From the NCBI GenBank assembly GCA_024636975.1, contig JAGXGA010000059.1, forward strand, positions 1 to 51,673: a stretch of 51,673 nt of DNA. The letters run 5' to 3'. The stretch comes from Mariniphaga sp. GTDB taxonomy: Bacteria > Bacteroidota > Bacteroidia > Bacteroidales > Prolixibacteraceae. Shown here one piece after another: positions 1-51,673 of the stretch. Within the stretch, counting starts at the first letter, position 1. The number at the start of each line of letters is the position of its first letter. The notes under the pieces were generated by a model. It was not told the DNA's origin and searched no databases. It was given only the letters and a program-made list of their open reading frames with translations. The translations under genes were made by a program, and so were the position numbers.

Positions 1-139
1 AGTAAACCTGTTAATTGGGATGGGACTATGTCCCTCGGTTTCCTGATGACTTGACGAACCGCCGTATACGAGACCCGTACGTACGGTGGTGTGAGAGCTT
101 CTCCCTGTCAGCGTTTGCTGACAGGGCAGGCTACTCGAT
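1..139 (+). mobile_element. 3' end of a group II intron (domains V and VI), cut by the window edge
   Basis: Bases 1-54 read in frame as the last 17 codons of an intron-encoded protein (ending GFLMT-stop). Right after them comes a domain V hairpin (about 55-98, with GCCGTA and TACGGT arms) followed by GTGTGAGAG. Domain VI is the CCCTGTCAGC/GCTGACAGGG hairpin at about 103-127, followed by CTACTCGAT, where the A at 133 is a plausible branch point 7 nt from the 3' end. The intron ends at about 139. The reverse transcriptase body must lie upstream of the window. A second copy of the same 3' end lies at 3419-3646. The identification rests on recall of Bacteroidota group II introns with the same terminal sequence. 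Confidence 0.8.
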
Positions 140-153
140 TGGCATTTCGTGCT

Positions 154-1146
154 TTATAACTCTCCTTTCAACCTTTTAATTTCCTTATCAAAATCAGATT
201 CATAGTTTTTATCTTGAATCATTCTGTATTTGTCAAATTCTTGCTCTGCTTTTAATTTTGCCTCTAATGCTGAAATTTCACCTTTGTCCTTAAGAATCGG
301 AAAACTTGATAATTCCAAAAACTGATGTAAAAAATTAATCCAATCTTGCATAGTAGTTGGAATTTGTCTTTCGGCTCTGCTCTCAGCTAAATCAAGATAT
401 GCAGAAACAATCCTATTGAGTTCTTTTATATGCTGTTCATTCAAATAGTTCTTGGCAATTGAAACATCTGATTTTAGAATTTTCCCATCTGGAGCATGTT
501 TCCAATTGGTTAATCCCATGTACAATTTCTTAGCATCTGCTGATGTATATATTATCTCGGCAGCTGTTTTTCCAGTTATAGCCCAATGAAGTTTATTTTG
601 GACTGTGGCAAAGAAATCCTTAGTCAATAAATCAGAATTGTCGTAATCTATTGATAGCGAATAAATGTCAGTTATTTTTTGGTAAAATCGCCTTTCACTT
701 GCTCGAATTTCACGAATCCTTTCAAGTAGCTCATCGAAATAATCTTTCCCAAAGTGTTTACCTTGTTTTAAACGTTCATCATCTAATACAAAGCCTTTCG
801 TTATAAACTCTTTCAAAACTTTTGTTGCCCAAATTCTAAATTTTGTTGCTTTGTTAGAGTTTACTCGATATCCAACTGCAATAATGGTATCTAGATTGTA
901 AAAGGTTGTATTGTATTTTTTTCCATCTTCAGCAGTATGTTCCAAAATGGAACTAACTGAATCTTCTTCTAATTCCCCCTCTTCAAAGATATTTTTCAAA
1001 TGTTTTGTTATCGCAGGTCTCTGAACACCAAACAACTCAGCTATCTTCTTTTGGGTCATCCAAAAAGTCTCATTGTGATAGAAAACCTCAATTTTTACAT
1101 TTCCATCATCTCCTTTATAAAATATGATTTCAGATTCTTTTGGCAT
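154..1146 (-). CDS. RhuM family protein
   Basis: A 330-residue protein matching the RhuM family, named after a Salmonella pathogenicity-island gene and of unknown biochemical function. The N-terminal part has an HTH-like segment (residues about 28-55, FWMTQKKIAELFGVQRPAIT), then the conserved block from about 75 to 125 (FYNLDTIIAVGYRVNS and FRIWATKVLKEFITKGF). The C-terminal half is helical, with ASERRFYQKITDIY near residue 150. Length is normal for the family. The gene sits directly downstream of an intron 3' end, and the sequence around it is A/T-rich, so it is probably carried on mobile or accessory DNA; RhuM genes are often found in such islands. The start is an ATG following an A-rich leader. 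The family call is secure; the function is not known. Confidence 0.85.
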   Translation of the reverse strand: MPKESEIIFYKGDDGNVKIEVFYHNETFWMTQKKIAELFGVQRPAITKHLKNIFEEGELEEDSVSSILEHTAEDGKKYNTTFYNLDTIIAVGYRVNSNKATKFRIWATKVLKEFITKGFVLDDERLKQGKHFGKDYFDELLERIREIRASERRFYQKITDIYSLSIDYDNSDLLTKDFFATVQNKLHWAITGKTAAEIIYTSADAKKLYMGLTNWKHAPDGKILKSDVSIAKNYLNEQHIKELNRIVSAYLDLAESRAERQIPTTMQDWINFLHQFLELSSFPILKDKGEISALEAKLKAEQEFDKYRMIQDKNYESDFDKEIKRLKGEL

Positions 1147-1189
1147 TCTTTTTTATTTCAAAAATAAACTTTTTCATCGATGTTTTTTA

Positions 1190-1420
1190 ATGCACTGCTG
1201 TTTCTCAGCATGAATGCCAACGGTTTATGTAAGTGGAGTGCGGGATTGAAAGTGATGAACTTTCAATTCTGCACGGAGCCAATTCGTTTATTCAATATTA
1301 CTAATTTTCCGTCAATCGTCAAAGACGAATTGGCGGTGTTGCAACGAAGAACTGCGGTTGAAATACCCGCTGAAACCCGCATTACATTTACATTTTGTTG
1401 TACACCGTTTTTAGGACTCA
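1190..1420. other. Intergenic block of nested inverted repeats (cassette-like)
   Basis: This stretch between the RhuM and esterase genes holds stable stem-loops rather than a convincing gene. One hairpin is at 1238-1274 (GTGCGGGATTGAAAGT against ACTTTCAATTCTGCAC). Another pairs 1279-1287 (CCAATTCGT) with 1325-1333 (ACGAATTGG). The outer parts contain CCAACGG (from 1218) and ACACCGTT (about 1402-1409). The architecture resembles recombination-site or cassette-end structures, but I cannot name the family. A short piece at 51542-51562 has a similar AACG...CCGCTG sequence. An open frame crosses it on the plus strand, but its codons only follow the hairpin sequence. Confidence 0.4.
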
Positions 1421-2257
1421 TTTTCCATATATTCTTTTTAAACCAGTTGTTAAAGCTCGAGGATATCCTGAGAAATGAGTCTCATTTTCATAAAACTCAT
1501 AGATTAAGTCAAATCCTTTATATTTTCTACTTTTCAAGGAGTCAACCAAAGTTATAGTTGGTTCAATTATTAAATCTTTTGAATCTTCAGATGAAATTGA
1601 AATGAAAGCCTTTTTATCAAGTATTTTCCCAGAATTATAAAAGTCATTTTCCAGTTTGCATACCAAGCAATTGTCCCAAACAAGACCAGGAGAAATAATT
1701 ATGTAATTATCAAACAATTCAGGTCTCGTAAACATAGTATAAGCAGCAAATAAACCACCGAAAGAGAATCCTATTATTCCTGTATTTGTAGTATCTATAT
1801 TGAATTTATTTTCAATTTCTGGTATTAAATCCATTTGAACAAAGTTCAGAAAATTAACTGCCCCACCAGCTTTTGACCAACGCTTACCAAACGCACTTAA
1901 TGTATCCTTGGTAGGAACAAAATCTCGGGAACGATTAATCCACCACGTATTATCATCTTTATTATAAGAAATACCAACAATGATAATGTCCTGAATCTCT
2001 CTACCAAACGTTAACCAATCAGCTATTTCTTTTGCCATCCCAATTGATTTGTCGGCATCAAGTAAATATACAACTGGATATTTTCTAGTATTATCGTATG
2101 CTTTCGGTAGGCAGACTTGAACTGTAAATGGTTCATCCTTATAAAATTCAGATTCAATAACAAATTGTTCAGTATTCTTCAAGCTTACCAATTCAGTCTT
2201 TTGAGCAATGGATAAATTTGCAAAAAACAATAAGCAAATAATTAGTTTTGTTTTCAT
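1418..2257 (-). CDS. Secreted alpha/beta-hydrolase, esterase D / enterochelin-esterase-like
   Basis: A 279-residue protein with an N-terminal signal peptide (MKTKLIICLLFFANLSIAQ). It has the putative-esterase fold: PVVYLLDAD near residue 62, DIIIVGISY near 90, and the nucleophile elbow GFSFGG (Ser about 164-166), followed by PELFDNYIIISPGLVW, the usual post-elbow strand. The C-terminal ETHFSGYPRAL supplies the likely catalytic histidine. This family hydrolyses ester bonds in siderophores, S-formylglutathione or other small esters; the substrate here cannot be told. It is a single gene flanked by the repeat block on its 3' side and about 490 bp of non-coding DNA on its 5' side. Length and all catalytic elements look intact, in contrast to the broken genes around it. 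Confidence 0.8.
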   Translation of the reverse strand: MKTKLIICLLFFANLSIAQKTELVSLKNTEQFVIESEFYKDEPFTVQVCLPKAYDNTRKYPVVYLLDADKSIGMAKEIADWLTFGREIQDIIIVGISYNKDDNTWWINRSRDFVPTKDTLSAFGKRWSKAGGAVNFLNFVQMDLIPEIENKFNIDTTNTGIIGFSFGGLFAAYTMFTRPELFDNYIIISPGLVWDNCLVCKLENDFYNSGKILDKKAFISISSEDSKDLIIEPTITLVDSLKSRKYKGFDLIYEFYENETHFSGYPRALTTGLKRIYGK

Positions 2258-2390
2258 AGTCGTATAATTGGTTTATAATTATTGCAACTAATTGTTAGAT
2301 TTTCAATCTTTAATTCCTTTAAAATTAATTCATTATAATCAGAAATTAATTAGAAATTCTGTTTTTTTCAAATGGTGTACAACATTTGGC

Positions 2391-2411
2391 TATATGTACC
2401 AGGTACATATA
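2391..2411. repeat. Perfect 10-bp inverted repeat around one base
   Basis: TATATGTACC, one A, then GGTACATATA: a perfect palindrome about 135 bp upstream of the esterase start. It could be an operator for a dimeric regulator or a cruciform. No neighbouring regulator gene is visible. Confidence 0.5.
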
Positions 2412-2565
2412 TATCTCTATTAGTTAATTCAAGCATAATGCTTTGGTTTTTAACAATATATTCGTTTTAAACGTTTATAAACGCTTAAAATCCCCATTTT
2501 CCAGGACTAAATTAACAAAGTTCATTCAGATTCTCTAAAAAATGTTCAATAACATATAAGCAGTG

Positions 2566-2652
2566 TCAGAGATAGAAGCGGCATCCTTTTAAGAAGCGAA
2601 ACCGGGAATAAAAGATACAGCGCCTAACCCGCCCGGACGCCCAAAATATTTC
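2566..2652 (+). other. Candidate conserved Bacteroidota structured element
   Basis: The segment contains GATAGAAGCGGCATCCTTTT, a variable loop, AAAAGATACAGCG, then CCCGCCCGGACGCCC. CCTTTT pairs with AAAAGA, and the flanking GCGGC/CGCC parts can stack. I recall very similar sequences in intergenic regions of many Bacteroidota genomes, but I cannot name an RNA family. No open frame of useful length covers it. It lies in the otherwise featureless gap 2258-2744 between the esterase gene and the RND pseudogene. Confidence 0.4.
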
Positions 2653-2744
2653 CTCCCTGTTCTTTTGGATACTTTGAAGTTATCCCTTTAATCTCTTTCA
2701 ATATTCAAACCAATCTCATCCTACCACATAAACAATTGAAACAA

Positions 2745-3400
2745 TTACCCAACAACCTCCCTATTCATTCTCAAAAACAACGGCAGGTACAGCAATATTG
2801 CCACCATCGAAAATATCAATCCTCCAATGGCACCCGATGAAAATGTAAACCAGAATACTTCGGTCTGGCCTCCCCCACACAAAAGGAATGAGGCCAAGCA
2901 CTGTCGAGACAATGGTTAATGCAATGGCCACAATTATTTGGTTGGAGGCTTTCAGGTATGTTTTTATTGTGGTGGCTTTTCCTTGTCATTCCACCAAATT
3001 ATTAAAGTCATTGATGATGTAAATGGCTGCATTTACCACCAGACTGCTCAGCAGGATGAACGATGCAAAGCCCCCTGATCAAAATTAAAGCCAAACAGGT
3101 TGAAAGTGAGAAAGACTCCGATGAAGGTGATGGGTATCAGGTTGATTACTGCAAGTGGTTTTAAAAGCGACTCAAACAAAATAGCTGTAATGAAATAAAT
3201 AATTACAATGATGAGCAGCAACAGCCAGTACTGCTTTTTATCTTTGGTAAACCACATATAGAATGATTCTGGCTCTTGTGCCTTGTATCCCAATGGCAGA
3301 ATTTCATTCAGGGCATCAATTTCCCGTTCCTGCACCATTTTAGCCAGCGGTCCGGGTCGGATAAAGTTGTAGTTGAGGTACACCTGGTACCATCTTTATG
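2745..3400 (-). pseudogene. C-terminal remnant of an RND efflux transporter (AcrB/CusA type)
   Basis: Reading leftwards, codons give WYQVYLNYNF..., then a transmembrane run (LLLLIIVIIYFITAILFES, then PITFIGVFLTFNLFGFNFDQG), the typical C-terminal half of an inner-membrane RND pump. After FNFDQG the frame shifts by one base; the next frame reads FILLSSLVVNAAIYIINDFN, hits a TGA after NNLVE, continues as a further membrane segment, and shifts again near FVWGGQTEVF. It ends PLFLRMNREVVG-stop at 2745. So there are at least two frameshifts and one stop, and about 800 N-terminal residues are missing. The 5' end meets the intron fragment starting near 3419, which suggests that mobile-element activity cut the gene. 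It cannot make a functional pump. Confidence 0.85.
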
Positions 3401-3418
3401 ATCTTCATTTTATACAAC

Positions 3419-3646
3419 ATGCGGATATTTAGGGCTTTCGGGATTGGAACTACAATTACTGTTGAACGATTGAAGAAACGGGGTTACGCTACTTTGCCGG
3501 AACTCTACAATCAAAGTATACCTGTTAATTGGGATGGGACTATGTTCCCCGGTTTCCTGATGACTTGACGAACCTTCCCGCATTAGGCGGGATGGTGTGA
3601 GAGCTTCTCCCTGTCAGCGTTTGCTGACAAGGGCAGGCTACTCGAT
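3419..3646 (+). mobile_element. Group II intron 3' fragment, second and degenerate copy
   Basis: Bases 3419-3568 read as a 49-residue open frame containing ERLKKRGYATLPELYNQ and ending GFLMT-stop, the C-terminus of an intron-encoded reverse transcriptase; its last 17 codons nearly match those at 1-54. After the stop, domain V is altered: where copy 1 has the GCCGTATACG...CGTACGTACGG hairpin, this copy has a shorter TCCCGC-ATTA-GGCGGGA hairpin. Domain VI (about 3604-3634) differs from copy 1 only by one extra A, and the terminal CTACTCGAT is kept. No upstream intron sequence is present, so it is a dead remnant. Confidence 0.75.
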
Positions 3647-3658
3647 TATAAAGCGTGG

Positions 3659-3961
3659 TTATTTTAATTCTTTTCTCAACTTATCTGGATTCATTCTATT
3701 ATCAAAAATCGTTACAACTTTAATTGTTTTAGAATCGAAACGATAAAAAATTGAGGTTTGCTTTGTTACTACAAGCATATGAAGTCCATTTACAAAATCA
3801 GTGTTAGGACAAGACTCTGGGAATTTTTGAATCTGATTTAAGGATTTATCAAGTTTTTTGATGAAATCATCTTTCACTTTAAGAGACCATTCTTGTTCCA
3901 AATATTCAAGCAGTTTGTCAAGTCGATTGGATGCTCTTTTCGAAAGAATTATTTTTCTCAT
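3659..3961 (-). CDS. RelE/ParE-type toxin
   Basis: A 100-residue basic protein of the RelE/ParE superfamily. It begins MRKIILSKRASNRLDKLLEYLEQEW, the usual N-terminal helix pair with a hydrophobic-basic pattern. It continues with VKDDFIKKLDKSLNQIQKFPESCPNT, and then the beta-sheet core with VVTKQTSIFYRFDSKTIKVVTIFDNRMNP, where the terminal arginine and N-P match ParE-like toxins. Members cut mRNA at the ribosome or inhibit gyrase; the ParE-like C-terminus makes the target uncertain. The start codon overlaps the antitoxin stop (TAATG), the typical coupling in such pairs. Both genes look intact, which makes this the best candidate for a live toxin pair in the left zone. Confidence 0.85.
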   Translation of the reverse strand: MRKIILSKRASNRLDKLLEYLEQEWSLKVKDDFIKKLDKSLNQIQKFPESCPNTDFVNGLHMLVVTKQTSIFYRFDSKTIKVVTIFDNRMNPDKLRKELK

Positions 3962-4197
3962 TATCTGTGCTTTTTCATGAAATCTTCATAATCCACAACT
4001 TCTCCGTTTTCAATTTCCTTTATTCCCTGAAGTATATCATCTTTTTGCTCTTGAGAAATAGTCTTCCAGAAATCAGTTTCTTTACTTTCTCTAAAGATAT
4101 TCTTTACTGATTCTATAATCTTTGGATTGTTAGTTTCCAAAATCATTTTCATTATCTCTATTTTTTCTGCTTGAATATTCATCTCTTTTTTTCTCAA
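3961..4197 (-). CDS. Antitoxin partner of the RelE/ParE-type toxin
   Basis: A 78-residue protein encoded immediately upstream of, and overlapping by one base, the RelE/ParE-like toxin gene. The N-terminal half is helical (MNIQAEKIEIMKMILETNNPKI). The C-terminal part (DILQGIKEIENGEVVDYEDFMKKH) matches the short acidic tail common to Bacteroidota antitoxins that pair with RelE/ParE toxins. No separate DNA-binding motif is obvious, though the N-terminal helices could dimerise. The start could be the first ATG (4197) or the internal ATG five codons later (MNIQAEK). The functional call rests mainly on gene pairing and the recognisable tail. Confidence 0.75.
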   Translation of the reverse strand: MRKKEMNIQAEKIEIMKMILETNNPKIIESVKNIFRESKETDFWKTISQEQKDDILQGIKEIENGEVVDYEDFMKKHR

Positions 4198-4447
4198 AGT
4201 TAATCATTTTATTTTTTAGATTAAATTGTTATTTTGGGCTTCGGATTCCGATGCTTTATTACTTATATATGAAATTAAGTTACTATTTAAATAACTTAAG
4301 GGAGACTTTGTCTACGGCGTAAATGTTGCATCAAATAAGACGATACTTGTCTAGCCATCTTGTGTCTAATTCTGAATTGATCGCTTCAATCATATGGATA
4401 AGGATAATTTCTATAGTGAACAAGAAGTCTAACAACATTAATATTCA

Positions 4448-4807
4448 ATGATAATTCGGTATATTTGTAAAAATGAAGAACAGCAGATAATGTATTTTAG
4501 CGATTACCATTTACATAAAGATGCCCGGCTCCGAATGTCGTTGTTGTGGGAATACGATATAGAAAATATCGATTGGCTCAGGATGCGTAATATTATAGTG
4601 CAAAGGGTTATTGAACGTGGAAGGCCGGATGATTTTTATGCAATTCTTAATAAATACAGCCTCGATGGTGTAAAACAGACCATCAGGCAAATACCTTATC
4701 TAAATAAAAAAGATATGTCGTTTGTTTGTACCATTTTTGAAATGAAAAAAAATGAACTTAAATGCTCTACTACGGAACGGTTGAAAAACCAACACTGGAA
4801 ATCCTGA
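4448..4807 (+). CDS. DUF6922-type protein, partner of an AbiEii-like toxin
   Basis: A 119-residue protein whose central part (LLWEYDIENIDWLRMRNIIVQRVIERGRPDDFYAILNKY and the following IPYLNKKDMSFVCTIFEMKKNELKC) matches the small DUF6922 proteins encoded just upstream of AbiEii-type nucleotidyltransferase toxins in Bacteroidota. The more usual start is probably the ATG at 4490 (MYFSDYHLH), which removes 14 residues. The stop lies inside the following, broken AbiEii reading frame, an overlap expected for a translationally coupled pair. Because the downstream toxin is truncated, this is likely an orphan antitoxin-like gene. The domain name is from memory and moderately certain. Confidence 0.6.
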   Translation: MIIRYICKNEEQQIMYFSDYHLHKDARLRMSLLWEYDIENIDWLRMRNIIVQRVIERGRPDDFYAILNKYSLDGVKQTIRQIPYLNKKDMSFVCTIFEMKKNELKCSTTERLKNQHWKS

Positions 4808-4940
4808 AAAAATTGATGATGACAAATTTCTGAATGACTTTGTTCTTGTAGGCGGCACAGCATTGGCACTCAGATTTGGTCACCGCATCAGTGTAGATAT
4901 TGATTTATTTACAAACAAAAAGTTTAATTCTTTAGCATAA
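4762..4940 (+). pseudogene. Truncated, frameshifted AbiEii/AbiGii-family nucleotidyltransferase toxin
   Basis: From the ATG at 4762 the frame reads MLYYGTVEKPTLEILKKLM and then runs into a stop at about 4831. Adding one base after the LM codons restores FLNDFVLVGGTALALRFGHR and the following ISVDIDLFTNK, the clear N-terminal nucleotidyltransferase signature of AbiEii toxins (GG-T-A-L-A, then D-x-D). The restored frame then stops at 4940 after FNSLA. Family members are usually 230-300 residues, so roughly three quarters of the gene is missing as well as the frame being broken. It overlaps the upstream DUF6922-type gene, as intact pairs do. The 90 bp after it, up to the Fic gene, contain only A/T-rich sequence. 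Confidence 0.75.
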
Positions 4941-5033
4941 AGAAACAAGCTTAATTTTTAAATAAGCTGGTCTTTTATTTAAGAAATTTGATGAATAATT
5001 AAATAAGAGCTATCTTTATTTAAAAATTTTACC

Positions 5034-6158
5034 ATGAGACAGTTTAAGTCTGGTCAATACATTAGTCAAGGTTATTATAAAAGCTTTCAACCTGAGTTTA
5101 TTAACAGGCAGTTGCAAATCGAAAACATGGAAATATTGCAATTGTTAAGCCAGGCAGATAGAGAATTAGGGCGATTGGACATGTATTCAAAATATATTCC
5201 CAATATTGAATTGTTTATCAGTATGCATGTATTGAAGGAAGCGACACAGAGCAGTAAAATTGAAGGGACTCAGACAAAAATGGATGAAGCTCTTTTAGAG
5301 AAAGAAGACTTGCCATTAGATAAACGAGACGATTGGGAAGAAGTTCAGAACTACATTAAAGCAATGGAATGGGCTGTGGAGCGCCTTGATAAACTGCCTT
5401 TTTCATCACGATTAATAAGAGAAACGCATCGCGTACTGCTTCAAGGAGTGCGAGGAGAAAAAAAACAACCTGGTGAATTTCGGACTAGTCAAAACTGGAT
5501 TGGTGGGGCAACAATAAATGATGCTGTATTTATACCTCCGGTTCACAGCTCTGTACCTGAACTGATGAGTGATATTGAGAAATTTATTCATAACGAAGAA
5601 TTTCATATACCTGAATTGCTTAAAATAGGGCTGGTTCATTACCAATTTGAGACAATTCACCCTTTTCTTGATGGAAACGGTAGAGTAGGCCGAATAATAA
5701 TTCCGCTTTATTTGGTAAGTAAAGGAATATTACAAAAACCAGTATTGTATTTGTCTGATTTTTTTGAACGAAACAGGCAATTATACTACGATAATTTGAC
5801 GATTGTAAGAAAAAGAAATGATTTAGGACAATGGTATAAATTCTTTCTTGTAGGAGTGATTGAAACTGCAAAAAATGGAATCATCACTTTTGACAATATA
5901 CTACAACTTCAAAAACAAATTGATATTGACATCCAATCATTAGGCAGTAGGGCCTTAAAAGCTAAGATAGTAATAGACTATTTATATAAACGTCCAATAA
6001 TTACAGCAGACAAGGTGAGTGAGATTGCTTCGGTTTCTATGCCCTCATCTTACAAATTGATTTCAGATTTGGAAAAACTTAAGATATTGAAAGAAAATAC
6101 TGGTGGACGAAGAAGTAGAGTATATGTATTTGAGAATTATTTAAAATTATTTAGATAA
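5034..6158 (+). CDS. Fic family protein (class II, with N-terminal inhibitory helix)
   Basis: A 374-residue Fic-domain protein that probably transfers AMP from ATP to a protein side chain. The catalytic motif HPFLDGNGRVGR is complete at residues 209-220 (His209). Upstream, residues 73-78 (SSKIEG) fit the (S/T)xxxE(G/N) inhibitory motif, whose glutamate (E77) would block ATP positioning in the resting state; its N-terminal placement defines class II. The order is N-terminal Fic_N region (about 1-90), Fic core (about 120-260), and a C-terminal winged-helix-like region (about 300-374, IITADKVSEIASVSMPSSYKLI) that may bind DNA or a partner. No separate antitoxin gene is next to it. The length is normal and the gene looks intact. 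Confidence 0.9.
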   Translation: MRQFKSGQYISQGYYKSFQPEFINRQLQIENMEILQLLSQADRELGRLDMYSKYIPNIELFISMHVLKEATQSSKIEGTQTKMDEALLEKEDLPLDKRDDWEEVQNYIKAMEWAVERLDKLPFSSRLIRETHRVLLQGVRGEKKQPGEFRTSQNWIGGATINDAVFIPPVHSSVPELMSDIEKFIHNEEFHIPELLKIGLVHYQFETIHPFLDGNGRVGRIIIPLYLVSKGILQKPVLYLSDFFERNRQLYYDNLTIVRKRNDLGQWYKFFLVGVIETAKNGIITFDNILQLQKQIDIDIQSLGSRALKAKIVIDYLYKRPIITADKVSEIASVSMPSSYKLISDLEKLKILKENTGGRRSRVYVFENYLKLFR

Positions 6159-6296
6159 AGCCCGGTGGGCACTGTGGTGTTTAATGAATTGGGCTGATGG
6201 TGTTGATTAAATGGGTGTTGCATGTAATAAACTTTGCTGCTGTCTGATAGGTTCTTGCTTTGAAGCACCAAACGACACTATACAATTAACCGGTTT

Positions 6297-6530
6297 CTAA
6301 TATTCCCCCAGGTTATGTTTTATCAGATTTGTTTTTGCATTGATGTTGTCAATTGCGTTTTCAAGCCTTTCCCGATTTGCTTTACTTTTATTTAGGTGCA
6401 TCGTTTCCTGCATGTCATTGTATTCTGTTAATGACATCATTACTACACTCTTACCTTTAGGGCGATGAACAATAAAAATCTCTTCATTTTCGGATACGGC
6501 ATCTAAATTTGCTTTTAGATTTTGTCTCAA
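6297..6530 (-). pseudogene. Phd/YefM antitoxin, 5'-truncated
   Basis: The frame reads RQNLKANLDAVSENEEIFIV and then HRPKGKSVVMMSLTEYNDMQET, the unmistakable Phd/YefM DNA-binding and core region. It lacks the normal first 8-10 residues: the codon before the TTG at 6530 is TGA, so the usual M-x-x-x-YSEA opening is gone. A short protein could still start at this TTG, but it would lack the first strand of the fold. No RelE/YoeB toxin is found in the 140 bp downstream where one would normally follow. I therefore read it as an orphan remnant; an alternative is a functional product with a non-standard start. Confidence 0.65.
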
Positions 6531-6593
6531 TCAACTGATTTTGAACTCAAGCCTATCATCCTATACCTAGGTCTATAGTTTATATGTATTTTC

Positions 6594-6686
6594 TTCATTG
6601 TTTCTTCGAAGTTTCTTCGTGTTAAATTCGTAGAATTGCGAATTTAATACGAATTTAATACGAATATAACACGAATTAACACTGAA
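6594..6686. repeat. 11-bp phased imperfect palindromic array
   Basis: TTC(A/G) cores at 6594, 6605, 6616 and 6627 are spaced exactly 11 bp apart. The complementary CGAA cores follow at 6639, 6650, 6661 and 6672, with TGAA at 6683, again 11 bp apart. The two halves face each other around 6634/6635, so the whole is an imperfect palindrome; about 27 of 41 positions pair, and the CGAA/TTCG cores are the best conserved. It lies between the truncated Phd gene and the gene at 6871, and its architecture repeats at 35220-35329 with other core bases. Confidence 0.65.
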
Positions 6687-6870
6687 ATTAAAATGGAGGA
6701 GGCCTTGTTCAGAAGTATGGAATGAACAGGGAACAGATAGCTGGGCCCGCGGCTGGCTGATGATTTTATCCGAAAGTCGGACTTTCCCAATTTGAGGGTG
6801 GTGCAAAATTAATTTCCGCTTTATTATTAATATTTCGGCGGGTTGTGTATTTTAGTTCAAAATTTAGACC

Positions 6871-7557
6871 ATGACTGAAAAGGAGATCCGAGCTGCCCTG
6901 CTTGAGGCTTTTGTGATAAAATCGAATGTTAAGCAAAAAGTTTATGCCAATACGCTGCAGTCGTTCAGGATATTAAAGAAAGTACTGAAGCTGCTCGAAA
7001 AAGAATACCTTTCTACTGTAAAAGAACAGGTTTCTGCAGCTGCCCTGCCGGCTTACAGAGAAAAGGGGCCTTTTGAGGCGGAGTTTGAAATTGGAGGCGA
7101 TCTGCTTATTTTTAGCATGCATTCAAATGTGTTTGAATTCGATAACAAACACCCGGTTCTTAAATCGACCTATATTAAGGACGATCCTTTGCGTTCGTAC
7201 TGCGGTATGATTAACATTTACAATTTCCTGGCCGATTCGTTTAAGTACGATCGAAATAAAGACCTTGGCTACCTGGTAGCACGTATTTTTATTAACAAGG
7301 ACAACCATTTTTTTGTAGAGGGCAAACGGCAGACAGAAGAAAATGTAAAAAGCTTTGCCATTGATACCATTTCCCCCGGTGTGCTGCGGCAGATCATTGA
7401 AACAGCCATCGGTTACTGCATAGAATTTGACCTGCTGGTGCCGCCCTACGACCAGGTAAAACTGGCTACAGTTGAACAAATGCAGCAAAAAATGACGCAT
7501 TCAAGAATGATTACCGGTAAAAGGCTGGGGTTTGTATTTAATTCGGATGATGTGTGA
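6871..7557 (+). CDS. Conserved hypothetical protein, 228 residues
   Basis: I do not recognise this family. The protein opens with a charged helical region (residues 1-55, MTEKEIRAALLEAFVIKSNV). It continues with a mixed alpha/beta part containing EAEFEIGGDLLIFSMHSNVF, DDPLRSYCGMINIYNFLADS and RIFINKDNHFFVEGKRQ. There is no signal peptide or membrane segment, so it is probably cytoplasmic. Codon use is less A/T-rich than in the surrounding broken genes, and no frame disruption is visible, which favours a real, older gene. It stands alone: the palindromic array is upstream, and a 270-bp repeat of the transposase cluster begins 130 bp downstream. Confidence 0.65.
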   Translation: MTEKEIRAALLEAFVIKSNVKQKVYANTLQSFRILKKVLKLLEKEYLSTVKEQVSAAALPAYREKGPFEAEFEIGGDLLIFSMHSNVFEFDNKHPVLKSTYIKDDPLRSYCGMINIYNFLADSFKYDRNKDLGYLVARIFINKDNHFFVEGKRQTEENVKSFAIDTISPGVLRQIIETAIGYCIEFDLLVPPYDQVKLATVEQMQQKMTHSRMITGKRLGFVFNSDDV

Positions 7558-7687
7558 TTTGTACGGTATAAATCCGTTCCAGCATTGTCGGTGTCAGAAT
7601 AAAGTACAAAAGATGTCTGTGACAATCTGAGCTATATGCATATCGGATATCTAAGGTATTTTCGGAAACCTTTGCATCATTTAAATA

Positions 7688-7957
7688 AGGTAATGAGGTT
7701 TCGGGTGTAGTTTATAGCGGGCTGATTACTAAGGTTGACAAAGAAAATAAGGTTTTTTTGCATCGATGAGGACTTAAATGTACTACTCCTGACAATAATT
7801 GCTGTAGGTGTTGCATAAAGGCATTGAAAACAAGGGGTTTAAGTTTTTTTATTCTTATATGAATTGTTGAAAAATAAGCTCCTAAAAACCTTATTTTCAG
7901 CAACTAACCTTAGTAACCAGACAAGTTTTCCTTACCTATCCTCTGACCTTATTACCT
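7688..7957. repeat. Triple nested inverted repeat, unit A (about 270 bp)
   Basis: Three left blocks (GGTAATGAGG, TTACTAAGGTTG, AAAATAAGGTTTTT) are answered in reverse order by AAAAACCTTATTTT, AACCTTAGTAAC and CCTTATTACCT. All blocks share an AAGG/CCTT core. The middle, about 125 bp, is variable. It lies about 70 bp upstream of the transposase gene. Units B and D have the same blocks and almost the same length (271 bp each). Confidence 0.8.
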
Positions 7958-8029
7958 AATTTTGTATCTTTAAGAACATATAATTGAAACAAGTTAATAT
8001 TTTCTTAGATTCCATAAAATAATATTAAT

Positions 8030-8473
8030 ATGAAAATTGAATATAATAACCTTTACACACATTTTGTATTTGTAACACACTTGAGAGTATCTATGATTAA
8101 ACCGCAATCCAGAGAACGAATTGAAAAATATATAACTGGTATTGTGAATAATAAAGACTGTAAAATGTATGCTATTTATGCAAATCCTGAGCACGTTCAT
8201 TTTTTAATCTCACGCTCTCCTGCTATTTCTGAAGAAACTATTGCAACAGTAATTGCAAACAGCTCAACAAAATTTATTAACGACAATAATCTGAGCAGCG
8301 GTAAGTTTGCCTGGCAACAATCAGCTTCTGCGTTTTCAGTGTCTAAAGGAGATATAGAAAACGTCTGCAAATACATATTAAATCAACCGGAGCACCATCG
8401 TATAAAAACGTTTGAAGAAGAGTATAATGAGTTTATGAAATTTTATCAGAAAACCTTAAATCCTTCTAATTAG
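8030..8473 (+). CDS. HUH tyrosine transposase, IS200/RAYT type
   Basis: A 147-residue member of the Y1_Tnp (IS200-like) family: single-stranded-DNA transposases that cut with one tyrosine and a metal held by an HUH motif. The HUH motif is in ANPEHVHFLISR (residues about 51-62). The catalytic tyrosine is in VCKYILNQPEHH (about residue 114), followed by the standard FEEEYNEFMKFY tail. The opening MKIEYNNLYTHFVFVT is also typical. The gene is bracketed by units A and B of a 270-bp inverted repeat, and its stop codon overlaps the left edge of unit B. This is the layout of REP-associated tyrosine transposases (RAYTs) and of IS200-like elements with hairpin ends. The frame is intact, so it may be active. 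Confidence 0.85.
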   Translation: MKIEYNNLYTHFVFVTHLRVSMIKPQSRERIEKYITGIVNNKDCKMYAIYANPEHVHFLISRSPAISEETIATVIANSSTKFINDNNLSSGKFAWQQSASAFSVSKGDIENVCKYILNQPEHHRIKTFEEEYNEFMKFYQKTLNPSN

Positions 8474-8742
8474 GTAATAAGGTTTTTGTTTCGTGGCATG
8501 TCAGGCGTGTTACTAAGGTTGAAAAATAAAATAAGGTTATTTGGCTTTCTGCAAGACTTCACTGGTTTCAGGCAGTCAATAATTTCGGCAGGTGTTGAAA
8601 AAAAACATGGAATAAAAGGATTATTCTGCTTTTTATGAAAAGATGAATAATGGAAATTTATGCTGCTAAAAACCTTATTTCCAGAAATTAACCCTAGTAA
8701 CCTGATCGTACTGCCCTTAACCGAGTTCTGACCTTATTACCT
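8472..8742. repeat. Triple nested inverted repeat, unit B (271 bp)
   Basis: The left blocks are AGGTAATAAGG, GTTACTAAGGTTG and AAATAAGGTTA. The right blocks are AAAAACCTTATTT, AACCCTAGTAAC (one mismatch) and CCTTATTACCT. The left edge begins inside the transposase stop codon. Confidence 0.8.
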
Positions 8743-8805
8743 GATTTTGTTTTGCTTAGGTTATAAAATCATGCCTGGTGAATGGTACGTTCCTAAATTC
8801 TAATA

Positions 8806-8919
8806 TTATCAGAAAACCTTAAATCCTTCTAATTAAGTAATAAGGTTTTTGTTTCGTGGCATGTCAGGCGTGTTACTAAGGTTGAAAAATAAAATAAGGT
8901 TATTTGGCTTTCTGCAAGA
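8806..8919. repeat. Partial duplicate (unit C): transposase 3' tail plus left repeat arm
   Basis: This 114-bp stretch is nearly identical to 8443-8556; I see one difference, A for G at 8836. It carries the last about 10 codons of the transposase gene followed by the left arm of a unit; the right arm is absent. Offset to the source is 363 bp. Confidence 0.8.
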
Positions 8920-8981
8920 TTTTACTTTTTCTTGTATTTTGTATACCAGCCTAGGGTATAGTTTGTCATTAAAATAAAATA

Positions 8982-9281
8982 TTATTAGAAAACTTTAATT
9001 CCTTCTAATTAGGTAATAAGGTTTTGGTTCTGTGGTAAGTCAGCCTTGTTACTAAGGTTGTTAAATAAAATAAGGTTTTTTGGAATTCTATATAACTTCA
9101 TTTTTACCCGGCATTCTATTAATGTGGATGGAGTTGCAAAAAGACAAGAAAAACAAGAGTTTATAAATTGTTTATGAAAATATGAATTATGCAGGCTTAA
9201 GCTGCTAAAAACCTTATTTTCAGAAACTGACCTTAGTAGCCTGAACATGCCTCCCCTGATGGGGTACTGACCTTATTACCT
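8982..9281. repeat. Transposase 3' tail plus complete unit D of the inverted repeat
   Basis: Bases 8982-9012 again copy the end of the transposase gene, with a few changes. From 9011 a full unit runs to 9281 with the blocks AGGTAATAAGG, GTTACTAAGGTTG, AAATAAGGTTTTTT and their complements. The central spacer differs from those of A and B but shares words such as TTTATGAAAA and AAGCTGCTAAAAACC. Confidence 0.8.
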
Positions 9282-9374
9282 GATTTTGCTTGACTAAGCC
9301 CTCCCTCGGTATTCAACCGAATATCAAAAAGAATAACTTTAATCGTTAATTAATCATTTTTTCAATTGAAGGCC

Positions 9375-9470
9375 GCTGCGTGTTATCGTGAGATTGCTTT
9401 TCCGCCAGCTGGTCGGAGCTGCAATGACGGCTTCGTGGCGAGGTCTCTTTGCGGGGTAACAAGTATCATG
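9375..9470. repeat. Remnant of a dispersed CATTGC...GCAATCTC-type repeat
   Basis: On the minus strand the segment reads GCCGTCATTGCAGCTCC ... GCAATCTCACGATAAC. The CATTGC and GCAAT ends are complementary around a GC-richer middle with CCAGCTGG. Such 'GTCATTGCGAG...GCAATCTC' repeats are scattered in many bacterial genomes. The rest of the gap 9282-9644 is A/T-rich, apart from the promoter of the next gene. Confidence 0.35.
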
Positions 9471-9605
9471 ATAATATATATAACATTTAGGCCGCAGATA
9501 AAAACTCCCGTACTTGAGTTATATAGTGGTTTATTAAATAACATCGGGCTTTTATGGTTATCGTATGACATTCATTTCCATTCTTCGCATCGCTCCATAA
9601 ATTTG

Positions 9606-9613
9606 TATATTTG
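9606..9613 (+). promoter_or_regulatory. Bacteroidota -7 element upstream of pepT
   Basis: TATATTTG fits the TAnnTTTG consensus and lies 31 bp upstream of the pepT ATG. A second, overlapping-style match (TAAATTTG) sits just before it. No clear -33 TTTG at the right distance was found. Confidence 0.5.
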
Positions 9614-9644
9614 TGCATAATGAACGTAAGAAAGTTTTAGTTTT

Positions 9645-10868
9645 ATGGAAAAAGCAATTGAACGATTTATACGATACGCCAGGGAGTTTACTACATCTGA
9701 CCCGGAAAGCGACAACACCCCAAGCACAGAGGTGCAGTTTGATTTCATGAGAAATCTGGAGGCCGAACTGAAAGAGATTGGCCTGCAGGAAGTGGAGCTC
9801 GATGAAAACGGATACCTGATGGCTACTATTCCGGCAAATAACGGTGAAGATTCTCCGGTGGTGGGGTTCGTTGCCCACGTGGATACCAGTCCCGACTTTG
9901 AAGGGAAAAACGTGCAGCCCCGGATTGTTGAAAAGTACGACGGCGGAATTATTCACCTGAACAGCAGTGTATCGATCGATCCGTCGGAATTTCCTGATTT
10001 GCTGAAGTACAAAGGGCAGGATATTATAACTGCCTCTGGCGATACCTTGCTGGGAGCAGACGATAAGGCCGGGGTTGCTGAAATAGTTACGGCTGCCGAA
10101 ATCCTGTTGAACGACACGCAACGGAAGCATGGGAAAATACGTATTGGTTTTACGCCCGATGAGGAGATCGGGCGGGGTGCCGATAAGTTCGATGTAAAAA
10201 AATTTGGGGCTGATTTCGCCTATACCCTCGATGGAGGGGAAATCGGTGAACTGGAATACGAGAACTTCAATGCGGCCGGTGCAAAGATTACCATCCAGGG
10301 GCGTAGTGTACATCCGGGGTTTGCAAAGGATAAGATGATCAATGCCTCACTGGTGGCCCATAAAATGATTGCTATGCTTCCTGCCGTTCAGCGGCCTGAG
10401 CATACCGAAGGGTATGAAGGGTTCTTTCACCTGTTGTCGTTTAAGGGTAACGTTGAGAAGGCTGAGTTGCAGTACTTGATACGCGATCATGACATGCAGA
10501 AGTTTAAGGAGAAGAAGGAACTGCTTTTGAAAGTTGCAGATTTAGTAAATATGGAGTACGGACAGGAACTTGTTCATATGGAATTAAAAGACCAGTACTT
10601 TAATATGAGGGAAAAAATTGAACCCGTTATGCATGTGGTGGATTTGGCGCATGAGGCAATGATAAAGGCGGGCATCACTCCCGATGTGAAGGCGATTCGT
10701 GGCGGAACCGATGGTGCGCGGCTTTCCTTCGAAGGATTGCCCTGTCCGAATGTATTTGCAGGAGGCCATAACTTTCACGGGCCGTATGAATTTATCCCCG
10801 TGCCTTCAATACTTAAGGCGGTGGAGGTAATATTGAACATTGCGGAATTGGCACAAAAAAGAAAGTGA
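9645..10868 (+). CDS. pepT: Peptidase T (tripeptide aminopeptidase)
   Basis: A 407-residue M20-family dinuclear zinc aminopeptidase that releases N-terminal residues from tripeptides in the cytoplasm. The first zinc motif GFVAHVDTSPD gives His78 and Asp80. It is followed by LLGADDKAG (bridging Asp, about 141), PDEEIG (catalytic Glu and zinc Glu, about 175) and TLDGGEIGELEYENFNAA, the characteristic PepT segment. The C-terminal AIRGGTDGARLSFEGLPCPN and NFHGPYEFIPV supply the last ligands. Length equals the family norm. The stop codon is immediately followed by the tilS ATG (TGAATG), so the two genes are almost certainly co-transcribed and translationally coupled. Confidence 0.95.
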   Translation: MEKAIERFIRYAREFTTSDPESDNTPSTEVQFDFMRNLEAELKEIGLQEVELDENGYLMATIPANNGEDSPVVGFVAHVDTSPDFEGKNVQPRIVEKYDGGIIHLNSSVSIDPSEFPDLLKYKGQDIITASGDTLLGADDKAGVAEIVTAAEILLNDTQRKHGKIRIGFTPDEEIGRGADKFDVKKFGADFAYTLDGGEIGELEYENFNAAGAKITIQGRSVHPGFAKDKMINASLVAHKMIAMLPAVQRPEHTEGYEGFFHLLSFKGNVEKAELQYLIRDHDMQKFKEKKELLLKVADLVNMEYGQELVHMELKDQYFNMREKIEPVMHVVDLAHEAMIKAGITPDVKAIRGGTDGARLSFEGLPCPNVFAGGHNFHGPYEFIPVPSILKAVEVILNIAELAQKRK

Positions 10869-12194
10869 ATGCTTGAAAGATTCAGAGACTTCATTCAGAA
10901 CAAACGACTCTTTGATCCGGCACACAAAATATTGCTGGCTGTAAGTGGTGGCATCGACAGCATGGTTATGCTGCATCTTTTCGAACGGTCGGAATTTAAC
11001 TATGGTGTGGTGCATTGCAATTTTCAGCTGCGCGGCGCCGATTCTGACGGGGATGAACTATTTGTTGAAGAACAGGTTCTGAATCATGGAGTTCCTTTTT
11101 TTTCCACCCGGTTCGATACGCTGGAATATGCCTGTATAAACGGCATCTCCATTGAAATGGCGGCAAGGGAGCTAAGGTACAGGTATTTTGAAGAGGTGAG
11201 AAGTGAACACAACTTTGAGTATATAGCTACTGCGCATCATAAAGACGATTTACTGGAGACGTTTTTTCTGAACCTTTCCCGGAAAACGGGCATCAGAGGC
11301 CTTACCGGAATCAAAGAACAAACAGGGCGCATCATCCGTCCCATGCTTTTTGCAGGTCGCAACGAAATTGAAGACTTTGCACGTGCGAATTTTATTGAAA
11401 AGCGTGAAGATGTAACCAACAGCGAAGTTGTGTACCAGCGTAATTTTATCCGGCACCGCGTGTTGCCTGTGCTTTCCGATCTGAATCCTGCGTTTAAAAA
11501 CAACCTTTACGATACGATAGGCAATTTAAGGGAAGCAGAAGAGGTTTATTCGTGGTTTATTGATGCAGAAAAAAAGAAAGTTGTATCAATCCGGGAGAGT
11601 GATCCGGTTATAGATGTTGAATTGCTCCTGAAATCTCCGTTTCCGAAGGTTCTGCTTTTTGAAATTCTATCGGAATATAATTTTAACCCGAAAGTGGCAG
11701 AGCAGGTTTTTACCGGGCTTAACAATGAATCGGGCAGGACATTCTATTCAAAAAGTCACCGGATAGTGAAAGATCGAAGTCAATTATTTATTACTTTGCT
11801 TAGCGGTCAGGAAGAGCGGATTTATTACATCGAGGAAGGAGATATGGAGTTGTTTACCCCCTTTGATTTGACAGTTCAACAGATTAATGCGGAAAATTTC
11901 ATGTTAGATAAATCGCCCTTAGTGGCCTGCATCGATTCTGACAAAGTTGAATTCCCGTTGCTCATCCGGAAATGGCAACAAGGTGATTATTTTCAGCCTC
12001 TGGGAATGTCGGGTTTTAAGAAGTTAAGCGATTTTTTGATCGACCAAAAGGTACCGCTTCACCGGAAAGAAAATACCTGGCTCCTGTGCAGCGGACAAAA
12101 AATTGTGTGGGTGATGGGGCACCGGATCGATAACAGGTTTAAGGTAACTGCTGAAACAATGCAGGTTCTGAAAATTGAAATGTTAAGAAGTTGA
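10869..12194 (+). CDS. tilS: tRNA(Ile)-lysidine synthase
   Basis: A 441-residue TilS. It ligates lysine to C34 of the tRNA-Ile with a CAU anticodon, using ATP, so the tRNA reads AUA instead of AUG; the enzyme is essential. The PP-loop motif LLAVSGGIDSMV is at residues about 22-33, followed by FNYGVVHCNFQLRG and ATAHHKDDLLETFFLNLSR, the conserved HxxDDxxET motif. The C-terminal FQPLGMSGFKKLSDFLIDQK and the following KVP box match the TilS C-terminal domain. The gene starts directly after the pepT stop. A 183-bp gap with no gene follows before the oxidase cluster; it is A/T-rich and probably holds the promoter of the sco gene. Confidence 0.95.
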   Translation: MLERFRDFIQNKRLFDPAHKILLAVSGGIDSMVMLHLFERSEFNYGVVHCNFQLRGADSDGDELFVEEQVLNHGVPFFSTRFDTLEYACINGISIEMAARELRYRYFEEVRSEHNFEYIATAHHKDDLLETFFLNLSRKTGIRGLTGIKEQTGRIIRPMLFAGRNEIEDFARANFIEKREDVTNSEVVYQRNFIRHRVLPVLSDLNPAFKNNLYDTIGNLREAEEVYSWFIDAEKKKVVSIRESDPVIDVELLLKSPFPKVLLFEILSEYNFNPKVAEQVFTGLNNESGRTFYSKSHRIVKDRSQLFITLLSGQEERIYYIEEGDMELFTPFDLTVQQINAENFMLDKSPLVACIDSDKVEFPLLIRKWQQGDYFQPLGMSGFKKLSDFLIDQKVPLHRKENTWLLCSGQKIVWVMGHRIDNRFKVTAETMQVLKIEMLRS

Positions 12195-12377
12195 CTTTAT
12201 AAGGTGCAAATAAATTAATATTATTTTCTTCAGAATTTTTTGGGTTTGGAGTGCGTTATAATAAGGTTAAATCGGTTCTTTTATTCAAAATTTTTAAAAA
12301 AATCGTCTGAAGTAAACTTTCGTACGACTTTTTGGTTTTTAGAATTGAGGATTGGGAATATTTAAGTCATTTATTAA

Positions 12378-13184
12378 ATGAAAATATATTATTTTATAGT
12401 TTTTACGCTCTTGTCTGTGGTATATCCATTTTATACCTATGGGCAGGAAATAATCAATCCGGCTGTTTCACCCGATGATGTTGAAATCGGGGTAGTGGAG
12501 CATCTGGATGAATATTTGCCAAAGGATATAACTTTGGTAAATGAACGAGGCGATACCGTTCTGCTGGCTGATGTAATAGATAAGCCCACTGTGCTAAACT
12601 TTGTTTATTACCGGTGCCCGGGTATTTGCAGTCCGCTAATGGAAGCTGTTGCCGGTGTGATGGAAAAATCGGAACTGGTGGCAGGTGAAGATTACCAGGT
12701 GCTTACAATAAGTTTTGATCCGAGGGAGACTATTGATCTGGGAATCCGGAAAAAACAAAGTTACCTTGGATTGTTATCGGAGCAAAAGGCTGAAGAAGCA
12801 AAAGAAGGCTGGAAGTTTTTTGTTGGCGACAGTGCCAATACTTCACTTTTAACGAATGCTACAGGGTTTAAATACAAAAAAACAGGTAATGATTTTTTAC
12901 ACGCAGCATCACTGGTTGTTGTCAGCGACGAAGGAAAAATAACCCGTTATCTGAACGGAATGTATTTTCTGCCTTTTGAATGGAAAATGGCCATTGTGGA
13001 AGCTTCAAAGGGAAAATCAGGAGCTACTTTAAATAAAGTTTTAAATTTTTGTTATACTTATGACCCGGTAGGGCAGGCGTATGTTTTGAATATTACGAAG
13101 CTTGGCGGGATAATTATTATGTTTTTTGCAACCATTTTATTACTATTTTTAGTTCTGAAACCAAAGAGTAGTAGCAAAATCTAA
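12378..13184 (+). CDS. SCO1/SenC-type copper chaperone of cytochrome oxidase
   Basis: A 268-residue membrane-anchored thioredoxin-fold protein that delivers copper to the CuA site of cytochrome oxidase. The signal sequence covers residues 1-22. The copper-binding CPGIC motif gives Cys80 and Cys84, with the third ligand His175 in NDFLHAASLVV. An extra C-terminal membrane helix (about 240-262, GGIIIMFFATILLLFLVLKP) is typical of Bacteroidota SCO proteins. It is the first gene of a six-gene oxidase operon and is separated by 9 bp from subunit I, which supports a role in assembling that enzyme. Confidence 0.9.
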   Translation: MKIYYFIVFTLLSVVYPFYTYGQEIINPAVSPDDVEIGVVEHLDEYLPKDITLVNERGDTVLLADVIDKPTVLNFVYYRCPGICSPLMEAVAGVMEKSELVAGEDYQVLTISFDPRETIDLGIRKKQSYLGLLSEQKAEEAKEGWKFFVGDSANTSLLTNATGFKYKKTGNDFLHAASLVVVSDEGKITRYLNGMYFLPFEWKMAIVEASKGKSGATLNKVLNFCYTYDPVGQAYVLNITKLGGIIIMFFATILLLFLVLKPKSSSKI

Positions 13185-13193
13185 ACGATTCAT

Positions 13194-14807
13194 ATGAGTT
13201 CAATAGCAATTGAAAACGAAGCAAACTATCTGAAATACAAAGGAAGGTACAAGGGTTTGCTTGGGTGGATACTTTCCACCGACCACAAACGCATCGGGCT
13301 GCTTTACCTGTATTCCATGGCGGTAATGTTTCTTATTGGCGCCGGTTTAGGTCTGGCCATGCGGTTTGAATTACTTGCTCCCGGGAAAACAGTGATGGAT
13401 GCACAGGCATACAATGCTACTTTCACAGTGCACGGGGTTATCATGATTTTCATGGTAGTAATACCCGGGTTGCCTGCGGTTTTTGGCAATTTCTTTTTAC
13501 CACTTATGATCGGAGCCAAAGATGTTGCCTTCCCGCGACTGAACCTGTTGTCATGGTGGTTCTTTATAATTGGGATATTCCTGGTACTGTCGGCTTTGCT
13601 GTTTGGCTCGGGAACACCCGATACCGGCTGGACATTCTATGCCCCATACAGTTTCCGGACGGGTACAAATTTGTTACCCGCCATATTCGGAGCGTTTGTT
13701 CTGGGCTTTTCCTCCATTCTTACAGGCCTGAACTTTCTTGTTACCATTCACCGGATGAGATGTCCCGGCATGAAATGGACCAAAATGCCGCTGTTCGTCT
13801 GGACACTCTACGGAACCGCCTGGATTCAGCTTTTGGCTACTCCGGTTGTTGGAATTACATTGGTTTTGGTAGCTTTGGAACGGTTGTTTTCAGTGGGCAT
13901 TTTTGATCCGGCCCTGGGTGGCGACCCTATACTTTACCAGCACCTGTTTTGGATCTACTCGCACCCGGCAGTTTATGTGATGATATTACCTGCCCTGGGA
14001 GTCATTTCCGAAATTATACCTACTTTTTCACAGAAACATATATTCGGTTATAAAGCCATTATCGCTTCTACAATGGCCATTGCATTTGTGGGTTATTTGG
14101 TCTGGGGGCACCATATGTTTACTGCAGGCATGAGCGGTACGGCACAATACTATTTCTCACTGCTTACATTTCTTGTAGCTGTACCCAGTGCCATCAAGGT
14201 GTTTAACTGGATATCAACTATGTATAAGGGATCTATTAATCTCCAGACTCCTTTTCTGTGGGCGGTGTCGTTTATATTTGTTTTTATGATTGGCGGATTA
14301 AGCGGCCTTGTACTGGGAGCACTTGCTGCCAATATTCATGTGCATGATACAGCTTTTGTTGTAGCTCACTTTCATTATATAGTTTTTGGGGGTACAGGCT
14401 TTGCCTTCCTTGGTGCGATACATTACTGGTTTCCGAAAATTTATGGCCGTATGTACGATAAGTCTTGGGCAAACATTGGATGGGCAGTGTTTTTTATTGG
14501 GTTCCTTACCCTTTACACTCCTATGTTTTATTTGGGTTTGATGGGACAGCCCCGCCGGTACTACGATTACCTGGCAGAATTTCATGGAGGGAATATCCTG
14601 GCAACAATTGGCTCTTGGATTTTGGCAACAGGCATTATAATTATATTTGCCAATTTAATCCGTTCGGCAAGCCGTGGAGAAAAAGCAGTTATGGACCCAT
14701 GGCACAGCAAAACATTGGAATGGACTGTTCCTTCACCACCTCCTGTTGAGAACTTTGACGAGATCCCCGTTCTTGAAGAATCCGATGGACCTTATAACTA
14801 TAAATAA
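13194..14807 (+). CDS. ctaD: caa3-type cytochrome c oxidase subunit I (A2 type)
   Basis: The 537-residue catalytic subunit of a proton-pumping heme-copper oxidase, with 12 membrane helices. Ligands can be placed: His80 (low-spin heme, TVHGVIM), His257 with the cross-linked Tyr261 (WIYSHPAVYV), His306/His307 (WGHHMF, CuB), His392 (high-spin heme) and His394 (low-spin heme) in AHFHYI. Where A1 oxidases have a glutamate in GHPEVYI, this one has YSHPAVY, the tyrosine-serine pair of A2 oxidases as in Rhodothermus and Thermus caa3. The C-terminus is a short soluble tail. It sits in the order sco-I-III-IV-II-ctaB with gaps of 6-11 bp, one transcription unit. Confidence 0.95.
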   Translation: MSSIAIENEANYLKYKGRYKGLLGWILSTDHKRIGLLYLYSMAVMFLIGAGLGLAMRFELLAPGKTVMDAQAYNATFTVHGVIMIFMVVIPGLPAVFGNFFLPLMIGAKDVAFPRLNLLSWWFFIIGIFLVLSALLFGSGTPDTGWTFYAPYSFRTGTNLLPAIFGAFVLGFSSILTGLNFLVTIHRMRCPGMKWTKMPLFVWTLYGTAWIQLLATPVVGITLVLVALERLFSVGIFDPALGGDPILYQHLFWIYSHPAVYVMILPALGVISEIIPTFSQKHIFGYKAIIASTMAIAFVGYLVWGHHMFTAGMSGTAQYYFSLLTFLVAVPSAIKVFNWISTMYKGSINLQTPFLWAVSFIFVFMIGGLSGLVLGALAANIHVHDTAFVVAHFHYIVFGGTGFAFLGAIHYWFPKIYGRMYDKSWANIGWAVFFIGFLTLYTPMFYLGLMGQPRRYYDYLAEFHGGNILATIGSWILATGIIIIFANLIRSASRGEKAVMDPWHSKTLEWTVPSPPPVENFDEIPVLEESDGPYNYK

Positions 14808-14818
14808 TTGTTAAACTG

Positions 14819-15439
14819 ATGGAACAGGTAAAACAAATCGTTCACGAACATTACGATCCTGAAGCCTCGAAAATTGGTATGTGGCTTTTTATATTTACTG
14901 AATTATTATTGTTCGGTATTTTGTTTGTTATTTATGCCGTTTACCGGTACATGAACCACAGCGCCTTTGAACTGGCTGCCGAAGAACTGGATGCATTTGT
15001 TGGGGCTGTCAATACGATTATACTGCTGATAAGCAGTATGACCATTGCCATGTCGACATCAGCCCTGCAAAAAAAGAATGTTAAGTTTGCTTTACTGCTT
15101 ATAGGAATAACTTTGGTGTTAGGGATTGTTTTCCTGATAAACAAGTATTTTGAATGGGGTGGCAAATTTGATCACGGTATCTTTCCGGGATCGGCATACC
15201 TGGTAGAAAATTTCAGCCAGGGAGAAATCCTCTTTTTTGGTCTTTATTTTATTATGACCGGATTGCATGCACTGCATATTATAATAGGGTTAATACTTAT
15301 TAGTGTAACAATGTGGAGAATATATGCAGGAAAGGTTCATGCCGACCGCCCGGTGTTACTTGAAAATACTGGCCTTTACTGGCACCTTGTGGATTTAATC
15401 TGGATATTTCTTTTTCCTTTGTTTTACCTGATCATCTAA
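14819..15439 (+). CDS. ctaE: Cytochrome c oxidase subunit III
   Basis: A 206-residue membrane protein of the heme-copper oxidase subunit III family. Five hydrophobic segments are visible, starting IGMWLFIFTELLLFGILFVI. Later come GEILFFGLYFIMTGLHALHI and the C-terminal GLYWHLVDLIWIFLFPLFYL, both strongly conserved in the family (the conserved E-x-x-F and H-x-x-H). Subunit III stabilises subunit I and the proton uptake path; it has no redox centres. Five helices rather than seven is normal for the quinol/caa3-type short form. Gaps of 11 bp on both sides tie it to the oxidase operon. Confidence 0.92.
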   Translation: MEQVKQIVHEHYDPEASKIGMWLFIFTELLLFGILFVIYAVYRYMNHSAFELAAEELDAFVGAVNTIILLISSMTIAMSTSALQKKNVKFALLLIGITLVLGIVFLINKYFEWGGKFDHGIFPGSAYLVENFSQGEILFFGLYFIMTGLHALHIIIGLILISVTMWRIYAGKVHADRPVLLENTGLYWHLVDLIWIFLFPLFYLII

Positions 15440-15450
15440 ATTAATTTTAT

Positions 15451-15735
15451 ATGTCATCTGAAAGAAACCATATCGTACCTTACAAGACTTATGTTTTTGT
15501 TTTACTCGCGCTTATTGCATTAACACTTTCGTCGATTGCCATTACAACAATAGAGCTGGGTGGTCTGGCATATGCCGGAGCGCTTGTTTTTGCAATTGTT
15601 AAATCGTTTTTGGTGTTAACCTGGTTTATGCATCTGAAATACGATAAGCTCTACATTATTCTTTGGGTAGTATTTGTTTTTGCAATCTTACTTGTTACTG
15701 TAGTCGTCACTTTTCTCGATTATTTATACAGATAA
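15451..15735 (+). CDS. ctaF: caa3-type oxidase subunit IV
   Basis: A 94-residue, three-helix membrane protein of the prokaryotic COX4 family. The order is a short soluble N-terminus (HIVPYKTYVFVLLALIALT), a middle helix (GGLAYAGALVFAIVKSFLVL) followed by the family hallmark TWFMHLKYDKL, and a last helix. It probably aids assembly of the CuB site or stability; it has no cofactor. It lies between subunits III and II, as in other caa3 clusters, with 11 bp before it and 6 bp after it. Confidence 0.9.
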   Translation: MSSERNHIVPYKTYVFVLLALIALTLSSIAITTIELGGLAYAGALVFAIVKSFLVLTWFMHLKYDKLYIILWVVFVFAILLVTVVVTFLDYLYR

Positions 15736-15741
15736 AAAACC

Positions 15742-16683
15742 ATGTACAGTTCTGAAATTACACAGGCCTCGAATTTTGTAAAGGGAGTGGATACCGCTTT
15801 CCTTGTTATACTTGGGATATCATTCTTCTTTCTGATTTCAATCACAATTGTGATGTTGATTTTCATTTACAAATACAACCGTAAAAGAAATCCAAAAGCA
15901 ACACAAATTGAAGGGAACACAAAATTGGAAGTAGTATGGGTTGTTATTCCTTTTTTAATTACTCTGTTAATGTTTTACTATGGCTGGGCAGGCTGGAAAC
16001 CTATGACACAAGTACCTGATGATGCCATGGAAATTACGGTATACGGGCGAATGTGGAATTTTATGTTCGAATATGAGAACGGGAAAATGGTGGATACCTT
16101 ATACCTTCCCATAAACCAGCCTGTGAAGCTTAACCTTGTTGCAATGGACGTATTGCATAGTTTATACATTCCGGCCTTCAGGGTAAAGCAGGATATGGTT
16201 CCGGGCAAGAAGAACAACTTTATGTGGTTTGAGCCGCAAAGGGAAGGCACCTATGAAATATTTTGTGCTGAATATTGCGGCCTGGAGCACTCCTACATGT
16301 ACTCTTATGCAAAGGTAATGGAAGACAGTGCATTCCAGGCATGGGTAGCCGATACAACGCTTGTAACCAGGGAAGTGGAATCACCTACGGCCACCGGCAG
16401 GCGGATTATGCAAAACATCGGGTGCTTTGCCTGCCATTCAGTTGATGGTTCAAAACTGGTAGGACCTTCCTTTCAGGGAATATGGGAATCGGAGCGCACG
16501 GTTGTTACAGGAGGTTCTGCACGACAGGTAATTGCCGACGAGGAATATATACATCGATCGATAATGGATCCGAATGCCGATGTTGTTGAAGGTTTTGGAA
16601 GGGGTCTGATGCTTTCATACAAAGGAATGCTTACGGAAGAGGATATCGAATACATTATTGAGTACCTGCAAACCCTGAATTAA
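15742..16683 (+). CDS. ctaC: caa3-type oxidase subunit II fused to cytochrome c
   Basis: A 313-residue fusion. Two membrane helices (about 18-45 and 64-82) anchor a periplasmic cupredoxin domain. Its CuA ligands are visible: His139, Cys175, Cys179, His183 and Met186 in CAEYCGLEHSYM. The C-terminal cytochrome c domain (about 215-313) has one heme site, CFACH at 228-232, with a methionine ligand likely in GRGLMLSY. So electrons arrive at this fused heme, pass to CuA, then to subunit I; this is the defining trait of caa3 oxidases. It lies 6 bp from subunit IV and from ctaB. Confidence 0.95.
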   Translation: MYSSEITQASNFVKGVDTAFLVILGISFFFLISITIVMLIFIYKYNRKRNPKATQIEGNTKLEVVWVVIPFLITLLMFYYGWAGWKPMTQVPDDAMEITVYGRMWNFMFEYENGKMVDTLYLPINQPVKLNLVAMDVLHSLYIPAFRVKQDMVPGKKNNFMWFEPQREGTYEIFCAEYCGLEHSYMYSYAKVMEDSAFQAWVADTTLVTREVESPTATGRRIMQNIGCFACHSVDGSKLVGPSFQGIWESERTVVTGGSARQVIADEEYIHRSIMDPNADVVEGFGRGLMLSYKGMLTEEDIEYIIEYLQTLN

Positions 16684-16689
16684 TACAAT

Positions 16690-17547
16690 TTGAAAGGTAT
16701 CTTCAAAACACTCGCAGAACTGGGTAAGGTACGTATTTCACTTCCTGTGGCTTTATCAGCCCTGGCTGGTTATGCCCTGTATTCGGGTACTATCGATACG
16801 CAAGGTGGTTTTCTGGCACTGGGTGTATTTTTAATGTCGTGCGGATCGGGTGCGTTAAACCATTGGCAGGAACGGAAAACCGATGCTCAAATGCCCCGCA
16901 CACGCAAACGTCCTATTCCTTCAGGGAAGATTACTCCCACACAAGGTTTTCTTATTACAGCCGGATATTTAATTGCCGGTTCACTTGTTCTGGTTTTTAG
17001 CAATCCTGTAATAGCACTTGTATTAAGCTGGATGACGCTGGTTTCTTATAACCTTGTTTATACCCCTTTAAAAAAAATAACAGCATTTGCAGTTATTCCC
17101 GGTTCAATGGTAGGGGCATTACCTCCGGTAATCGGATGGACTGCTGCAGGAGGCCTCATTGGTGCAGAATCGATAATTATTGTTGCAACCTTTTTCTTTA
17201 TTGGCCAGATTCCCCACTTCTGGCTCCTGTTAATGCTTTTTGGCGATCAGTATAAACTGGCAGGGATGCCCAGCCTGACTGATATATTTTCCGAAGTTCA
17301 GATTAAAAGGGTAACTTATGCCTGGATTCTTACTACAATTGCTTCGGCATTCCTCGTGTTGGTATTTGTTCTGCAAAACCGGGTGCTGATTTTTTCGTTA
17401 CTGTTTTACATCATCTATGTGCTTGTTAAACTAACGCATTCTGTGTTTTTTGAAAAGGAGTTCAGGGTGCTGCCGGCATTTTACAAACTTAATTTTTTGT
17501 ATTTGTTCATGATGATCTTTCTTATAGCCGATGGCTTGTTGCGGTAA
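16690..17547 (+). CDS. ctaB: Heme O synthase (protoheme IX farnesyltransferase)
   Basis: A 285-residue UbiA-family membrane prenyltransferase that adds a farnesyl group to heme B, the first step towards the heme A used by the oxidase encoded upstream. The aspartate-rich site NHWQERKTDAQMPRTRKRPI (about residues 57-76) and the second conserved block SYNLVYTPLKKIT (about 119-131) are intact, with about nine membrane helices. The best start is a TTG (16690) six bases after the subunit II stop; MKGIFKTLAELGK then gives a normal N-terminus. It closes the oxidase operon. The next gene is on the opposite strand, and the 108-bp gap shows no clear terminator. No ctaA is in the window. Confidence 0.93.
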   Translation: MKGIFKTLAELGKVRISLPVALSALAGYALYSGTIDTQGGFLALGVFLMSCGSGALNHWQERKTDAQMPRTRKRPIPSGKITPTQGFLITAGYLIAGSLVLVFSNPVIALVLSWMTLVSYNLVYTPLKKITAFAVIPGSMVGALPPVIGWTAAGGLIGAESIIIVATFFFIGQIPHFWLLLMLFGDQYKLAGMPSLTDIFSEVQIKRVTYAWILTTIASAFLVLVFVLQNRVLIFSLLFYIIYVLVKLTHSVFFEKEFRVLPAFYKLNFLYLFMMIFLIADGLLR

Positions 17548-17655
17548 ATTGTGTATTTTTTATCCTTCTTTTTAAGTAAGTCTTAGGTCGTTGCCGGACT
17601 TTTGGGAGTGTTGTGGATTCTCCTTAACCGAAATGTTATTTTAGATTTGTAAGTC

Positions 17656-18591
17656 TTATTGACCTGAATTTTTGGCCTCACTTTTCATTAAGTCGTATAA
17701 TACTCCTTCCCGTAAAGCAAAGTCGGTTTGGATAATTTTTGTTATGCCCGTAAGTTTTACAAGGTGTTCAATAAATATGACAGCAGGGACAATAAGATCG
17801 ACACGCACATTGTCCATGCCTTTTAATTCAAGTCGTTGTTTATGGGTGGAGTGGATGAGGAGGGTATGTACCCTGTAAAATTCCTTAAGCGGGATTTCGT
17901 AATGCACCCGTTGCTTTTCTCCTGGCTCTGTCTGATCGATTATATCGGCAATGGTATCAAACGAGCCTGAGCAGCCAATAAGGGTGTTTATTTCCTTATT
18001 TTTGCACTGCAGGAAGGCTGCCTGGTGCCGGGCGGAAAAAAAGTTTTGCAAAATCTGAATCTCCATTGGCTTCAATGGGTCGGAAAGCACAAACTGGTTT
18101 ATTATGCGGGCCATGCCGGTAGGTTGACTTTCCTGCCAAAGCATTTCTTTCTTATGCGCAAGGATTAGTTCATTGCTTCCACCTCCTATATCCAGAATAA
18201 CTGACTTTTCTTCCAGAGTATCCAATGCCAGCAGTACGCCCTTGAAAATTAGTTCCGCTTCTTTTTCGCCAGTTATCGTTTCTATCTGACAGTTCATTTT
18301 TTGTTGTACTGCCTGCAAAAATGCTTCTTTATTTTTTGCTTCCCGGACGGCTGAAGTGGTAAAAATCTGCAATTTATCAGTTCCGGTAGCCTCAATTAGT
18401 TTTTGCTGTTCATCCAACACTGCAAGCACACGGTCAATTGCTTCGCTGCTGATCATGTTATCCCTGATTTTCAAATCACCTAACCTTACCAGTTGCTTGC
18501 TTTGGTGCAATATTTTAAAATCGGTTGCTGTGTATTCTGCTATCAGTAAATTACAGGTATTTGTTCCCAAATCTATTATTGCGGTCTTCAT
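17656..18591 (-). CDS. Ppx/GppA family exopolyphosphatase/phosphatase
   Basis: A 311-residue ASKHA-fold phosphatase that removes terminal phosphates from polyphosphate or from pppGpp. Phosphate-binding motifs are present: AIIDLGTNTCNLLIAEY (residues 3-19), FTTSAVREAKNK (about 82-93) and SVILDIGGGSNELILAHK (about 134-151). The length of about 310 residues is that of the short, single-module form common in Bacteroidota, lacking the C-terminal HD-like domains of E. coli Ppx. It is encoded 7 bp downstream of the DUF2459-type gene and probably co-transcribed with it. Which substrate is preferred cannot be told. Confidence 0.88.
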   Translation of the reverse strand: MKTAIIDLGTNTCNLLIAEYTATDFKILHQSKQLVRLGDLKIRDNMISSEAIDRVLAVLDEQQKLIEATGTDKLQIFTTSAVREAKNKEAFLQAVQQKMNCQIETITGEKEAELIFKGVLLALDTLEEKSVILDIGGGSNELILAHKKEMLWQESQPTGMARIINQFVLSDPLKPMEIQILQNFFSARHQAAFLQCKNKEINTLIGCSGSFDTIADIIDQTEPGEKQRVHYEIPLKEFYRVHTLLIHSTHKQRLELKGMDNVRVDLIVPAVIFIEHLVKLTGITKIIQTDFALREGVLYDLMKSEAKNSGQ

Positions 18592-18598
18592 TTATTTC

Positions 18599-19270
18599 TC
18601 ATTTAATATGATACAACACTCCAAAATCAAAAGGAGTCCACACGGCTGTTCTTATTTCAGCCTTTTTTAATGCCCTGTTTACCCAAACGTTGCAAGTTTT
18701 AAATAAAGAAAAGCTTCCTTTGGCATCAAAGAATGAATCAAACTGATTATAACCTTCAAAATCCATTTTCACAAGCTTTCCATTTTCATCTTCTGCGAAT
18801 GAGTTATTAATGTAATCAATCAATGGCATTAATTGTTCGTCACAAAGTGGCAATAGTTTCCATGAATCGACTTTTCGTGAATAAAAAGTAACATGCATTG
18901 CAGTACTGCTTTTTAGAAATAGTGCCTTAAAAGCTACCCTGAAAGTCAGGTCGGACCATTCAGGAGTTTTTAGGTAAAAATTGCGGTCGCCCCAGCCAAA
19001 AGCTACATATTGGGTTGCAGGCATACTATCGAGCTGTTTCCTGAAAGAAGAGTCAAGGTAATCAATGGGAATTATCAGATCAACATGGACCCCATTTGTG
19101 TTTAGAAAAATTTCTTTCTCGGTAACACATTTTTTATCAGGAGGGTGCGTTGGCAAAAAGGAAAACAGAATGGCGAAGGTAAAGTAAAGAATAATCACTG
19201 AAAACAGGGTCAGGATGGAGATTTTAAGAAGAAACAAAACCTTTTGCAGGAAAGATCTTTTTGATGCCAT
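18599..19270 (-). CDS. DUF2459 / TIGR02117 family membrane-anchored protein
   Basis: A 223-residue protein with one N-terminal membrane segment (about 11-33, LFLLKISILTLFSVIILYF). It has the DUF2459 pattern: IFLNTNGVHVDLIIP, then YVAFGWGDRNFYLKTPEW, then STAMHVTFY and NVWVNRALKKAEI. The periplasmic domain is reminiscent of cysteine/histidine hydrolase folds, but the function is unknown; the family has been called urease-associated from its gene context in other phyla. No urease genes are here. It is the first gene of a two-gene unit with ppx/gppA. Confidence 0.8.
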   Translation of the reverse strand: MASKRSFLQKVLFLLKISILTLFSVIILYFTFAILFSFLPTHPPDKKCVTEKEIFLNTNGVHVDLIIPIDYLDSSFRKQLDSMPATQYVAFGWGDRNFYLKTPEWSDLTFRVAFKALFLKSSTAMHVTFYSRKVDSWKLLPLCDEQLMPLIDYINNSFAEDENGKLVKMDFEGYNQFDSFFDAKGSFSLFKTCNVWVNRALKKAEIRTAVWTPFDFGVLYHIK

Positions 19271-19384
19271 GTATTAAAGATAAAAAGAAAATCGGGAACA
19301 TATAAAAGGATAAGTTACATCATGATCCTTTATATGCGCCCGATAATTCTCTTCCTGAAGGCTGTTTCTTTTCTGCTGGCTTAA

Positions 19385-19744
19385 TCAATACTTAACTGCT
19401 TTGCGGTTCATCATGAAAAAGTAGATGAGGAATCCTAATGAAATAAACACCAGCAGGATCCCTGCAGGCAGGGCTGCGTTGTGAAAATCGATTAATTGCG
19501 GGTTAACCTGGCGCATGACCTCAATTACTATAAATCCCAGACCGGTCATCAGTGCCACAAGGCCCCATTTTAAGGAAGGGTATTTATTTACTTCCTCACT
19601 GGGCTTTGGCGGTTCCAAAATGCCTGCTTTGTCGATATGGCCCGCTTTGATGATTCTTCCTTTCAGAATATGTTCTGAAATAAGTTTAATGATGTGGTAA
19701 AAACCAAAGAAAACTGCTGCTGTTGTGATTACATCTGAATACAT
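19385..19744 (-). CDS. Small three-helix membrane protein, DUF6249-like
   Basis: A 119-residue protein with an N-terminal hydrophobic stretch (VITTAAVFFGFYHIIKLI). A charged loop with proline-rich ILEPPKPSEEVNKYPSLKWG follows, then two more membrane helices (about 58-76 and 92-112). The loop-then-SLKWGLVAL layout resembles small DUF6249 proteins, which in Bacteroidota often neighbour ECF sigma factors. Here it is divergent from the ECF gene at 19947, with about 200 bp of A/T-rich promoter region between them. The function is unknown, and the domain name is a tentative memory match. Confidence 0.55.
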   Translation of the reverse strand: MYSDVITTAAVFFGFYHIIKLISEHILKGRIIKAGHIDKAGILEPPKPSEEVNKYPSLKWGLVALMTGLGFIVIEVMRQVNPQLIDFHNAALPAGILLVFISLGFLIYFFMMNRKAVKY

Positions 19745-19946
19745 AATTTTTTATTTTTAGTTTTTAAATTCTGACCATTTGACATCGGCTGACTAAAAAA
19801 TGTTGCAGAAAAAGAAATATTTTTTTTCACAGGTGTATTATCCTTCCGATGTATATAAATGACACACTTTATTAATTGCAGAAATTAATTACCAAATATT
19901 GAAACATTTTTCTATATGCTGAGTCTGATAGGGTAATTTGGTAATT

Positions 19947-20531
19947 ATGAATGATGCTGAGCTTGTGAATCAAATTTTAAACGGAAATGAAAATGCATTC
20001 CGGTATTTGATAGCCACTAATCAACGGTTGGTAATGCACGTGGTTGGGCGCATAGTCATACAGCATGAGGACGTTGAAGATATTTGCCAGGAGGTATTTT
20101 TGAAGGTATTCCGTCAAATAAAGAAATTCAGGGGTGATTCTAGGCTTTCAACCTGGATTGCAACAATTGCATACAACACAAGCATAACGCACATCCGCAG
20201 TAAAAAGCGAAGAAATGAAGTGAATGTTGAAGAAGATGTTCTTTCGGGTTTTGAAAAAAGTGATAACGGGCAACTGCAACGGAAAATTGAAAAGGCTGAG
20301 GCAAAAAAGCTGTTACTGGAAATGATTGAAAAACTTCCGTTAAATTACCGCACTGTACTTACATTATTTCACCTTGAGGAGTTTTCCTATAAAGAAATTG
20401 AAGAAATAACAGGTATGCCTGAAGGAACTATTAAAAGCTATCTTTCACGGGCGAGAAGTTTGTTGAAAGAGAAGCTGGAGCATGTTATAGAAATTGAAAA
20501 AACAAATATATTTGTAAGCTATGCAGAATGA
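19947..20531 (+). CDS. ECF-type RNA polymerase sigma factor
   Basis: A protein of about 194 residues with sigma region 2 (ATNQRLVMHVVGRIVIQHED and the following VEDICQEVFLKVFRQIKKF, then DSRLSTWIATIAYNTSITH) and region 4 (LPLNYRTVLTLFHLEEFSYK and the following EIEEITGMPEGTIKSYLSRA helix-turn-helix). There is no region 1 or 3, as expected for ECF factors. I start it at the ATG at 19947; an in-frame TTG at 19938 adds only three residues. The downstream gene overlaps by 11 bp and encodes a two-helix membrane protein, so a membrane-bound anti-sigma arrangement is plausible although the partner lacks a known anti-sigma motif. Confidence 0.92.
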   Translation: MNDAELVNQILNGNENAFRYLIATNQRLVMHVVGRIVIQHEDVEDICQEVFLKVFRQIKKFRGDSRLSTWIATIAYNTSITHIRSKKRRNEVNVEEDVLSGFEKSDNGQLQRKIEKAEAKKLLLEMIEKLPLNYRTVLTLFHLEEFSYKEIEEITGMPEGTIKSYLSRARSLLKEKLEHVIEIEKTNIFVSYAE

Positions 20532-20889
20532 CGATAAACATATGATTGCAGATAAATGGGTGGATGAAGCCTTAAAAACCCCGCCGGCATTTACATTCTC
20601 CGATGATTTTGCTGAAGTTGTTACAGCAAAAGCTGTAAGACGTTTTGCATGGGAGCAGTATTTCAGGGAGTTCCTGGTTTATCTGGTTGCATTTCTTGGA
20701 TTTGTTGCAGTAACTGTAGCCCTTGCATTTTTATTTCTTGGAGCCGATTGGCAGGAATGGAAGAATTTTCTAATAAAGAACTTATCTCTGATAATCAGTT
20801 TAAATGTAATCGGCTTGTTTGTGTTGTTCGCCGACAAAGTATTGCTTCAGTACTTCTTTTTTAAGTATTCACGAAAGCTTTATTCCTGA
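20521..20889 (+). CDS. Two-helix membrane protein, possible anti-sigma partner
   Basis: A 122-residue protein. The N-terminal 50 residues are soluble and charged (DKWVDEALKTPPAFTFSDDF and the following AEVVTAKAVRRFAWEQY). Two membrane helices follow (about 54-78 and 86-110). The gene overlaps the end of the ECF sigma gene by 11 bp, so its translation is coupled to it. Short membrane proteins in this position often hold the sigma factor at the membrane, and the DEALKTPPAF opening recalls the start of some Bacteroidota anti-sigma-like proteins. No zinc-binding HxxxCxxC motif is present. The role is an inference from position. Confidence 0.6.
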   Translation: MQNDDKHMIADKWVDEALKTPPAFTFSDDFAEVVTAKAVRRFAWEQYFREFLVYLVAFLGFVAVTVALAFLFLGADWQEWKNFLIKNLSLIISLNVIGLFVLFADKVLLQYFFFKYSRKLYS

Positions 20890-20969
20890 TAACTAAAACC
20901 AGGTACGAAGAGAAATCACAAATCAGCACAAAAGAAGTAAAAGCAAATAAATTTAACTCAGGGTTCATT

Positions 20970-21914
20970 TCACGGTCTCTTTTTTCGGAGGTAAATTACT
21001 TCGCCCGGCGAGGGTTGCTGGCCTGGCTCCAAACGGTTCCTCCGATAGAGCGGCTTTAATTTTACACCGTACATCTGTGAGATGAAATGCATTGTTTCTC
21101 CGTTACCAACTGTATGGAACTGGTTTTTACGTTTAGCTTTCCTGTTTTTTGATTCAATGTAAATTACTTCATTAGGTTGAGGCACATATCCAGACGGGCG
21201 ATCATTGAATTTATACAATTCCCATGCTTCAATACCCAATGCCTGTGAAAGTATTTCATACGTATCGCCTTTGCCGGCAATAACAGCCTCAAGGTTGTTT
21301 ACTTTAATTACCTGTCGGCGGTTGTAATGGTTGATGGTCATTTTATCAGAGAAGCCTTTATTTAACGGTGTATTCTGAGCCGCCAGAGGTTGAAACGACT
21401 GTTTGTAGTCGAGACGGTGGAGTTTATTATCTTCTATAAGTTTAATTAGCGTCTGGTCGTAATGCCTTGCGGTCGCATAGCCGGCCTGTTTCAGGCCTTT
21501 TGCCCAGCTTTTATAATCATCGGGCGGGAGTTTGAATAGAAAAGCATAGCGGGGACTGGTCATTAAAAAATTGGTATGGTCGATATACGAATCATGCACC
21601 GACTTATATTTTCTGAAGCATTCACCTCGTTCATCATCATCGTAATAGACCTTTTGACCTTTCCACCCGGTTTTGCATTTTATTCCAAAATGGTTATTTG
21701 ATTTACGGGCAAGCTCACTGTTGCCATTTCCCGATTCTAAAAGCGCCTGGGCCATTTTTATACTGGCCGGAATTCCGCTGCGACCCATTTCTTCAATTGC
21801 CAGCAACTGGTACTTGCGGATGTATTCTTCCCTGGCATTCTGGGCCTGTACATTTAATCCGGTAGCCAAATATAGAAGAACAATAAAGCTGTATTTGATG
21901 TATTTTATTTTCAT
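20970..21914 (-). CDS. Glucosaminidase (GH73-like) with C-terminal LysM repeats
   Basis: A secreted peptidoglycan hydrolase of about 314 residues. I start it at the ATG giving MKIKYIKYSFIVLLYLATG, which forms a signal peptide; an upstream ATG adds seven residues. The catalytic domain spans about 30-170: IPASIKMAQALLESGNGNSE contains the catalytic glutamate, and NNHFGIKCK and YKSVHDSYIDHTNFL are family blocks of FlgJ/GH73 enzymes. Two LysM-type modules follow (VIAGKGDTYEILSQALGI and TVGNGETMHFISQMYGV), which bind glycan chains. The likely job is trimming peptidoglycan during growth. It is a single gene, convergent with the sigma-factor operon. Confidence 0.88.
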   Translation of the reverse strand: MKIKYIKYSFIVLLYLATGLNVQAQNAREEYIRKYQLLAIEEMGRSGIPASIKMAQALLESGNGNSELARKSNNHFGIKCKTGWKGQKVYYDDDERGECFRKYKSVHDSYIDHTNFLMTSPRYAFLFKLPPDDYKSWAKGLKQAGYATARHYDQTLIKLIEDNKLHRLDYKQSFQPLAAQNTPLNKGFSDKMTINHYNRRQVIKVNNLEAVIAGKGDTYEILSQALGIEAWELYKFNDRPSGYVPQPNEVIYIESKNRKAKRKNQFHTVGNGETMHFISQMYGVKLKPLYRRNRLEPGQQPSPGEVIYLRKKRP

Positions 21915-22061
21915 CGGCAAATAACTCTCACTCATGTAACAATTTTTATCTGGAATTTTGGGGCTAAATATAGTCTCTCGCCTGAATTAATTCATTATTT
22001 TCTTCTAATTTTATGAACATCTTTACGTGAATAGTGCTCTATATACATAATTTACTTCATC

Positions 22062-22095
22062 TTTGATTTTATATAACAGTAAGTTAGTATTTTTG
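22062..22095 (+). promoter_or_regulatory. Bacteroidota promoter of cdd
   Basis: TTTG at 22062-22065 and TATTTTTG at 22088-22095 fit the -33 and -7 (TAnnTTTG) elements with 22 bp between them. The start codon of cdd is 17 bp further on. Confidence 0.55.
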
Positions 22096-22112
22096 GCATA
22101 AATGATAATATA

Positions 22113-22595
22113 ATGCGAACGAAGGAATTACGTATTTTCGTATACGAATACAATACTGTTTGGGATTTACCTGAGGCTGATCAGCAACTTGTAATGGCAG
22201 CCCGGGAAGCTGCAAAGGATGCATATGCTCCTTATTCTGGATTTTTTGTAGGGGCTGCTCTACGCCTGGCTGATGGAAAAATTGTAAGTGGCAATAATCA
22301 GGAAAATGCTGCTTTCCCGACTGGTTTATGCGCAGAGCGTGTAGCTCTCTTTTATGCACATGCAACTTATCCCGGCTTATCGGTTCAGGCTATAGCTGTT
22401 ACGGCATCCAACATAAACGGGATTGTTGACGGGCCTGTTTCTCCATGCGGCTCATGCAGGCAGGCGCTAATCGAGTCTGAGGTAAGGTACAAACAGCCTA
22501 TCCGGATAATTCTGGATGGTAAGAAGAAAATACAGGTTTTTGAAGATACAGGCAACTTGCTGCCCTTTGCATTTAAACCGGAGTCACTGGACTGA
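22113..22595 (+). CDS. cdd: Cytidine deaminase
   Basis: A 160-residue zinc enzyme of pyrimidine salvage converting cytidine and deoxycytidine to uridine forms. The zinc site is complete: CAE at 73-75 (Cys73 ligand, Glu75 proton shuttle) and PCGSC at 111-115 (Cys112, Cys115). APYSGFFVGAALRLADGKI and NNQENAAFP match the substrate-binding blocks. Its length is that of the homotetrameric class. The C-terminal 8 codons overlap the 3' end of the convergent pseudouridine synthase gene by 23 bp, so no terminator can separate the two transcripts. Confidence 0.93.
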   Translation: MRTKELRIFVYEYNTVWDLPEADQQLVMAAREAAKDAYAPYSGFFVGAALRLADGKIVSGNNQENAAFPTGLCAERVALFYAHATYPGLSVQAIAVTASNINGIVDGPVSPCGSCRQALIESEVRYKQPIRIILDGKKKIQVFEDTGNLLPFAFKPESLD

Positions 22596-23283
22596 ACTGA
22601 TTTTCCCTGAACATTTTAATAAACTCATTCCACACAGGGTCGTCAGGTGGTTCTGCCAGAATAGCTACCTGCGTTTTTTTCACAGGATGAACAAATACCA
22701 GTTTTCTCGAATGCAGGTGTATTCCCTTATCATCGTTGGCTCGCTGAAATCCATACTTTAAATCACCTTTGATTTGAAGGTTAATGGTTCCCAACTGCAC
22801 CCTGATCTGGTGATGCCTTCCGGTAAAAAGTTCTATTTCGAGCAGGTGGTAGCGTTCGATGCTGGCCACATGCCGGTAGGAAAGACGGGCAAATTTTGCT
22901 CCCGGCGTGGGTTGATCGTATGCATAGCTCTTGTTACGCTCCTGGTTCTTTTTCAGGTAATGTTCAAGTGTATCTTCATGTTTCGGAGGCCGCTTATTAA
23001 CCACTGCCCAATATGTTTTTGTAATCTCATCCCTTTTTGAAAACAGCTTATTGAGGCGTTCCAGTGATTTGCCTGTTTTGGCAAGAAGCATTATCCCGCT
23101 TGTGGGCCGGTCAAGCCGGTGGGGGAGTCCAACATACACATTGCCCGGTTTATTGTATTTTAACTTCAGGTAATCCTTCACATCATCAACAAGCGTGCGC
23201 TCTTTGGTGATGTCAGACTGTACCAGCTCACCACAGGCTTTGTTGACAGCAATTATATGATTGTCTTCGTAAAGTATCTGCAC
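22573..23283 (-). CDS. RluA-family RNA pseudouridine synthase
   Basis: A 236-residue pseudouridine synthase lacking an N-terminal S4 domain. The catalytic motif PHRLDRPTSGIMLLAKT (residues about 54-70) holds the essential aspartate. Other blocks are ILYEDNHIIAVNKACGELVQ at the start, LEIELFTGRHHQIRVQLG (about 150-167) and IHLHSRKLVFVHP. The substrate could be 23S rRNA or tRNA; the short RluA-type form does not decide. It is convergent with cdd, and panB lies 27 bp upstream on the same strand, so the two are probably co-transcribed. Confidence 0.9.
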   Translation of the reverse strand: MQILYEDNHIIAVNKACGELVQSDITKERTLVDDVKDYLKLKYNKPGNVYVGLPHRLDRPTSGIMLLAKTGKSLERLNKLFSKRDEITKTYWAVVNKRPPKHEDTLEHYLKKNQERNKSYAYDQPTPGAKFARLSYRHVASIERYHLLEIELFTGRHHQIRVQLGTINLQIKGDLKYGFQRANDDKGIHLHSRKLVFVHPVKKTQVAILAEPPDDPVWNEFIKMFRENQFSPVTPV

Positions 23284-23310
23284 AAACTTGAACTTAAATT
23301 ATGAAACTCA

Positions 23311-24126
23311 TTAATACTGTTCTTTTTCATTTGGGAAATCACTGGATTTTACATCCTGTATGTAATTGCCAACTGCACCCTTTATTTCAGCAGCCAGATT
23401 ATGATAACGGCGGAGGAACCGTGGCGAGAATTGCTGCGTAATGCCCAGCATATCGTGAATCACCAATACCTGTCCATCAACACCATTACCGGCGCCAATG
23501 CCAATTACAGGAATCTTCAGTTCGGAGGCAACCTGACTGCCAAGCCGTGCAGGAATTTTTTCCAGTACGATGGCAAAACAACCTGCCTCTTCCAGCAGGC
23601 GGGCATCATTCAGCAGCTTTTCTGCTTCGGCTTCTTCTTTTGCCCTTACAGAATAAGTGCCGAATTTATGGATGGATTGAGGCATCAGGCCCAAATGGCC
23701 CATAACAGGTATGCCGGCAGATAAGATGCGGTTGACCGATTCAATGACCTCAGATCCTCCCTCCAGCTTCACTGCATCGGCGGCTGCTTCCTTCATAATC
23801 CGGATGGCAGAGGTAAGCGCTTCCAGGGAATTTCCCTGGTAGGTCCCAAAAGGCATATCAACCACAACAAGTGCCCGCTTTACCCCTTTAACCACCGAGG
23901 CACCATGGTATATCATCTGATCAAGTGTTATGGGCAGGGTGGTTTCATTTCCTGCCATTACATTTGAGGCCGAGTCGCCTACCAGCAATACATCGATACC
24001 TGCGTCATCAACCAAACTGGCCATACTAAAATCATAGGAAGTGAGCATGGCAATTTTTTCACCCCTTAATTTCATTTCCGATAACCGGTGGGTGGTTACC
24101 TTTTTTACTTCATTATGTACCGACAT
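23311..24126 (-). CDS. panB: 3-methyl-2-oxobutanoate hydroxymethyltransferase
   Basis: The 271-residue first enzyme of pantothenate (coenzyme A) synthesis. It adds a hydroxymethyl group from methylene-tetrahydrofolate to ketoisovalerate. Signatures are [40 protein letters not shown] (metal-binding Asp), VKLEGG and [19 protein letters not shown]. The C-terminal [21 protein letters not shown] is also a family hallmark. Length is normal. Its only close neighbour on the strand is the RluA-type gene downstream; panC and panD are not in the window. Confidence 0.95.
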
Positions 24127-24293
24127 GTGCTGTTATTATTAATTCTCCCGCAAAAGTAACTAAAGGTTTTCTCCCCTGCAAAATAGTTATAATCTGCCTT
24201 TATTTAATCGGTCTTATACTTTTTATTTGTCATAATCCGTTTTCCTTTACAGAAGTTTCCTTATTTTTCGCAATTAATATTCAACAAAGAAAG

Positions 24294-25589
24294 ATGTATT
24301 ATTCATTCAGTTATAGAATTATAATATTCACATTCGTTTTTCTATTTGCTGCTTTTTTTTCATCCGGGCAAACTGCATTCGGGGAACCGGAAGCTACAAC
24401 ATATATAAAAAGGGAATTTAATGCCGGTTTAAAATTTAAAGTGACACCCGAACGGGATCTAATTAAAACAGATGAATCCTTGTTCTCGGTTGAACAGACT
24501 ATTGGAACAGCAGCAATAGAACTTGTCAGTAAAAATTTGATTTACCTGCCCGCGCGGCAGGAGCAATGGAGTTACCGCTTCGAATTAGGGCCGTTTATGG
24601 GGAATGGTAACCTGGCCGACATCACTGCAAAAGAATACATCGATGCAGAATTATCTCCATCGGGTATCAGGGGCAATTTGCAGGGCTCTTATTTCAGCCG
24701 CTTTTACTGGGACAGCAAAAACTACACAATTGTCAGTGTAAACGCCTGGGGTTTATACGATATATACCGGCGCAATGCTGAAGGTACGGTCATTGATTCA
24801 AACAATGTGTCTCATCCATACGAAGATGATTCAAATCTGAGGAAACTCAGGTATGGGTTCCAGGCAAAGGCAGGGTGGGGAATAGGAAGAATGAATCCCG
24901 TGAACCATTTTGCAACGGCACAGTACATGCTCGAAAAATACTATCCCGGAAGGAACTTCTCCGAAGAGGAAATCCGGACAGTAGCCCGCGAAATAGGTCA
25001 TATTAAACATCAGCGGAATATGCGCACCGGGCATTCAGCCGAAAATGAAACCAAACAGCTTGCAGCTTTTCTGAACAGCAAACTGTTCCTGGAATCTCCG
25101 GCAGGAATGGAAAGTGACTGGGAACTGACTGAATTTCGTCCCCGCTTTCAGGGCAGCCGCCTTGAGTTTGGACCGTTCTTTAACTACTACAGCCGGGAAC
25201 CCGATATGGTTTACGGAGGATACATCCGCTATGAAAATCAAAAGTATTGCAGTCTGAAACTTAACCGGATACTTAGCGCCGGTATGAATTACAACGGCTA
25301 TAAAAAAGACGACTGGGTTACCTTTGAAGCAACAGCTGGCTGGAACTGGTACCCCTCAATGAAGCATGAAATAGGTTTTGGTGTACGTTACCTGCCCGGT
25401 ATGGTGGTTAAAAGCCTTGATGACCTTCAACCGTTACGCCATGCTGTAATTCCTTACCTCGAGTATTTTACCCAACTTAATTCCAGGTACCGTATAGAAA
25501 CTGCATTTGCATATCGCATTGCCAATGAGGATGAGTTTGTTATGCCTGGTCCGGAGCTTTCTGTATCGATTTACCGAAGCAGCTACTGA
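24294..25589 (+). CDS. Secreted or outer-membrane protein of unknown function
   Basis: A 431-residue protein with a signal peptide (residues 1-25, IIIFTFVFLFAAFFSSGQ). The rest alternates polar and aromatic residues in short amphipathic strands, for example WSYRFELGPFMGNG, GIRGNLQGSYFSRFYWDSKN and HEIGFGVRYLPGMVV. It ends in a strand pattern (ELSVSIYRSSY), as expected of a beta-barrel outer-membrane protein. Residues about 205-270 form a helical, charged insert (RNFSEEEIRTVAREIGHIKH). I cannot assign a family. Its 3' end overlaps the end of the convergent HepT-like gene by 7 bp. Confidence 0.6.
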   Translation: MYYSFSYRIIIFTFVFLFAAFFSSGQTAFGEPEATTYIKREFNAGLKFKVTPERDLIKTDESLFSVEQTIGTAAIELVSKNLIYLPARQEQWSYRFELGPFMGNGNLADITAKEYIDAELSPSGIRGNLQGSYFSRFYWDSKNYTIVSVNAWGLYDIYRRNAEGTVIDSNNVSHPYEDDSNLRKLRYGFQAKAGWGIGRMNPVNHFATAQYMLEKYYPGRNFSEEEIRTVAREIGHIKHQRNMRTGHSAENETKQLAAFLNSKLFLESPAGMESDWELTEFRPRFQGSRLEFGPFFNYYSREPDMVYGGYIRYENQKYCSLKLNRILSAGMNYNGYKKDDWVTFEATAGWNWYPSMKHEIGFGVRYLPGMVVKSLDDLQPLRHAVIPYLEYFTQLNSRYRIETAFAYRIANEDEFVMPGPELSVSIYRSSY

Positions 25590-25990
25590 GGTTCAGATAA
25601 ATTCTGCATGAGTACGGCAAATAGTTGAAGGTCAGCCAGGCGATTTTCAATAATTTCCATAACCACTTCCATGTTAATCGAACTATAATCATGTACAGCA
25701 ATGTTTCTAAAACCTGTCATTGCCTGCAGATTTTTACTTAATTCAGGTGTTATAAGTTGGTTGGATTCAAGCTTGATGAAAATATCCCTGTTGCTTTGAG
25801 GTAAGCCTAATTTGAGGTGCCTGATTATCCTGCTACCAATGTCAATTGCCGCCTGACAGGCACGTTCAATATTTAAGACTACTGAATCCTGTTTGGTGAA
25901 ATTTGATTTAAAATCATCCTGATAATCTTCCCGGATTCTTTTAATACACCTTTCAATCGTTGTTTTTTTATTTTGCAGAATCTCGTCCAT
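25583..25990 (-). CDS. HepT-like toxin of a HepT/MntA pair
   Basis: A helical protein of about 135 residues. The HEPN active-site motif is present as RNIAVHDY (R-x4-H-x-Y; Arg101, His106 and Tyr108 counted from an upstream ATG). HEPN toxins of this group are RNases that cut tRNA or mRNA; the antitoxin attaches AMP residues to the motif tyrosine. I choose the ATG at 25990, giving MDEILQNKKTTIERCIKRI, the usual opening of the family; an upstream ATG adds six residues. Its 5' end overlaps the antitoxin gene by 23 bp. The module is inserted between a barrel-protein gene and dnaK and looks intact. Confidence 0.85.
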   Translation of the reverse strand: MDEILQNKKTTIERCIKRIREDYQDDFKSNFTKQDSVVLNIERACQAAIDIGSRIIRHLKLGLPQSNRDIFIKLESNQLITPELSKNLQAMTGFRNIAVHDYSSINMEVVMEIIENRLADLQLFAVLMQNLSEPQ

Positions 25991-26381
25991 AACTGGATTT
26001 AATGTCATTAAGAATATCCATCCTGGTTTCGTTTAAATCGGCATACATGGAATAGGTTGTTGTTTCAAAGTTCTCACATTCATACTTGTTGCCGGTGAAT
26101 AACCGTATGCCATTATCAATAACCTCCACACGCAGTATAACGGATGCATCCTTTAAATCAACCAGATCGACATCCTTATCTAATTCTGAAGCAAGCTCTT
26201 CCTGAATATTCCATCTTTCCACAGCTGTTAACTTTGTACCGGTTAATATGGCAACATCTATATCACTGTTTGGACGATAGGATCCATTGGCATAACTGCC
26301 AAAAAAATAGATACCAAACAGGGCCGGAATTTTATCTGTTAATTGTCTTATAATTATATCTTTAATCGGTTTTTCTTCCAT
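25968..26381 (-). CDS. MntA-like nucleotidyltransferase antitoxin
   Basis: A 137-residue minimal nucleotidyltransferase. The active-site signature GSYANGSYRPNSDID (residues 28-42) fits GSx10DxD exactly, with Asp40 and Asp42 as metal ligands. In the HepT/MntA system this enzyme adds AMP units to the tyrosine of the HepT motif and so silences the RNase. After about residue 60, ELDKDVDLVDLKDASVILRV gives the third carboxylate and the typical end of the fold. The C-terminal 40 residues are unlike the closest family members I recall and may contact HepT. It is the first gene of the pair and is divergent from dnaK. Confidence 0.87.
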   Translation of the reverse strand: MEEKPIKDIIIRQLTDKIPALFGIYFFGSYANGSYRPNSDIDVAILTGTKLTAVERWNIQEELASELDKDVDLVDLKDASVILRVEVIDNGIRLFTGNKYECENFETTTYSMYADLNETRMDILNDIKSSYGRDSAK

Positions 26382-26681
26382 TGCTTTAAATTCACCCCAT
26401 TAACACCAGCTGGTTTTCGTTCAGTCAACCCGAACCTATAAGCTTAATGCATCTTGTACAAAGATAATCAGAAAATTATACTTGTTTCAATTTGAGAGCA
26501 CAAGTGCAATTAGAATCTACCTGAAGGAATAAGAGTTGTTTCTGTTTATATGCAGTTTTTTCATGTGCACTCTTTAAGTTACACATAAAAAGTTCAGATA
26601 ACACATGTTTGCTATCCCTGCCTTTTTGTCACCGGTTTTGACAGATAGTAATTCTATATCCCCCTATTCCTGTGTCAATAT

Positions 26682-26698
26682 TTCGCATTGTGTGCGAA
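26682..26698. promoter_or_regulatory. Inverted repeat TTCGCA-N5-TGCGAA upstream of dnaK
   Basis: A perfect 6-bp palindrome around TTGTG, 95 bp upstream of the dnaK ATG. It could be an operator. It is not the CIRCE element, whose sequence (TTAGCACTC-N9-GAGTGCTAA) is absent here. Confidence 0.4.
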
Positions 26699-26707
26699 TT
26701 CTTAGGG

Positions 26708-26722
26708 TGGCACAGTCATTGA
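26708..26722 (+). promoter_or_regulatory. Sigma-54-like -24/-12 element upstream of dnaK
   Basis: TGGCAC-N5-TTGA matches the sigma-54 consensus TGGCAC-N5-TTGC at all but the last base, with exact spacing. It lies about 70 bp before dnaK. Bacteroidota do encode RpoN, but its use at dnaK is not something I know. The rest of the gap 26382-26792 shows no gene. Confidence 0.35.
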
Positions 26723-26792
26723 TTAATGTGGTCGTGGAAATTAGAAATCGATACGAAAAAAACATTTATATAAAAACGAAACATACATCACT

Positions 26793-28727
26793 ATGGGAAA
26801 AATAATTGGAATCGACTTAGGGACTACCAACTCATGCGTGGCAGTAATGGAAGGCAATGAACCTGTAGTAATCCCCAACAGCGAAGGGAAACGCACTACT
26901 CCTTCAATTGTTGCATTTGTGGATAACGGGGAACGCAAAATTGGCGATCCTGCAAAGCGGCAGGCAATCACCAATCCTTCAAAAACTATATCTTCTATCA
27001 AACGTTTCATGGGTGAAACTTTTGACAGGGTAACAAAGGAAGTGGAACGGGTTCCGTTTACAGTAGTAAAGGGAGACAATAATACGCCAAGGGTACAGAT
27101 CGACGATCGTAAGTACAGCCCTCAGGAAATTTCGGCTATGGTTTTGCAGAAAATGAAAAAAACCGCCGAAGATTACCTGGGACAAGAAGTAAGTGAAGCC
27201 GTAATCACTGTACCTGCTTATTTTAGTGACTCACAGCGTCAGGCAACCAAGGAAGCAGGCGAAATTGCAGGCCTCAAAGTACGACGCATCATAAACGAGC
27301 CAACTGCAGCATCGCTGGCCTACGGGTTGGATAAGATGCATAAAGACATGAAAATCGCTGTCTTCGATCTTGGTGGTGGTACCTTCGATATCTCCATCCT
27401 GGAATTGGGCGATGGTGTATTCGAAGTTAAATCGACTGACGGGGATACCCACCTTGGAGGTGACGACTTCGATCAGGTAATCATCGAATGGCTTGCCAAT
27501 GAATTCAAAAAAGACGAAGGGGTTGACCTGAAACGTGACCCGATGGCCTTGCAGCGGTTAAAGGAAGCAGCTGAAAAAGCCAAAATCGAGCTTTCAAGCT
27601 CTACTCAGACTGAAATCAACCTGCCATACATTATGCCTGTTGATGGCATTCCAAAGCATCTTGTAAAAACTCTTACACGTTCCAAATTTGAACAGCTTTC
27701 CGATTCGCTGATAAATGCAACGATCGAACCTTGCCGCAAAGCACTGAAGAATGCAGGCATGACGGCTAATGATATCGACGAGATAATTCTTGTTGGTGGT
27801 TCTACCCGTATACCGGCAGTGCAGGAAAAAGTGAAAAACTTTTTTGGCAAGAATCCTTCAAAAGGGGTTAACCCCGATGAGGTGGTGGCTATTGGCGCTG
27901 CAATTCAGGGTGGTGTGCTTACCGGTGAAGTTAAAGATGTGCTCTTGCTTGATGTAACTCCGCTCTCATTGGGTATTGAAACCATGGGTGGGGTAATGAC
28001 AAAGCTTATTGAAGCAAATACCACCATTCCAACAAAGAAGGCGGAAACCTTCACTACAGCCGCCGATAACCAGCCTTCGGTTGAGATTCACGTGCTGCAA
28101 GGGGAGCGCCCGATTGCTTCCGGCAACAAAACAATAGGCAGGTTCCACCTCGACGGAATACCACCGTCACCAAGAGGTATACCGCAGATTGAAGTAGCTT
28201 TTGATATCGATGCCAACGGTATTCTGCATGTTCATGCCAAAGATAAGGCAACCGGAAAATCACAGTCTATCCGTATTGAAGCCTCCTCAGGTTTGTCGGA
28301 CGATGAAATTAAAAAGATGAAGCAGGAAGCAGAAGCCAATGCTGAATCTGACAAAAAGGCAAAAGAGCGTGTCGATAAGCTGAACCAGGCCGACAGCCTT
28401 ATTTTCCAGACAGAGAAACAGCTTAAAGATTACGGCGATAAAATACCGGCCGATAAAAAGAAACCGATTGAAGATGCCCTGGCAAAATTGAAAGATGCCC
28501 ATAAAAGCCAGGATGTGGCAGCTATTGATACAGCCATGAATGAGCTGAATACAGTTTTCTCTGCCGCATCGCAGGAAATGTACAACGCAGCTCAGGGGCA
28601 GCAGGCTCAGCAGGGTGGACCGCAAGGCGGACCGCAGGCCGAACAGCAGCAGGGGCCAACCGATGGCGGTAAAAAAGGTGGCGGCGACGATGAGGTTACC
28701 GATGTCGATTTTGAAGAGGTAAAATAA
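26793..28727 (+). CDS. dnaK: Molecular chaperone DnaK (Hsp70)
   Basis: The 644-residue Hsp70. The N-terminal ATPase opens with [18 protein letters not shown], and further phosphate loops are [18 protein letters not shown] (about 188-205) and [13 protein letters not shown] (about 331-343). The substrate-binding domain (about 385-500) begins after the [19 protein letters not shown] linker. The helical lid ends with a glutamine/glycine-rich tail and the conserved acidic [13 protein letters not shown]. It binds unfolded chains in ATP-driven cycles with DnaJ and GrpE, neither of which is encoded nearby, so dnaK is a single gene here. A strong terminator follows at 28761. Confidence 0.98.
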
Positions 28728-28760
28728 AAAACTATATACTCTGGATATTAGTCTGAGGTG

Positions 28761-28796
28761 AAAGCCCTGCCGGAAAACGGCAGGGCTTTTTTTTCC
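28761..28796 (+). terminator. Rho-independent terminator after dnaK
   Basis: AAAGCCCTGCCG, loop GAAAA, CGGCAGGGCTTT, then a further run of T: a 12-bp GC-rich stem followed by eight T in total. It begins about 33 bp after the dnaK stop. Confidence 0.92.
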
Positions 28797-28912
28797 ATTT
28801 GTTTCCGGCAGAGGATTTGTGAAGTAAAATAAGTGGTTGGAATGGCCGGCTTATTAACTCTTATTATAATTTTCATCACAAACATCTCCTGAAAATCCTA
28901 TAATAAAATGGT

Positions 28913-28920
28913 TAATTTTG
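28913..28920 (+). promoter_or_regulatory. -7 element of the MORN-protein gene
   Basis: TAATTTTG fits TAnnTTTG and lies 20 bp upstream of the ATG at 28941. No convincing -33 element at the standard distance. Confidence 0.5.
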
Positions 28921-28940
28921 CAGTTTCTTAAATAAAAGAA

Positions 28941-29744
28941 ATGAGAACAATTGTAGTTACAATAATATCGCTGCTTATTTTTCAGCTGAATCTTTATTCT
29001 CAGTTAAACCAAACCGACACCAATGGCCTGAGGCAGGGGAAATGGCAAAAAAGTTATCCTAATGGCAAGCCTATGTATGATGGGTACTTTGAAGACGGAG
29101 AACCAGAAGGTGAATGGACCCGCTACTATGAAGGAGGCCAGGTGAAAGCTAAAATTAAGTATGATCAGAATTCCGATACGGCATCAGCAGTTTTATTTGA
29201 TCAGTTTGGAAAAAAAATGGCCGAAGGAGCTTATGTCGATGAGAAACGGGCAGGAAAATGGCAATTCTATTCCGATAACCGGAAAGTATCTGAAGAAACG
29301 TTTGCAAATGGAGTGAAGCATGGTATTTCCCGTACGTATTATCCGACAGGTGAGGTGCTGGAAGAAACAGATTGGCAAAACGGACAGCAGGATGGCAGTT
29401 ACCGGGTATATTATAAAGACGGAAAACCTTACATGCAATGCAAGTACAGCAATGGAAAACGTAATGGATTGTGTCTTTCCTATTTTCAGAATGGAAGGGT
29501 AGAGATGGAAGCCCATTATTTAAATAACCTGCGCCATAATGAGTGGAACTATTATGATGAGAACGGACAAATAAAGTATACTCTGAAGTATGACCAAGGT
29601 AACCTCCTGAACCCGGAAGTGCAGGACAGTATTGATAATCAGGTTCAGGATCAGTTTGAAAAAAACAGAAATCCGGTCACCGATCCCGAAGATTTTATGC
29701 AGGACCCGTCGGAATACATGATGCAAATGCAAAAGATCAGGTAA
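28941..29744 (+). CDS. MORN-variant repeat protein, YwqK antitoxin-like
   Basis: A 267-residue exported protein: a signal peptide (MRTIVVTIISLLIFQLNLYS) and then about eight copies of a 20-23-residue repeat of the form N/DG-x-P/K-x-x-x-x-Y/F-x-NGxxxGxW. Examples are KWQKSYPNGKPMYDGYFEDG, GEWTRYYEGGQVKAKIKYD and GLCLSYFQNGRVEMEAHY. This is the MORN_2 repeat found in proteins annotated as YwqK-family antitoxins, though no toxin is next to it and the signal peptide argues for a cell-surface role. The C-terminal 40 residues are helical and acidic. The subtilase gene follows 58 bp downstream and may be co-transcribed. Confidence 0.78.
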   Translation: MRTIVVTIISLLIFQLNLYSQLNQTDTNGLRQGKWQKSYPNGKPMYDGYFEDGEPEGEWTRYYEGGQVKAKIKYDQNSDTASAVLFDQFGKKMAEGAYVDEKRAGKWQFYSDNRKVSEETFANGVKHGISRTYYPTGEVLEETDWQNGQQDGSYRVYYKDGKPYMQCKYSNGKRNGLCLSYFQNGRVEMEAHYLNNLRHNEWNYYDENGQIKYTLKYDQGNLLNPEVQDSIDNQVQDQFEKNRNPVTDPEDFMQDPSEYMMQMQKIR

Positions 29745-29802
29745 ATTCGGGAGATTTTCTTAATTTGTGCCGTTTTTATTCCTTACTCAACAAAGCAGGA
29801 AC

Positions 29803-31452
29803 ATGGGACGACTTTTTATTCTGATTCTCCTTACCAATTTGTTGGCATCATATAATGGATGGTGCCAGTCTTACTATTGGGTGGGATTTACCGATAAAAA
29901 CAACTCCCCCTGGTCGCTGTCCAATCCCTCGGAATATTTTTCCCTGCGTGCCCTTGAACGTAGGGTAAAACAAAACATTGCCATCGATTCGCTTGACTTG
30001 CCCGTTAACCCATCCTACATCAGTCAGGTGCTTCGTCCCGGGGTTTTGCTGGTTCATTCCTCTAAATGGATGAATGGAATTACAGTGCGTTCAGAAATTA
30101 GCTCATTTGCTGAAGATGTCACACAACTTTCTTTCGTGTCAGAGGTTCAGCTTACTAAAAGAGATATCGGACAAAAAAGCATAATAAGCAAGTTTATTGA
30201 ACCCAATTTTAAAAGTGGTGGGGTGGCTATTGATACACTGCTTTACGGTGCATCCTCCCACCAGGTATTTCAGATAAACGCACATTATTTACACGATCTG
30301 AACTATAAGGGACAGGGAATGCACATTGCAGTTCTTGATGCCGGTTTCTATGGAGTCGACCAGTTTGCTGCATTCGACAGCCTGCGACAGGAAGGACGTA
30401 TCTTGGGAACCCGTGATTTTGTGGAGGGAGACGAATATGTTTATGACGGCCATTTCCACGGAATGAGTGTACTGTCGACTATGGCAGGAAACGTACCTGG
30501 GCAGCTGATTGGAACTGCCCCTAAAGCATCATACTGGCTTCTGCGTTCGGAAAATGAAATGACGGAATTCCTGATTGAGGAGGACAACTGGATAGCTGCA
30601 GCTGAATTTGCCGACAGTGCAGGAGTGGATGTCATCAACTCTTCACTGGGTTATTCCACCTTCGATGACCCTGAAATGGACCATACCTATGCTGATATGG
30701 ATGGGAATACCACCCGTGTCACCAGGGGAGCAAATATTGCAGCTACCCGCGGAATGCTTGTTGTTTCAAGTGCAGGCAATGAAGGCCGGGCATCAAATCC
30801 CTGGAAATACATTATTGCCCCTTCTGACGGAGAGAAGGTAATTGGTGTGGGAGCTGTTAACAAAGAGGGTGTACCTGCCCCGTTTACCAGCTATGGTCCT
30901 GCTTCCGACGGGGATGTAAAACCCAATGTTGCCGCCGTTGGATGGAATACAATCCTGCAACGAAGCAACGGGGAGATTGGCACCGGAAACGGTACATCAT
31001 TTTCTTCCCCTGTAATGGCTGGTGCTGCTGCCATATTGTGGCAGGCCAATTCGCATGCCACTGCGGAACAGGTAAAAGCAGCCCTGGAACAAAGTGCCCA
31101 TCTGTACCTGGCGCCTGATTCTCTGTTAGGATACGGAATTCCTGACTTAAAACTTGCCGACAGATTTCTAAAAGCGGAAGATCCCGGAAATGACGATAGT
31201 CCTTCAACCTGGAGGGTATATCCAAATCCTGCAACCGATTATATTGTTCTGCAGAAAAAGGTAAATACTTCCTTTGGGAAATTAATGCTGACTTTTTATT
31301 CCCTTGATGGTAAAATGGTTTACCAAAAAGTAGTACCTGATGCATCAAAAATCATATTGACAAATCTGTACCGGTTACCTCCGGGTTTATTAATTCTGCA
31401 AATCCGTTCAGACGATGTAACGGAAGTTGTGAAAATCAATAAAAGCCGTTGA
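29803..31452 (+). CDS. Subtilisin-family (S8) protease with T9SS sorting domain
   Basis: A secreted serine protease of about 549 residues. I start it at ATG 29803 (MGRLFILILLTNLLASYNGW), which gives a signal peptide; an upstream GTG would place 12 polar residues before it. The triad is visible: Asp in HIAVLDAGFYGVD, His in GHFHGMSVLSTMAG, and Ser in GNGTSFSSPVMAGAAAILW. The oxyanion Asn is in VVSSAGNEG. The C-terminus (about 470-549) starts WRVYPNPATDYIVLQ, the type A sorting domain that sends proteins through the type IX secretion system to the surface. The substrate is unknown. The gene ends 3 bp before xseA. Confidence 0.92.
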   Translation: MGRLFILILLTNLLASYNGWCQSYYWVGFTDKNNSPWSLSNPSEYFSLRALERRVKQNIAIDSLDLPVNPSYISQVLRPGVLLVHSSKWMNGITVRSEISSFAEDVTQLSFVSEVQLTKRDIGQKSIISKFIEPNFKSGGVAIDTLLYGASSHQVFQINAHYLHDLNYKGQGMHIAVLDAGFYGVDQFAAFDSLRQEGRILGTRDFVEGDEYVYDGHFHGMSVLSTMAGNVPGQLIGTAPKASYWLLRSENEMTEFLIEEDNWIAAAEFADSAGVDVINSSLGYSTFDDPEMDHTYADMDGNTTRVTRGANIAATRGMLVVSSAGNEGRASNPWKYIIAPSDGEKVIGVGAVNKEGVPAPFTSYGPASDGDVKPNVAAVGWNTILQRSNGEIGTGNGTSFSSPVMAGAAAILWQANSHATAEQVKAALEQSAHLYLAPDSLLGYGIPDLKLADRFLKAEDPGNDDSPSTWRVYPNPATDYIVLQKKVNTSFGKLMLTFYSLDGKMVYQKVVPDASKIILTNLYRLPPGLLILQIRSDDVTEVVKINKSR

Positions 31453-31455
31453 CAA

Positions 31456-32916
31456 ATGGAGCAGAAACTAACACTCTTTGAACTGAATCAACAAATAAAG
31501 GATGTCCTTTGCGAGGCCATACCGGGTGCGGTTTGGGTAACGGCTGAAATAAGTGAATTGAAGGAAAACCGGAACGGGCATTGTTACCTTGAACTGGTGG
31601 AAAAAAAAGGAGAGGAAATTGTTGCACGTGCACGAGCCACTATTTGGTCATATACTTACCGCATTTTGAAGCCTTATTTTGAAACCACCACAGGCCAGTT
31701 TTTCTGCTGCGATATAAAGGTTCTGGTGAAAGCCTCTGTTGAGTTTCATCCAACGTATGGATTAAGTCTTAACATAAAAGACATTGATCCGGCGTATACC
31801 ATGGGAGATATGCTGCTTCACCGCAAGGAAATCATTGAGCGGTTGCAGCAGGAAGGAATTTTCGGGATGAACAAGGAACTGGAGCTTCCGTTGGTTCCGC
31901 AAAAAATAGCTGTTATTTCATCGAAAACAGCTGCCGGATACCAGGATTTTATGAACCACCTGGAATTGAACCCACATGGATTTAAGTTTTACACACATCT
32001 TTTTGAAGCCTACATGCAAGGAGCGGGGGCTGTGCCCTCAATTATATCGGCCCTGGAACGAATTTTTGAGTACGAAGATTTTTTCGATGCTGTTGCAATC
32101 ATACGCGGTGGTGGAGCTACAGCCGATCTCAGCAGTTTCGATAATTACAACCTGGCTTTTCACATTACCCAGTTCCCGCTGCCTGTGGTTACCGGAATCG
32201 GCCACGAAAAGGACGATACAATAATCGACATGGTTGCCCATACACGCCTGAAAACCCCTACAGCTGTTGCAGAGTTCTTTATTAACGGCTCTGAACGGTT
32301 CTACGAACAGCTTGTCTTTCTTGAGGAAGGGGTAGTGAGAGGTTGCCGAGAAACGCTGGACGATAAAAAAGAACAACTGGAAAATTATGCTGCAGGAATT
32401 CAACGTCTGGTAACCGATTTTGTGATTGTAAAAAACAGGCAGCTATTAAAGAAGGGAAACATTCTCCAGCAACGGGTAAGCAGTTTTGCATTCAGTAAAA
32501 AATATGAATTGAATAATTTGGCACACAACCTTCAATCATCTCTCTCGGTTTGGATGGTCCGGCAGGACAACCTGCTCGGCAGTCGCCGGAAATCCTTTAA
32601 AAAAGCGGTGCAGGAAGCCCTTTTGAATGAACAGGCTGAAGTGGGTAATATTAAGGAGCGATTGAAAAACAATGTAAGCCGGATGTTAGCTAAAGAGCAG
32701 GAGCGTATAACCCTGAATGAACATGCCATACGATTGCTCAATCCGGCCAATGTATTGCGCAGGGGATATACGCTTACCCTAAAAGAGGGGAAAATTGTAA
32801 AGTCGGCTTCCTTTCTGGAAACGGGTGATGAAATTGAAACCCATTTTGCCGATGGAAACGTAAAAAGTAAAATAACTAATATCGAATACAATGTCAACAA
32901 AGAAGATAAGCTATAA
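31456..32916 (+). CDS. xseA: Exodeoxyribonuclease VII large subunit
   Basis: A 486-residue nuclease subunit that, with XseB, degrades single-stranded DNA from either end to short oligonucleotides. The N-terminal OB fold (about 1-105) includes VWVTAEISELKENRNGHCYL and GLSLNIKDIDPAYTMGDML. The catalytic core has IAVISSKTAAGYQDFMNHL, VAIIRGGGATADLSSFDNYN and VVTGIGHEKDDTIIDMVAHT. A coiled-coil region (about 280-430) binds the small subunits, and the closing RLLNPANVLRRGYTLTLKEG is the family's end signature. It overlaps xseB by 26 bp. Confidence 0.96.
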   Translation: MEQKLTLFELNQQIKDVLCEAIPGAVWVTAEISELKENRNGHCYLELVEKKGEEIVARARATIWSYTYRILKPYFETTTGQFFCCDIKVLVKASVEFHPTYGLSLNIKDIDPAYTMGDMLLHRKEIIERLQQEGIFGMNKELELPLVPQKIAVISSKTAAGYQDFMNHLELNPHGFKFYTHLFEAYMQGAGAVPSIISALERIFEYEDFFDAVAIIRGGGATADLSSFDNYNLAFHITQFPLPVVTGIGHEKDDTIIDMVAHTRLKTPTAVAEFFINGSERFYEQLVFLEEGVVRGCRETLDDKKEQLENYAAGIQRLVTDFVIVKNRQLLKKGNILQQRVSSFAFSKKYELNNLAHNLQSSLSVWMVRQDNLLGSRRKSFKKAVQEALLNEQAEVGNIKERLKNNVSRMLAKEQERITLNEHAIRLLNPANVLRRGYTLTLKEGKIVKSASFLETGDEIETHFADGNVKSKITNIEYNVNKEDKL

Positions 32917-33091
32917 CGAGGCCATTGCCGAAATTGAAGAAGTTCTCGAAAAAATTGAGAATGAAGAACTCGATGTGGATGAACTTGCTGAAAAAGTAAA
33001 ACGCGTGTCTGTGTTGCTGAAAGTTTGTAAAGACAAATTATTCAGTACCAACGAACAGGTGGAGCAGATATTAAAAGAAATGGAAGATTAA
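32891..33091 (+). CDS. xseB: Exodeoxyribonuclease VII small subunit
   Basis: A 66-residue helical protein matching XseB: ISYNEAIAEIEEVLEKIENE, then LDVDELAEKVKRVSVLLKVC and KDKLFSTNEQVEQILKEME. The two helices wrap along the coiled coil of XseA. It starts 26 bp before the end of xseA, which supports coupled translation and a fixed subunit ratio. deoC follows after 10 bp. Confidence 0.93.
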   Translation: MSTKKISYNEAIAEIEEVLEKIENEELDVDELAEKVKRVSVLLKVCKDKLFSTNEQVEQILKEMED

Positions 33092-33101
33092 AATAGTCAT
33101 T

Positions 33102-33782
33102 ATGTATACAAAAGAACAGGTTGCACAAACAATTGACCATGCTGTGCTGAAAGCTGAATTTTCAGTTGCCGATTTGCAGATTCATGCCCAGATGTGCATG
33201 AAGAAAAAGGTTTACAGCATGTGCGTTAAACCTTGCGACATTGCCATCGCCAAAACATTGCTTGAAGGCTCAGGCGTAAAGGTTTCATGTGTGTTAAGCT
33301 TTCCCCATGGAGCCGATACTAAGGAGGTGAAGGCTTTTCAGGCCCGCCAGGCAATTGAGCACGGAGTTGATGAAATAGATATGGTCATGAATATCGGGAG
33401 GTTCCTGGGTGACGATTACCACTATGTAGTGGAAGATATTAAAGCAGTGGTGGAGGTTGCACACAGGCACAATGTGCCGGTTAAGGTGATACAGGAAAGC
33501 GGGTTCCTTACCCTTGAACAGGTTGCTAAAGCGTGCGAGCTTGCTTACATGGGAGGAGCCGATTTTGTGAAGACATCAACCGGTTTTGGCCCGGGTAAAG
33601 CAACCCCTGAAGTGATTGATGTGATGGTAAAAACAGTTGGCGATAAAATGAAGGTGAAAGCATCGGGAGGTATCCGTACCTGGGAAGATGCCGTGGGTTT
33701 CCTTGAGCAAGGGGTCGACCGGCTGGGAATTGGCTCCACCGAAGCAGTGCTGAACGGCACCAAAGCCGACGGAGGTTACTGA
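33102..33782 (+). CDS. deoC: Deoxyribose-phosphate aldolase
   Basis: A 226-residue class I aldolase splitting deoxyribose-5-phosphate into glyceraldehyde-3-phosphate and acetaldehyde in deoxynucleoside breakdown. The Schiff-base lysine is Lys157 in GADFVKTSTGFGPGKATPEV. The second catalytic lysine is in KVKASGGIRTWEDA, and the catalytic Asp in EIDMVMNIGR. Length is normal. It lies 10 bp after xseB and 46 bp before the chorismatase-like gene, so the run from the MORN gene to that gene could be one long transcript. Confidence 0.95.
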   Translation: MYTKEQVAQTIDHAVLKAEFSVADLQIHAQMCMKKKVYSMCVKPCDIAIAKTLLEGSGVKVSCVLSFPHGADTKEVKAFQARQAIEHGVDEIDMVMNIGRFLGDDYHYVVEDIKAVVEVAHRHNVPVKVIQESGFLTLEQVAKACELAYMGGADFVKTSTGFGPGKATPEVIDVMVKTVGDKMKVKASGGIRTWEDAVGFLEQGVDRLGIGSTEAVLNGTKADGGY

Positions 33783-33828
33783 TCATTATTACAAGGCATT
33801 AAAGGGCTTTTAGAGAGGAAGATTATCT

Positions 33829-34965
33829 ATGCATATTTTAAACGGGGGCCGGATATACATAAAACCTACCCAACAGTGCCATTCTCCGGAGGAGCAATTG
33901 GCCGATTGCATTTTGCAGCTGGTGCATTTTTCGCTGAAAAAACGAATTTACAAGCTGAATATTTTTGCAGACACAACTTCCCCCGATGATTACGTAAGGC
34001 TGAAAGAACAGGTTGAAAAGCTGGTTTCAGCTAAATTGCCGGCACCCGTTCTCTGCAGCCTCATTGCACAGGCGCCACTTACCTGCCGCATCCTTGCCGA
34101 GGTTTTTTATGCCGGTGAGTCGCTTTGGAAGCAGGAGTTGCATTTATCTGACAATGGTTCCGCCATAGCTTTTGAAAGGGAAAGAGCCAGGGTCCTCATC
34201 GGGCAGGTGCAGGCAAATACTGCAGGTTCATGCAGCACGAATGCTTCGGCCGTCTTTCATTCCATACAAAACCTGCTCGATAAAGCCGGTTTTTCCTTAA
34301 GTACGGTTATAAGGCAATGGAACTACATAGAAGACATCCTGGGATTTGAGGGCAGCAAACAGAGGTACCAGGAGTTCAATAACGTCCGTTCGGAATATTA
34401 CAGCAATCATTTTCATGAAACTGGTTTTCCTGCCGCAACCGGCATTGGCATGAAACACGGCGGCATCATTATTGAGTTCGTAGCTGTAAATGCCCCTGAT
34501 GCCATAAGCCTGCCGCTCGACAACCCCGGGCAGGTAGCTGCACATGCATACAGTCCCGTTGTACTGGCCGGTGAAAACCACTTGCCAAAAGCAACCCCCA
34601 AATTTGAGCGCGCCCGCTACCTCGAGCTTTTTGGCCAAAAACAACTGTTTATTTCCGGTACCGCCTCCATCCGCGGAGAAAAAACTGCAGGCATCGGAAA
34701 CCCCGAAGAACAAACCTGGATTACAATCGAAAACATACAGCGTTTGTATTCCGATGAGCGCATTCACCCTTTGGCTGGATATTCCGTTAAGCCAACCTAC
34801 GGGCATGCACGCGTGTACCTGAAAAACCGCAAAGATTTCCCCGTTGTAAAGAAGACTTTTAAAACCTTTTATGGTAACCTGCCTGTGGTTTATTTAATTG
34901 CCGATATCTGCCGTAATGACTTGCTTGTGGAGATTGAAGGTAAAATAATCCTGGAACAAGGTTAG
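33829..34965 (+). CDS. Chorismatase-like (FkbO/Hyg5 type) Rid-fold protein
   Basis: A 378-residue protein resembling the FkbO/Hyg5 chorismatases, which split chorismate into pyruvate and dihydroxycyclohexadiene carboxylate or a hydroxybenzoate. Matching blocks are RQWNYIEDI (162-170), RYQEFNNVRSEYY (179-191), GFPAATGIGM (199-208), NPGQ (232-235) and LFISGTASIRGE (273-284). The C-terminal half is a Rid/YjgF-like trimer fold. The N-terminal 120 residues are less conserved. No biosynthetic cluster surrounds it, so the product is unknown; a ubiquinone-like or pigment precursor is only a guess. I am fairly sure of the superfamily, less so of the reaction. Confidence 0.6.
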   Translation: MHILNGGRIYIKPTQQCHSPEEQLADCILQLVHFSLKKRIYKLNIFADTTSPDDYVRLKEQVEKLVSAKLPAPVLCSLIAQAPLTCRILAEVFYAGESLWKQELHLSDNGSAIAFERERARVLIGQVQANTAGSCSTNASAVFHSIQNLLDKAGFSLSTVIRQWNYIEDILGFEGSKQRYQEFNNVRSEYYSNHFHETGFPAATGIGMKHGGIIIEFVAVNAPDAISLPLDNPGQVAAHAYSPVVLAGENHLPKATPKFERARYLELFGQKQLFISGTASIRGEKTAGIGNPEEQTWITIENIQRLYSDERIHPLAGYSVKPTYGHARVYLKNRKDFPVVKKTFKTFYGNLPVVYLIADICRNDLLVEIEGKIILEQG

Positions 34966-35219
34966 TCCCAAAACTTGTCACATTTTTCATAAAACTCCTT
35001 TGTGAATTATTCTAAATGATTATACATTAGTGTAATGTGAGGGATTTTTCCATTGTTTGGAAATAAACATTTCCGGTTATTCAGTACAATTTCCAGTTTC
35101 ATTTCTTTTTAAATTCCGGGGACCATCCTCATTCAATATAAACCCCAAAAAGTAGCAAATTTTAATTTGCCAATCGACCTGTTTTCTCCCTGGCTGGTAT
35201 ATACCTTCGCCTGACTAAA

Positions 35220-35329
35220 CTCAATGTTAACTCAATACAAACTCAATATTAACTCAATGTAAATTCAATTATAATTGAATTTACATTGAATTATTACTGA
35301 ATTAATATTGAGTTTACACTGAGTTAAGT
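35220..35329. repeat. 11-bp phased, near-perfect long palindrome
   Basis: Ten consecutive 11-bp units run without a break. The left five start CTCAAT (one TTCAAT) and the right five start with the complement-type T/C-TGA(A/G)T. The centre ATTCAATTATAATTGAAT is a perfect palindrome at 35263-35280. Over two arms of 52 bp, 44 positions pair. It has no GC-rich stem or T-run, so it is not an ordinary terminator. It occupies the 458-bp gap after the chorismatase-like gene; the rest of that gap shows no gene. Confidence 0.8.
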
Positions 35330-35423
35330 TAGGTTTTGGTAGGATGAGAGTAAAGGGAAATCATATAACGATCAATGATCTAAACAGGTAATGGAAAACC
35401 AGTATTATCTGACAACTATAGAA

Positions 35424-35648
35424 TTATTGTTGGGGCAACTTTTCATCTCTGAGTAAATCATCCAGCTTTTCTTCAGTCAGCCCCTGTTTTGCAGCATATT
35501 CTCCAAGCTCTTCCATCGCTTGTAAGATTGGTTTTGGTTCTGAAACCCATAAGTCAATCATCTGCGACAACTGCATCCTTTTGTTCTCGGGTAACCGCTC
35601 AATTTTTTCTGCAGTTTCGTTTTTAACTTTTATGCTTATTGTTTTCAT
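35424..35648 (-). CDS. Small antitoxin-like protein without visible partner
   Basis: A 74-residue protein. The N-terminus MKTISIKVKNETAEKIERLP looks like a ribbon-helix-helix strand plus helix, followed by ENKRMQLSQMIDLWVSEP. The C-terminal half is acidic and helical (MEELGEYAAKQGLTEEKLDD). This layout is typical of antitoxins of PIN/VapC or RelE pairs, but no toxin frame is present in the 200 bp downstream, where only the palindromic array is found. It may be an orphan regulator. Its start is preceded by an A/T-rich leader. The gap 35649-35895 contains nothing I can name. Confidence 0.55.
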   Translation of the reverse strand: MKTISIKVKNETAEKIERLPENKRMQLSQMIDLWVSEPKPILQAMEELGEYAAKQGLTEEKLDDLLRDEKLPQQ

Positions 35649-35895
35649 ATCAAAACACTTTTATTTACTGTCATTAAAAATATAAAAAATCCGGGTATGT
35701 TTTAACACCAAAAGTGTTTCAGAAATTCAACACTGGTATAGAAAGAGTGGTAAAAGTTTTTTGATTTTTATTTCTGAAGATACATTTTACTGAAATCATA
35801 TCTTTTAACTGGTAGTTGGAGAATCAGAAAAACCCGAGATGTTCTTAGGGAAAATTGGATCCATGAATCTGAAAATGCTCTTACTGTGCATGTAT

Positions 35896-35925
35896 AAACC
35901 CGGGGCATAAAATAGCCCCGGGTTT
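35896..35925 (-). terminator. Hairpin terminator after the TonB receptor gene
   Basis: AAACCCGGGGC and its complement GCCCCGGGTTT, around an A/T loop, begin 14 bp beyond the receptor stop codon. The 11-bp GC-rich stem is followed on the minus strand by TTTATACATG, so the T-run is weak. Confidence 0.7.
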
Positions 35926-35938
35926 GTATCCATAAATT

Positions 35939-38380
35939 CTAAAACTTAATATTCAATCCGGCCATAAAGTGTCGGCCGGCTTGCGGGTAATACCCATCCA
36001 TTTTGTAGCGTTCGCCACCGAGGATATAGGAATAAACCCAGGCATTGTTTTCATACATTTCGTTGAACAGGTTGTTTACCATCAGGTGCAGCACCATCTC
36101 ATCGAAGAATCTTGATTTGATGGTGTAATCGATTTTCAGGTTATTGATAAAATAGGCATCCAGGCTGCGGTCGTCGCTGGAAGTGTTATCGATGTATTGC
36201 TTTCCGACATAGGTGGAAATGAATGACAGTTCAAGGTTAGAAGCCGGATGGAAAAGCAACTGGCTGTTGGCAATAACATTGGGTGAGAAAGCTATGTCGG
36301 TATTACCCAGATCAAAGGTTTCCTGGCCCCAGGTATCCCAGTTGTCGACATACTCGGTGAAGTTTTTAATCTTGTTCTGGCTGAATGTGGCATTTGCATT
36401 CCACTGCAGGTTTCGGGTAAAGGCAACGCCATACTGCAATTCGACACCTGCCCGGTAACTGTCGTCGGCATTCACCATGATGGGCGATCCTACATCGTTG
36501 ATTTCACCGGTCAGCACAAGCTGGTTGTCGTAATTCATGAAGTAGAAATTCAGACTACCGGAAAAGATAGCCGATTTGTAGTTATACCCCAGTTCCCAGT
36601 CGTACAGGGTTTCGTATACCGGCGAATCCCTTTCCGGATCGGCATCCACATAGGCAGTACGGTTGGGTTCACGGTTGGCTGTGGCATATGAAAAATAAAT
36701 TTCCTGGTTGTTAACAGGCTGGTAAAAAATTCCAAGCTTTGGATTGAAGAAATTAAACTGGTGTTCCTGGGTCAGGATACGTAAATCATCATCAATCCCT
36801 TCAATCGTGTAGTCAATTTTCCGGTACTGAAGATCGGCAAACAGGTTCAGTTTCTCAAAGAGCTGAAAGTTATCCTTGACAAACAGGTTTAAATCGTTTT
36901 TTAAACCCTTGTTGCGGTACCATTCATGTTTGGGATCAACCTCTCCGAGGTACTGACCCCAGATTACGTTTCCGTAGTGGTGGCCGGTGTAGTCGTTCCA
37001 GCCTCCTCCAAGAGTAAAATCATTCCGTCCTGTACTGTAATTCATTGAAAAAGTAAGACCGTAAAAATGGTTGTCGAGCCATTTCCTGTTTACCAGATCA
37101 GTTGACTCTATGGTTTCTTCACCAATTGTAATTACAGGTATCTGATAGTCTTCCAAATCTTCCCCTTCCTTGAAATTTTCATAATATCCCTTTCCCCTGA
37201 TATAAAAGCCGGATACATTAACATTAAAGCCGGGAGAGAATTTATGTGAGAAATGCAGTTGATAATGGTCCTGCTGATAATTATCAACCTGGTTTTCGTA
37301 GGTGTACAGGTTGTAGGTCCTGCTGTCGGAGTTGATCATTTCCTGTGTTTGCTGGGGTGTGTAAAGCCAGTGCTCTTCGTAGCGCTGCATGCCTTCCAGG
37401 TCGTTGTTCAGCCGTACCGACGGCACACCATTCCAGGCCTGGTAGGTTGTTTCCAGGCCGGAGAATACATTGGCTTTGAGTATTGTATTTTCCGAATAAT
37501 AACCTCCCGCCACAAAAAAAGATTTTAAGTCGGCAGATGCCCTGTCGATGTAACCATCTGATGTAATTTTGGAGAGACGGGCATCGACCGAGAATTTGCC
37601 GTTGAGCAGTCCGGATCCTGCCATTACTGAATTCTTCATGGTATTGAAGGAGCCGGCAGCTGCCTGGTATTCTGCATATGCATCCCTGTTTAGTGTGTTG
37701 GTCTGCAAATCGATGGTAGCTCCAAAAGCGGCCGCACCATTGGTTGATGTGCCCACACCCCGCTGAATCTGTACATTCTCGAGCGATGAGGCCAGGTCGG
37801 GCTGGTCGACAAACCACGTTCCGTGAGATTCGGGGTCATTAAGCGGGATACCATTCACCGTTACATTGATGCGGTTCAAATCGGTACCGCGAATGCGAAA
37901 GTTAGTATAGCCTACACCTGCACCTGCATCGGAGGTGGCTACAAAAGAGGGTGTAAGCTGGAGCAGGTAGGGAATATCCTGGCCCATATTCCGTCTGTTG
38001 ATTTCCTCGCCGGTAACATTTGTATAGGCCACCGGGGTTTTGTTGCCGGCACGTGTTGCCGAAACAAGGACCTCACTGGTAAGTATAGAAACAGGCTCCA
38101 GGTTAATTATTATTTCCTTTTCAGCAGGAGCTGTAACTTTTCTTACCACCGGTTCATACCCGATAAATGAGGCGGTAATGATGTACTCACCTTTCTTAAG
38201 GTTTCTGAACTCAAAACTGCCGTCGTTTTGTGCTGATACACCATACTGCGTATTATTGATGACCACACTTGCACCGGGGAGCGGCTCATTTTCTCCGGTT
38301 ACCTTACCTTTCATACTGTATTGCGCTATCGCGGCAATACCCATCAGCTGCAAGAGCAGCCAAAAACTTAATCGTTTCAT
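35939..38380 (-). CDS. TonB-dependent outer-membrane receptor, probably for thiamine
   Basis: An 813-residue receptor. After the signal peptide (residues 1-20) comes a carboxypeptidase-like beta-sandwich (about 22-100, GKVTGENEPLPGASVVINNT) and then the plug (about 110-230). The plug contains TNFRIRGTDLNRINVTVNGI and the following PLNDPESHGTWFVDQPD, with VQIQRGVGTSTNGAAAFGAT. A 22-strand barrel fills the rest and ends GRHFMAGLNIKF with the terminal aromatic. The leader holds a TPP riboswitch, which strongly suggests that this receptor imports thiamine or a precursor. No inner-membrane transporter for thiamine is encoded next to it. A hairpin follows the stop. Confidence 0.9.
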   Translation of the reverse strand: MKRLSFWLLLQLMGIAAIAQYSMKGKVTGENEPLPGASVVINNTQYGVSAQNDGSFEFRNLKKGEYIITASFIGYEPVVRKVTAPAEKEIIINLEPVSILTSEVLVSATRAGNKTPVAYTNVTGEEINRRNMGQDIPYLLQLTPSFVATSDAGAGVGYTNFRIRGTDLNRINVTVNGIPLNDPESHGTWFVDQPDLASSLENVQIQRGVGTSTNGAAAFGATIDLQTNTLNRDAYAEYQAAAGSFNTMKNSVMAGSGLLNGKFSVDARLSKITSDGYIDRASADLKSFFVAGGYYSENTILKANVFSGLETTYQAWNGVPSVRLNNDLEGMQRYEEHWLYTPQQTQEMINSDSRTYNLYTYENQVDNYQQDHYQLHFSHKFSPGFNVNVSGFYIRGKGYYENFKEGEDLEDYQIPVITIGEETIESTDLVNRKWLDNHFYGLTFSMNYSTGRNDFTLGGGWNDYTGHHYGNVIWGQYLGEVDPKHEWYRNKGLKNDLNLFVKDNFQLFEKLNLFADLQYRKIDYTIEGIDDDLRILTQEHQFNFFNPKLGIFYQPVNNQEIYFSYATANREPNRTAYVDADPERDSPVYETLYDWELGYNYKSAIFSGSLNFYFMNYDNQLVLTGEINDVGSPIMVNADDSYRAGVELQYGVAFTRNLQWNANATFSQNKIKNFTEYVDNWDTWGQETFDLGNTDIAFSPNVIANSQLLFHPASNLELSFISTYVGKQYIDNTSSDDRSLDAYFINNLKIDYTIKSRFFDEMVLHLMVNNLFNEMYENNAWVYSYILGGERYKMDGYYPQAGRHFMAGLNIKF

Positions 38381-38429
38381 TTTTAGAAATTTTGGTTAAT
38401 AAACTAACCAATGGAGTGGGACGTGTCCC

Positions 38430-38515
38430 ATTTTGCCCTCCCTTCGCCGGCATTACCCGGATCAGGTTCTGTGGGTATAATCTCAGCCCTTGTATTAAGG
38501 CACCCCCATTGCATA
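38430..38515 (-). promoter_or_regulatory. TPP riboswitch (thi box)
   Basis: Reading leftwards: GGGGGTGCC, then GGGCTGAGATTATACCC, GAACCTGATCCGGGTAATGC and CGGCGAAGGGAGGGC. These are the conserved pyrimidine- and pyrophosphate-sensing parts of the thiamine pyrophosphate aptamer (the CTGAGA and ACCTGATC...GGTAATGCCGGCG boxes). Downstream, TGGGACACGTCCCA can form a hairpin within the 50 bp before the receptor's start, which could hide the ribosome site. Binding of TPP would lower receptor synthesis. Confidence 0.96.
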
Positions 38516-38664
38516 AATCGCGACAAAGTTAAAAATGAATTTTGAAAAGGACAAATTTTGATTAAAAGTTACCGGGGAAGTTGAACAACGAACAGATTTT
38601 GTTAATCTGGCGAATGCCAATCATTATTACCTATGTGTTTGTTTTAAATTATCCGGCTAAACTA

Positions 38665-39834
38665 CTAACAATCAGAAGAGGGCAGGGTAAACGTGACGGT
38701 TGTTCCCTTGTTGGGTTTACTTTTAGCCCAAATTTTGCCACCGTGCATTTCTACAAATTCTTTACATATTGCCAGTCCAAGGCCGCTTCCCTTTTCGTTT
38801 TCAGTACCTCTCTGCGATTCATTGAATTCGTTCACAAATAGTTTTTTTAGCACTTCCTCCGGCATGCCGGTCCCATTATCGGTTACTGATATTTCTAATT
38901 CATTATTGAAATGCCGGGTTGTTATTTTAATAAAACTGTTCTGAGTTGAGAATTTTATGGCATTGGTCAAAAGGTTTCGCATGATGCTGGTAAGCATGTT
39001 TTCTTCTGCGGTCCATTCAATATTCTCCGGAATTTCTGTTTGTATGGTTATATTTTTTTTTGATGCCTGTTCGTTAACCAATTCAAGAACTACCTCCAGA
39101 ACCTCGCTGACTGCCAATTTTGAGGGGTTAAATCGGGTAAATTCACGTTGCAGGGAAGCCCATTCCAATAGATTTTCGAGTAAAAAGTAGGTGTTATTTG
39201 TCGATCGATAGATATGATTGGCATAATCCTGAAGTTGGTTATCAGTCAACTCATGAATGTTTTCCTTTAAGATTTCAGCAAATCCAAGTATGCCACTGAA
39301 AGGGCTTTTTAAATCGTGAGCAATAATAGAGAATAGTTTATCTTTTTGACGATTTGTTTTTTGAAGCTCCCCATTTTTCTCATCCAGCAGGGAAAGTGCA
39401 TTTTCCAAATTTCTTTTTTCGTTAATTAACTGTCTTTGCAGGTTATTTATTTCACGGTTAAGCTGATGTAAATTTTTATTTTGCTGTTGCAGGTTTTCAA
39501 AGTCATGGCTTGTTAAAACCAGCAGTTCATTTGAATGTCGGTAAACGACCGCCGGGAATGATTTATTCACTGCGGAGTATTCACCTATGGTAAGAAATCC
39601 TTCAAAAATTAACGAAGAACCAATTGTTGGAAGCTGGCACAGTTTTTCGAAAGATGGGTTAATTAACTTCTGGTGTGGGATACCATCTAACAGTTTTTGT
39701 AAAGGATCGTTTGCAAAAATTAAGGATTTATCCAGAGAAAAAATTGCAATGCCTAAAAAGCTTTTATCAATTCCTGCATGCATTATTTCATTAGACCATC
39801 GGGCAATATTTTTATTTTCCAAAAAGGCTGTCAT
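38665..39834 (-). CDS. Soluble PAS histidine kinase
   Basis: A 389-residue sensor kinase with no membrane segment. The order is PAS-like domain (about 10-110, LGIAIFSLDKSLIFANDPLQ), a coiled coil (about 112-165), HisKA with the phosphorylated His173 in SIIAHDLKSPFSGILGFAE, and HATPase (N box RNLLTNAIKFS, G1 VTDNGTGMPEEVL, G2 GSGLGLAICKEFVEMHGGKI). All catalytic parts are present. It is the third gene of a probable operon after the B12-binding protein and a helical protein; the gap to the latter is 2 bp. No response regulator is adjacent. An intracellular signal, possibly the cobalamin protein, is the likely input. Confidence 0.92.
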   Translation of the reverse strand: MTAFLENKNIARWSNEIMHAGIDKSFLGIAIFSLDKSLIFANDPLQKLLDGIPHQKLINPSFEKLCQLPTIGSSLIFEGFLTIGEYSAVNKSFPAVVYRHSNELLVLTSHDFENLQQQNKNLHQLNREINNLQRQLINEKRNLENALSLLDEKNGELQKTNRQKDKLFSIIAHDLKSPFSGILGFAEILKENIHELTDNQLQDYANHIYRSTNNTYFLLENLLEWASLQREFTRFNPSKLAVSEVLEVVLELVNEQASKKNITIQTEIPENIEWTAEENMLTSIMRNLLTNAIKFSTQNSFIKITTRHFNNELEISVTDNGTGMPEEVLKKLFVNEFNESQRGTENEKGSGLGLAICKEFVEMHGGKIWAKSKPNKGTTVTFTLPSSDC

Positions 39835-39836
39835 TG

Positions 39837-40298
39837 TTATTGCAAAGAGTTTTCTTCCTCTTTATTAATAGTTGATAATTTTTCTAACAGAGGGATGTTT
39901 TCCTGGATCCATTTATAAAGCGGGAGAATTTGATTATAGGCCTCTTCACTTAACTGGACCTTTAAAATATCTTGCCACGCGTTAATTTGTTCAACCCAGT
40001 AATTAACTGAAAATCCATGACTGCGGTATGTTTTGAAAACCCAAAGCAAAGTATCCACCAGCACTTCAGAGTTAGGATACTTGAGAATGGAATGAATAAA
40101 CAGCATATGGTTGGCATGATTGTTTTTCATCATGGCCACATTGTTTTTACCAATTAGTTCTTGCAAATTTTCCAGGGATGTCATATGCATATTTATGGCG
40201 GCAACCAACGATTCCAATTTGATGTGGTATTCAGATATAGCATTATTCCCGACCGGTGGTAATTTTTTTGCAGTAGTATTAAGGTATTCGTAATTCAT
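39837..40298 (-). CDS. Helical protein of unknown function between B12 protein and kinase
   Basis: A 153-residue, probably all-helical cytoplasmic protein. Blocks include YHIKLESLVAAINMHMTSLE, NHANHMLFIHSILKYPNSE and WVFKTYRSHGFSVNYWVEQI. The last third continues with INAWQDILKVQLSEEAYNQI. I cannot assign a family; the globin- or phycobilisome-like helix lengths are only suggestive. The start ATG overlaps the stop of the B12-binding gene (TGATG) and its stop is two bases from the kinase ATG, so the three products are made together. A role as an adaptor between the cobalamin domain and the kinase is a reasonable guess. Confidence 0.65.
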   Translation of the reverse strand: MNYEYLNTTAKKLPPVGNNAISEYHIKLESLVAAINMHMTSLENLQELIGKNNVAMMKNNHANHMLFIHSILKYPNSEVLVDTLLWVFKTYRSHGFSVNYWVEQINAWQDILKVQLSEEAYNQILPLYKWIQENIPLLEKLSTINKEEENSLQ

Positions 40299-40645
40299 CA
40301 GTTTGTTGCATTTAAATAATTTTCCAATGATGGCAGGTCAGACAGATAATGAACATTTTTGTATTTTAAAATGCATTCTCTTCCGCCTCTTGTAAAAGCC
40401 TGCCCACCGGTTAAAACGGTAAGGTCAGGAAACTGATCCGTGATATCATCCAACATCAATTGGAGTATGGGAAGATTAAAATAGATACTCAATGATATGC
40501 AGACAACCATGGGACTGGTTTCCTGAATATATTCCAGAAGGTCCTTTTTCGGGGTGTTGGCACCCAAAAATAACACATCCCAGCCTTTTAGCTCAAAAAC
40601 GTCGGACACCATCCGGGCGCCAATTTGATGGTGCTCATTTTCCAA
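40298..40645 (-). CDS. B12-binding domain (CarH-type), downstream part of a frameshifted gene
   Basis: This reading frame holds the Rossmann-like cobalamin domain. The lower-ligand motif is EHHQIG (E-x-H-x-x-G), the form seen in CarH/LitR photoreceptors, where methionine synthase has DxHxxG. It is followed by FELKGWDVLFLGANTP, ISLSIYFNLPILQL and VLTGGQAFTRGG. The preceding codons VIVTCLEN, which supply the first strand, are only reached by changing frame at 40660-40665 from the upstream part. An internal TTG start at 40645 is possible but would lose that strand. Together with 40654-40932 the product would be about 210 residues: helical cap plus B12 domain, without any HTH. Confidence 0.75.
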   Translation of the reverse strand: MENEHHQIGARMVSDVFELKGWDVLFLGANTPKKDLLEYIQETSPMVVCISLSIYFNLPILQLMLDDITDQFPDLTVLTGGQAFTRGGRECILKYKNVHYLSDLPSLENYLNATN

Positions 40646-40653
40646 ACAGGTAA

Positions 40654-40932
40654 CTATAACTTTTTATTAGATTTTTCAGAAAATTTAAGGCTGAGATAGA
40701 TTTCATTTAGCAGCGATTCAACGATTGCCGATGCCAGATGTTCAGTGGCTACACTTATTTTATTTTCCTCCCAAAGTTCCCCTATACGATACATGGCAGG
40801 TTTCAAAAAGCTTTCATAAATTTCTGCAGGGGGAACATTTGCAGTCAGCAAATCCTTTATCAATCCTGAGCTGGTTTTATGATCGCCAGCAAGTAAAGGT
40901 TTTAATACCGGATTATTTGTAATTGCCACCAT
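40654..40932 (-). CDS. B12-binding cap domain (W-x9-EH), upstream part of the frameshifted gene
   Basis: The 92-residue frame encodes the four-helix cap of cobalamin-binding proteins: LIKDLLTANVPPAEIYESFL, KPAMYRIGELWEENKISVA and TEHLASAIVESLLNEIYLSL. Trp54, nine residues, then Glu64-His65 match W-x9-EH, a hallmark of CarH-type AdoCbl light sensors. In Thermus CarH the residue after Trp is the histidine that captures cobalt after illumination; here it is Glu55, so that detail differs. The frame ends at a TAG just after an A-run (40661-40665). One base less or a -1 shift there joins it to the B12 domain downstream. Confidence 0.75.
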   Translation of the reverse strand: MVAITNNPVLKPLLAGDHKTSSGLIKDLLTANVPPAEIYESFLKPAMYRIGELWEENKISVATEHLASAIVESLLNEIYLSLKFSEKSNKKL

Positions 40933-40978
40933 GGTTTTCTGTTTGGCATAAATATAGTATATGTGTTTAAAATACTCG

Positions 40979-42019
40979 TTATTTTTCAGGATTAAACTTC
41001 AACTTTGAAAATTTCCGAATTCTTTGAAAGTAAAATTTCCACATAATGCTTTTGTGGTAAATCTCCGGATGATTTGATACAACCCGGTATTTTCTCAGTT
41101 CCCTTCTTTTTCGGTAAAGAGGGTATAAATTGGACAGTAAAGAAATATGCGCCTTAAATACAGCGCTAAACCCTGAAAAGTAGAATCCTGCCAGAAATTT
41201 AAATGCTGCAACCTGATCAAGAACGATACGCGTTAGTAATATGCGGTGAAACTGATCTCTGTGAAGGTTTTTATACAACATGAACAGGTTATTTCGGAAA
41301 TTCAGATAAATTTTCTGTGGGCTGCTGTATGGAAGAGTTCCGCCACCGAGATGGAAAACAGTACTGGCAGGTTGATACATGATTTTGTATCCCTGATTTT
41401 TTAGTCGCCAGCAAAGGTCTATTTCTTCCATATGGGCCCAAAAGCTGCCATCGAAGCCTTCGGCCCGGTTATAAACACCGGCATTGATAAACATGCAGGC
41501 TCCGCTGGCCCAGAAAATGGGTGAAATGCTGTTGTATTGTCCAAGGTCGGATTCCATGCGGTTCAGTATCCTGCCCCGGCAAAAAGGGTAGCCGAATCTG
41601 TCGATATATCCTCCTGCTGCCCCGGCATACTCAAACTGGTGTGGTTTTGAATAACTTAGTATTTTTGGCTGAACAACAGCTATACGTTCATCTGACTCAA
41701 GAAGGCTGATGCACGGTTCTAGCCAGTTGGGTGTGACTTCCACATCTGAATTCAGCAACACATAGAAATCGGCATCGACGTATTTTATGGCTTTGTTGTA
41801 ACCATCAGCAAATCCATAGTTGTGTTGCAGAACTATGAGTTTAATCTGGGGGTAATTATCGATCAAATATGCAATGGAATCGTCGGTCGAGCCATTATCG
41901 GCAACATAAATTTCCACACCGGGAGCTTGAGAATTTTTTACTACTGAAGGAAGAAAAGTATCGAACAGTTTTTTTCCGTTCCAGTTTAGAATAACAATTG
42001 CAACAGAACTATTGGCCAT
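40979..42019 (-). CDS. Family 2 glycosyltransferase
   Basis: A 346-residue GT-A-fold transferase. The sugar-nucleotide site is visible in AIVILNWNGKKLFDTFLPSV and IYVADNGSTDDSIAYL. The metal site is NSDVEVTPNW and the acceptor region FWAHMEEIDLCWRLKNQGYK (the E-D-x-D-x-W-R element). The C-terminal about 70 residues are basic and partly hydrophobic and may sit on the membrane. Rhamnosyl-type transferases of this group build surface polysaccharides; the actual sugar is not predictable. It is 10 bp downstream of the helical protein gene at 42030 and 46 bp upstream of the B12 gene. Confidence 0.9.
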   Translation of the reverse strand: MANSSVAIVILNWNGKKLFDTFLPSVVKNSQAPGVEIYVADNGSTDDSIAYLIDNYPQIKLIVLQHNYGFADGYNKAIKYVDADFYVLLNSDVEVTPNWLEPCISLLESDERIAVVQPKILSYSKPHQFEYAGAAGGYIDRFGYPFCRGRILNRMESDLGQYNSISPIFWASGACMFINAGVYNRAEGFDGSFWAHMEEIDLCWRLKNQGYKIMYQPASTVFHLGGGTLPYSSPQKIYLNFRNNLFMLYKNLHRDQFHRILLTRIVLDQVAAFKFLAGFYFSGFSAVFKAHISLLSNLYPLYRKRRELRKYRVVSNHPEIYHKSIMWKFYFQRIRKFSKLKFNPEK

Positions 42020-42029
42020 ACTATCATTA

Positions 42030-42506
42030 TTAAGCAGTAAGCAAATTGGCCAGTATAGCAGCCAGTTTTTCTTGGGAGAGCGATTCCAGTATTTTCATAA
42101 CTTCTTCTGCTTTATCGGAACTGTCTGATCGCAGCAGAAGTTTAATCTCCTTTATTTGTTTGCCGGTCAGTTCATCCTCAAGCAGTTCCTTTAATTTATA
42201 TTGATCTTCCTTTTCTTTCGGAAGCCCAAGCATTTCCAGTTCGGCTATGGTTGCTTCGAGAATGTCTTTTGCCTGGATGCGTACCGGGTCCTTGTCTTTT
42301 GCTGATCCTCCGGCTGCCGTATCGCGCAGGCTCCAGCTCGAATAGTCGTAATGCAGTTCGCTTATCATTTTCAATTTTGGGCTGTCGTTCCCAAATATAC
42401 GTTCCAAAAACAGGATGGTCCTGTTTTTCCAGGCGCTGAGGTCAAACCTGTTTTCATCGAGTCGTTCGATCTGTTGTTTCAACAATGTAATTTCCTTTTC
42501 TGCCAT
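42030..42506 (-). CDS. Helical coiled-coil protein of unknown function
   Basis: A 158-residue charged protein. It starts with a coiled-coil helix (EITLLKQQIERLDENRFDLS). A conserved-looking segment WKNRTILFLERIFGNDSPKL follows, and then IQAKDILEATIAELEMLG. The last part is helical with many Glu/Lys. No membrane segment or catalytic motif is seen. It is the first gene of a strand group followed by the glycosyltransferase after 10 bp. I do not recognise the family. Confidence 0.6.
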   Translation of the reverse strand: MAEKEITLLKQQIERLDENRFDLSAWKNRTILFLERIFGNDSPKLKMISELHYDYSSWSLRDTAAGGSAKDKDPVRIQAKDILEATIAELEMLGLPKEKEDQYKLKELLEDELTGKQIKEIKLLLRSDSSDKAEEVMKILESLSQEKLAAILANLLTA

Positions 42507-42617
42507 TTCAACTGGTTCTTATATTGAGGTGCATGAATTAGCAGGATAAATATAATGGAAGTACCTTTAATAACAGTGGTTTTATCCCTAAAATCCGCAG
42601 GATTGAAACTTATCAAT

Positions 42618-42649
42618 AAATCATCAGAAAGTAAGTCATCCGATGATTT
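42618..42649. terminator. Weak bidirectional hairpin downstream of the inositol phosphatase gene
   Basis: AAATCATC pairs with GATGATTT around a 16-base loop. The plus-strand side continues with TTTATTTT, the minus-strand side with ATTGAT. It lies about 80 bp after the stop of the gene at 42728. The stem is A/T-rich, so the call is uncertain. The gap 42507-42727 has nothing else to report. Confidence 0.35.
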
Positions 42650-42727
42650 TTTATTTTAATTCACTATGTTATTTATATCTAATCCATAACTTGATGACTA
42701 TTTCCGGCATTCATGCATATTGCGGAT

Positions 42728-43531
42728 TTACTTTCCCAGGTGTTTATGGATGATTTCATAAAAGGTATTAAATATTCCTGTGCTACCGGCAATAAGCTCT
42801 CTTCCAAACAGCCAGTTTTCTCCGCCGTTGAAATCAGATATTCTGCCGCCTGCCTGTTTCAGTATTAAGGCTCCTGCAGCTACATCCCACGGATGGAGTC
42901 CATGTTCATAAAAAGCATCGAACCTGCCTGCTGCCACATAAGCAATATCCACAGCTGCCGAACCCATGCGCCTCATTCCACGTGTATGCCTCATAAGGTA
43001 ACGCATGGCATCGATGTAATCTTCAACTTTGTCGAAATCATAATAAGGAAAACCTGTCCCAATAAGTGTGTCTTCGAGCCGGGTGGCAGTGGCTGTTTTA
43101 ATCTCTTTTTCGTTTAACCAGGCCTGACTATCTTTCCAGGCATAAAACATTTCATCCTGACCCACTTCATACACTACGCCAACTACAATTTCACTGTCTT
43201 CCATAAGTGCAATGCTTACCGAGTGGGGAGTAATCCCATGGATGTAGTTTGTTGTTCCATCCAGCGGATCAATAATCCACTTGTACTTTTCATTGGTATG
43301 TGTGGCAGTGCCTTCTTCGGTAATGAATCCGCTTCCGGGAATCAGCTGTCGCAGTTTTTTAACAATGGCTTTTTCCGTTTCCTTATCAACATAGGTAACC
43401 AAACTGGCTACACTCTTTAATTCCACGTCTTCTTCCGAAATTTTACTTCGTTCTTCCCTTATGAAACTTCCTGCATCACGTGCTATTTTTTTTACTTCCA
43501 CGCAAATTGACTGGTAATCATTTGGCTGCAT
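42728..43531 (-). CDS. Inositol monophosphatase family protein
   Basis: A 267-residue magnesium-dependent sugar-phosphate phosphatase. Metal-binding residues are in FITEEGT (Glu) and WIIDPLDGTTNYIHGIT (D-P-L-D-G-T), and the final Asp in HPWDVAAGALILKQAGG. These define the family, which includes inositol-1-phosphatase, SuhB and CysQ; CysQ-like activity on PAP cannot be excluded. The length is normal. It is a single gene about 105 bp downstream of mtaB on the same strand. Confidence 0.92.
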   Translation of the reverse strand: MQPNDYQSICVEVKKIARDAGSFIREERSKISEEDVELKSVASLVTYVDKETEKAIVKKLRQLIPGSGFITEEGTATHTNEKYKWIIDPLDGTTNYIHGITPHSVSIALMEDSEIVVGVVYEVGQDEMFYAWKDSQAWLNEKEIKTATATRLEDTLIGTGFPYYDFDKVEDYIDAMRYLMRHTRGMRRMGSAAVDIAYVAAGRFDAFYEHGLHPWDVAAGALILKQAGGRISDFNGGENWLFGRELIAGSTGIFNTFYEIIHKHLGK

Positions 43532-43636
43532 TTTATATCTTTTTAAAGTATTTTCTTTGAACGAATGCTAATATTTATGCAAAAGATAACAGTTATCTCC
43601 GGTTAATGTTGGGTATTTAAAAAAGAACCGGCTATT

Positions 43637-44938
43637 TCAGATAAATTCAAAGTTTGCATGTCCATTTGGTAAAATGTCCTTCAGCCTGATTTTTTGCAAT
43701 TCGTTAATCAGTTCATCCCTGAGGGATGTTTCCACCCTAATATAATTTTCAGTGAACCCACTCATATTTGTACCTTTTTTTTGTGACTCGAACAATACTG
43801 TTTGTTCAGTACCGAGGTGCTTTTGATAAAACGCACGTAATTTTTTTTCTGAGAGGTTGATGTACATCTGGGTACGCCGCTTTCGATCTGAGATATCAAC
43901 TTTCCATGGGATTTTCAATGCCTGGGTGCCACTACGTTCCGAGTAGGTGAAGGCATGCAGCTGCGAAACTTCCAGCCGATTTAAGAAATCGTATGATTCC
44001 TGAAAAAGATCCACTGTTTCCCCGTTAGTACCTGCAATAACATCAACACCGATAAAGGCATGTGGAACGATGCTGCGTATCTGCTGAATCCGCTTTTCGA
44101 ACAACCCGGTAGAGTACTTTCGTTTCATCAGTGAGAGGATTTCATCCGATCCCGATTGCAGGGGAATATGAAAATGCGGCATTATAACCGTTGAAGCGGC
44201 TACCAGTTCAATAATTTCATCTTTCAATAAGTTGGGTTCAATGGAACCTAGCCGGAGCCGGTAAAGGCCTTTTACCTGTTCCAGTGCTTTTAGCAGTTCA
44301 AGGAAATTTTCACCTGTGGTTTTTCCATAATCGCCAATGTTTACTCCTGTCAGCACCACCTCCTTATATCCTTTTTCAACTGCTTTCTGTGCTTCCTTTA
44401 CTGTGTTTTCAACCGAATCGTTTCTGCTCTTTCCCCGTGCATATGGAATGGTGCAGAATGAGCAGTAATAATCGCAACCATCCTGGATTTTAAGAAAACT
44501 GCGGGTGCGGTCACCCCAGGAAAAGGCTTTGTGATAGCTTTTTATATCGGCAAGACGGGTAGTTATTATTTCGGTTGCCGGACGTTTGGAAAGATCGCCA
44601 AGGTGTGCCGGAATGTGAAATTTTTCCTGTGTGCCCAATACAAGGTCAACTCCTTCAATGTTGCCCGCTTCACCGGGTTTGAGCTGGGAATAACATCCTA
44701 CGACCACTACCATGGCCTGCGGGTTTTGTTTTACGGCCTGTCTTATAATATTTCTGCTTGCTTTATCTCCCTGGTTGGTTACCGAACAGGTATTTATAAC
44801 ATAAACATCGGCTTTCTCATCAAACCCGACCCGTTCGAACCCAACTTCTTTCAATGCTCCCGCTATTGTGGATGTTTCTGAAAAGTTGAGTTTGCACCCC
44901 AATGTATAGAAAGCTGCTTTTTTCCCCTGGTAATTCAT
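43637..44938 (-). CDS. mtaB: tRNA t6A37 methylthiotransferase
   Basis: A 433-residue radical-SAM enzyme that adds a methylthio group to t6A37 in tRNAs reading ANN codons. The N-terminal domain (about 1-130) contains AFYTLGCKLNFSET, ADVYVINTCSVTNQGD and VVVVGCYSQ with the three cysteines of the first [4Fe-4S] cluster. The radical-SAM motif is CDYYCSFC in KIQDGCDYYCSFCTIPYARG. HIPLQSGSDEILSLMKRKY is typical of the family. The C-terminal TRAM domain (about 370-433) is present. Motifs are those of MtaB rather than MiaB or RimO. The promoter upstream is good. Confidence 0.92.
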   Translation of the reverse strand: MNYQGKKAAFYTLGCKLNFSETSTIAGALKEVGFERVGFDEKADVYVINTCSVTNQGDKASRNIIRQAVKQNPQAMVVVVGCYSQLKPGEAGNIEGVDLVLGTQEKFHIPAHLGDLSKRPATEIITTRLADIKSYHKAFSWGDRTRSFLKIQDGCDYYCSFCTIPYARGKSRNDSVENTVKEAQKAVEKGYKEVVLTGVNIGDYGKTTGENFLELLKALEQVKGLYRLRLGSIEPNLLKDEIIELVAASTVIMPHFHIPLQSGSDEILSLMKRKYSTGLFEKRIQQIRSIVPHAFIGVDVIAGTNGETVDLFQESYDFLNRLEVSQLHAFTYSERSGTQALKIPWKVDISDRKRRTQMYINLSEKKLRAFYQKHLGTEQTVLFESQKKGTNMSGFTENYIRVETSLRDELINELQKIRLKDILPNGHANFEFI

Positions 44939-44961
44939 TTAAAATCATTCTAAATAATTTG

Positions 44962-44991
44962 CAAAAATAGAAAAAAGCCTGCTTTCACAAA
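44962..44991 (-). promoter_or_regulatory. Bacteroidota promoter of mtaB
   Basis: On the minus strand, TTTG (44991-44988) and TATTTTTG (44969-44962) are separated by 18 bp, close to the usual -33/-7 spacing. The ATG is 23 bp further on. Confidence 0.55.
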
Positions 44992-45042
44992 AAGTATAAT
45001 CAAAACAAACAAACTAAGTATGCTGAAATTAATACAGATTAC

Positions 45043-46362
45043 TTACAAAAGGTTGCTTGCCAATTCAGCAAGGTAACTGCGTTCGCCTTTCAGCAGGTTG
45101 ATGTGGGCAAACAGTTCCTGGTTGTGCATGTGGTCGATCATGTAAGCCAAACCGTTTGATTTAATATCAAGATAAGGGGAGTCTATCTGTTGCAGGTCTC
45201 CTGTAAATACCATTTTTGTTCCCTCTCCAGCCCTGGTGATAATGGTTTTTATTTCATGGGGAGTCAGGTTTTGAGCTTCGTCAATAATGAAAAACGAGTT
45301 GGAAAGGCTTCTTCCCCGGATGTATGCCAGCGGAGTTATCACGAGCCTTTCTTCTTTCTGCAGCTCTTCAATTTTCTGATATTCCTGACTACGTGGATTA
45401 AAAACGTGCTTTATTACGGAAAGATTATCGAACAGGGGTTGCATATAGGGATTAATTTTTTCTGATGCATCACCCGGAAGATAGCCCAGATCGCGGTTGC
45501 TCAAAGCTACAATAGGCCTGGCCAGCAGAATTTGGTCGTACGATTTGTGTGTTTCAATTGCAGCAGCCAATGCCAGCAGAGTTTTGCCGGTTCCTGCTTT
45601 TCCGGTCAGTGCCACCAGTTGTATATCGGGATTTGTAAGCATGCTCAGGCTAAATGTCTGCTCTGCATTGCGTGGTTTGATGCCATAAGCTGGTTTTTTT
45701 TCCACCCGCCTGATGTTGTTGTTTTTTTTATCGTATCTGCCCAGAACGCTTGAGCTTATCCCTTTCATTATCAGACATTCATTGGCCTCTAGTTGTAATT
45801 CTTGATTCAGTTCTGTAATTTCTATTGTACCCTGATCGTATAATTTTGCAATTATATCGTCGTTCAGATTTTCATAAGTAGTGATTGTTTTATCAAGCAA
45901 ACTTTCATCCTTTATCTGGTCGGTTTTATAATCTTCTGCAAGGATGCCCAACGATTTGGCCTTTAACCTTAAGTTGATGTCTTTGCTTACTAGTATAATA
46001 TTTCTTCGGGGGAATTTTTTTGTAGTATGCTCGGCTATTGCCAGGATGCGGTGATCAGCTATATCCTCCCGAAACGATGCTTTCATTTCTTCTGAAAAAG
46101 GCTTACCCGTTTCAATACGCAGTTTGCCTTTACCTTTCCCCAGGGATTTGCCCCCGTTAAACAACTTGTCTCCTGTAAGTTCATCAAGGGTACGCACAAA
46201 TTCACGTGCCTGGTAATTTATAAGTTCGTTTCCTTTTTTAAATTTATCAAGTTCCTCCAGCACCACAATCGGGAGAATTATATCATTATCCTGAAACTGG
46301 TAAATACATGTGTGGTCGTGTAAAATGACATTGGTATCGAGAATGAAAATTTTGCTAGGCAT
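45043..46362 (-). CDS. PhoH-like ATPase with N-terminal PIN domain
   Basis: A 439-residue two-domain protein. Residues about 1-150 form a PIN nuclease (FILDTNVILHD with Asp9, IVVLEELDKFK, DHRILAIAEH, ILVSKDINLRLKAK); the acidic residues of the active site are kept. Residues about 235-439 are the PhoH ATPase with Walker A GKAGTGKT (254-261) and Walker B SFFIIDEAQNLTPHE. Related PIN-PhoH proteins unwind and cut RNA. Here the two modules are one chain, as in the YlaK group. It is a single gene, divergent from folC. Confidence 0.92.
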   Translation of the reverse strand: MPSKIFILDTNVILHDHTCIYQFQDNDIILPIVVLEELDKFKKGNELINYQAREFVRTLDELTGDKLFNGGKSLGKGKGKLRIETGKPFSEEMKASFREDIADHRILAIAEHTTKKFPRRNIILVSKDINLRLKAKSLGILAEDYKTDQIKDESLLDKTITTYENLNDDIIAKLYDQGTIEITELNQELQLEANECLIMKGISSSVLGRYDKKNNNIRRVEKKPAYGIKPRNAEQTFSLSMLTNPDIQLVALTGKAGTGKTLLALAAAIETHKSYDQILLARPIVALSNRDLGYLPGDASEKINPYMQPLFDNLSVIKHVFNPRSQEYQKIEELQKEERLVITPLAYIRGRSLSNSFFIIDEAQNLTPHEIKTIITRAGEGTKMVFTGDLQQIDSPYLDIKSNGLAYMIDHMHNQELFAHINLLKGERSYLAELASNLL

Positions 46363-46469
46363 TTTATCAAATTAGAAATTTGCGAAATGTATATAATTTA
46401 ACGGGAATTTAACTGTTGTATTTTAAATTTTAATAAACTTGCACCGGTTAATAAATTTATTGTTTAGAA

Positions 46470-47765
46470 TTGGATTATTCTGATACACTTGACTATTTAT
46501 TTTCCAGGTTACCAATGTTTCAGCGGATTGGACCTGCCGCATATAAAGATAATCTGGATAATACGATTTTACTTGGGAGTTATTACAACAATCCGCACCG
46601 ATTGTTTAAAACCATTCATGTGGCAGGTACAAACGGAAAGGGCTCCGTTTCGCATATGTTGGCGGCTATATTACAATCGGCAGGTTTTAAAACCGGGCTT
46701 TATACCTCTCCCCATCTTTCCGATTTCCGGGAACGTATTCGCATTAATGGAGAAATGATTTCAACCGATGATGTGATGGAATGGGTGGAAAACTTCAGGG
46801 AGAAAAATGAAGAGTGGGAGATTGAGCCTTCCTTCTTTGAGCTTACTGTGGCTATGGCATTTGATTATTTTGCCGCGCAGCAGGTTGATATTGCAATAAT
46901 AGAGGTAGGCCTGGGCGGACGACTTGATTCCACCAACATAATTAATCCTGAAGTGAGCGTAATCACCAACATAGGTATGGACCATACTGCTCTTTTGGGC
47001 GATTCGCTTGAAAAGATTTCATTTGAAAAAGCGGGCATTATAAAGGATGGAGTTCCTGTAATTGTTGGGACAACACAACCTGAGACAATGAATGTCTTTA
47101 ATGAAGTGGCTGCTTTGAAGCTGGCACCTTTATTTTTTGCTGACCAGGAATATTCTGTAGACTATGCATTGTCAGATTTGGAGGGTAATCAGTTGCTTTC
47201 AGTCAGAAGGAACGGACAGACTCTGTTTCCGCAGTTGAAGATCGATTTGAAAGGAATGTATCAGCAGAAGAATCTGCCAGCTGTATTGAAGACGGTAGAG
47301 TTACTGAGGGAAATGCATTGGGAGATTTCCGATGAGCACTTACTGAATGGCCTGGCTAATGCAAAAAGAATGACAGGTCTTCAGGGACGTTGGCAAATAC
47401 TTGGATACAATCCATTGATGGTTTGCGATACGGTGCACAATGCCGAAGGAATGGCTGAAGTAGTGAAACAGATAATGCAGACACCATTTGAAAGGCTACA
47501 TTTTGTAATCGGTGTAGTAAGCGATAAAGATACCGGAAAGATTTTAAGCCTGTTGCCCGATGCTGCTGAGTATTATTTCACCCGGGCTGATATCCCAAGG
47601 GCAATGGATGAAAAGGAACTTGCCCGATTAGCAGGGCAATTTAATCTGAAGGGGGCAGTATTTTCTTCAGTTGAGAAGGCATTTAATGCAGCCCGCAGTC
47701 GTGCAGGGGCAAACGATATGGTTTTTGTAGGGGGTAGTAATTTTGTAGTTGCAGAAATTTTATGA
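46470..47765 (+). CDS. folC: Bifunctional folylpolyglutamate/dihydrofolate synthase
   Basis: A 431-residue Mur-ligase-fold enzyme that makes dihydrofolate from dihydropteroate and adds the glutamate tail of folates. The ATP loop is AGTNGKGSVSHML (52-64), followed by GLYTSPHLSDFRERIRING and the metal-site IIEVGLGGRLDSTNIINP. VITNIGMDHTALLGDSLEKI and the following SFEKAGIIK are also family blocks. The C-terminal ligand domain ends with VGGSNFVVAEIL. The start is a TTG at 46470 (product begins MDYSDTLDYLFSRLP); there is no ATG nearby. It is divergent from phoH and ends just before the tRNA promoter. Confidence 0.94.
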   Translation: MDYSDTLDYLFSRLPMFQRIGPAAYKDNLDNTILLGSYYNNPHRLFKTIHVAGTNGKGSVSHMLAAILQSAGFKTGLYTSPHLSDFRERIRINGEMISTDDVMEWVENFREKNEEWEIEPSFFELTVAMAFDYFAAQQVDIAIIEVGLGGRLDSTNIINPEVSVITNIGMDHTALLGDSLEKISFEKAGIIKDGVPVIVGTTQPETMNVFNEVAALKLAPLFFADQEYSVDYALSDLEGNQLLSVRRNGQTLFPQLKIDLKGMYQQKNLPAVLKTVELLREMHWEISDEHLLNGLANAKRMTGLQGRWQILGYNPLMVCDTVHNAEGMAEVVKQIMQTPFERLHFVIGVVSDKDTGKILSLLPDAAEYYFTRADIPRAMDEKELARLAGQFNLKGAVFSSVEKAFNAARSRAGANDMVFVGGSNFVVAEIL

Positions 47766-47771
47766 TTTTTG

Positions 47772-47802
47772 TTTGCAGAACTCAAAATAGGTTATATATT
47801 TG
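47772..47802 (+). promoter_or_regulatory. Strong Bacteroidota promoter of the tRNA-Val transcript
   Basis: TTTG at 47772-47775 and TATATTTG at 47795-47802 are 19 bp apart, an ideal match to the -33/-7 (TAnnTTTG) pattern. The leader after it (CCTTTCCGGAAAG) can form a small hairpin. Confidence 0.75.
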
Positions 47803-47843
47803 CAGCGCCTTTCCGGAAAGTGAGGCACGTTCTTAAATCTAAA

Positions 47844-47904
47844 GGGAGCTTAGCTCAGTTGGTTCAGAGCATCCCGCCATAAAGCGGGAGGGTCAACTGG
47901 TTCG
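47844..47904 (+). pseudogene. Degenerate tRNA copy (tRNA-Val-like)
   Basis: The first 28 bases (GGGAGCTTAGCTCAGTTGGT and on) equal those of the functional tRNA-Val 78 bp downstream. The anticodon arm TCCCGC-CATAAA-GCGGGA has only six loop bases where seven are needed, and the T-arm breaks off after TGGTTCG, so no 3' acceptor half exists. It looks like a former tRNA-Val, with CTTACAA in the loop changed to CATAAA. It is transcribed from the same promoter but cannot fold into a tRNA. Confidence 0.8.
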
Positions 47905-47921
47905 GCATTAAGAATAAAAAA

Positions 47922-47996
47922 GGGAGCTTAGCTCAGTTGGTTCAGAGCACCTGGTTTACACCCAGGGGGTCACTGGTTCGAATCCAGTAGTTCCCA
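47922..47996 (+). tRNA. tRNA-Val (anticodon TAC)
   Basis: A complete cloverleaf. The acceptor stem is GGGAGCT/AGTTCCC with a G-U pair and discriminator A. The D-arm contains AGCTCAGTTGGTTCAGAGC, the anticodon arm is CCTGG-TTTACAC-CCAGG with anticodon TAC, and the T-arm ACTGG-TTCGAAT-CCAGT. The CCA end is not encoded. It is the second tRNA unit after the promoter at 47772 and is followed by a terminator. Its 3' end marks the switch to more A/T-rich accessory-looking sequence. Confidence 0.96.
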
Positions 47997-48007
47997 CGAT
48001 TACAATT

Positions 48008-48044
48008 AAACCGCAATTGATATTCAGTCAGTTGCGGTTTTTTA
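48008..48044 (+). terminator. Rho-independent terminator of the tRNA transcript
   Basis: AAACCGCAA pairs with TTGCGGTTT, with further pairs inside (TTGA/TCAG), then TTTATTTAT. It lies 12 bp after the tRNA. Confidence 0.85.
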
Positions 48045-48351
48045 TTTATAATTTGCACAACATTTGCACAACTCATGCCAAAAACCAACCTTTTTGCTCG
48101 TAATTCATTCAATCTTTCAAATTATTGTTGACCTATTAAACCAGAAATATTAGAATTGAGAAAACTGTAAATACTAAATCTATACGTGTCTAAAATACAC
48201 TTATGGGTGATTTGCAGGCATTAACTCTCTAAAAATGCAAAGAATAACCAGGGGGGGACACCCCTTTTTGAAAAAAGACAAAGCCCCACATCTGACATTC
48301 AAATAATTTTTTTTTATTTTTTTTGAAAGCCAATAATGTTTGATAGATCTT
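48045..48351. other. Gene-free A/T-rich stretch after the tRNA, with an 11-bp direct repeat
   Basis: No gene is visible. ATTTGCACAAC occurs twice in tandem (48051-48061 and 48062-48072). Further on are a GGGGGG tract (about 48250-48256) followed by ACACCCC, and long T-runs near 48308-48325. The tandem repeat beside the tRNA 3' end is a possible integration site, but no integrase gene is in the window. Confidence 0.45.
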
Positions 48352-49302
48352 TTAATCTTTTATGCAACGTACTGAAGCACCACAGTCCATCGGAGTAGTT
48401 CCTTTGCTTATAGTTGTTTTATTGTAAAATAAAAATTGAGTCCATAGGGTGCGACTACCCGCTATTGAAGAACTCCAATAGTTACCTTGGGTTGTGAGAG
48501 AAACAAAATCTCCATTATGGTCTCGTAATCCACTGGGAACGGCTGTAAATCCAACTTCATTTGTTGCTCCACTATTTGGATCTAACCAATGTAAAAAACC
48601 TGATTCTTTAAGTTTGCCTCCTGCAATATCTACTCCACCCAAAAAATCAATAAGTGTTGTCCATTCAGAATCATTAGGCACATGCCAACCTATTGGGCAT
48701 AATTTCCCGTTGTTGACAGCGTACCAATTATATAATGCTCCGTAACCGTCTTTATTGGTTGAAGCATCATTGTCGTACCAGCAATAAGCAGGAGTTTCTA
48801 TATTTACCCATGCACTATTTTCTGTGACCAATGGGATAGAAGTTCCATCATTGTACTTACTTGTTTTAAGGTTCTCTTTCATCCATATTTGTGTGCCAAT
48901 TGTAACCATGTTATAAATATTGCCCTCAACATCGGTTATTGTCCCTGCAACAAATGAAAAAGTTTCGCCATATACAGTTCCTTTTCTGTTGGTGGCATAA
49001 GCTCTGGCATAATATGTAGTCCCTTGCACTAAATCGGTCAATGTACTTGTAAAATCTCCCAGCCCAGTGCCTTCTATTGTGAATTTATCATTAATCGTAG
49101 GCATATTATTTGTGCTCCAACATATACCTCTTTCAATAACAGAAGCCCCACCGTCTGAAATTACTGTGCCTCTGCCAGTGGCTGAAAATTCGGAATCATT
49201 GATTAATTCATAAGTTGTTACTTCTGGTAAAAGCGCATGATCTTCTTTCTTACATGAAATAATTGAAATAATTGCAATTGTAATGATTAGTAGTTTTTTC
49301 AT
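48352..49302 (-). CDS. Lipoprotein with Fib_succ_major domain
   Basis: A 316-residue surface lipoprotein. The lipobox is IISIISCKKE (lipidated Cys about 17). Residues about 25-115 look like a fibronectin-type beta-sandwich (STLTDLVQGTTYYARAYATN is a strand signature of such domains). Residues about 120-316 form the Fibrobacter-type major paralogous domain (TIGR02145): VEGNIYNMVTIGTQIWMKEN, then LYNWYAVNNGKLCPIGWHVP, then YWSSS and GASVRCIKD. The biochemical role is unknown; such proteins are displayed outside the cell. It stands alone in an A/T-rich area. Confidence 0.88.
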   Translation of the reverse strand: MKKLLIITIAIISIISCKKEDHALLPEVTTYELINDSEFSATGRGTVISDGGASVIERGICWSTNNMPTINDKFTIEGTGLGDFTSTLTDLVQGTTYYARAYATNRKGTVYGETFSFVAGTITDVEGNIYNMVTIGTQIWMKENLKTSKYNDGTSIPLVTENSAWVNIETPAYCWYDNDASTNKDGYGALYNWYAVNNGKLCPIGWHVPNDSEWTTLIDFLGGVDIAGGKLKESGFLHWLDPNSGATNEVGFTAVPSGLRDHNGDFVSLTTQGNYWSSSIAGSRTLWTQFLFYNKTTISKGTTPMDCGASVRCIKD

Positions 49303-49579
49303 TTGATTTGGTTTTATTGCTGTTTGAAAAGTTTTAAATTTTGGAATTATAACAAGTCCAAATTTACAAAATCCAATTCATTTAATACAACATATCTACA
49401 ACATTTGACAACTAAACCACAACTTTATAAAATTGAATTATAGCTAAAATAGGCCAAAAGGATAGACATCGACAGAGAATAAAATAAAAAACAACATATC
49501 ATTTCAACAGAAAATACAACATATTGATATTAAAAATCTAATTATCAGATAATTAAATAATATTATTGTTAATTTAAGT

Positions 49580-49645
49580 ATAAATAAAAACTAACTTTTA
49601 TATAAGTAAAAACTAATATTAATATAAGTAAACACTAACTTTTAT
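49580..49645. repeat. Three 22-bp tandem repeats
   Basis: Units at 49580-49601, 49602-49623 and 49624-49645 follow the pattern ATAAGTAAAAACTAACTTTTAT with few changes. They directly abut, with no spacers. They lie in the 479-bp gene-free gap between two leftward genes; the remainder of that gap is A/T-rich without other features. Confidence 0.85.
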
Positions 49646-49781
49646 AATACATTTTGAGTATTTTCCAATGTTTGGTTTAAGAATTAACTGGGGGACATAA
49701 TGTTATAACATGAATAACTTATTATTAAGATTAACACAAGACAAAAAGAACAGTTATTAGAAGGATTGATTAAGCAAAAAA

Positions 49782-50825
49782 TTAAAGTTTCTCTAATTCT
49801 TTTTTTCTATTCTCGTTATTTTTAAAGCCTTTATAAACTTTACTTCGATAACCTGAAACAAAAGTTATATTATAATTTTCGCCACCTAATTTGACCGTTA
49901 TATCGCTTCTTTCTAAATCCCAACTTGCATAATAGATAAGATGCCCCAAACTGATTGCAAAACCGTACTTATCCTTATCGTTTTTATATAAGGAATTTTT
50001 CCATATAGGCATATTGATAGCAGGATTTCCATATTTTTCTGACAATAGTTCTATTAATCTGTTAAAATCTTGTATATAATCATTTTCATTAGTATGTTCA
50101 ACATTAAATACATAATATGCCCCGGACAATTTATTCTCAACAAATTCATAAACAACAGAACAATTCATGCCAGCAACATAGTCATCGAATGAATATAGGT
50201 TTTCTATCCCTGCCTTATCCTTTTTACCTTCTTTCATCAAGATTGATTCTCTTGATTCTCCCCAACTTGCAACTCTAAAATCTAATTTGTCGAGACCAAA
50301 TTCTTTGGCAGTCATTTCATTTCTTTCTTTTATTTCTATGGTATATAATTGCATTTTATCAACCACAATATGCTTGACATCAATTACGATATTTTCATTA
50401 TGCCATTTTCTATCATTAGAAAATAAAATCCCTTCACCATCTTTTTTTGAATCAGGTGTTCCAAAATTTTCTGATAATAAAACATCAAGACTACCACATA
50501 ATTGCTTAGGACTTTCATCTTTTAATAATTCTTTGGGAATGTAAAAATAAAGAGAAACAAGTTTTTTAGATAAAGAATCAACTTTAAACCAAACATTAAA
50601 AGCATAATCCCCAAGTATAATATTATCTATGCCGTAGTTACATACACTTTTATCACTTTCATTATAAATATGTTTCCGTTGTTTAATAAGAGTAGCATAC
50701 TCTCCTGCAATTTCGCTTTCAGTACTATTCCATTTTATACTTTCAATAAATTTAAAAAAATCTATTTGAGCCTGAACTGACAAACTCATGATAAAAAGAA
50801 TGCTGAGTGTAATTGCCTTTTTCAT
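49782..50825 (-). CDS. Secreted protein of unknown function, 347 residues
   Basis: A protein with a signal peptide (MKKAITLSILFIMSLSVQAQ). The mature part has two similar-looking halves: IKWNSTESEIAGEYATLIKQ with YAFNVWFKVDSLSKKLVSLY, and FRVASWGESRESILMKEGKK with CSVVYEFVENKLSGAYYVFN. Each has a W-x-x-S-x-x-E/S opening, a beta-rich stretch, and then LSEN/EKFG/YGNP, so an internal duplication is likely. It may be periplasmic or lipid-free surface material. No family is recognised. The sequence is markedly A/T-rich. Confidence 0.65.
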   Translation of the reverse strand: MKKAITLSILFIMSLSVQAQIDFFKFIESIKWNSTESEIAGEYATLIKQRKHIYNESDKSVCNYGIDNIILGDYAFNVWFKVDSLSKKLVSLYFYIPKELLKDESPKQLCGSLDVLLSENFGTPDSKKDGEGILFSNDRKWHNENIVIDVKHIVVDKMQLYTIEIKERNEMTAKEFGLDKLDFRVASWGESRESILMKEGKKDKAGIENLYSFDDYVAGMNCSVVYEFVENKLSGAYYVFNVEHTNENDYIQDFNRLIELLSEKYGNPAINMPIWKNSLYKNDKDKYGFAISLGHLIYYASWDLERSDITVKLGGENYNITFVSGYRSKVYKGFKNNENRKKELEKL

Positions 50826-51046
50826 TTTGATTTGTTTTTTTGATTGTTAAAAAGATAAATTTTCAAATAAATACACTACTAAATTACAAATAATTCCCAT
50901 CAAAATCATGAATGCGAAACCTCCCAAACAAAAGGCGGTAATATTTTCATTTTTGGGTGAACATGATTGTTTTCTGCATCATCCCATATTCTAAATATAT
51001 ACCTCCAGATTCTTTTCATTTGTTCAAAGTTACCAAAATGATTTGT

Positions 51047-51054
51047 TAATTTTG
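51047..51054 (+). promoter_or_regulatory. -7 element of the gene at 51084
   Basis: TAATTTTG fits TAnnTTTG and lies 29 bp upstream of the ATG. A TTTG at 51019-51022 is a possible, slightly distant -33 element. Confidence 0.5.
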
Positions 51055-51083
51055 ATTAGTATAAATTATTTAAAAAATATAAG

Positions 51084-51287
51084 ATGGAAGAAAATAAGGA
51101 AACTTTTAAGCAAAAATTGAAGAGATTAGAACAAACGATGAAAAGATTAAATCCCCTTGTAAAAAAGAGTAATGTAACGGAATCGGAAAAAGCAGAATTG
51201 GAATCTTTTTTTGGAGAAGGAGGTGAGGTTAACGAATATAGGAAAATGCTTTTAGAAAAATATGAACAGTTGGGGGAAAAAAAATAA
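51084..51287 (+). CDS. Small helical protein of unknown function
   Basis: A 67-residue, highly charged protein that should form two helices (KQKLKRLEQTMKRLNPLVKK and ESEKAELESFFGEGGEVNEY). No signal or membrane part and no known motif. A matching promoter element and an A-rich leader with AAGATGG context support a real gene. No close partner gene is seen on its strand. Confidence 0.5.
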   Translation: MEENKETFKQKLKRLEQTMKRLNPLVKKSNVTESEKAELESFFGEGGEVNEYRKMLLEKYEQLGEKK

Positions 51288-51334
51288 AGGAAAGTTAGTT
51301 TTAATACAAAAGTTTTACGTTCTAAATATATGCC

Positions 51335-51481
51335 TTAAAACTTTATTAACAAGGCAAAACTGTCTATAACATTAATGTAATGTCCACCAGTATTCCATTT
51401 AAAAATAGTGCATTCGTTATTTATTACTGGGACATTTAGCACAGTGATAATTACAATTATAATTTCTCCTATTTTTTTCAT
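51335..51481 (-). CDS. Possible small exported peptide (48 residues)
   Basis: The frame reads MKKIGEIIIVIITVLNVPV and then a short polar segment with NNECTIFKWNTGGHYINVID. The opening looks like a signal or anchor helix. An A-rich leader precedes the ATG. There is no homology I can name, and the A/T-rich context makes chance frames common, so the call is tentative. Otherwise the stretch 51288-51541 holds nothing visible. Confidence 0.25.
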   Translation of the reverse strand: MKKIGEIIIVIITVLNVPVINNECTIFKWNTGGHYINVIDSFALLIKF

Positions 51482-51541
51482 TCTTTGAATTTTTACTTGT
51501 TTCTAAGCTAAAATTTTGTCATTTCTTTGAGTATTCTAACT

Positions 51542-51562
51542 AACGTTTTCGCATACCGCTGA
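51542..51562. other. Short motif similar to the block at 1190-1420
   Basis: AACGTTTTCGCATACCGCTG resembles the AACGG...CCGCTG ends in the inverted-repeat block near position 1200. It sits just beyond the stop of the gene running off the window. Too short to assign. Confidence 0.25.
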
Positions 51563-51565
51563 TAT

Positions 51566-51673
51566 TTAAGCTTTTATTAATTGCAGGTCGTCAGCAGTCA
51601 GTTCAAATTTAGCGATTTGCTTTTGTATTCTTTTTACCATTCCAAGTTTTCTCTTTTGATCCAGGAAGAGGTA
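51566..51673 (-). CDS. 3' end of a gene running off the window
   Basis: The last 35 codons are open and end at a TAA (51566-51568): LFLDQKRKLGMVKRIQKQIA, then KFELTADDLQLIKA. The IAKFxLTADDL pattern recalls small H-NS-like or histone-like DNA-binding proteins, but with only 35 residues the match is weak. The N-terminal part lies beyond 51673. Confidence 0.45.
   Translation of the reverse strand, partial: YLFLDQKRKLGMVKRIQKQIAKFELTADDLQLIKA

Follow-up and report, generated by a model that had tools for sequence, protein, structure and literature searches.

A group of three genes on the minus strand of a Mariniphaga sp. contig (JAGXGA010000059.1) brings together a cobalamin (B12)-binding protein, a small protein predicted to be a phycobiliprotein-type globin and a soluble histidine kinase, and our analysis shows that this trio is a real module that recurs beyond chance and is conserved over several bacterial phyla. 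On balance it is probably a three-gene sensory module that works as a photocobilin would if divided among separate polypeptides. The genes lie within the window, by which we mean the whole stretch of 51,673 nucleotides analysed, and their features are as follows.

38665-40932, minus strand: the module, made up of a B12 protein split over two frames, a helical protein of 153 aa and a soluble kinase
40654..40932, minus strand: cap piece, N-terminal part of the B12 protein, four-helix, 92 aa (Pfam B12-binding_2, 4.5e-15)
40298..40645, minus strand: B12-domain piece, C-terminal part in a different frame from the cap, Rossmann domain, 115 aa (Pfam B12-binding, 2.2e-14)
39837..40298, minus strand: middle protein, 153 aa, predicted phycobiliprotein-type globin, photoglobin-like (AlphaFold2 and Foldseek; no Pfam family)
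38665-39834, minus strand: whole kinase ORF, 389 aa (Pfam HisKA and HATPase_c)
39400..39834, minus strand: kinase N-terminus, predicted PAS fold and coiled coil (LNREINNLQRQL), the conserved coupling part (structure model and Foldseek)
38665..39399, minus strand: kinase catalytic part, HisKA with H173 in HDLKSP and HATPase_c (Pfam HisKA 5.1e-11, HATPase_c 3.7e-31; H-box pattern)

Conservation of the gene trio

An initial annotation of this DNA had noted three genes with a 1 bp overlap, a 2 bp gap and a B12 protein in two frames, and the ORF list, in which starts are assigned mechanically, agrees: the B12-domain piece overlaps the middle gene by 1 bp and 2 bp lie between the middle gene and the kinase. 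Promoter and terminator scans gave signals at shuffle level. The same annotation took conserved gene order with an intact B12 gene in other genomes as support for the module and a lack of co-occurrence as evidence against it, and both order and co-occurrence were found. The B12 protein, globin and kinase occur together in 14/14 first relatives. The middle protein has 141 relatives in named genomes, and in the 80 of these that were retained, a MAG-heavy sample, the B12 gene is adjacent in 77/80 and a kinase-matching gene in 78/80. E-values of this named-genome search are relative to its own candidates, and four weak globin matches (E 0.0026 to 0.0082) were left out of all counts. There was no B12 match at L097 (a contig edge), L102 and L130 and no kinase-like neighbour at L102 and L127, and wherever both occur at the named loci (77) the B12 protein and the globin are encoded separately.

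Across 140 genomes of the family the globin and the PAS part of the kinase lay on one contig in 24, with the globin only in 3, the PAS part only in 2 and neither in 111 (Fisher 1.4e-21, shared ancestry not removed); the PAS part gave one match per genome in 26/140. A scan of genome contigs with a single window protein returned no relatives, and viral contigs held no module relatives. The idea that the signal is relayed through the middle protein fared less well, since in two genomes the B12 gene and the PAS kinase gene are immediate neighbours and no globin was detected; such a relay is therefore not obligatory.

Relationships of the B12 protein

Pfam matches only the two B12 domains in the window pieces, with no MerR helix-turn-helix (HTH), whereas MerR was detected in 3/3 CarH-type comparison proteins scanned. 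The cap motif of the window reads G51-x-x-W54-x9-E64-H65 and the E-x-H-x-x-G of its B12 domain is EHHQIG, which includes the lower-ligand His; counting on the translation confirms Trp54, Glu64 and His65 as first reported, and the proposal of a B12-photoreceptor-type domain lacking an HTH, as part of a conserved operon that includes a soluble PAS kinase, holds. Module B12 proteins are mostly ~215 aa long with the cap at the N-terminus. In those adjacent to the middle gene at the named loci GxxW and W-x9-EH are each present in 77/77, ExHxxG and the E/DxH lower ligand of the photocobilin definition each in 76/77, and GxxxP in 76/77 by a loose pattern. GxxH, which also belongs to the published light signature, is present in only 10/77; if the module does sense light, the published search with that signature probably overlooked it, because so few members keep this element. 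The residue directly after the cap Trp, which we take to be the position of CarH His132 (the bis-His light state), is His in 0/77 and Glu in 75/77.

Assignment to the CarH/LitR type, as originally proposed, stands in part: W-x9-EH and the lower-ligand His of the AdoCbl domain are common to both, but the module has neither a MerR HTH nor a His after the Trp and falls on a separate branch. Another locus of this genome (L195) does encode a MerR-B12 protein of CarH/LitR type. When compared with PDB sequences the B12-protein profile matched best SasPcob (8j2x/8j2w, 3e-26), then 8jbs and then AbPcob 8j2y, the photocobilin names being those given in PMC10979010, against 3e-9 for CarH. The B12-domain tree, which has flagged long branches, places the module and photocobilins on one side with moderate support (87/74), the photocobilins being represented by 8 plasmid-borne relatives labelled as such in this analysis, with CarH/MerR apart (99/95). 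In profile score and in the tree alike, the module B12 domain is nearer to photocobilins than to CarH.

We also considered that the B12 protein might be a corrinoid methyl-transfer protein and the kinase beside it unrelated, as corrinoid proteins and MetH contain both of these Pfam domains and the B12-protein profile reaches scores of up to 4.5e-14 with corrinoid 1y80 and 3.9e-13 with MetH 8g3h. MetH and the corrinoid proteins however group on the other side of the tree (100/99), contrary to the grouping that the initial annotation had named as refuting its reading, and W-x9-EH is found in 0/8 corrinoid proteins and is absent from 4/5 MetH stretches; in the fifth (L190) it stands 106 residues before the lower-ligand motif as against 46-47 in 76 module proteins. 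A corrinoid methyltransferase protein is ruled out by this branch and these motifs, and we regard the reading as a whole as most improbable.

A PAS-coiled-coil front end with exchangeable outputs

The kinase has HisKA and HATPase_c domains and a phospho-acceptor His, and its hydropathy peaks at 1.28 over any 19 residues against a threshold of 1.6 so that no membrane helix was called, in agreement with the earlier description of a soluble kinase. The PAS domain claimed for it was missed by Pfam in the window protein, but a model of the N-terminus (mean pLDDT 88.6) shows a PAS fold that leads into a long helix, and PAS-domain structures are among the best Foldseek rows for it. The PAS-coiled-coil domain is adjacent in 76/80 named loci and found in 0 other ORFs of those loci, using a profile in which 34/80 loci had a row. 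It precedes HisKA_2 in L093 (8.9e-38) and GGDEF in L136 (2.1e-31), neither of which was in the profile build. Among five deviant partners outside the profile two match strongly, L135 weakly (5e-4) and L106 and L144 not at all. These sequence matches indicate a dedicated front end with exchangeable outputs, HisKA, HisKA_2 or GGDEF; the two-component output first suggested needs correcting here, as in L136 a GGDEF output takes the place of the kinase.

The middle protein as a predicted phycobiliprotein-type globin

The initial annotation had described the middle protein as 153 residues and helical, which is correct, but its apparent identity as a globin was missing. Its AlphaFold2 model has a mean pLDDT of 93.3, and the best 50 of 731 Foldseek rows comprise 43 phycobiliproteins or smURFP and 7 heme-type globins, with no photocobilin chains among these 50; the best E was only 0.016, with no match at E <= 0.001. 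By predicted fold it is a phycobiliprotein-type globin, and photocobilins carry a partner of this kind fused to their B12 domain. In Pfam no family was found for the window protein, and 15 globins searched up to E 5 gave only scattered chance-level matches. One PDB sequence search with the globin returned only TMEM147 at 0.32 and another nothing up to E 10. The joined profile does not reach into the globin, and profile-profile comparison of the module and photocobilin globins gave only a weak alignment (P 0.025, probability 1.9%); the two agree in predicted fold class but not in sequence. A Rosetta stone is provided by Ilyobacter polytropus WP_013388897, in which this globin type (1.6e-31) is fused to a B12 domain and whose gene adjoins a GGDEF gene. 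The PAS profile found no PAS part in that neighbour or in the photocobilin plasmid loci.

Asn60, Asn63 and Trp86 of the globin are invariant in both an 81-row and a 15-row set. Asp59 occurs in 78/81 rows, 80 of those rows having been fetched by peptide patterns that cover that stretch, but N, S or T also stands at position 59 in other members of the 15-row set, which was gathered without such patterns; for these reasons a reading of the window's Asn59 as the loss of a pigment residue was dropped.

The fold raises the case of a true two-pigment split photocobilin, in which the globin would bind biliverdin and extend sensitivity to red light. The likeness of the modelled fold to phycobiliproteins and smURFP would suit it, as would the finding that two BBAG-2 globins, encoded by stand-alone genes in B12-associated clusters, bind biliverdin, though photoinert (PMC10151467). 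Heme oxygenase (PF01126) was however found in 0/28 carriers and then in 1/23 further carriers (2 of the 23 probably repeats), that is, it was absent from 48 of about 49 carriers searched, the sole exception being the GGDEF carrier L136. In the weak profile alignment the invariant Asn60 moreover stands opposite the biliverdin-holding Asp270 of SasPcob, whose position is inferred from spacing. We hold this two-pigment reading to be improbable, and in most carriers the globin probably works without biliverdin.

Frame break in the B12 gene of the window

The window B12 gene is frame-broken between the cap piece and the B12-domain piece. Its counterparts are uninterrupted, each a single open frame, in the first 14 relatives and at the 77 of 80 named loci that have an adjacent B12 gene. 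All 77 being open, a programmed frameshift was ruled out. A whole-genome search returned only the two pieces and no second module-type copy. The window B12-domain piece is sister to the intact L071 protein (95/98), and differences from L071 at codon positions 1/2/3 are 0.33/0.14/0.50 and 0.33/0.23/0.58 in the two pieces, resembling those of the kinase (0.35/0.20/0.57) and globin (0.34/0.23/0.51), which suggests that the break is either a recent event or an assembly error. With its B12 gene broken the module is probably silenced in this genome, or the assembly is wrong there. Damaged module genes were seen in other draft genomes, with the globin in G458 and G544 and the module in G545 broken or interrupted.

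Proposed mechanism and relation to known systems

Building on the gene order, motifs, photocobilin grouping, predicted fold and exchangeable outputs, we propose that the B12 protein would bind adenosylcobalamin (AdoCbl) with His as its lower ligand, the Trp stacking against the adenosyl moiety and Glu-His at the dimer face, and that the globin would pack on the B12 domain like the fused globin of photocobilins. Light would break the Co-C bond, the adenosyl group would depart, the cap helix with Glu-His would shift and the complex would rearrange. The soluble kinase encoded next door may sense this through its PAS-coiled-coil front end and would then alter phosphorylation of an unlinked response regulator. 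AdoCbl binding, light as the stimulus, a physical complex and the direction of kinase control are steps that we infer. AdoCbl can be made in carriers, as the adenosyltransferase PF01923 is present in 14/15.

The same gene anatomy would serve a sensor of AdoCbl supply or redox state, with apo as opposed to AdoCbl-bound (or oxidised) protein setting the kinase. Many carriers are sediment MAGs by record titles or members of anaerobic groups, an odd setting for a light sensor which counts against the light reading. The poor retention of GxxH points the same way, and, apart from a two-component-type family at 34 loci (its representative a hybrid kinase), no neighbour family recurs in >5/80, which gives no pointer to light. 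Against this, all 77 adjacent B12 proteins keep the Trp and Glu-His with which light sensors hold the adenosyl group, and the nearest solved relative by profile, SasPcob, is light-switched (PMC10979010). We judge a supply or redox stimulus rather unlikely.

The split photocobilin we favour has in common with SasPcob and AbDPcob (PMC10979010) a B12 domain with Trp/Glu-His and ExH, a globin partner of phycobiliprotein shape and, as proposed, enzyme control. It differs in having B12 protein and globin as separate genes instead of one polypeptide, a globin not recognisably homologous by sequence, a heme oxygenase that is nearly always missing and an effector with a PAS-coiled-coil front end. In the BBAG-2 clusters (PMC10151467) a stand-alone globin gene likewise lies beside a stand-alone B12-binding gene, but either together with pre-2, a bilin reductase, or in genomes of Myxococcales that have heme oxygenase, whereas the third gene of the module is a PAS kinase. 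Among the papers listed by literature searches, none reports a B12-globin-kinase operon in its title or the opening of its abstract.

The photoglobin family (Schneider et al. 2022) reportedly couples a phycocyanin-related globin to a B12 light sensor and prokaryotic signalling domains. More tentatively, the module may be a plug-in light sensor of several phyla, in which a B12 photoreceptor subunit and a phycobiliprotein-type globin that has lost its bilin make up a detachable sensor, docking on a dedicated PAS-coiled-coil adaptor with HisKA, HisKA_2 or GGDEF output.

The B12 photoreceptors known so far are mainly CarH repressors or photocobilins, the latter either alone or enzyme-fused. That bacteria lacking heme oxygenase retain a phycobiliprotein-like globin next to a B12 sensor is a clear puzzle. 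If our reading is true, a split photoreceptor that passes its signal to a soluble kinase by way of the conserved PAS-coiled-coil would provide a modular two-component output found in nature, which could be useful for optogenetics, and a partner set for asking how B12 state crosses a protein interface. On the more tentative reading it would also be a case of a photoglobin-like protein at work without bilin, mostly in anaerobic bacteria.

Gene organisation of the module

Four open frames lie on the minus strand within 38665-40932 of the window, in the order and frames given by the initial annotation, which had described a B12 protein in two frames, then a 153-residue protein, then a histidine kinase.

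40654-40932 (-), cap piece of the B12 protein (Pfam B12 domain)
40298-40645 (-), B12-binding domain piece, in another frame than the cap (Pfam B12 domain)
39837-40298 (-), 153-aa middle protein, an open frame matching no Pfam family
38665-39834 (-), 389-aa kinase (Pfam HisKA and HATPase_c)
38423-38517 (-), TPP riboswitch (Rfam, 63.4 bits)

The cap residues Trp54 and Glu64-His65 and the EHHQIG motif of the B12 domain also agree with that annotation. Searching the window's own genome with a B12 profile (E <= 1e-8; assembly 95% complete) recovered the two window pieces and three other places, with no intact module-type B12 copy found. These were a 229-aa protein with DLHDIG, labelled a corrinoid protein from its size, motif and neighbour gene, a 1246-aa frame labelled MetH from size and motif, and an intact 298-aa MerR-B12 protein with W-x9-EH on contig C67 (L195:647-1540; WQVGSIFPAQEH), a separate CarH-type regulator which the genome has kept.

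The riboswitch sits just downstream of the kinase gene. The gene that it precedes (35939-38380 (-)) encodes a TonB-dependent receptor, which is likely to transport a thiamin-type substrate. Elsewhere in the window a nucleotidyltransferase gene overlapped by a HepT-like RNase gene (25583-26381 (-)) looks like a HepT/MntA toxin-antitoxin pair, and 3048-8473, holding an AcrB-family fragment, a ParE-type toxin gene, a DUF6922 gene and an IS200-like transposase gene, is a region where genes are mobile or decayed.

The middle protein as a globin

Structure modelling predicts a phycobiliprotein-type globin for the middle protein, with a mean pLDDT of 93.3. Among the best 50 of 731 Foldseek matches, 43 were phycobiliproteins or the biliverdin protein smURFP and 7 were globins of the heme type. 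Over these matches the query TM ran from 0.49 to 0.65 and the probability from 0.99 to 1.00, but the E-value got no lower than 0.016. Photocobilins are described in PMC10979010 as a B12 domain fused to a domain of this same kind. A sequence link between the two globins was not demonstrable by PDB sequence searches, a joined profile or profile-profile comparison (P 0.025). A plasmid gene of Ilyobacter polytropus (L151:3524-4645), next to a GGDEF gene, encodes a module-type globin (1.6e-31) followed by a B12 domain in one protein (WP_013388897), which ties the two together. By analogy the module may work like a photocobilin, although a photocobilin is one polypeptide whereas the module has separate B12 and globin genes, and in this feature the likeness fails.

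In Azospirillum thermophilum (L152:3566-5860) a B12 protein carries a photoglobin-like part at its N-terminus; the next genes encode a hypothetical protein and a HAMP histidine kinase, and the arrangement is perhaps a fused version of the module. One genome (G027) carries the split module besides a photoglobin-like fused B12 gene (L189:1691-2767), frame-broken as well.

Conservation of the trio

The three genes form a genuine module. Relatives of the 153-aa protein occurred in 11 of 60 near genomes, the window's own counted, with strong matches in 4 more of 395 phylum genomes (four weak matches were excluded from the counts), and a one-frame B12 gene, middle gene and kinase occurred together in 14/14 relatives, the kinase gene sitting between the other two in L041. 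In named genomes 141 relatives of the globin were detected; our counts rest on 80 of these, which overlap in part with the earlier relatives (some contigs are identical) and whose titles are mainly Bacteroidota, the others being Spirochaetota, Desulfo- groups, Planctomycetota, Elusimicrobia, Oligosphaera and Competibacteraceae. The globin gene is adjoined by a B12 gene in 77/80 loci, the match being absent in L097 (contig edge), L102 and L130, and by a gene matching the window kinase in 78/80, L102 and L127 having none. The co-occurrence elsewhere on which the proposal of a three-gene unit depended is thus found. Among the 78 kinase-matching neighbours, partial ones counted, 73 have no stretch above the hydropathy threshold (1.6 over 19 residues), and one, L136, has a GGDEF end. 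A few loci differ in gene order, with B12-kinase-globin in L106, L135, L139 and L145 and globin-B12-kinase in L144.

In Geofilum rubicundum (L076:4026-6008) a single frame of 660 aa, placed before the globin gene, contains both a B12 domain and a kinase-like part. In draft genomes of the family the globin is split into two pieces (G458, G544) or B12 and globin are interrupted (G545).

Type of the B12 protein

Motifs and phylogeny place the module B12 protein with the photoreceptor type. All 77 adjacent B12 proteins have GxxW and W-x9-EH, and 76 each have ExHxxG and the loose pattern GxxxP. GxxH, the fourth element of the published light signature (PMC11796333), occurs in only 10/77, and the residue after the cap Trp is Glu in 75/77 and His in 0/77, consistent with the light state of SasPcob, a photocobilin, which is water-ligated and not bis-His (PMC10979010). 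Against PDB sequences the B12 family profile placed SasPcob top (3e-26) and CarH at 3e-9, with the best corrinoid protein (4.5e-14) and MetH (3.9e-13) matches between them. The initial annotation had named grouping with corrinoid methyltransferase proteins as one outcome contrary to its light-sensor reading; in a tree of 56 rows the module proteins and photocobilins fell on one side (support 87/74), apart from MetH and corrinoid proteins (100/99) and from CarH/MerR (99/95). For the B12-domain piece of the window the sister sequence is L071 (95/98). Module rows form no single clade; L106 groups with Azospirillum photocobilins, paralogues L187 and L188 are placed among module rows, and L127 sits outside on a very long branch.

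PAS-coiled-coil front end and outputs

The PAS assignment of the kinase is supported by structure prediction, in which residues 1-143 adopt a PAS fold that ends in a long helix; the best Foldseek matches were mostly PAS structures, none at E <= 0.001. Pfam PAS families match at most 3/40 kinase members, and the match in L136 is an additional PAS at 175-290. A profile of this part was built from 35/40 rows, excluding five deviant members. It adjoins the globin gene in 76/80 loci (34 of the 80 contributed a row to the profile) and was found in no other ORF of these loci, despite many other kinases being present. Among the excluded members L093 and L136 matched strongly and L135 weakly, while L106 and L144 gave no match. 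HATPase_c is found in 39/40 members and HisKA in 38/40, with HisKA_2 in L093 and GGDEF in L136, and the predicted output behind the PAS-coiled-coil part therefore varies.

Across 140 family genomes this part occurs in 26, once per genome, and in 24 of the 26 its contig encodes the globin too. The remaining cases are mismatches between the two. In G542 and G546 (loci L222 and L223) the B12 gene lies directly before the PAS-coiled-coil kinase and no globin match was found in stretch or genome, so the B12 protein can be paired with the kinase where no globin accompanies them. The contig of G475 stops just past the globin gene, the PAS part of G552, between B12 and globin, was missed by the genome search, and G471 has no PAS part in the stretch examined.

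Cofactor supply and proposed mechanism

Most carriers probably have no bilin. Heme oxygenase (PF01126) was found in 0/28 carriers (within a search of 31 genomes, 3 of them non-carriers of the genus), in 1/23 further carriers (2 probably repeats of the 28) and in 3/14 control genomes; the sole positive carrier holds L136, with the GGDEF effector. In a weak profile alignment, with positions inferred from a 26-residue spacing, the invariant globin Asn60 aligns with SasPcob Asp270 and Trp86 with Trp296. Adenosyltransferase (PF01923) occurs in 14/15 carriers searched, indicating that AdoCbl is available. The main rival, which we consider less likely, keeps the same anatomy and takes AdoCbl supply or redox as the signal rather than light.

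Photoglobins coupled to signalling domains were reportedly described by Schneider 2022, and these, photocobilins and globin-B12 pairs are already known. Among the titles and abstract openings covered by our literature search there was no split module in which a dedicated PAS-coiled-coil swaps outputs and heme oxygenase is almost absent, Schneider 2022, the likeliest mention, being outside its coverage. The stand-alone globin-B12 pairs of PMC10151467 come with bilin reductase or heme oxygenase, in contrast to the PAS-coiled-coil effector and near lack of heme oxygenase here.

For photocobilins, PMC10979010 reports removal of the adenosyl group by light, a shift of the Glu-His helix of SasPcob on illumination and a more than 10-fold activation of the AbDPcob cyclase in light. 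By analogy, the module B12 protein would bind AdoCbl and change shape on illumination, the globin would be its packing or tuning partner, and the changed B12 protein, with the globin, would alter the PAS-coiled-coil and so may place the kinase under light control.
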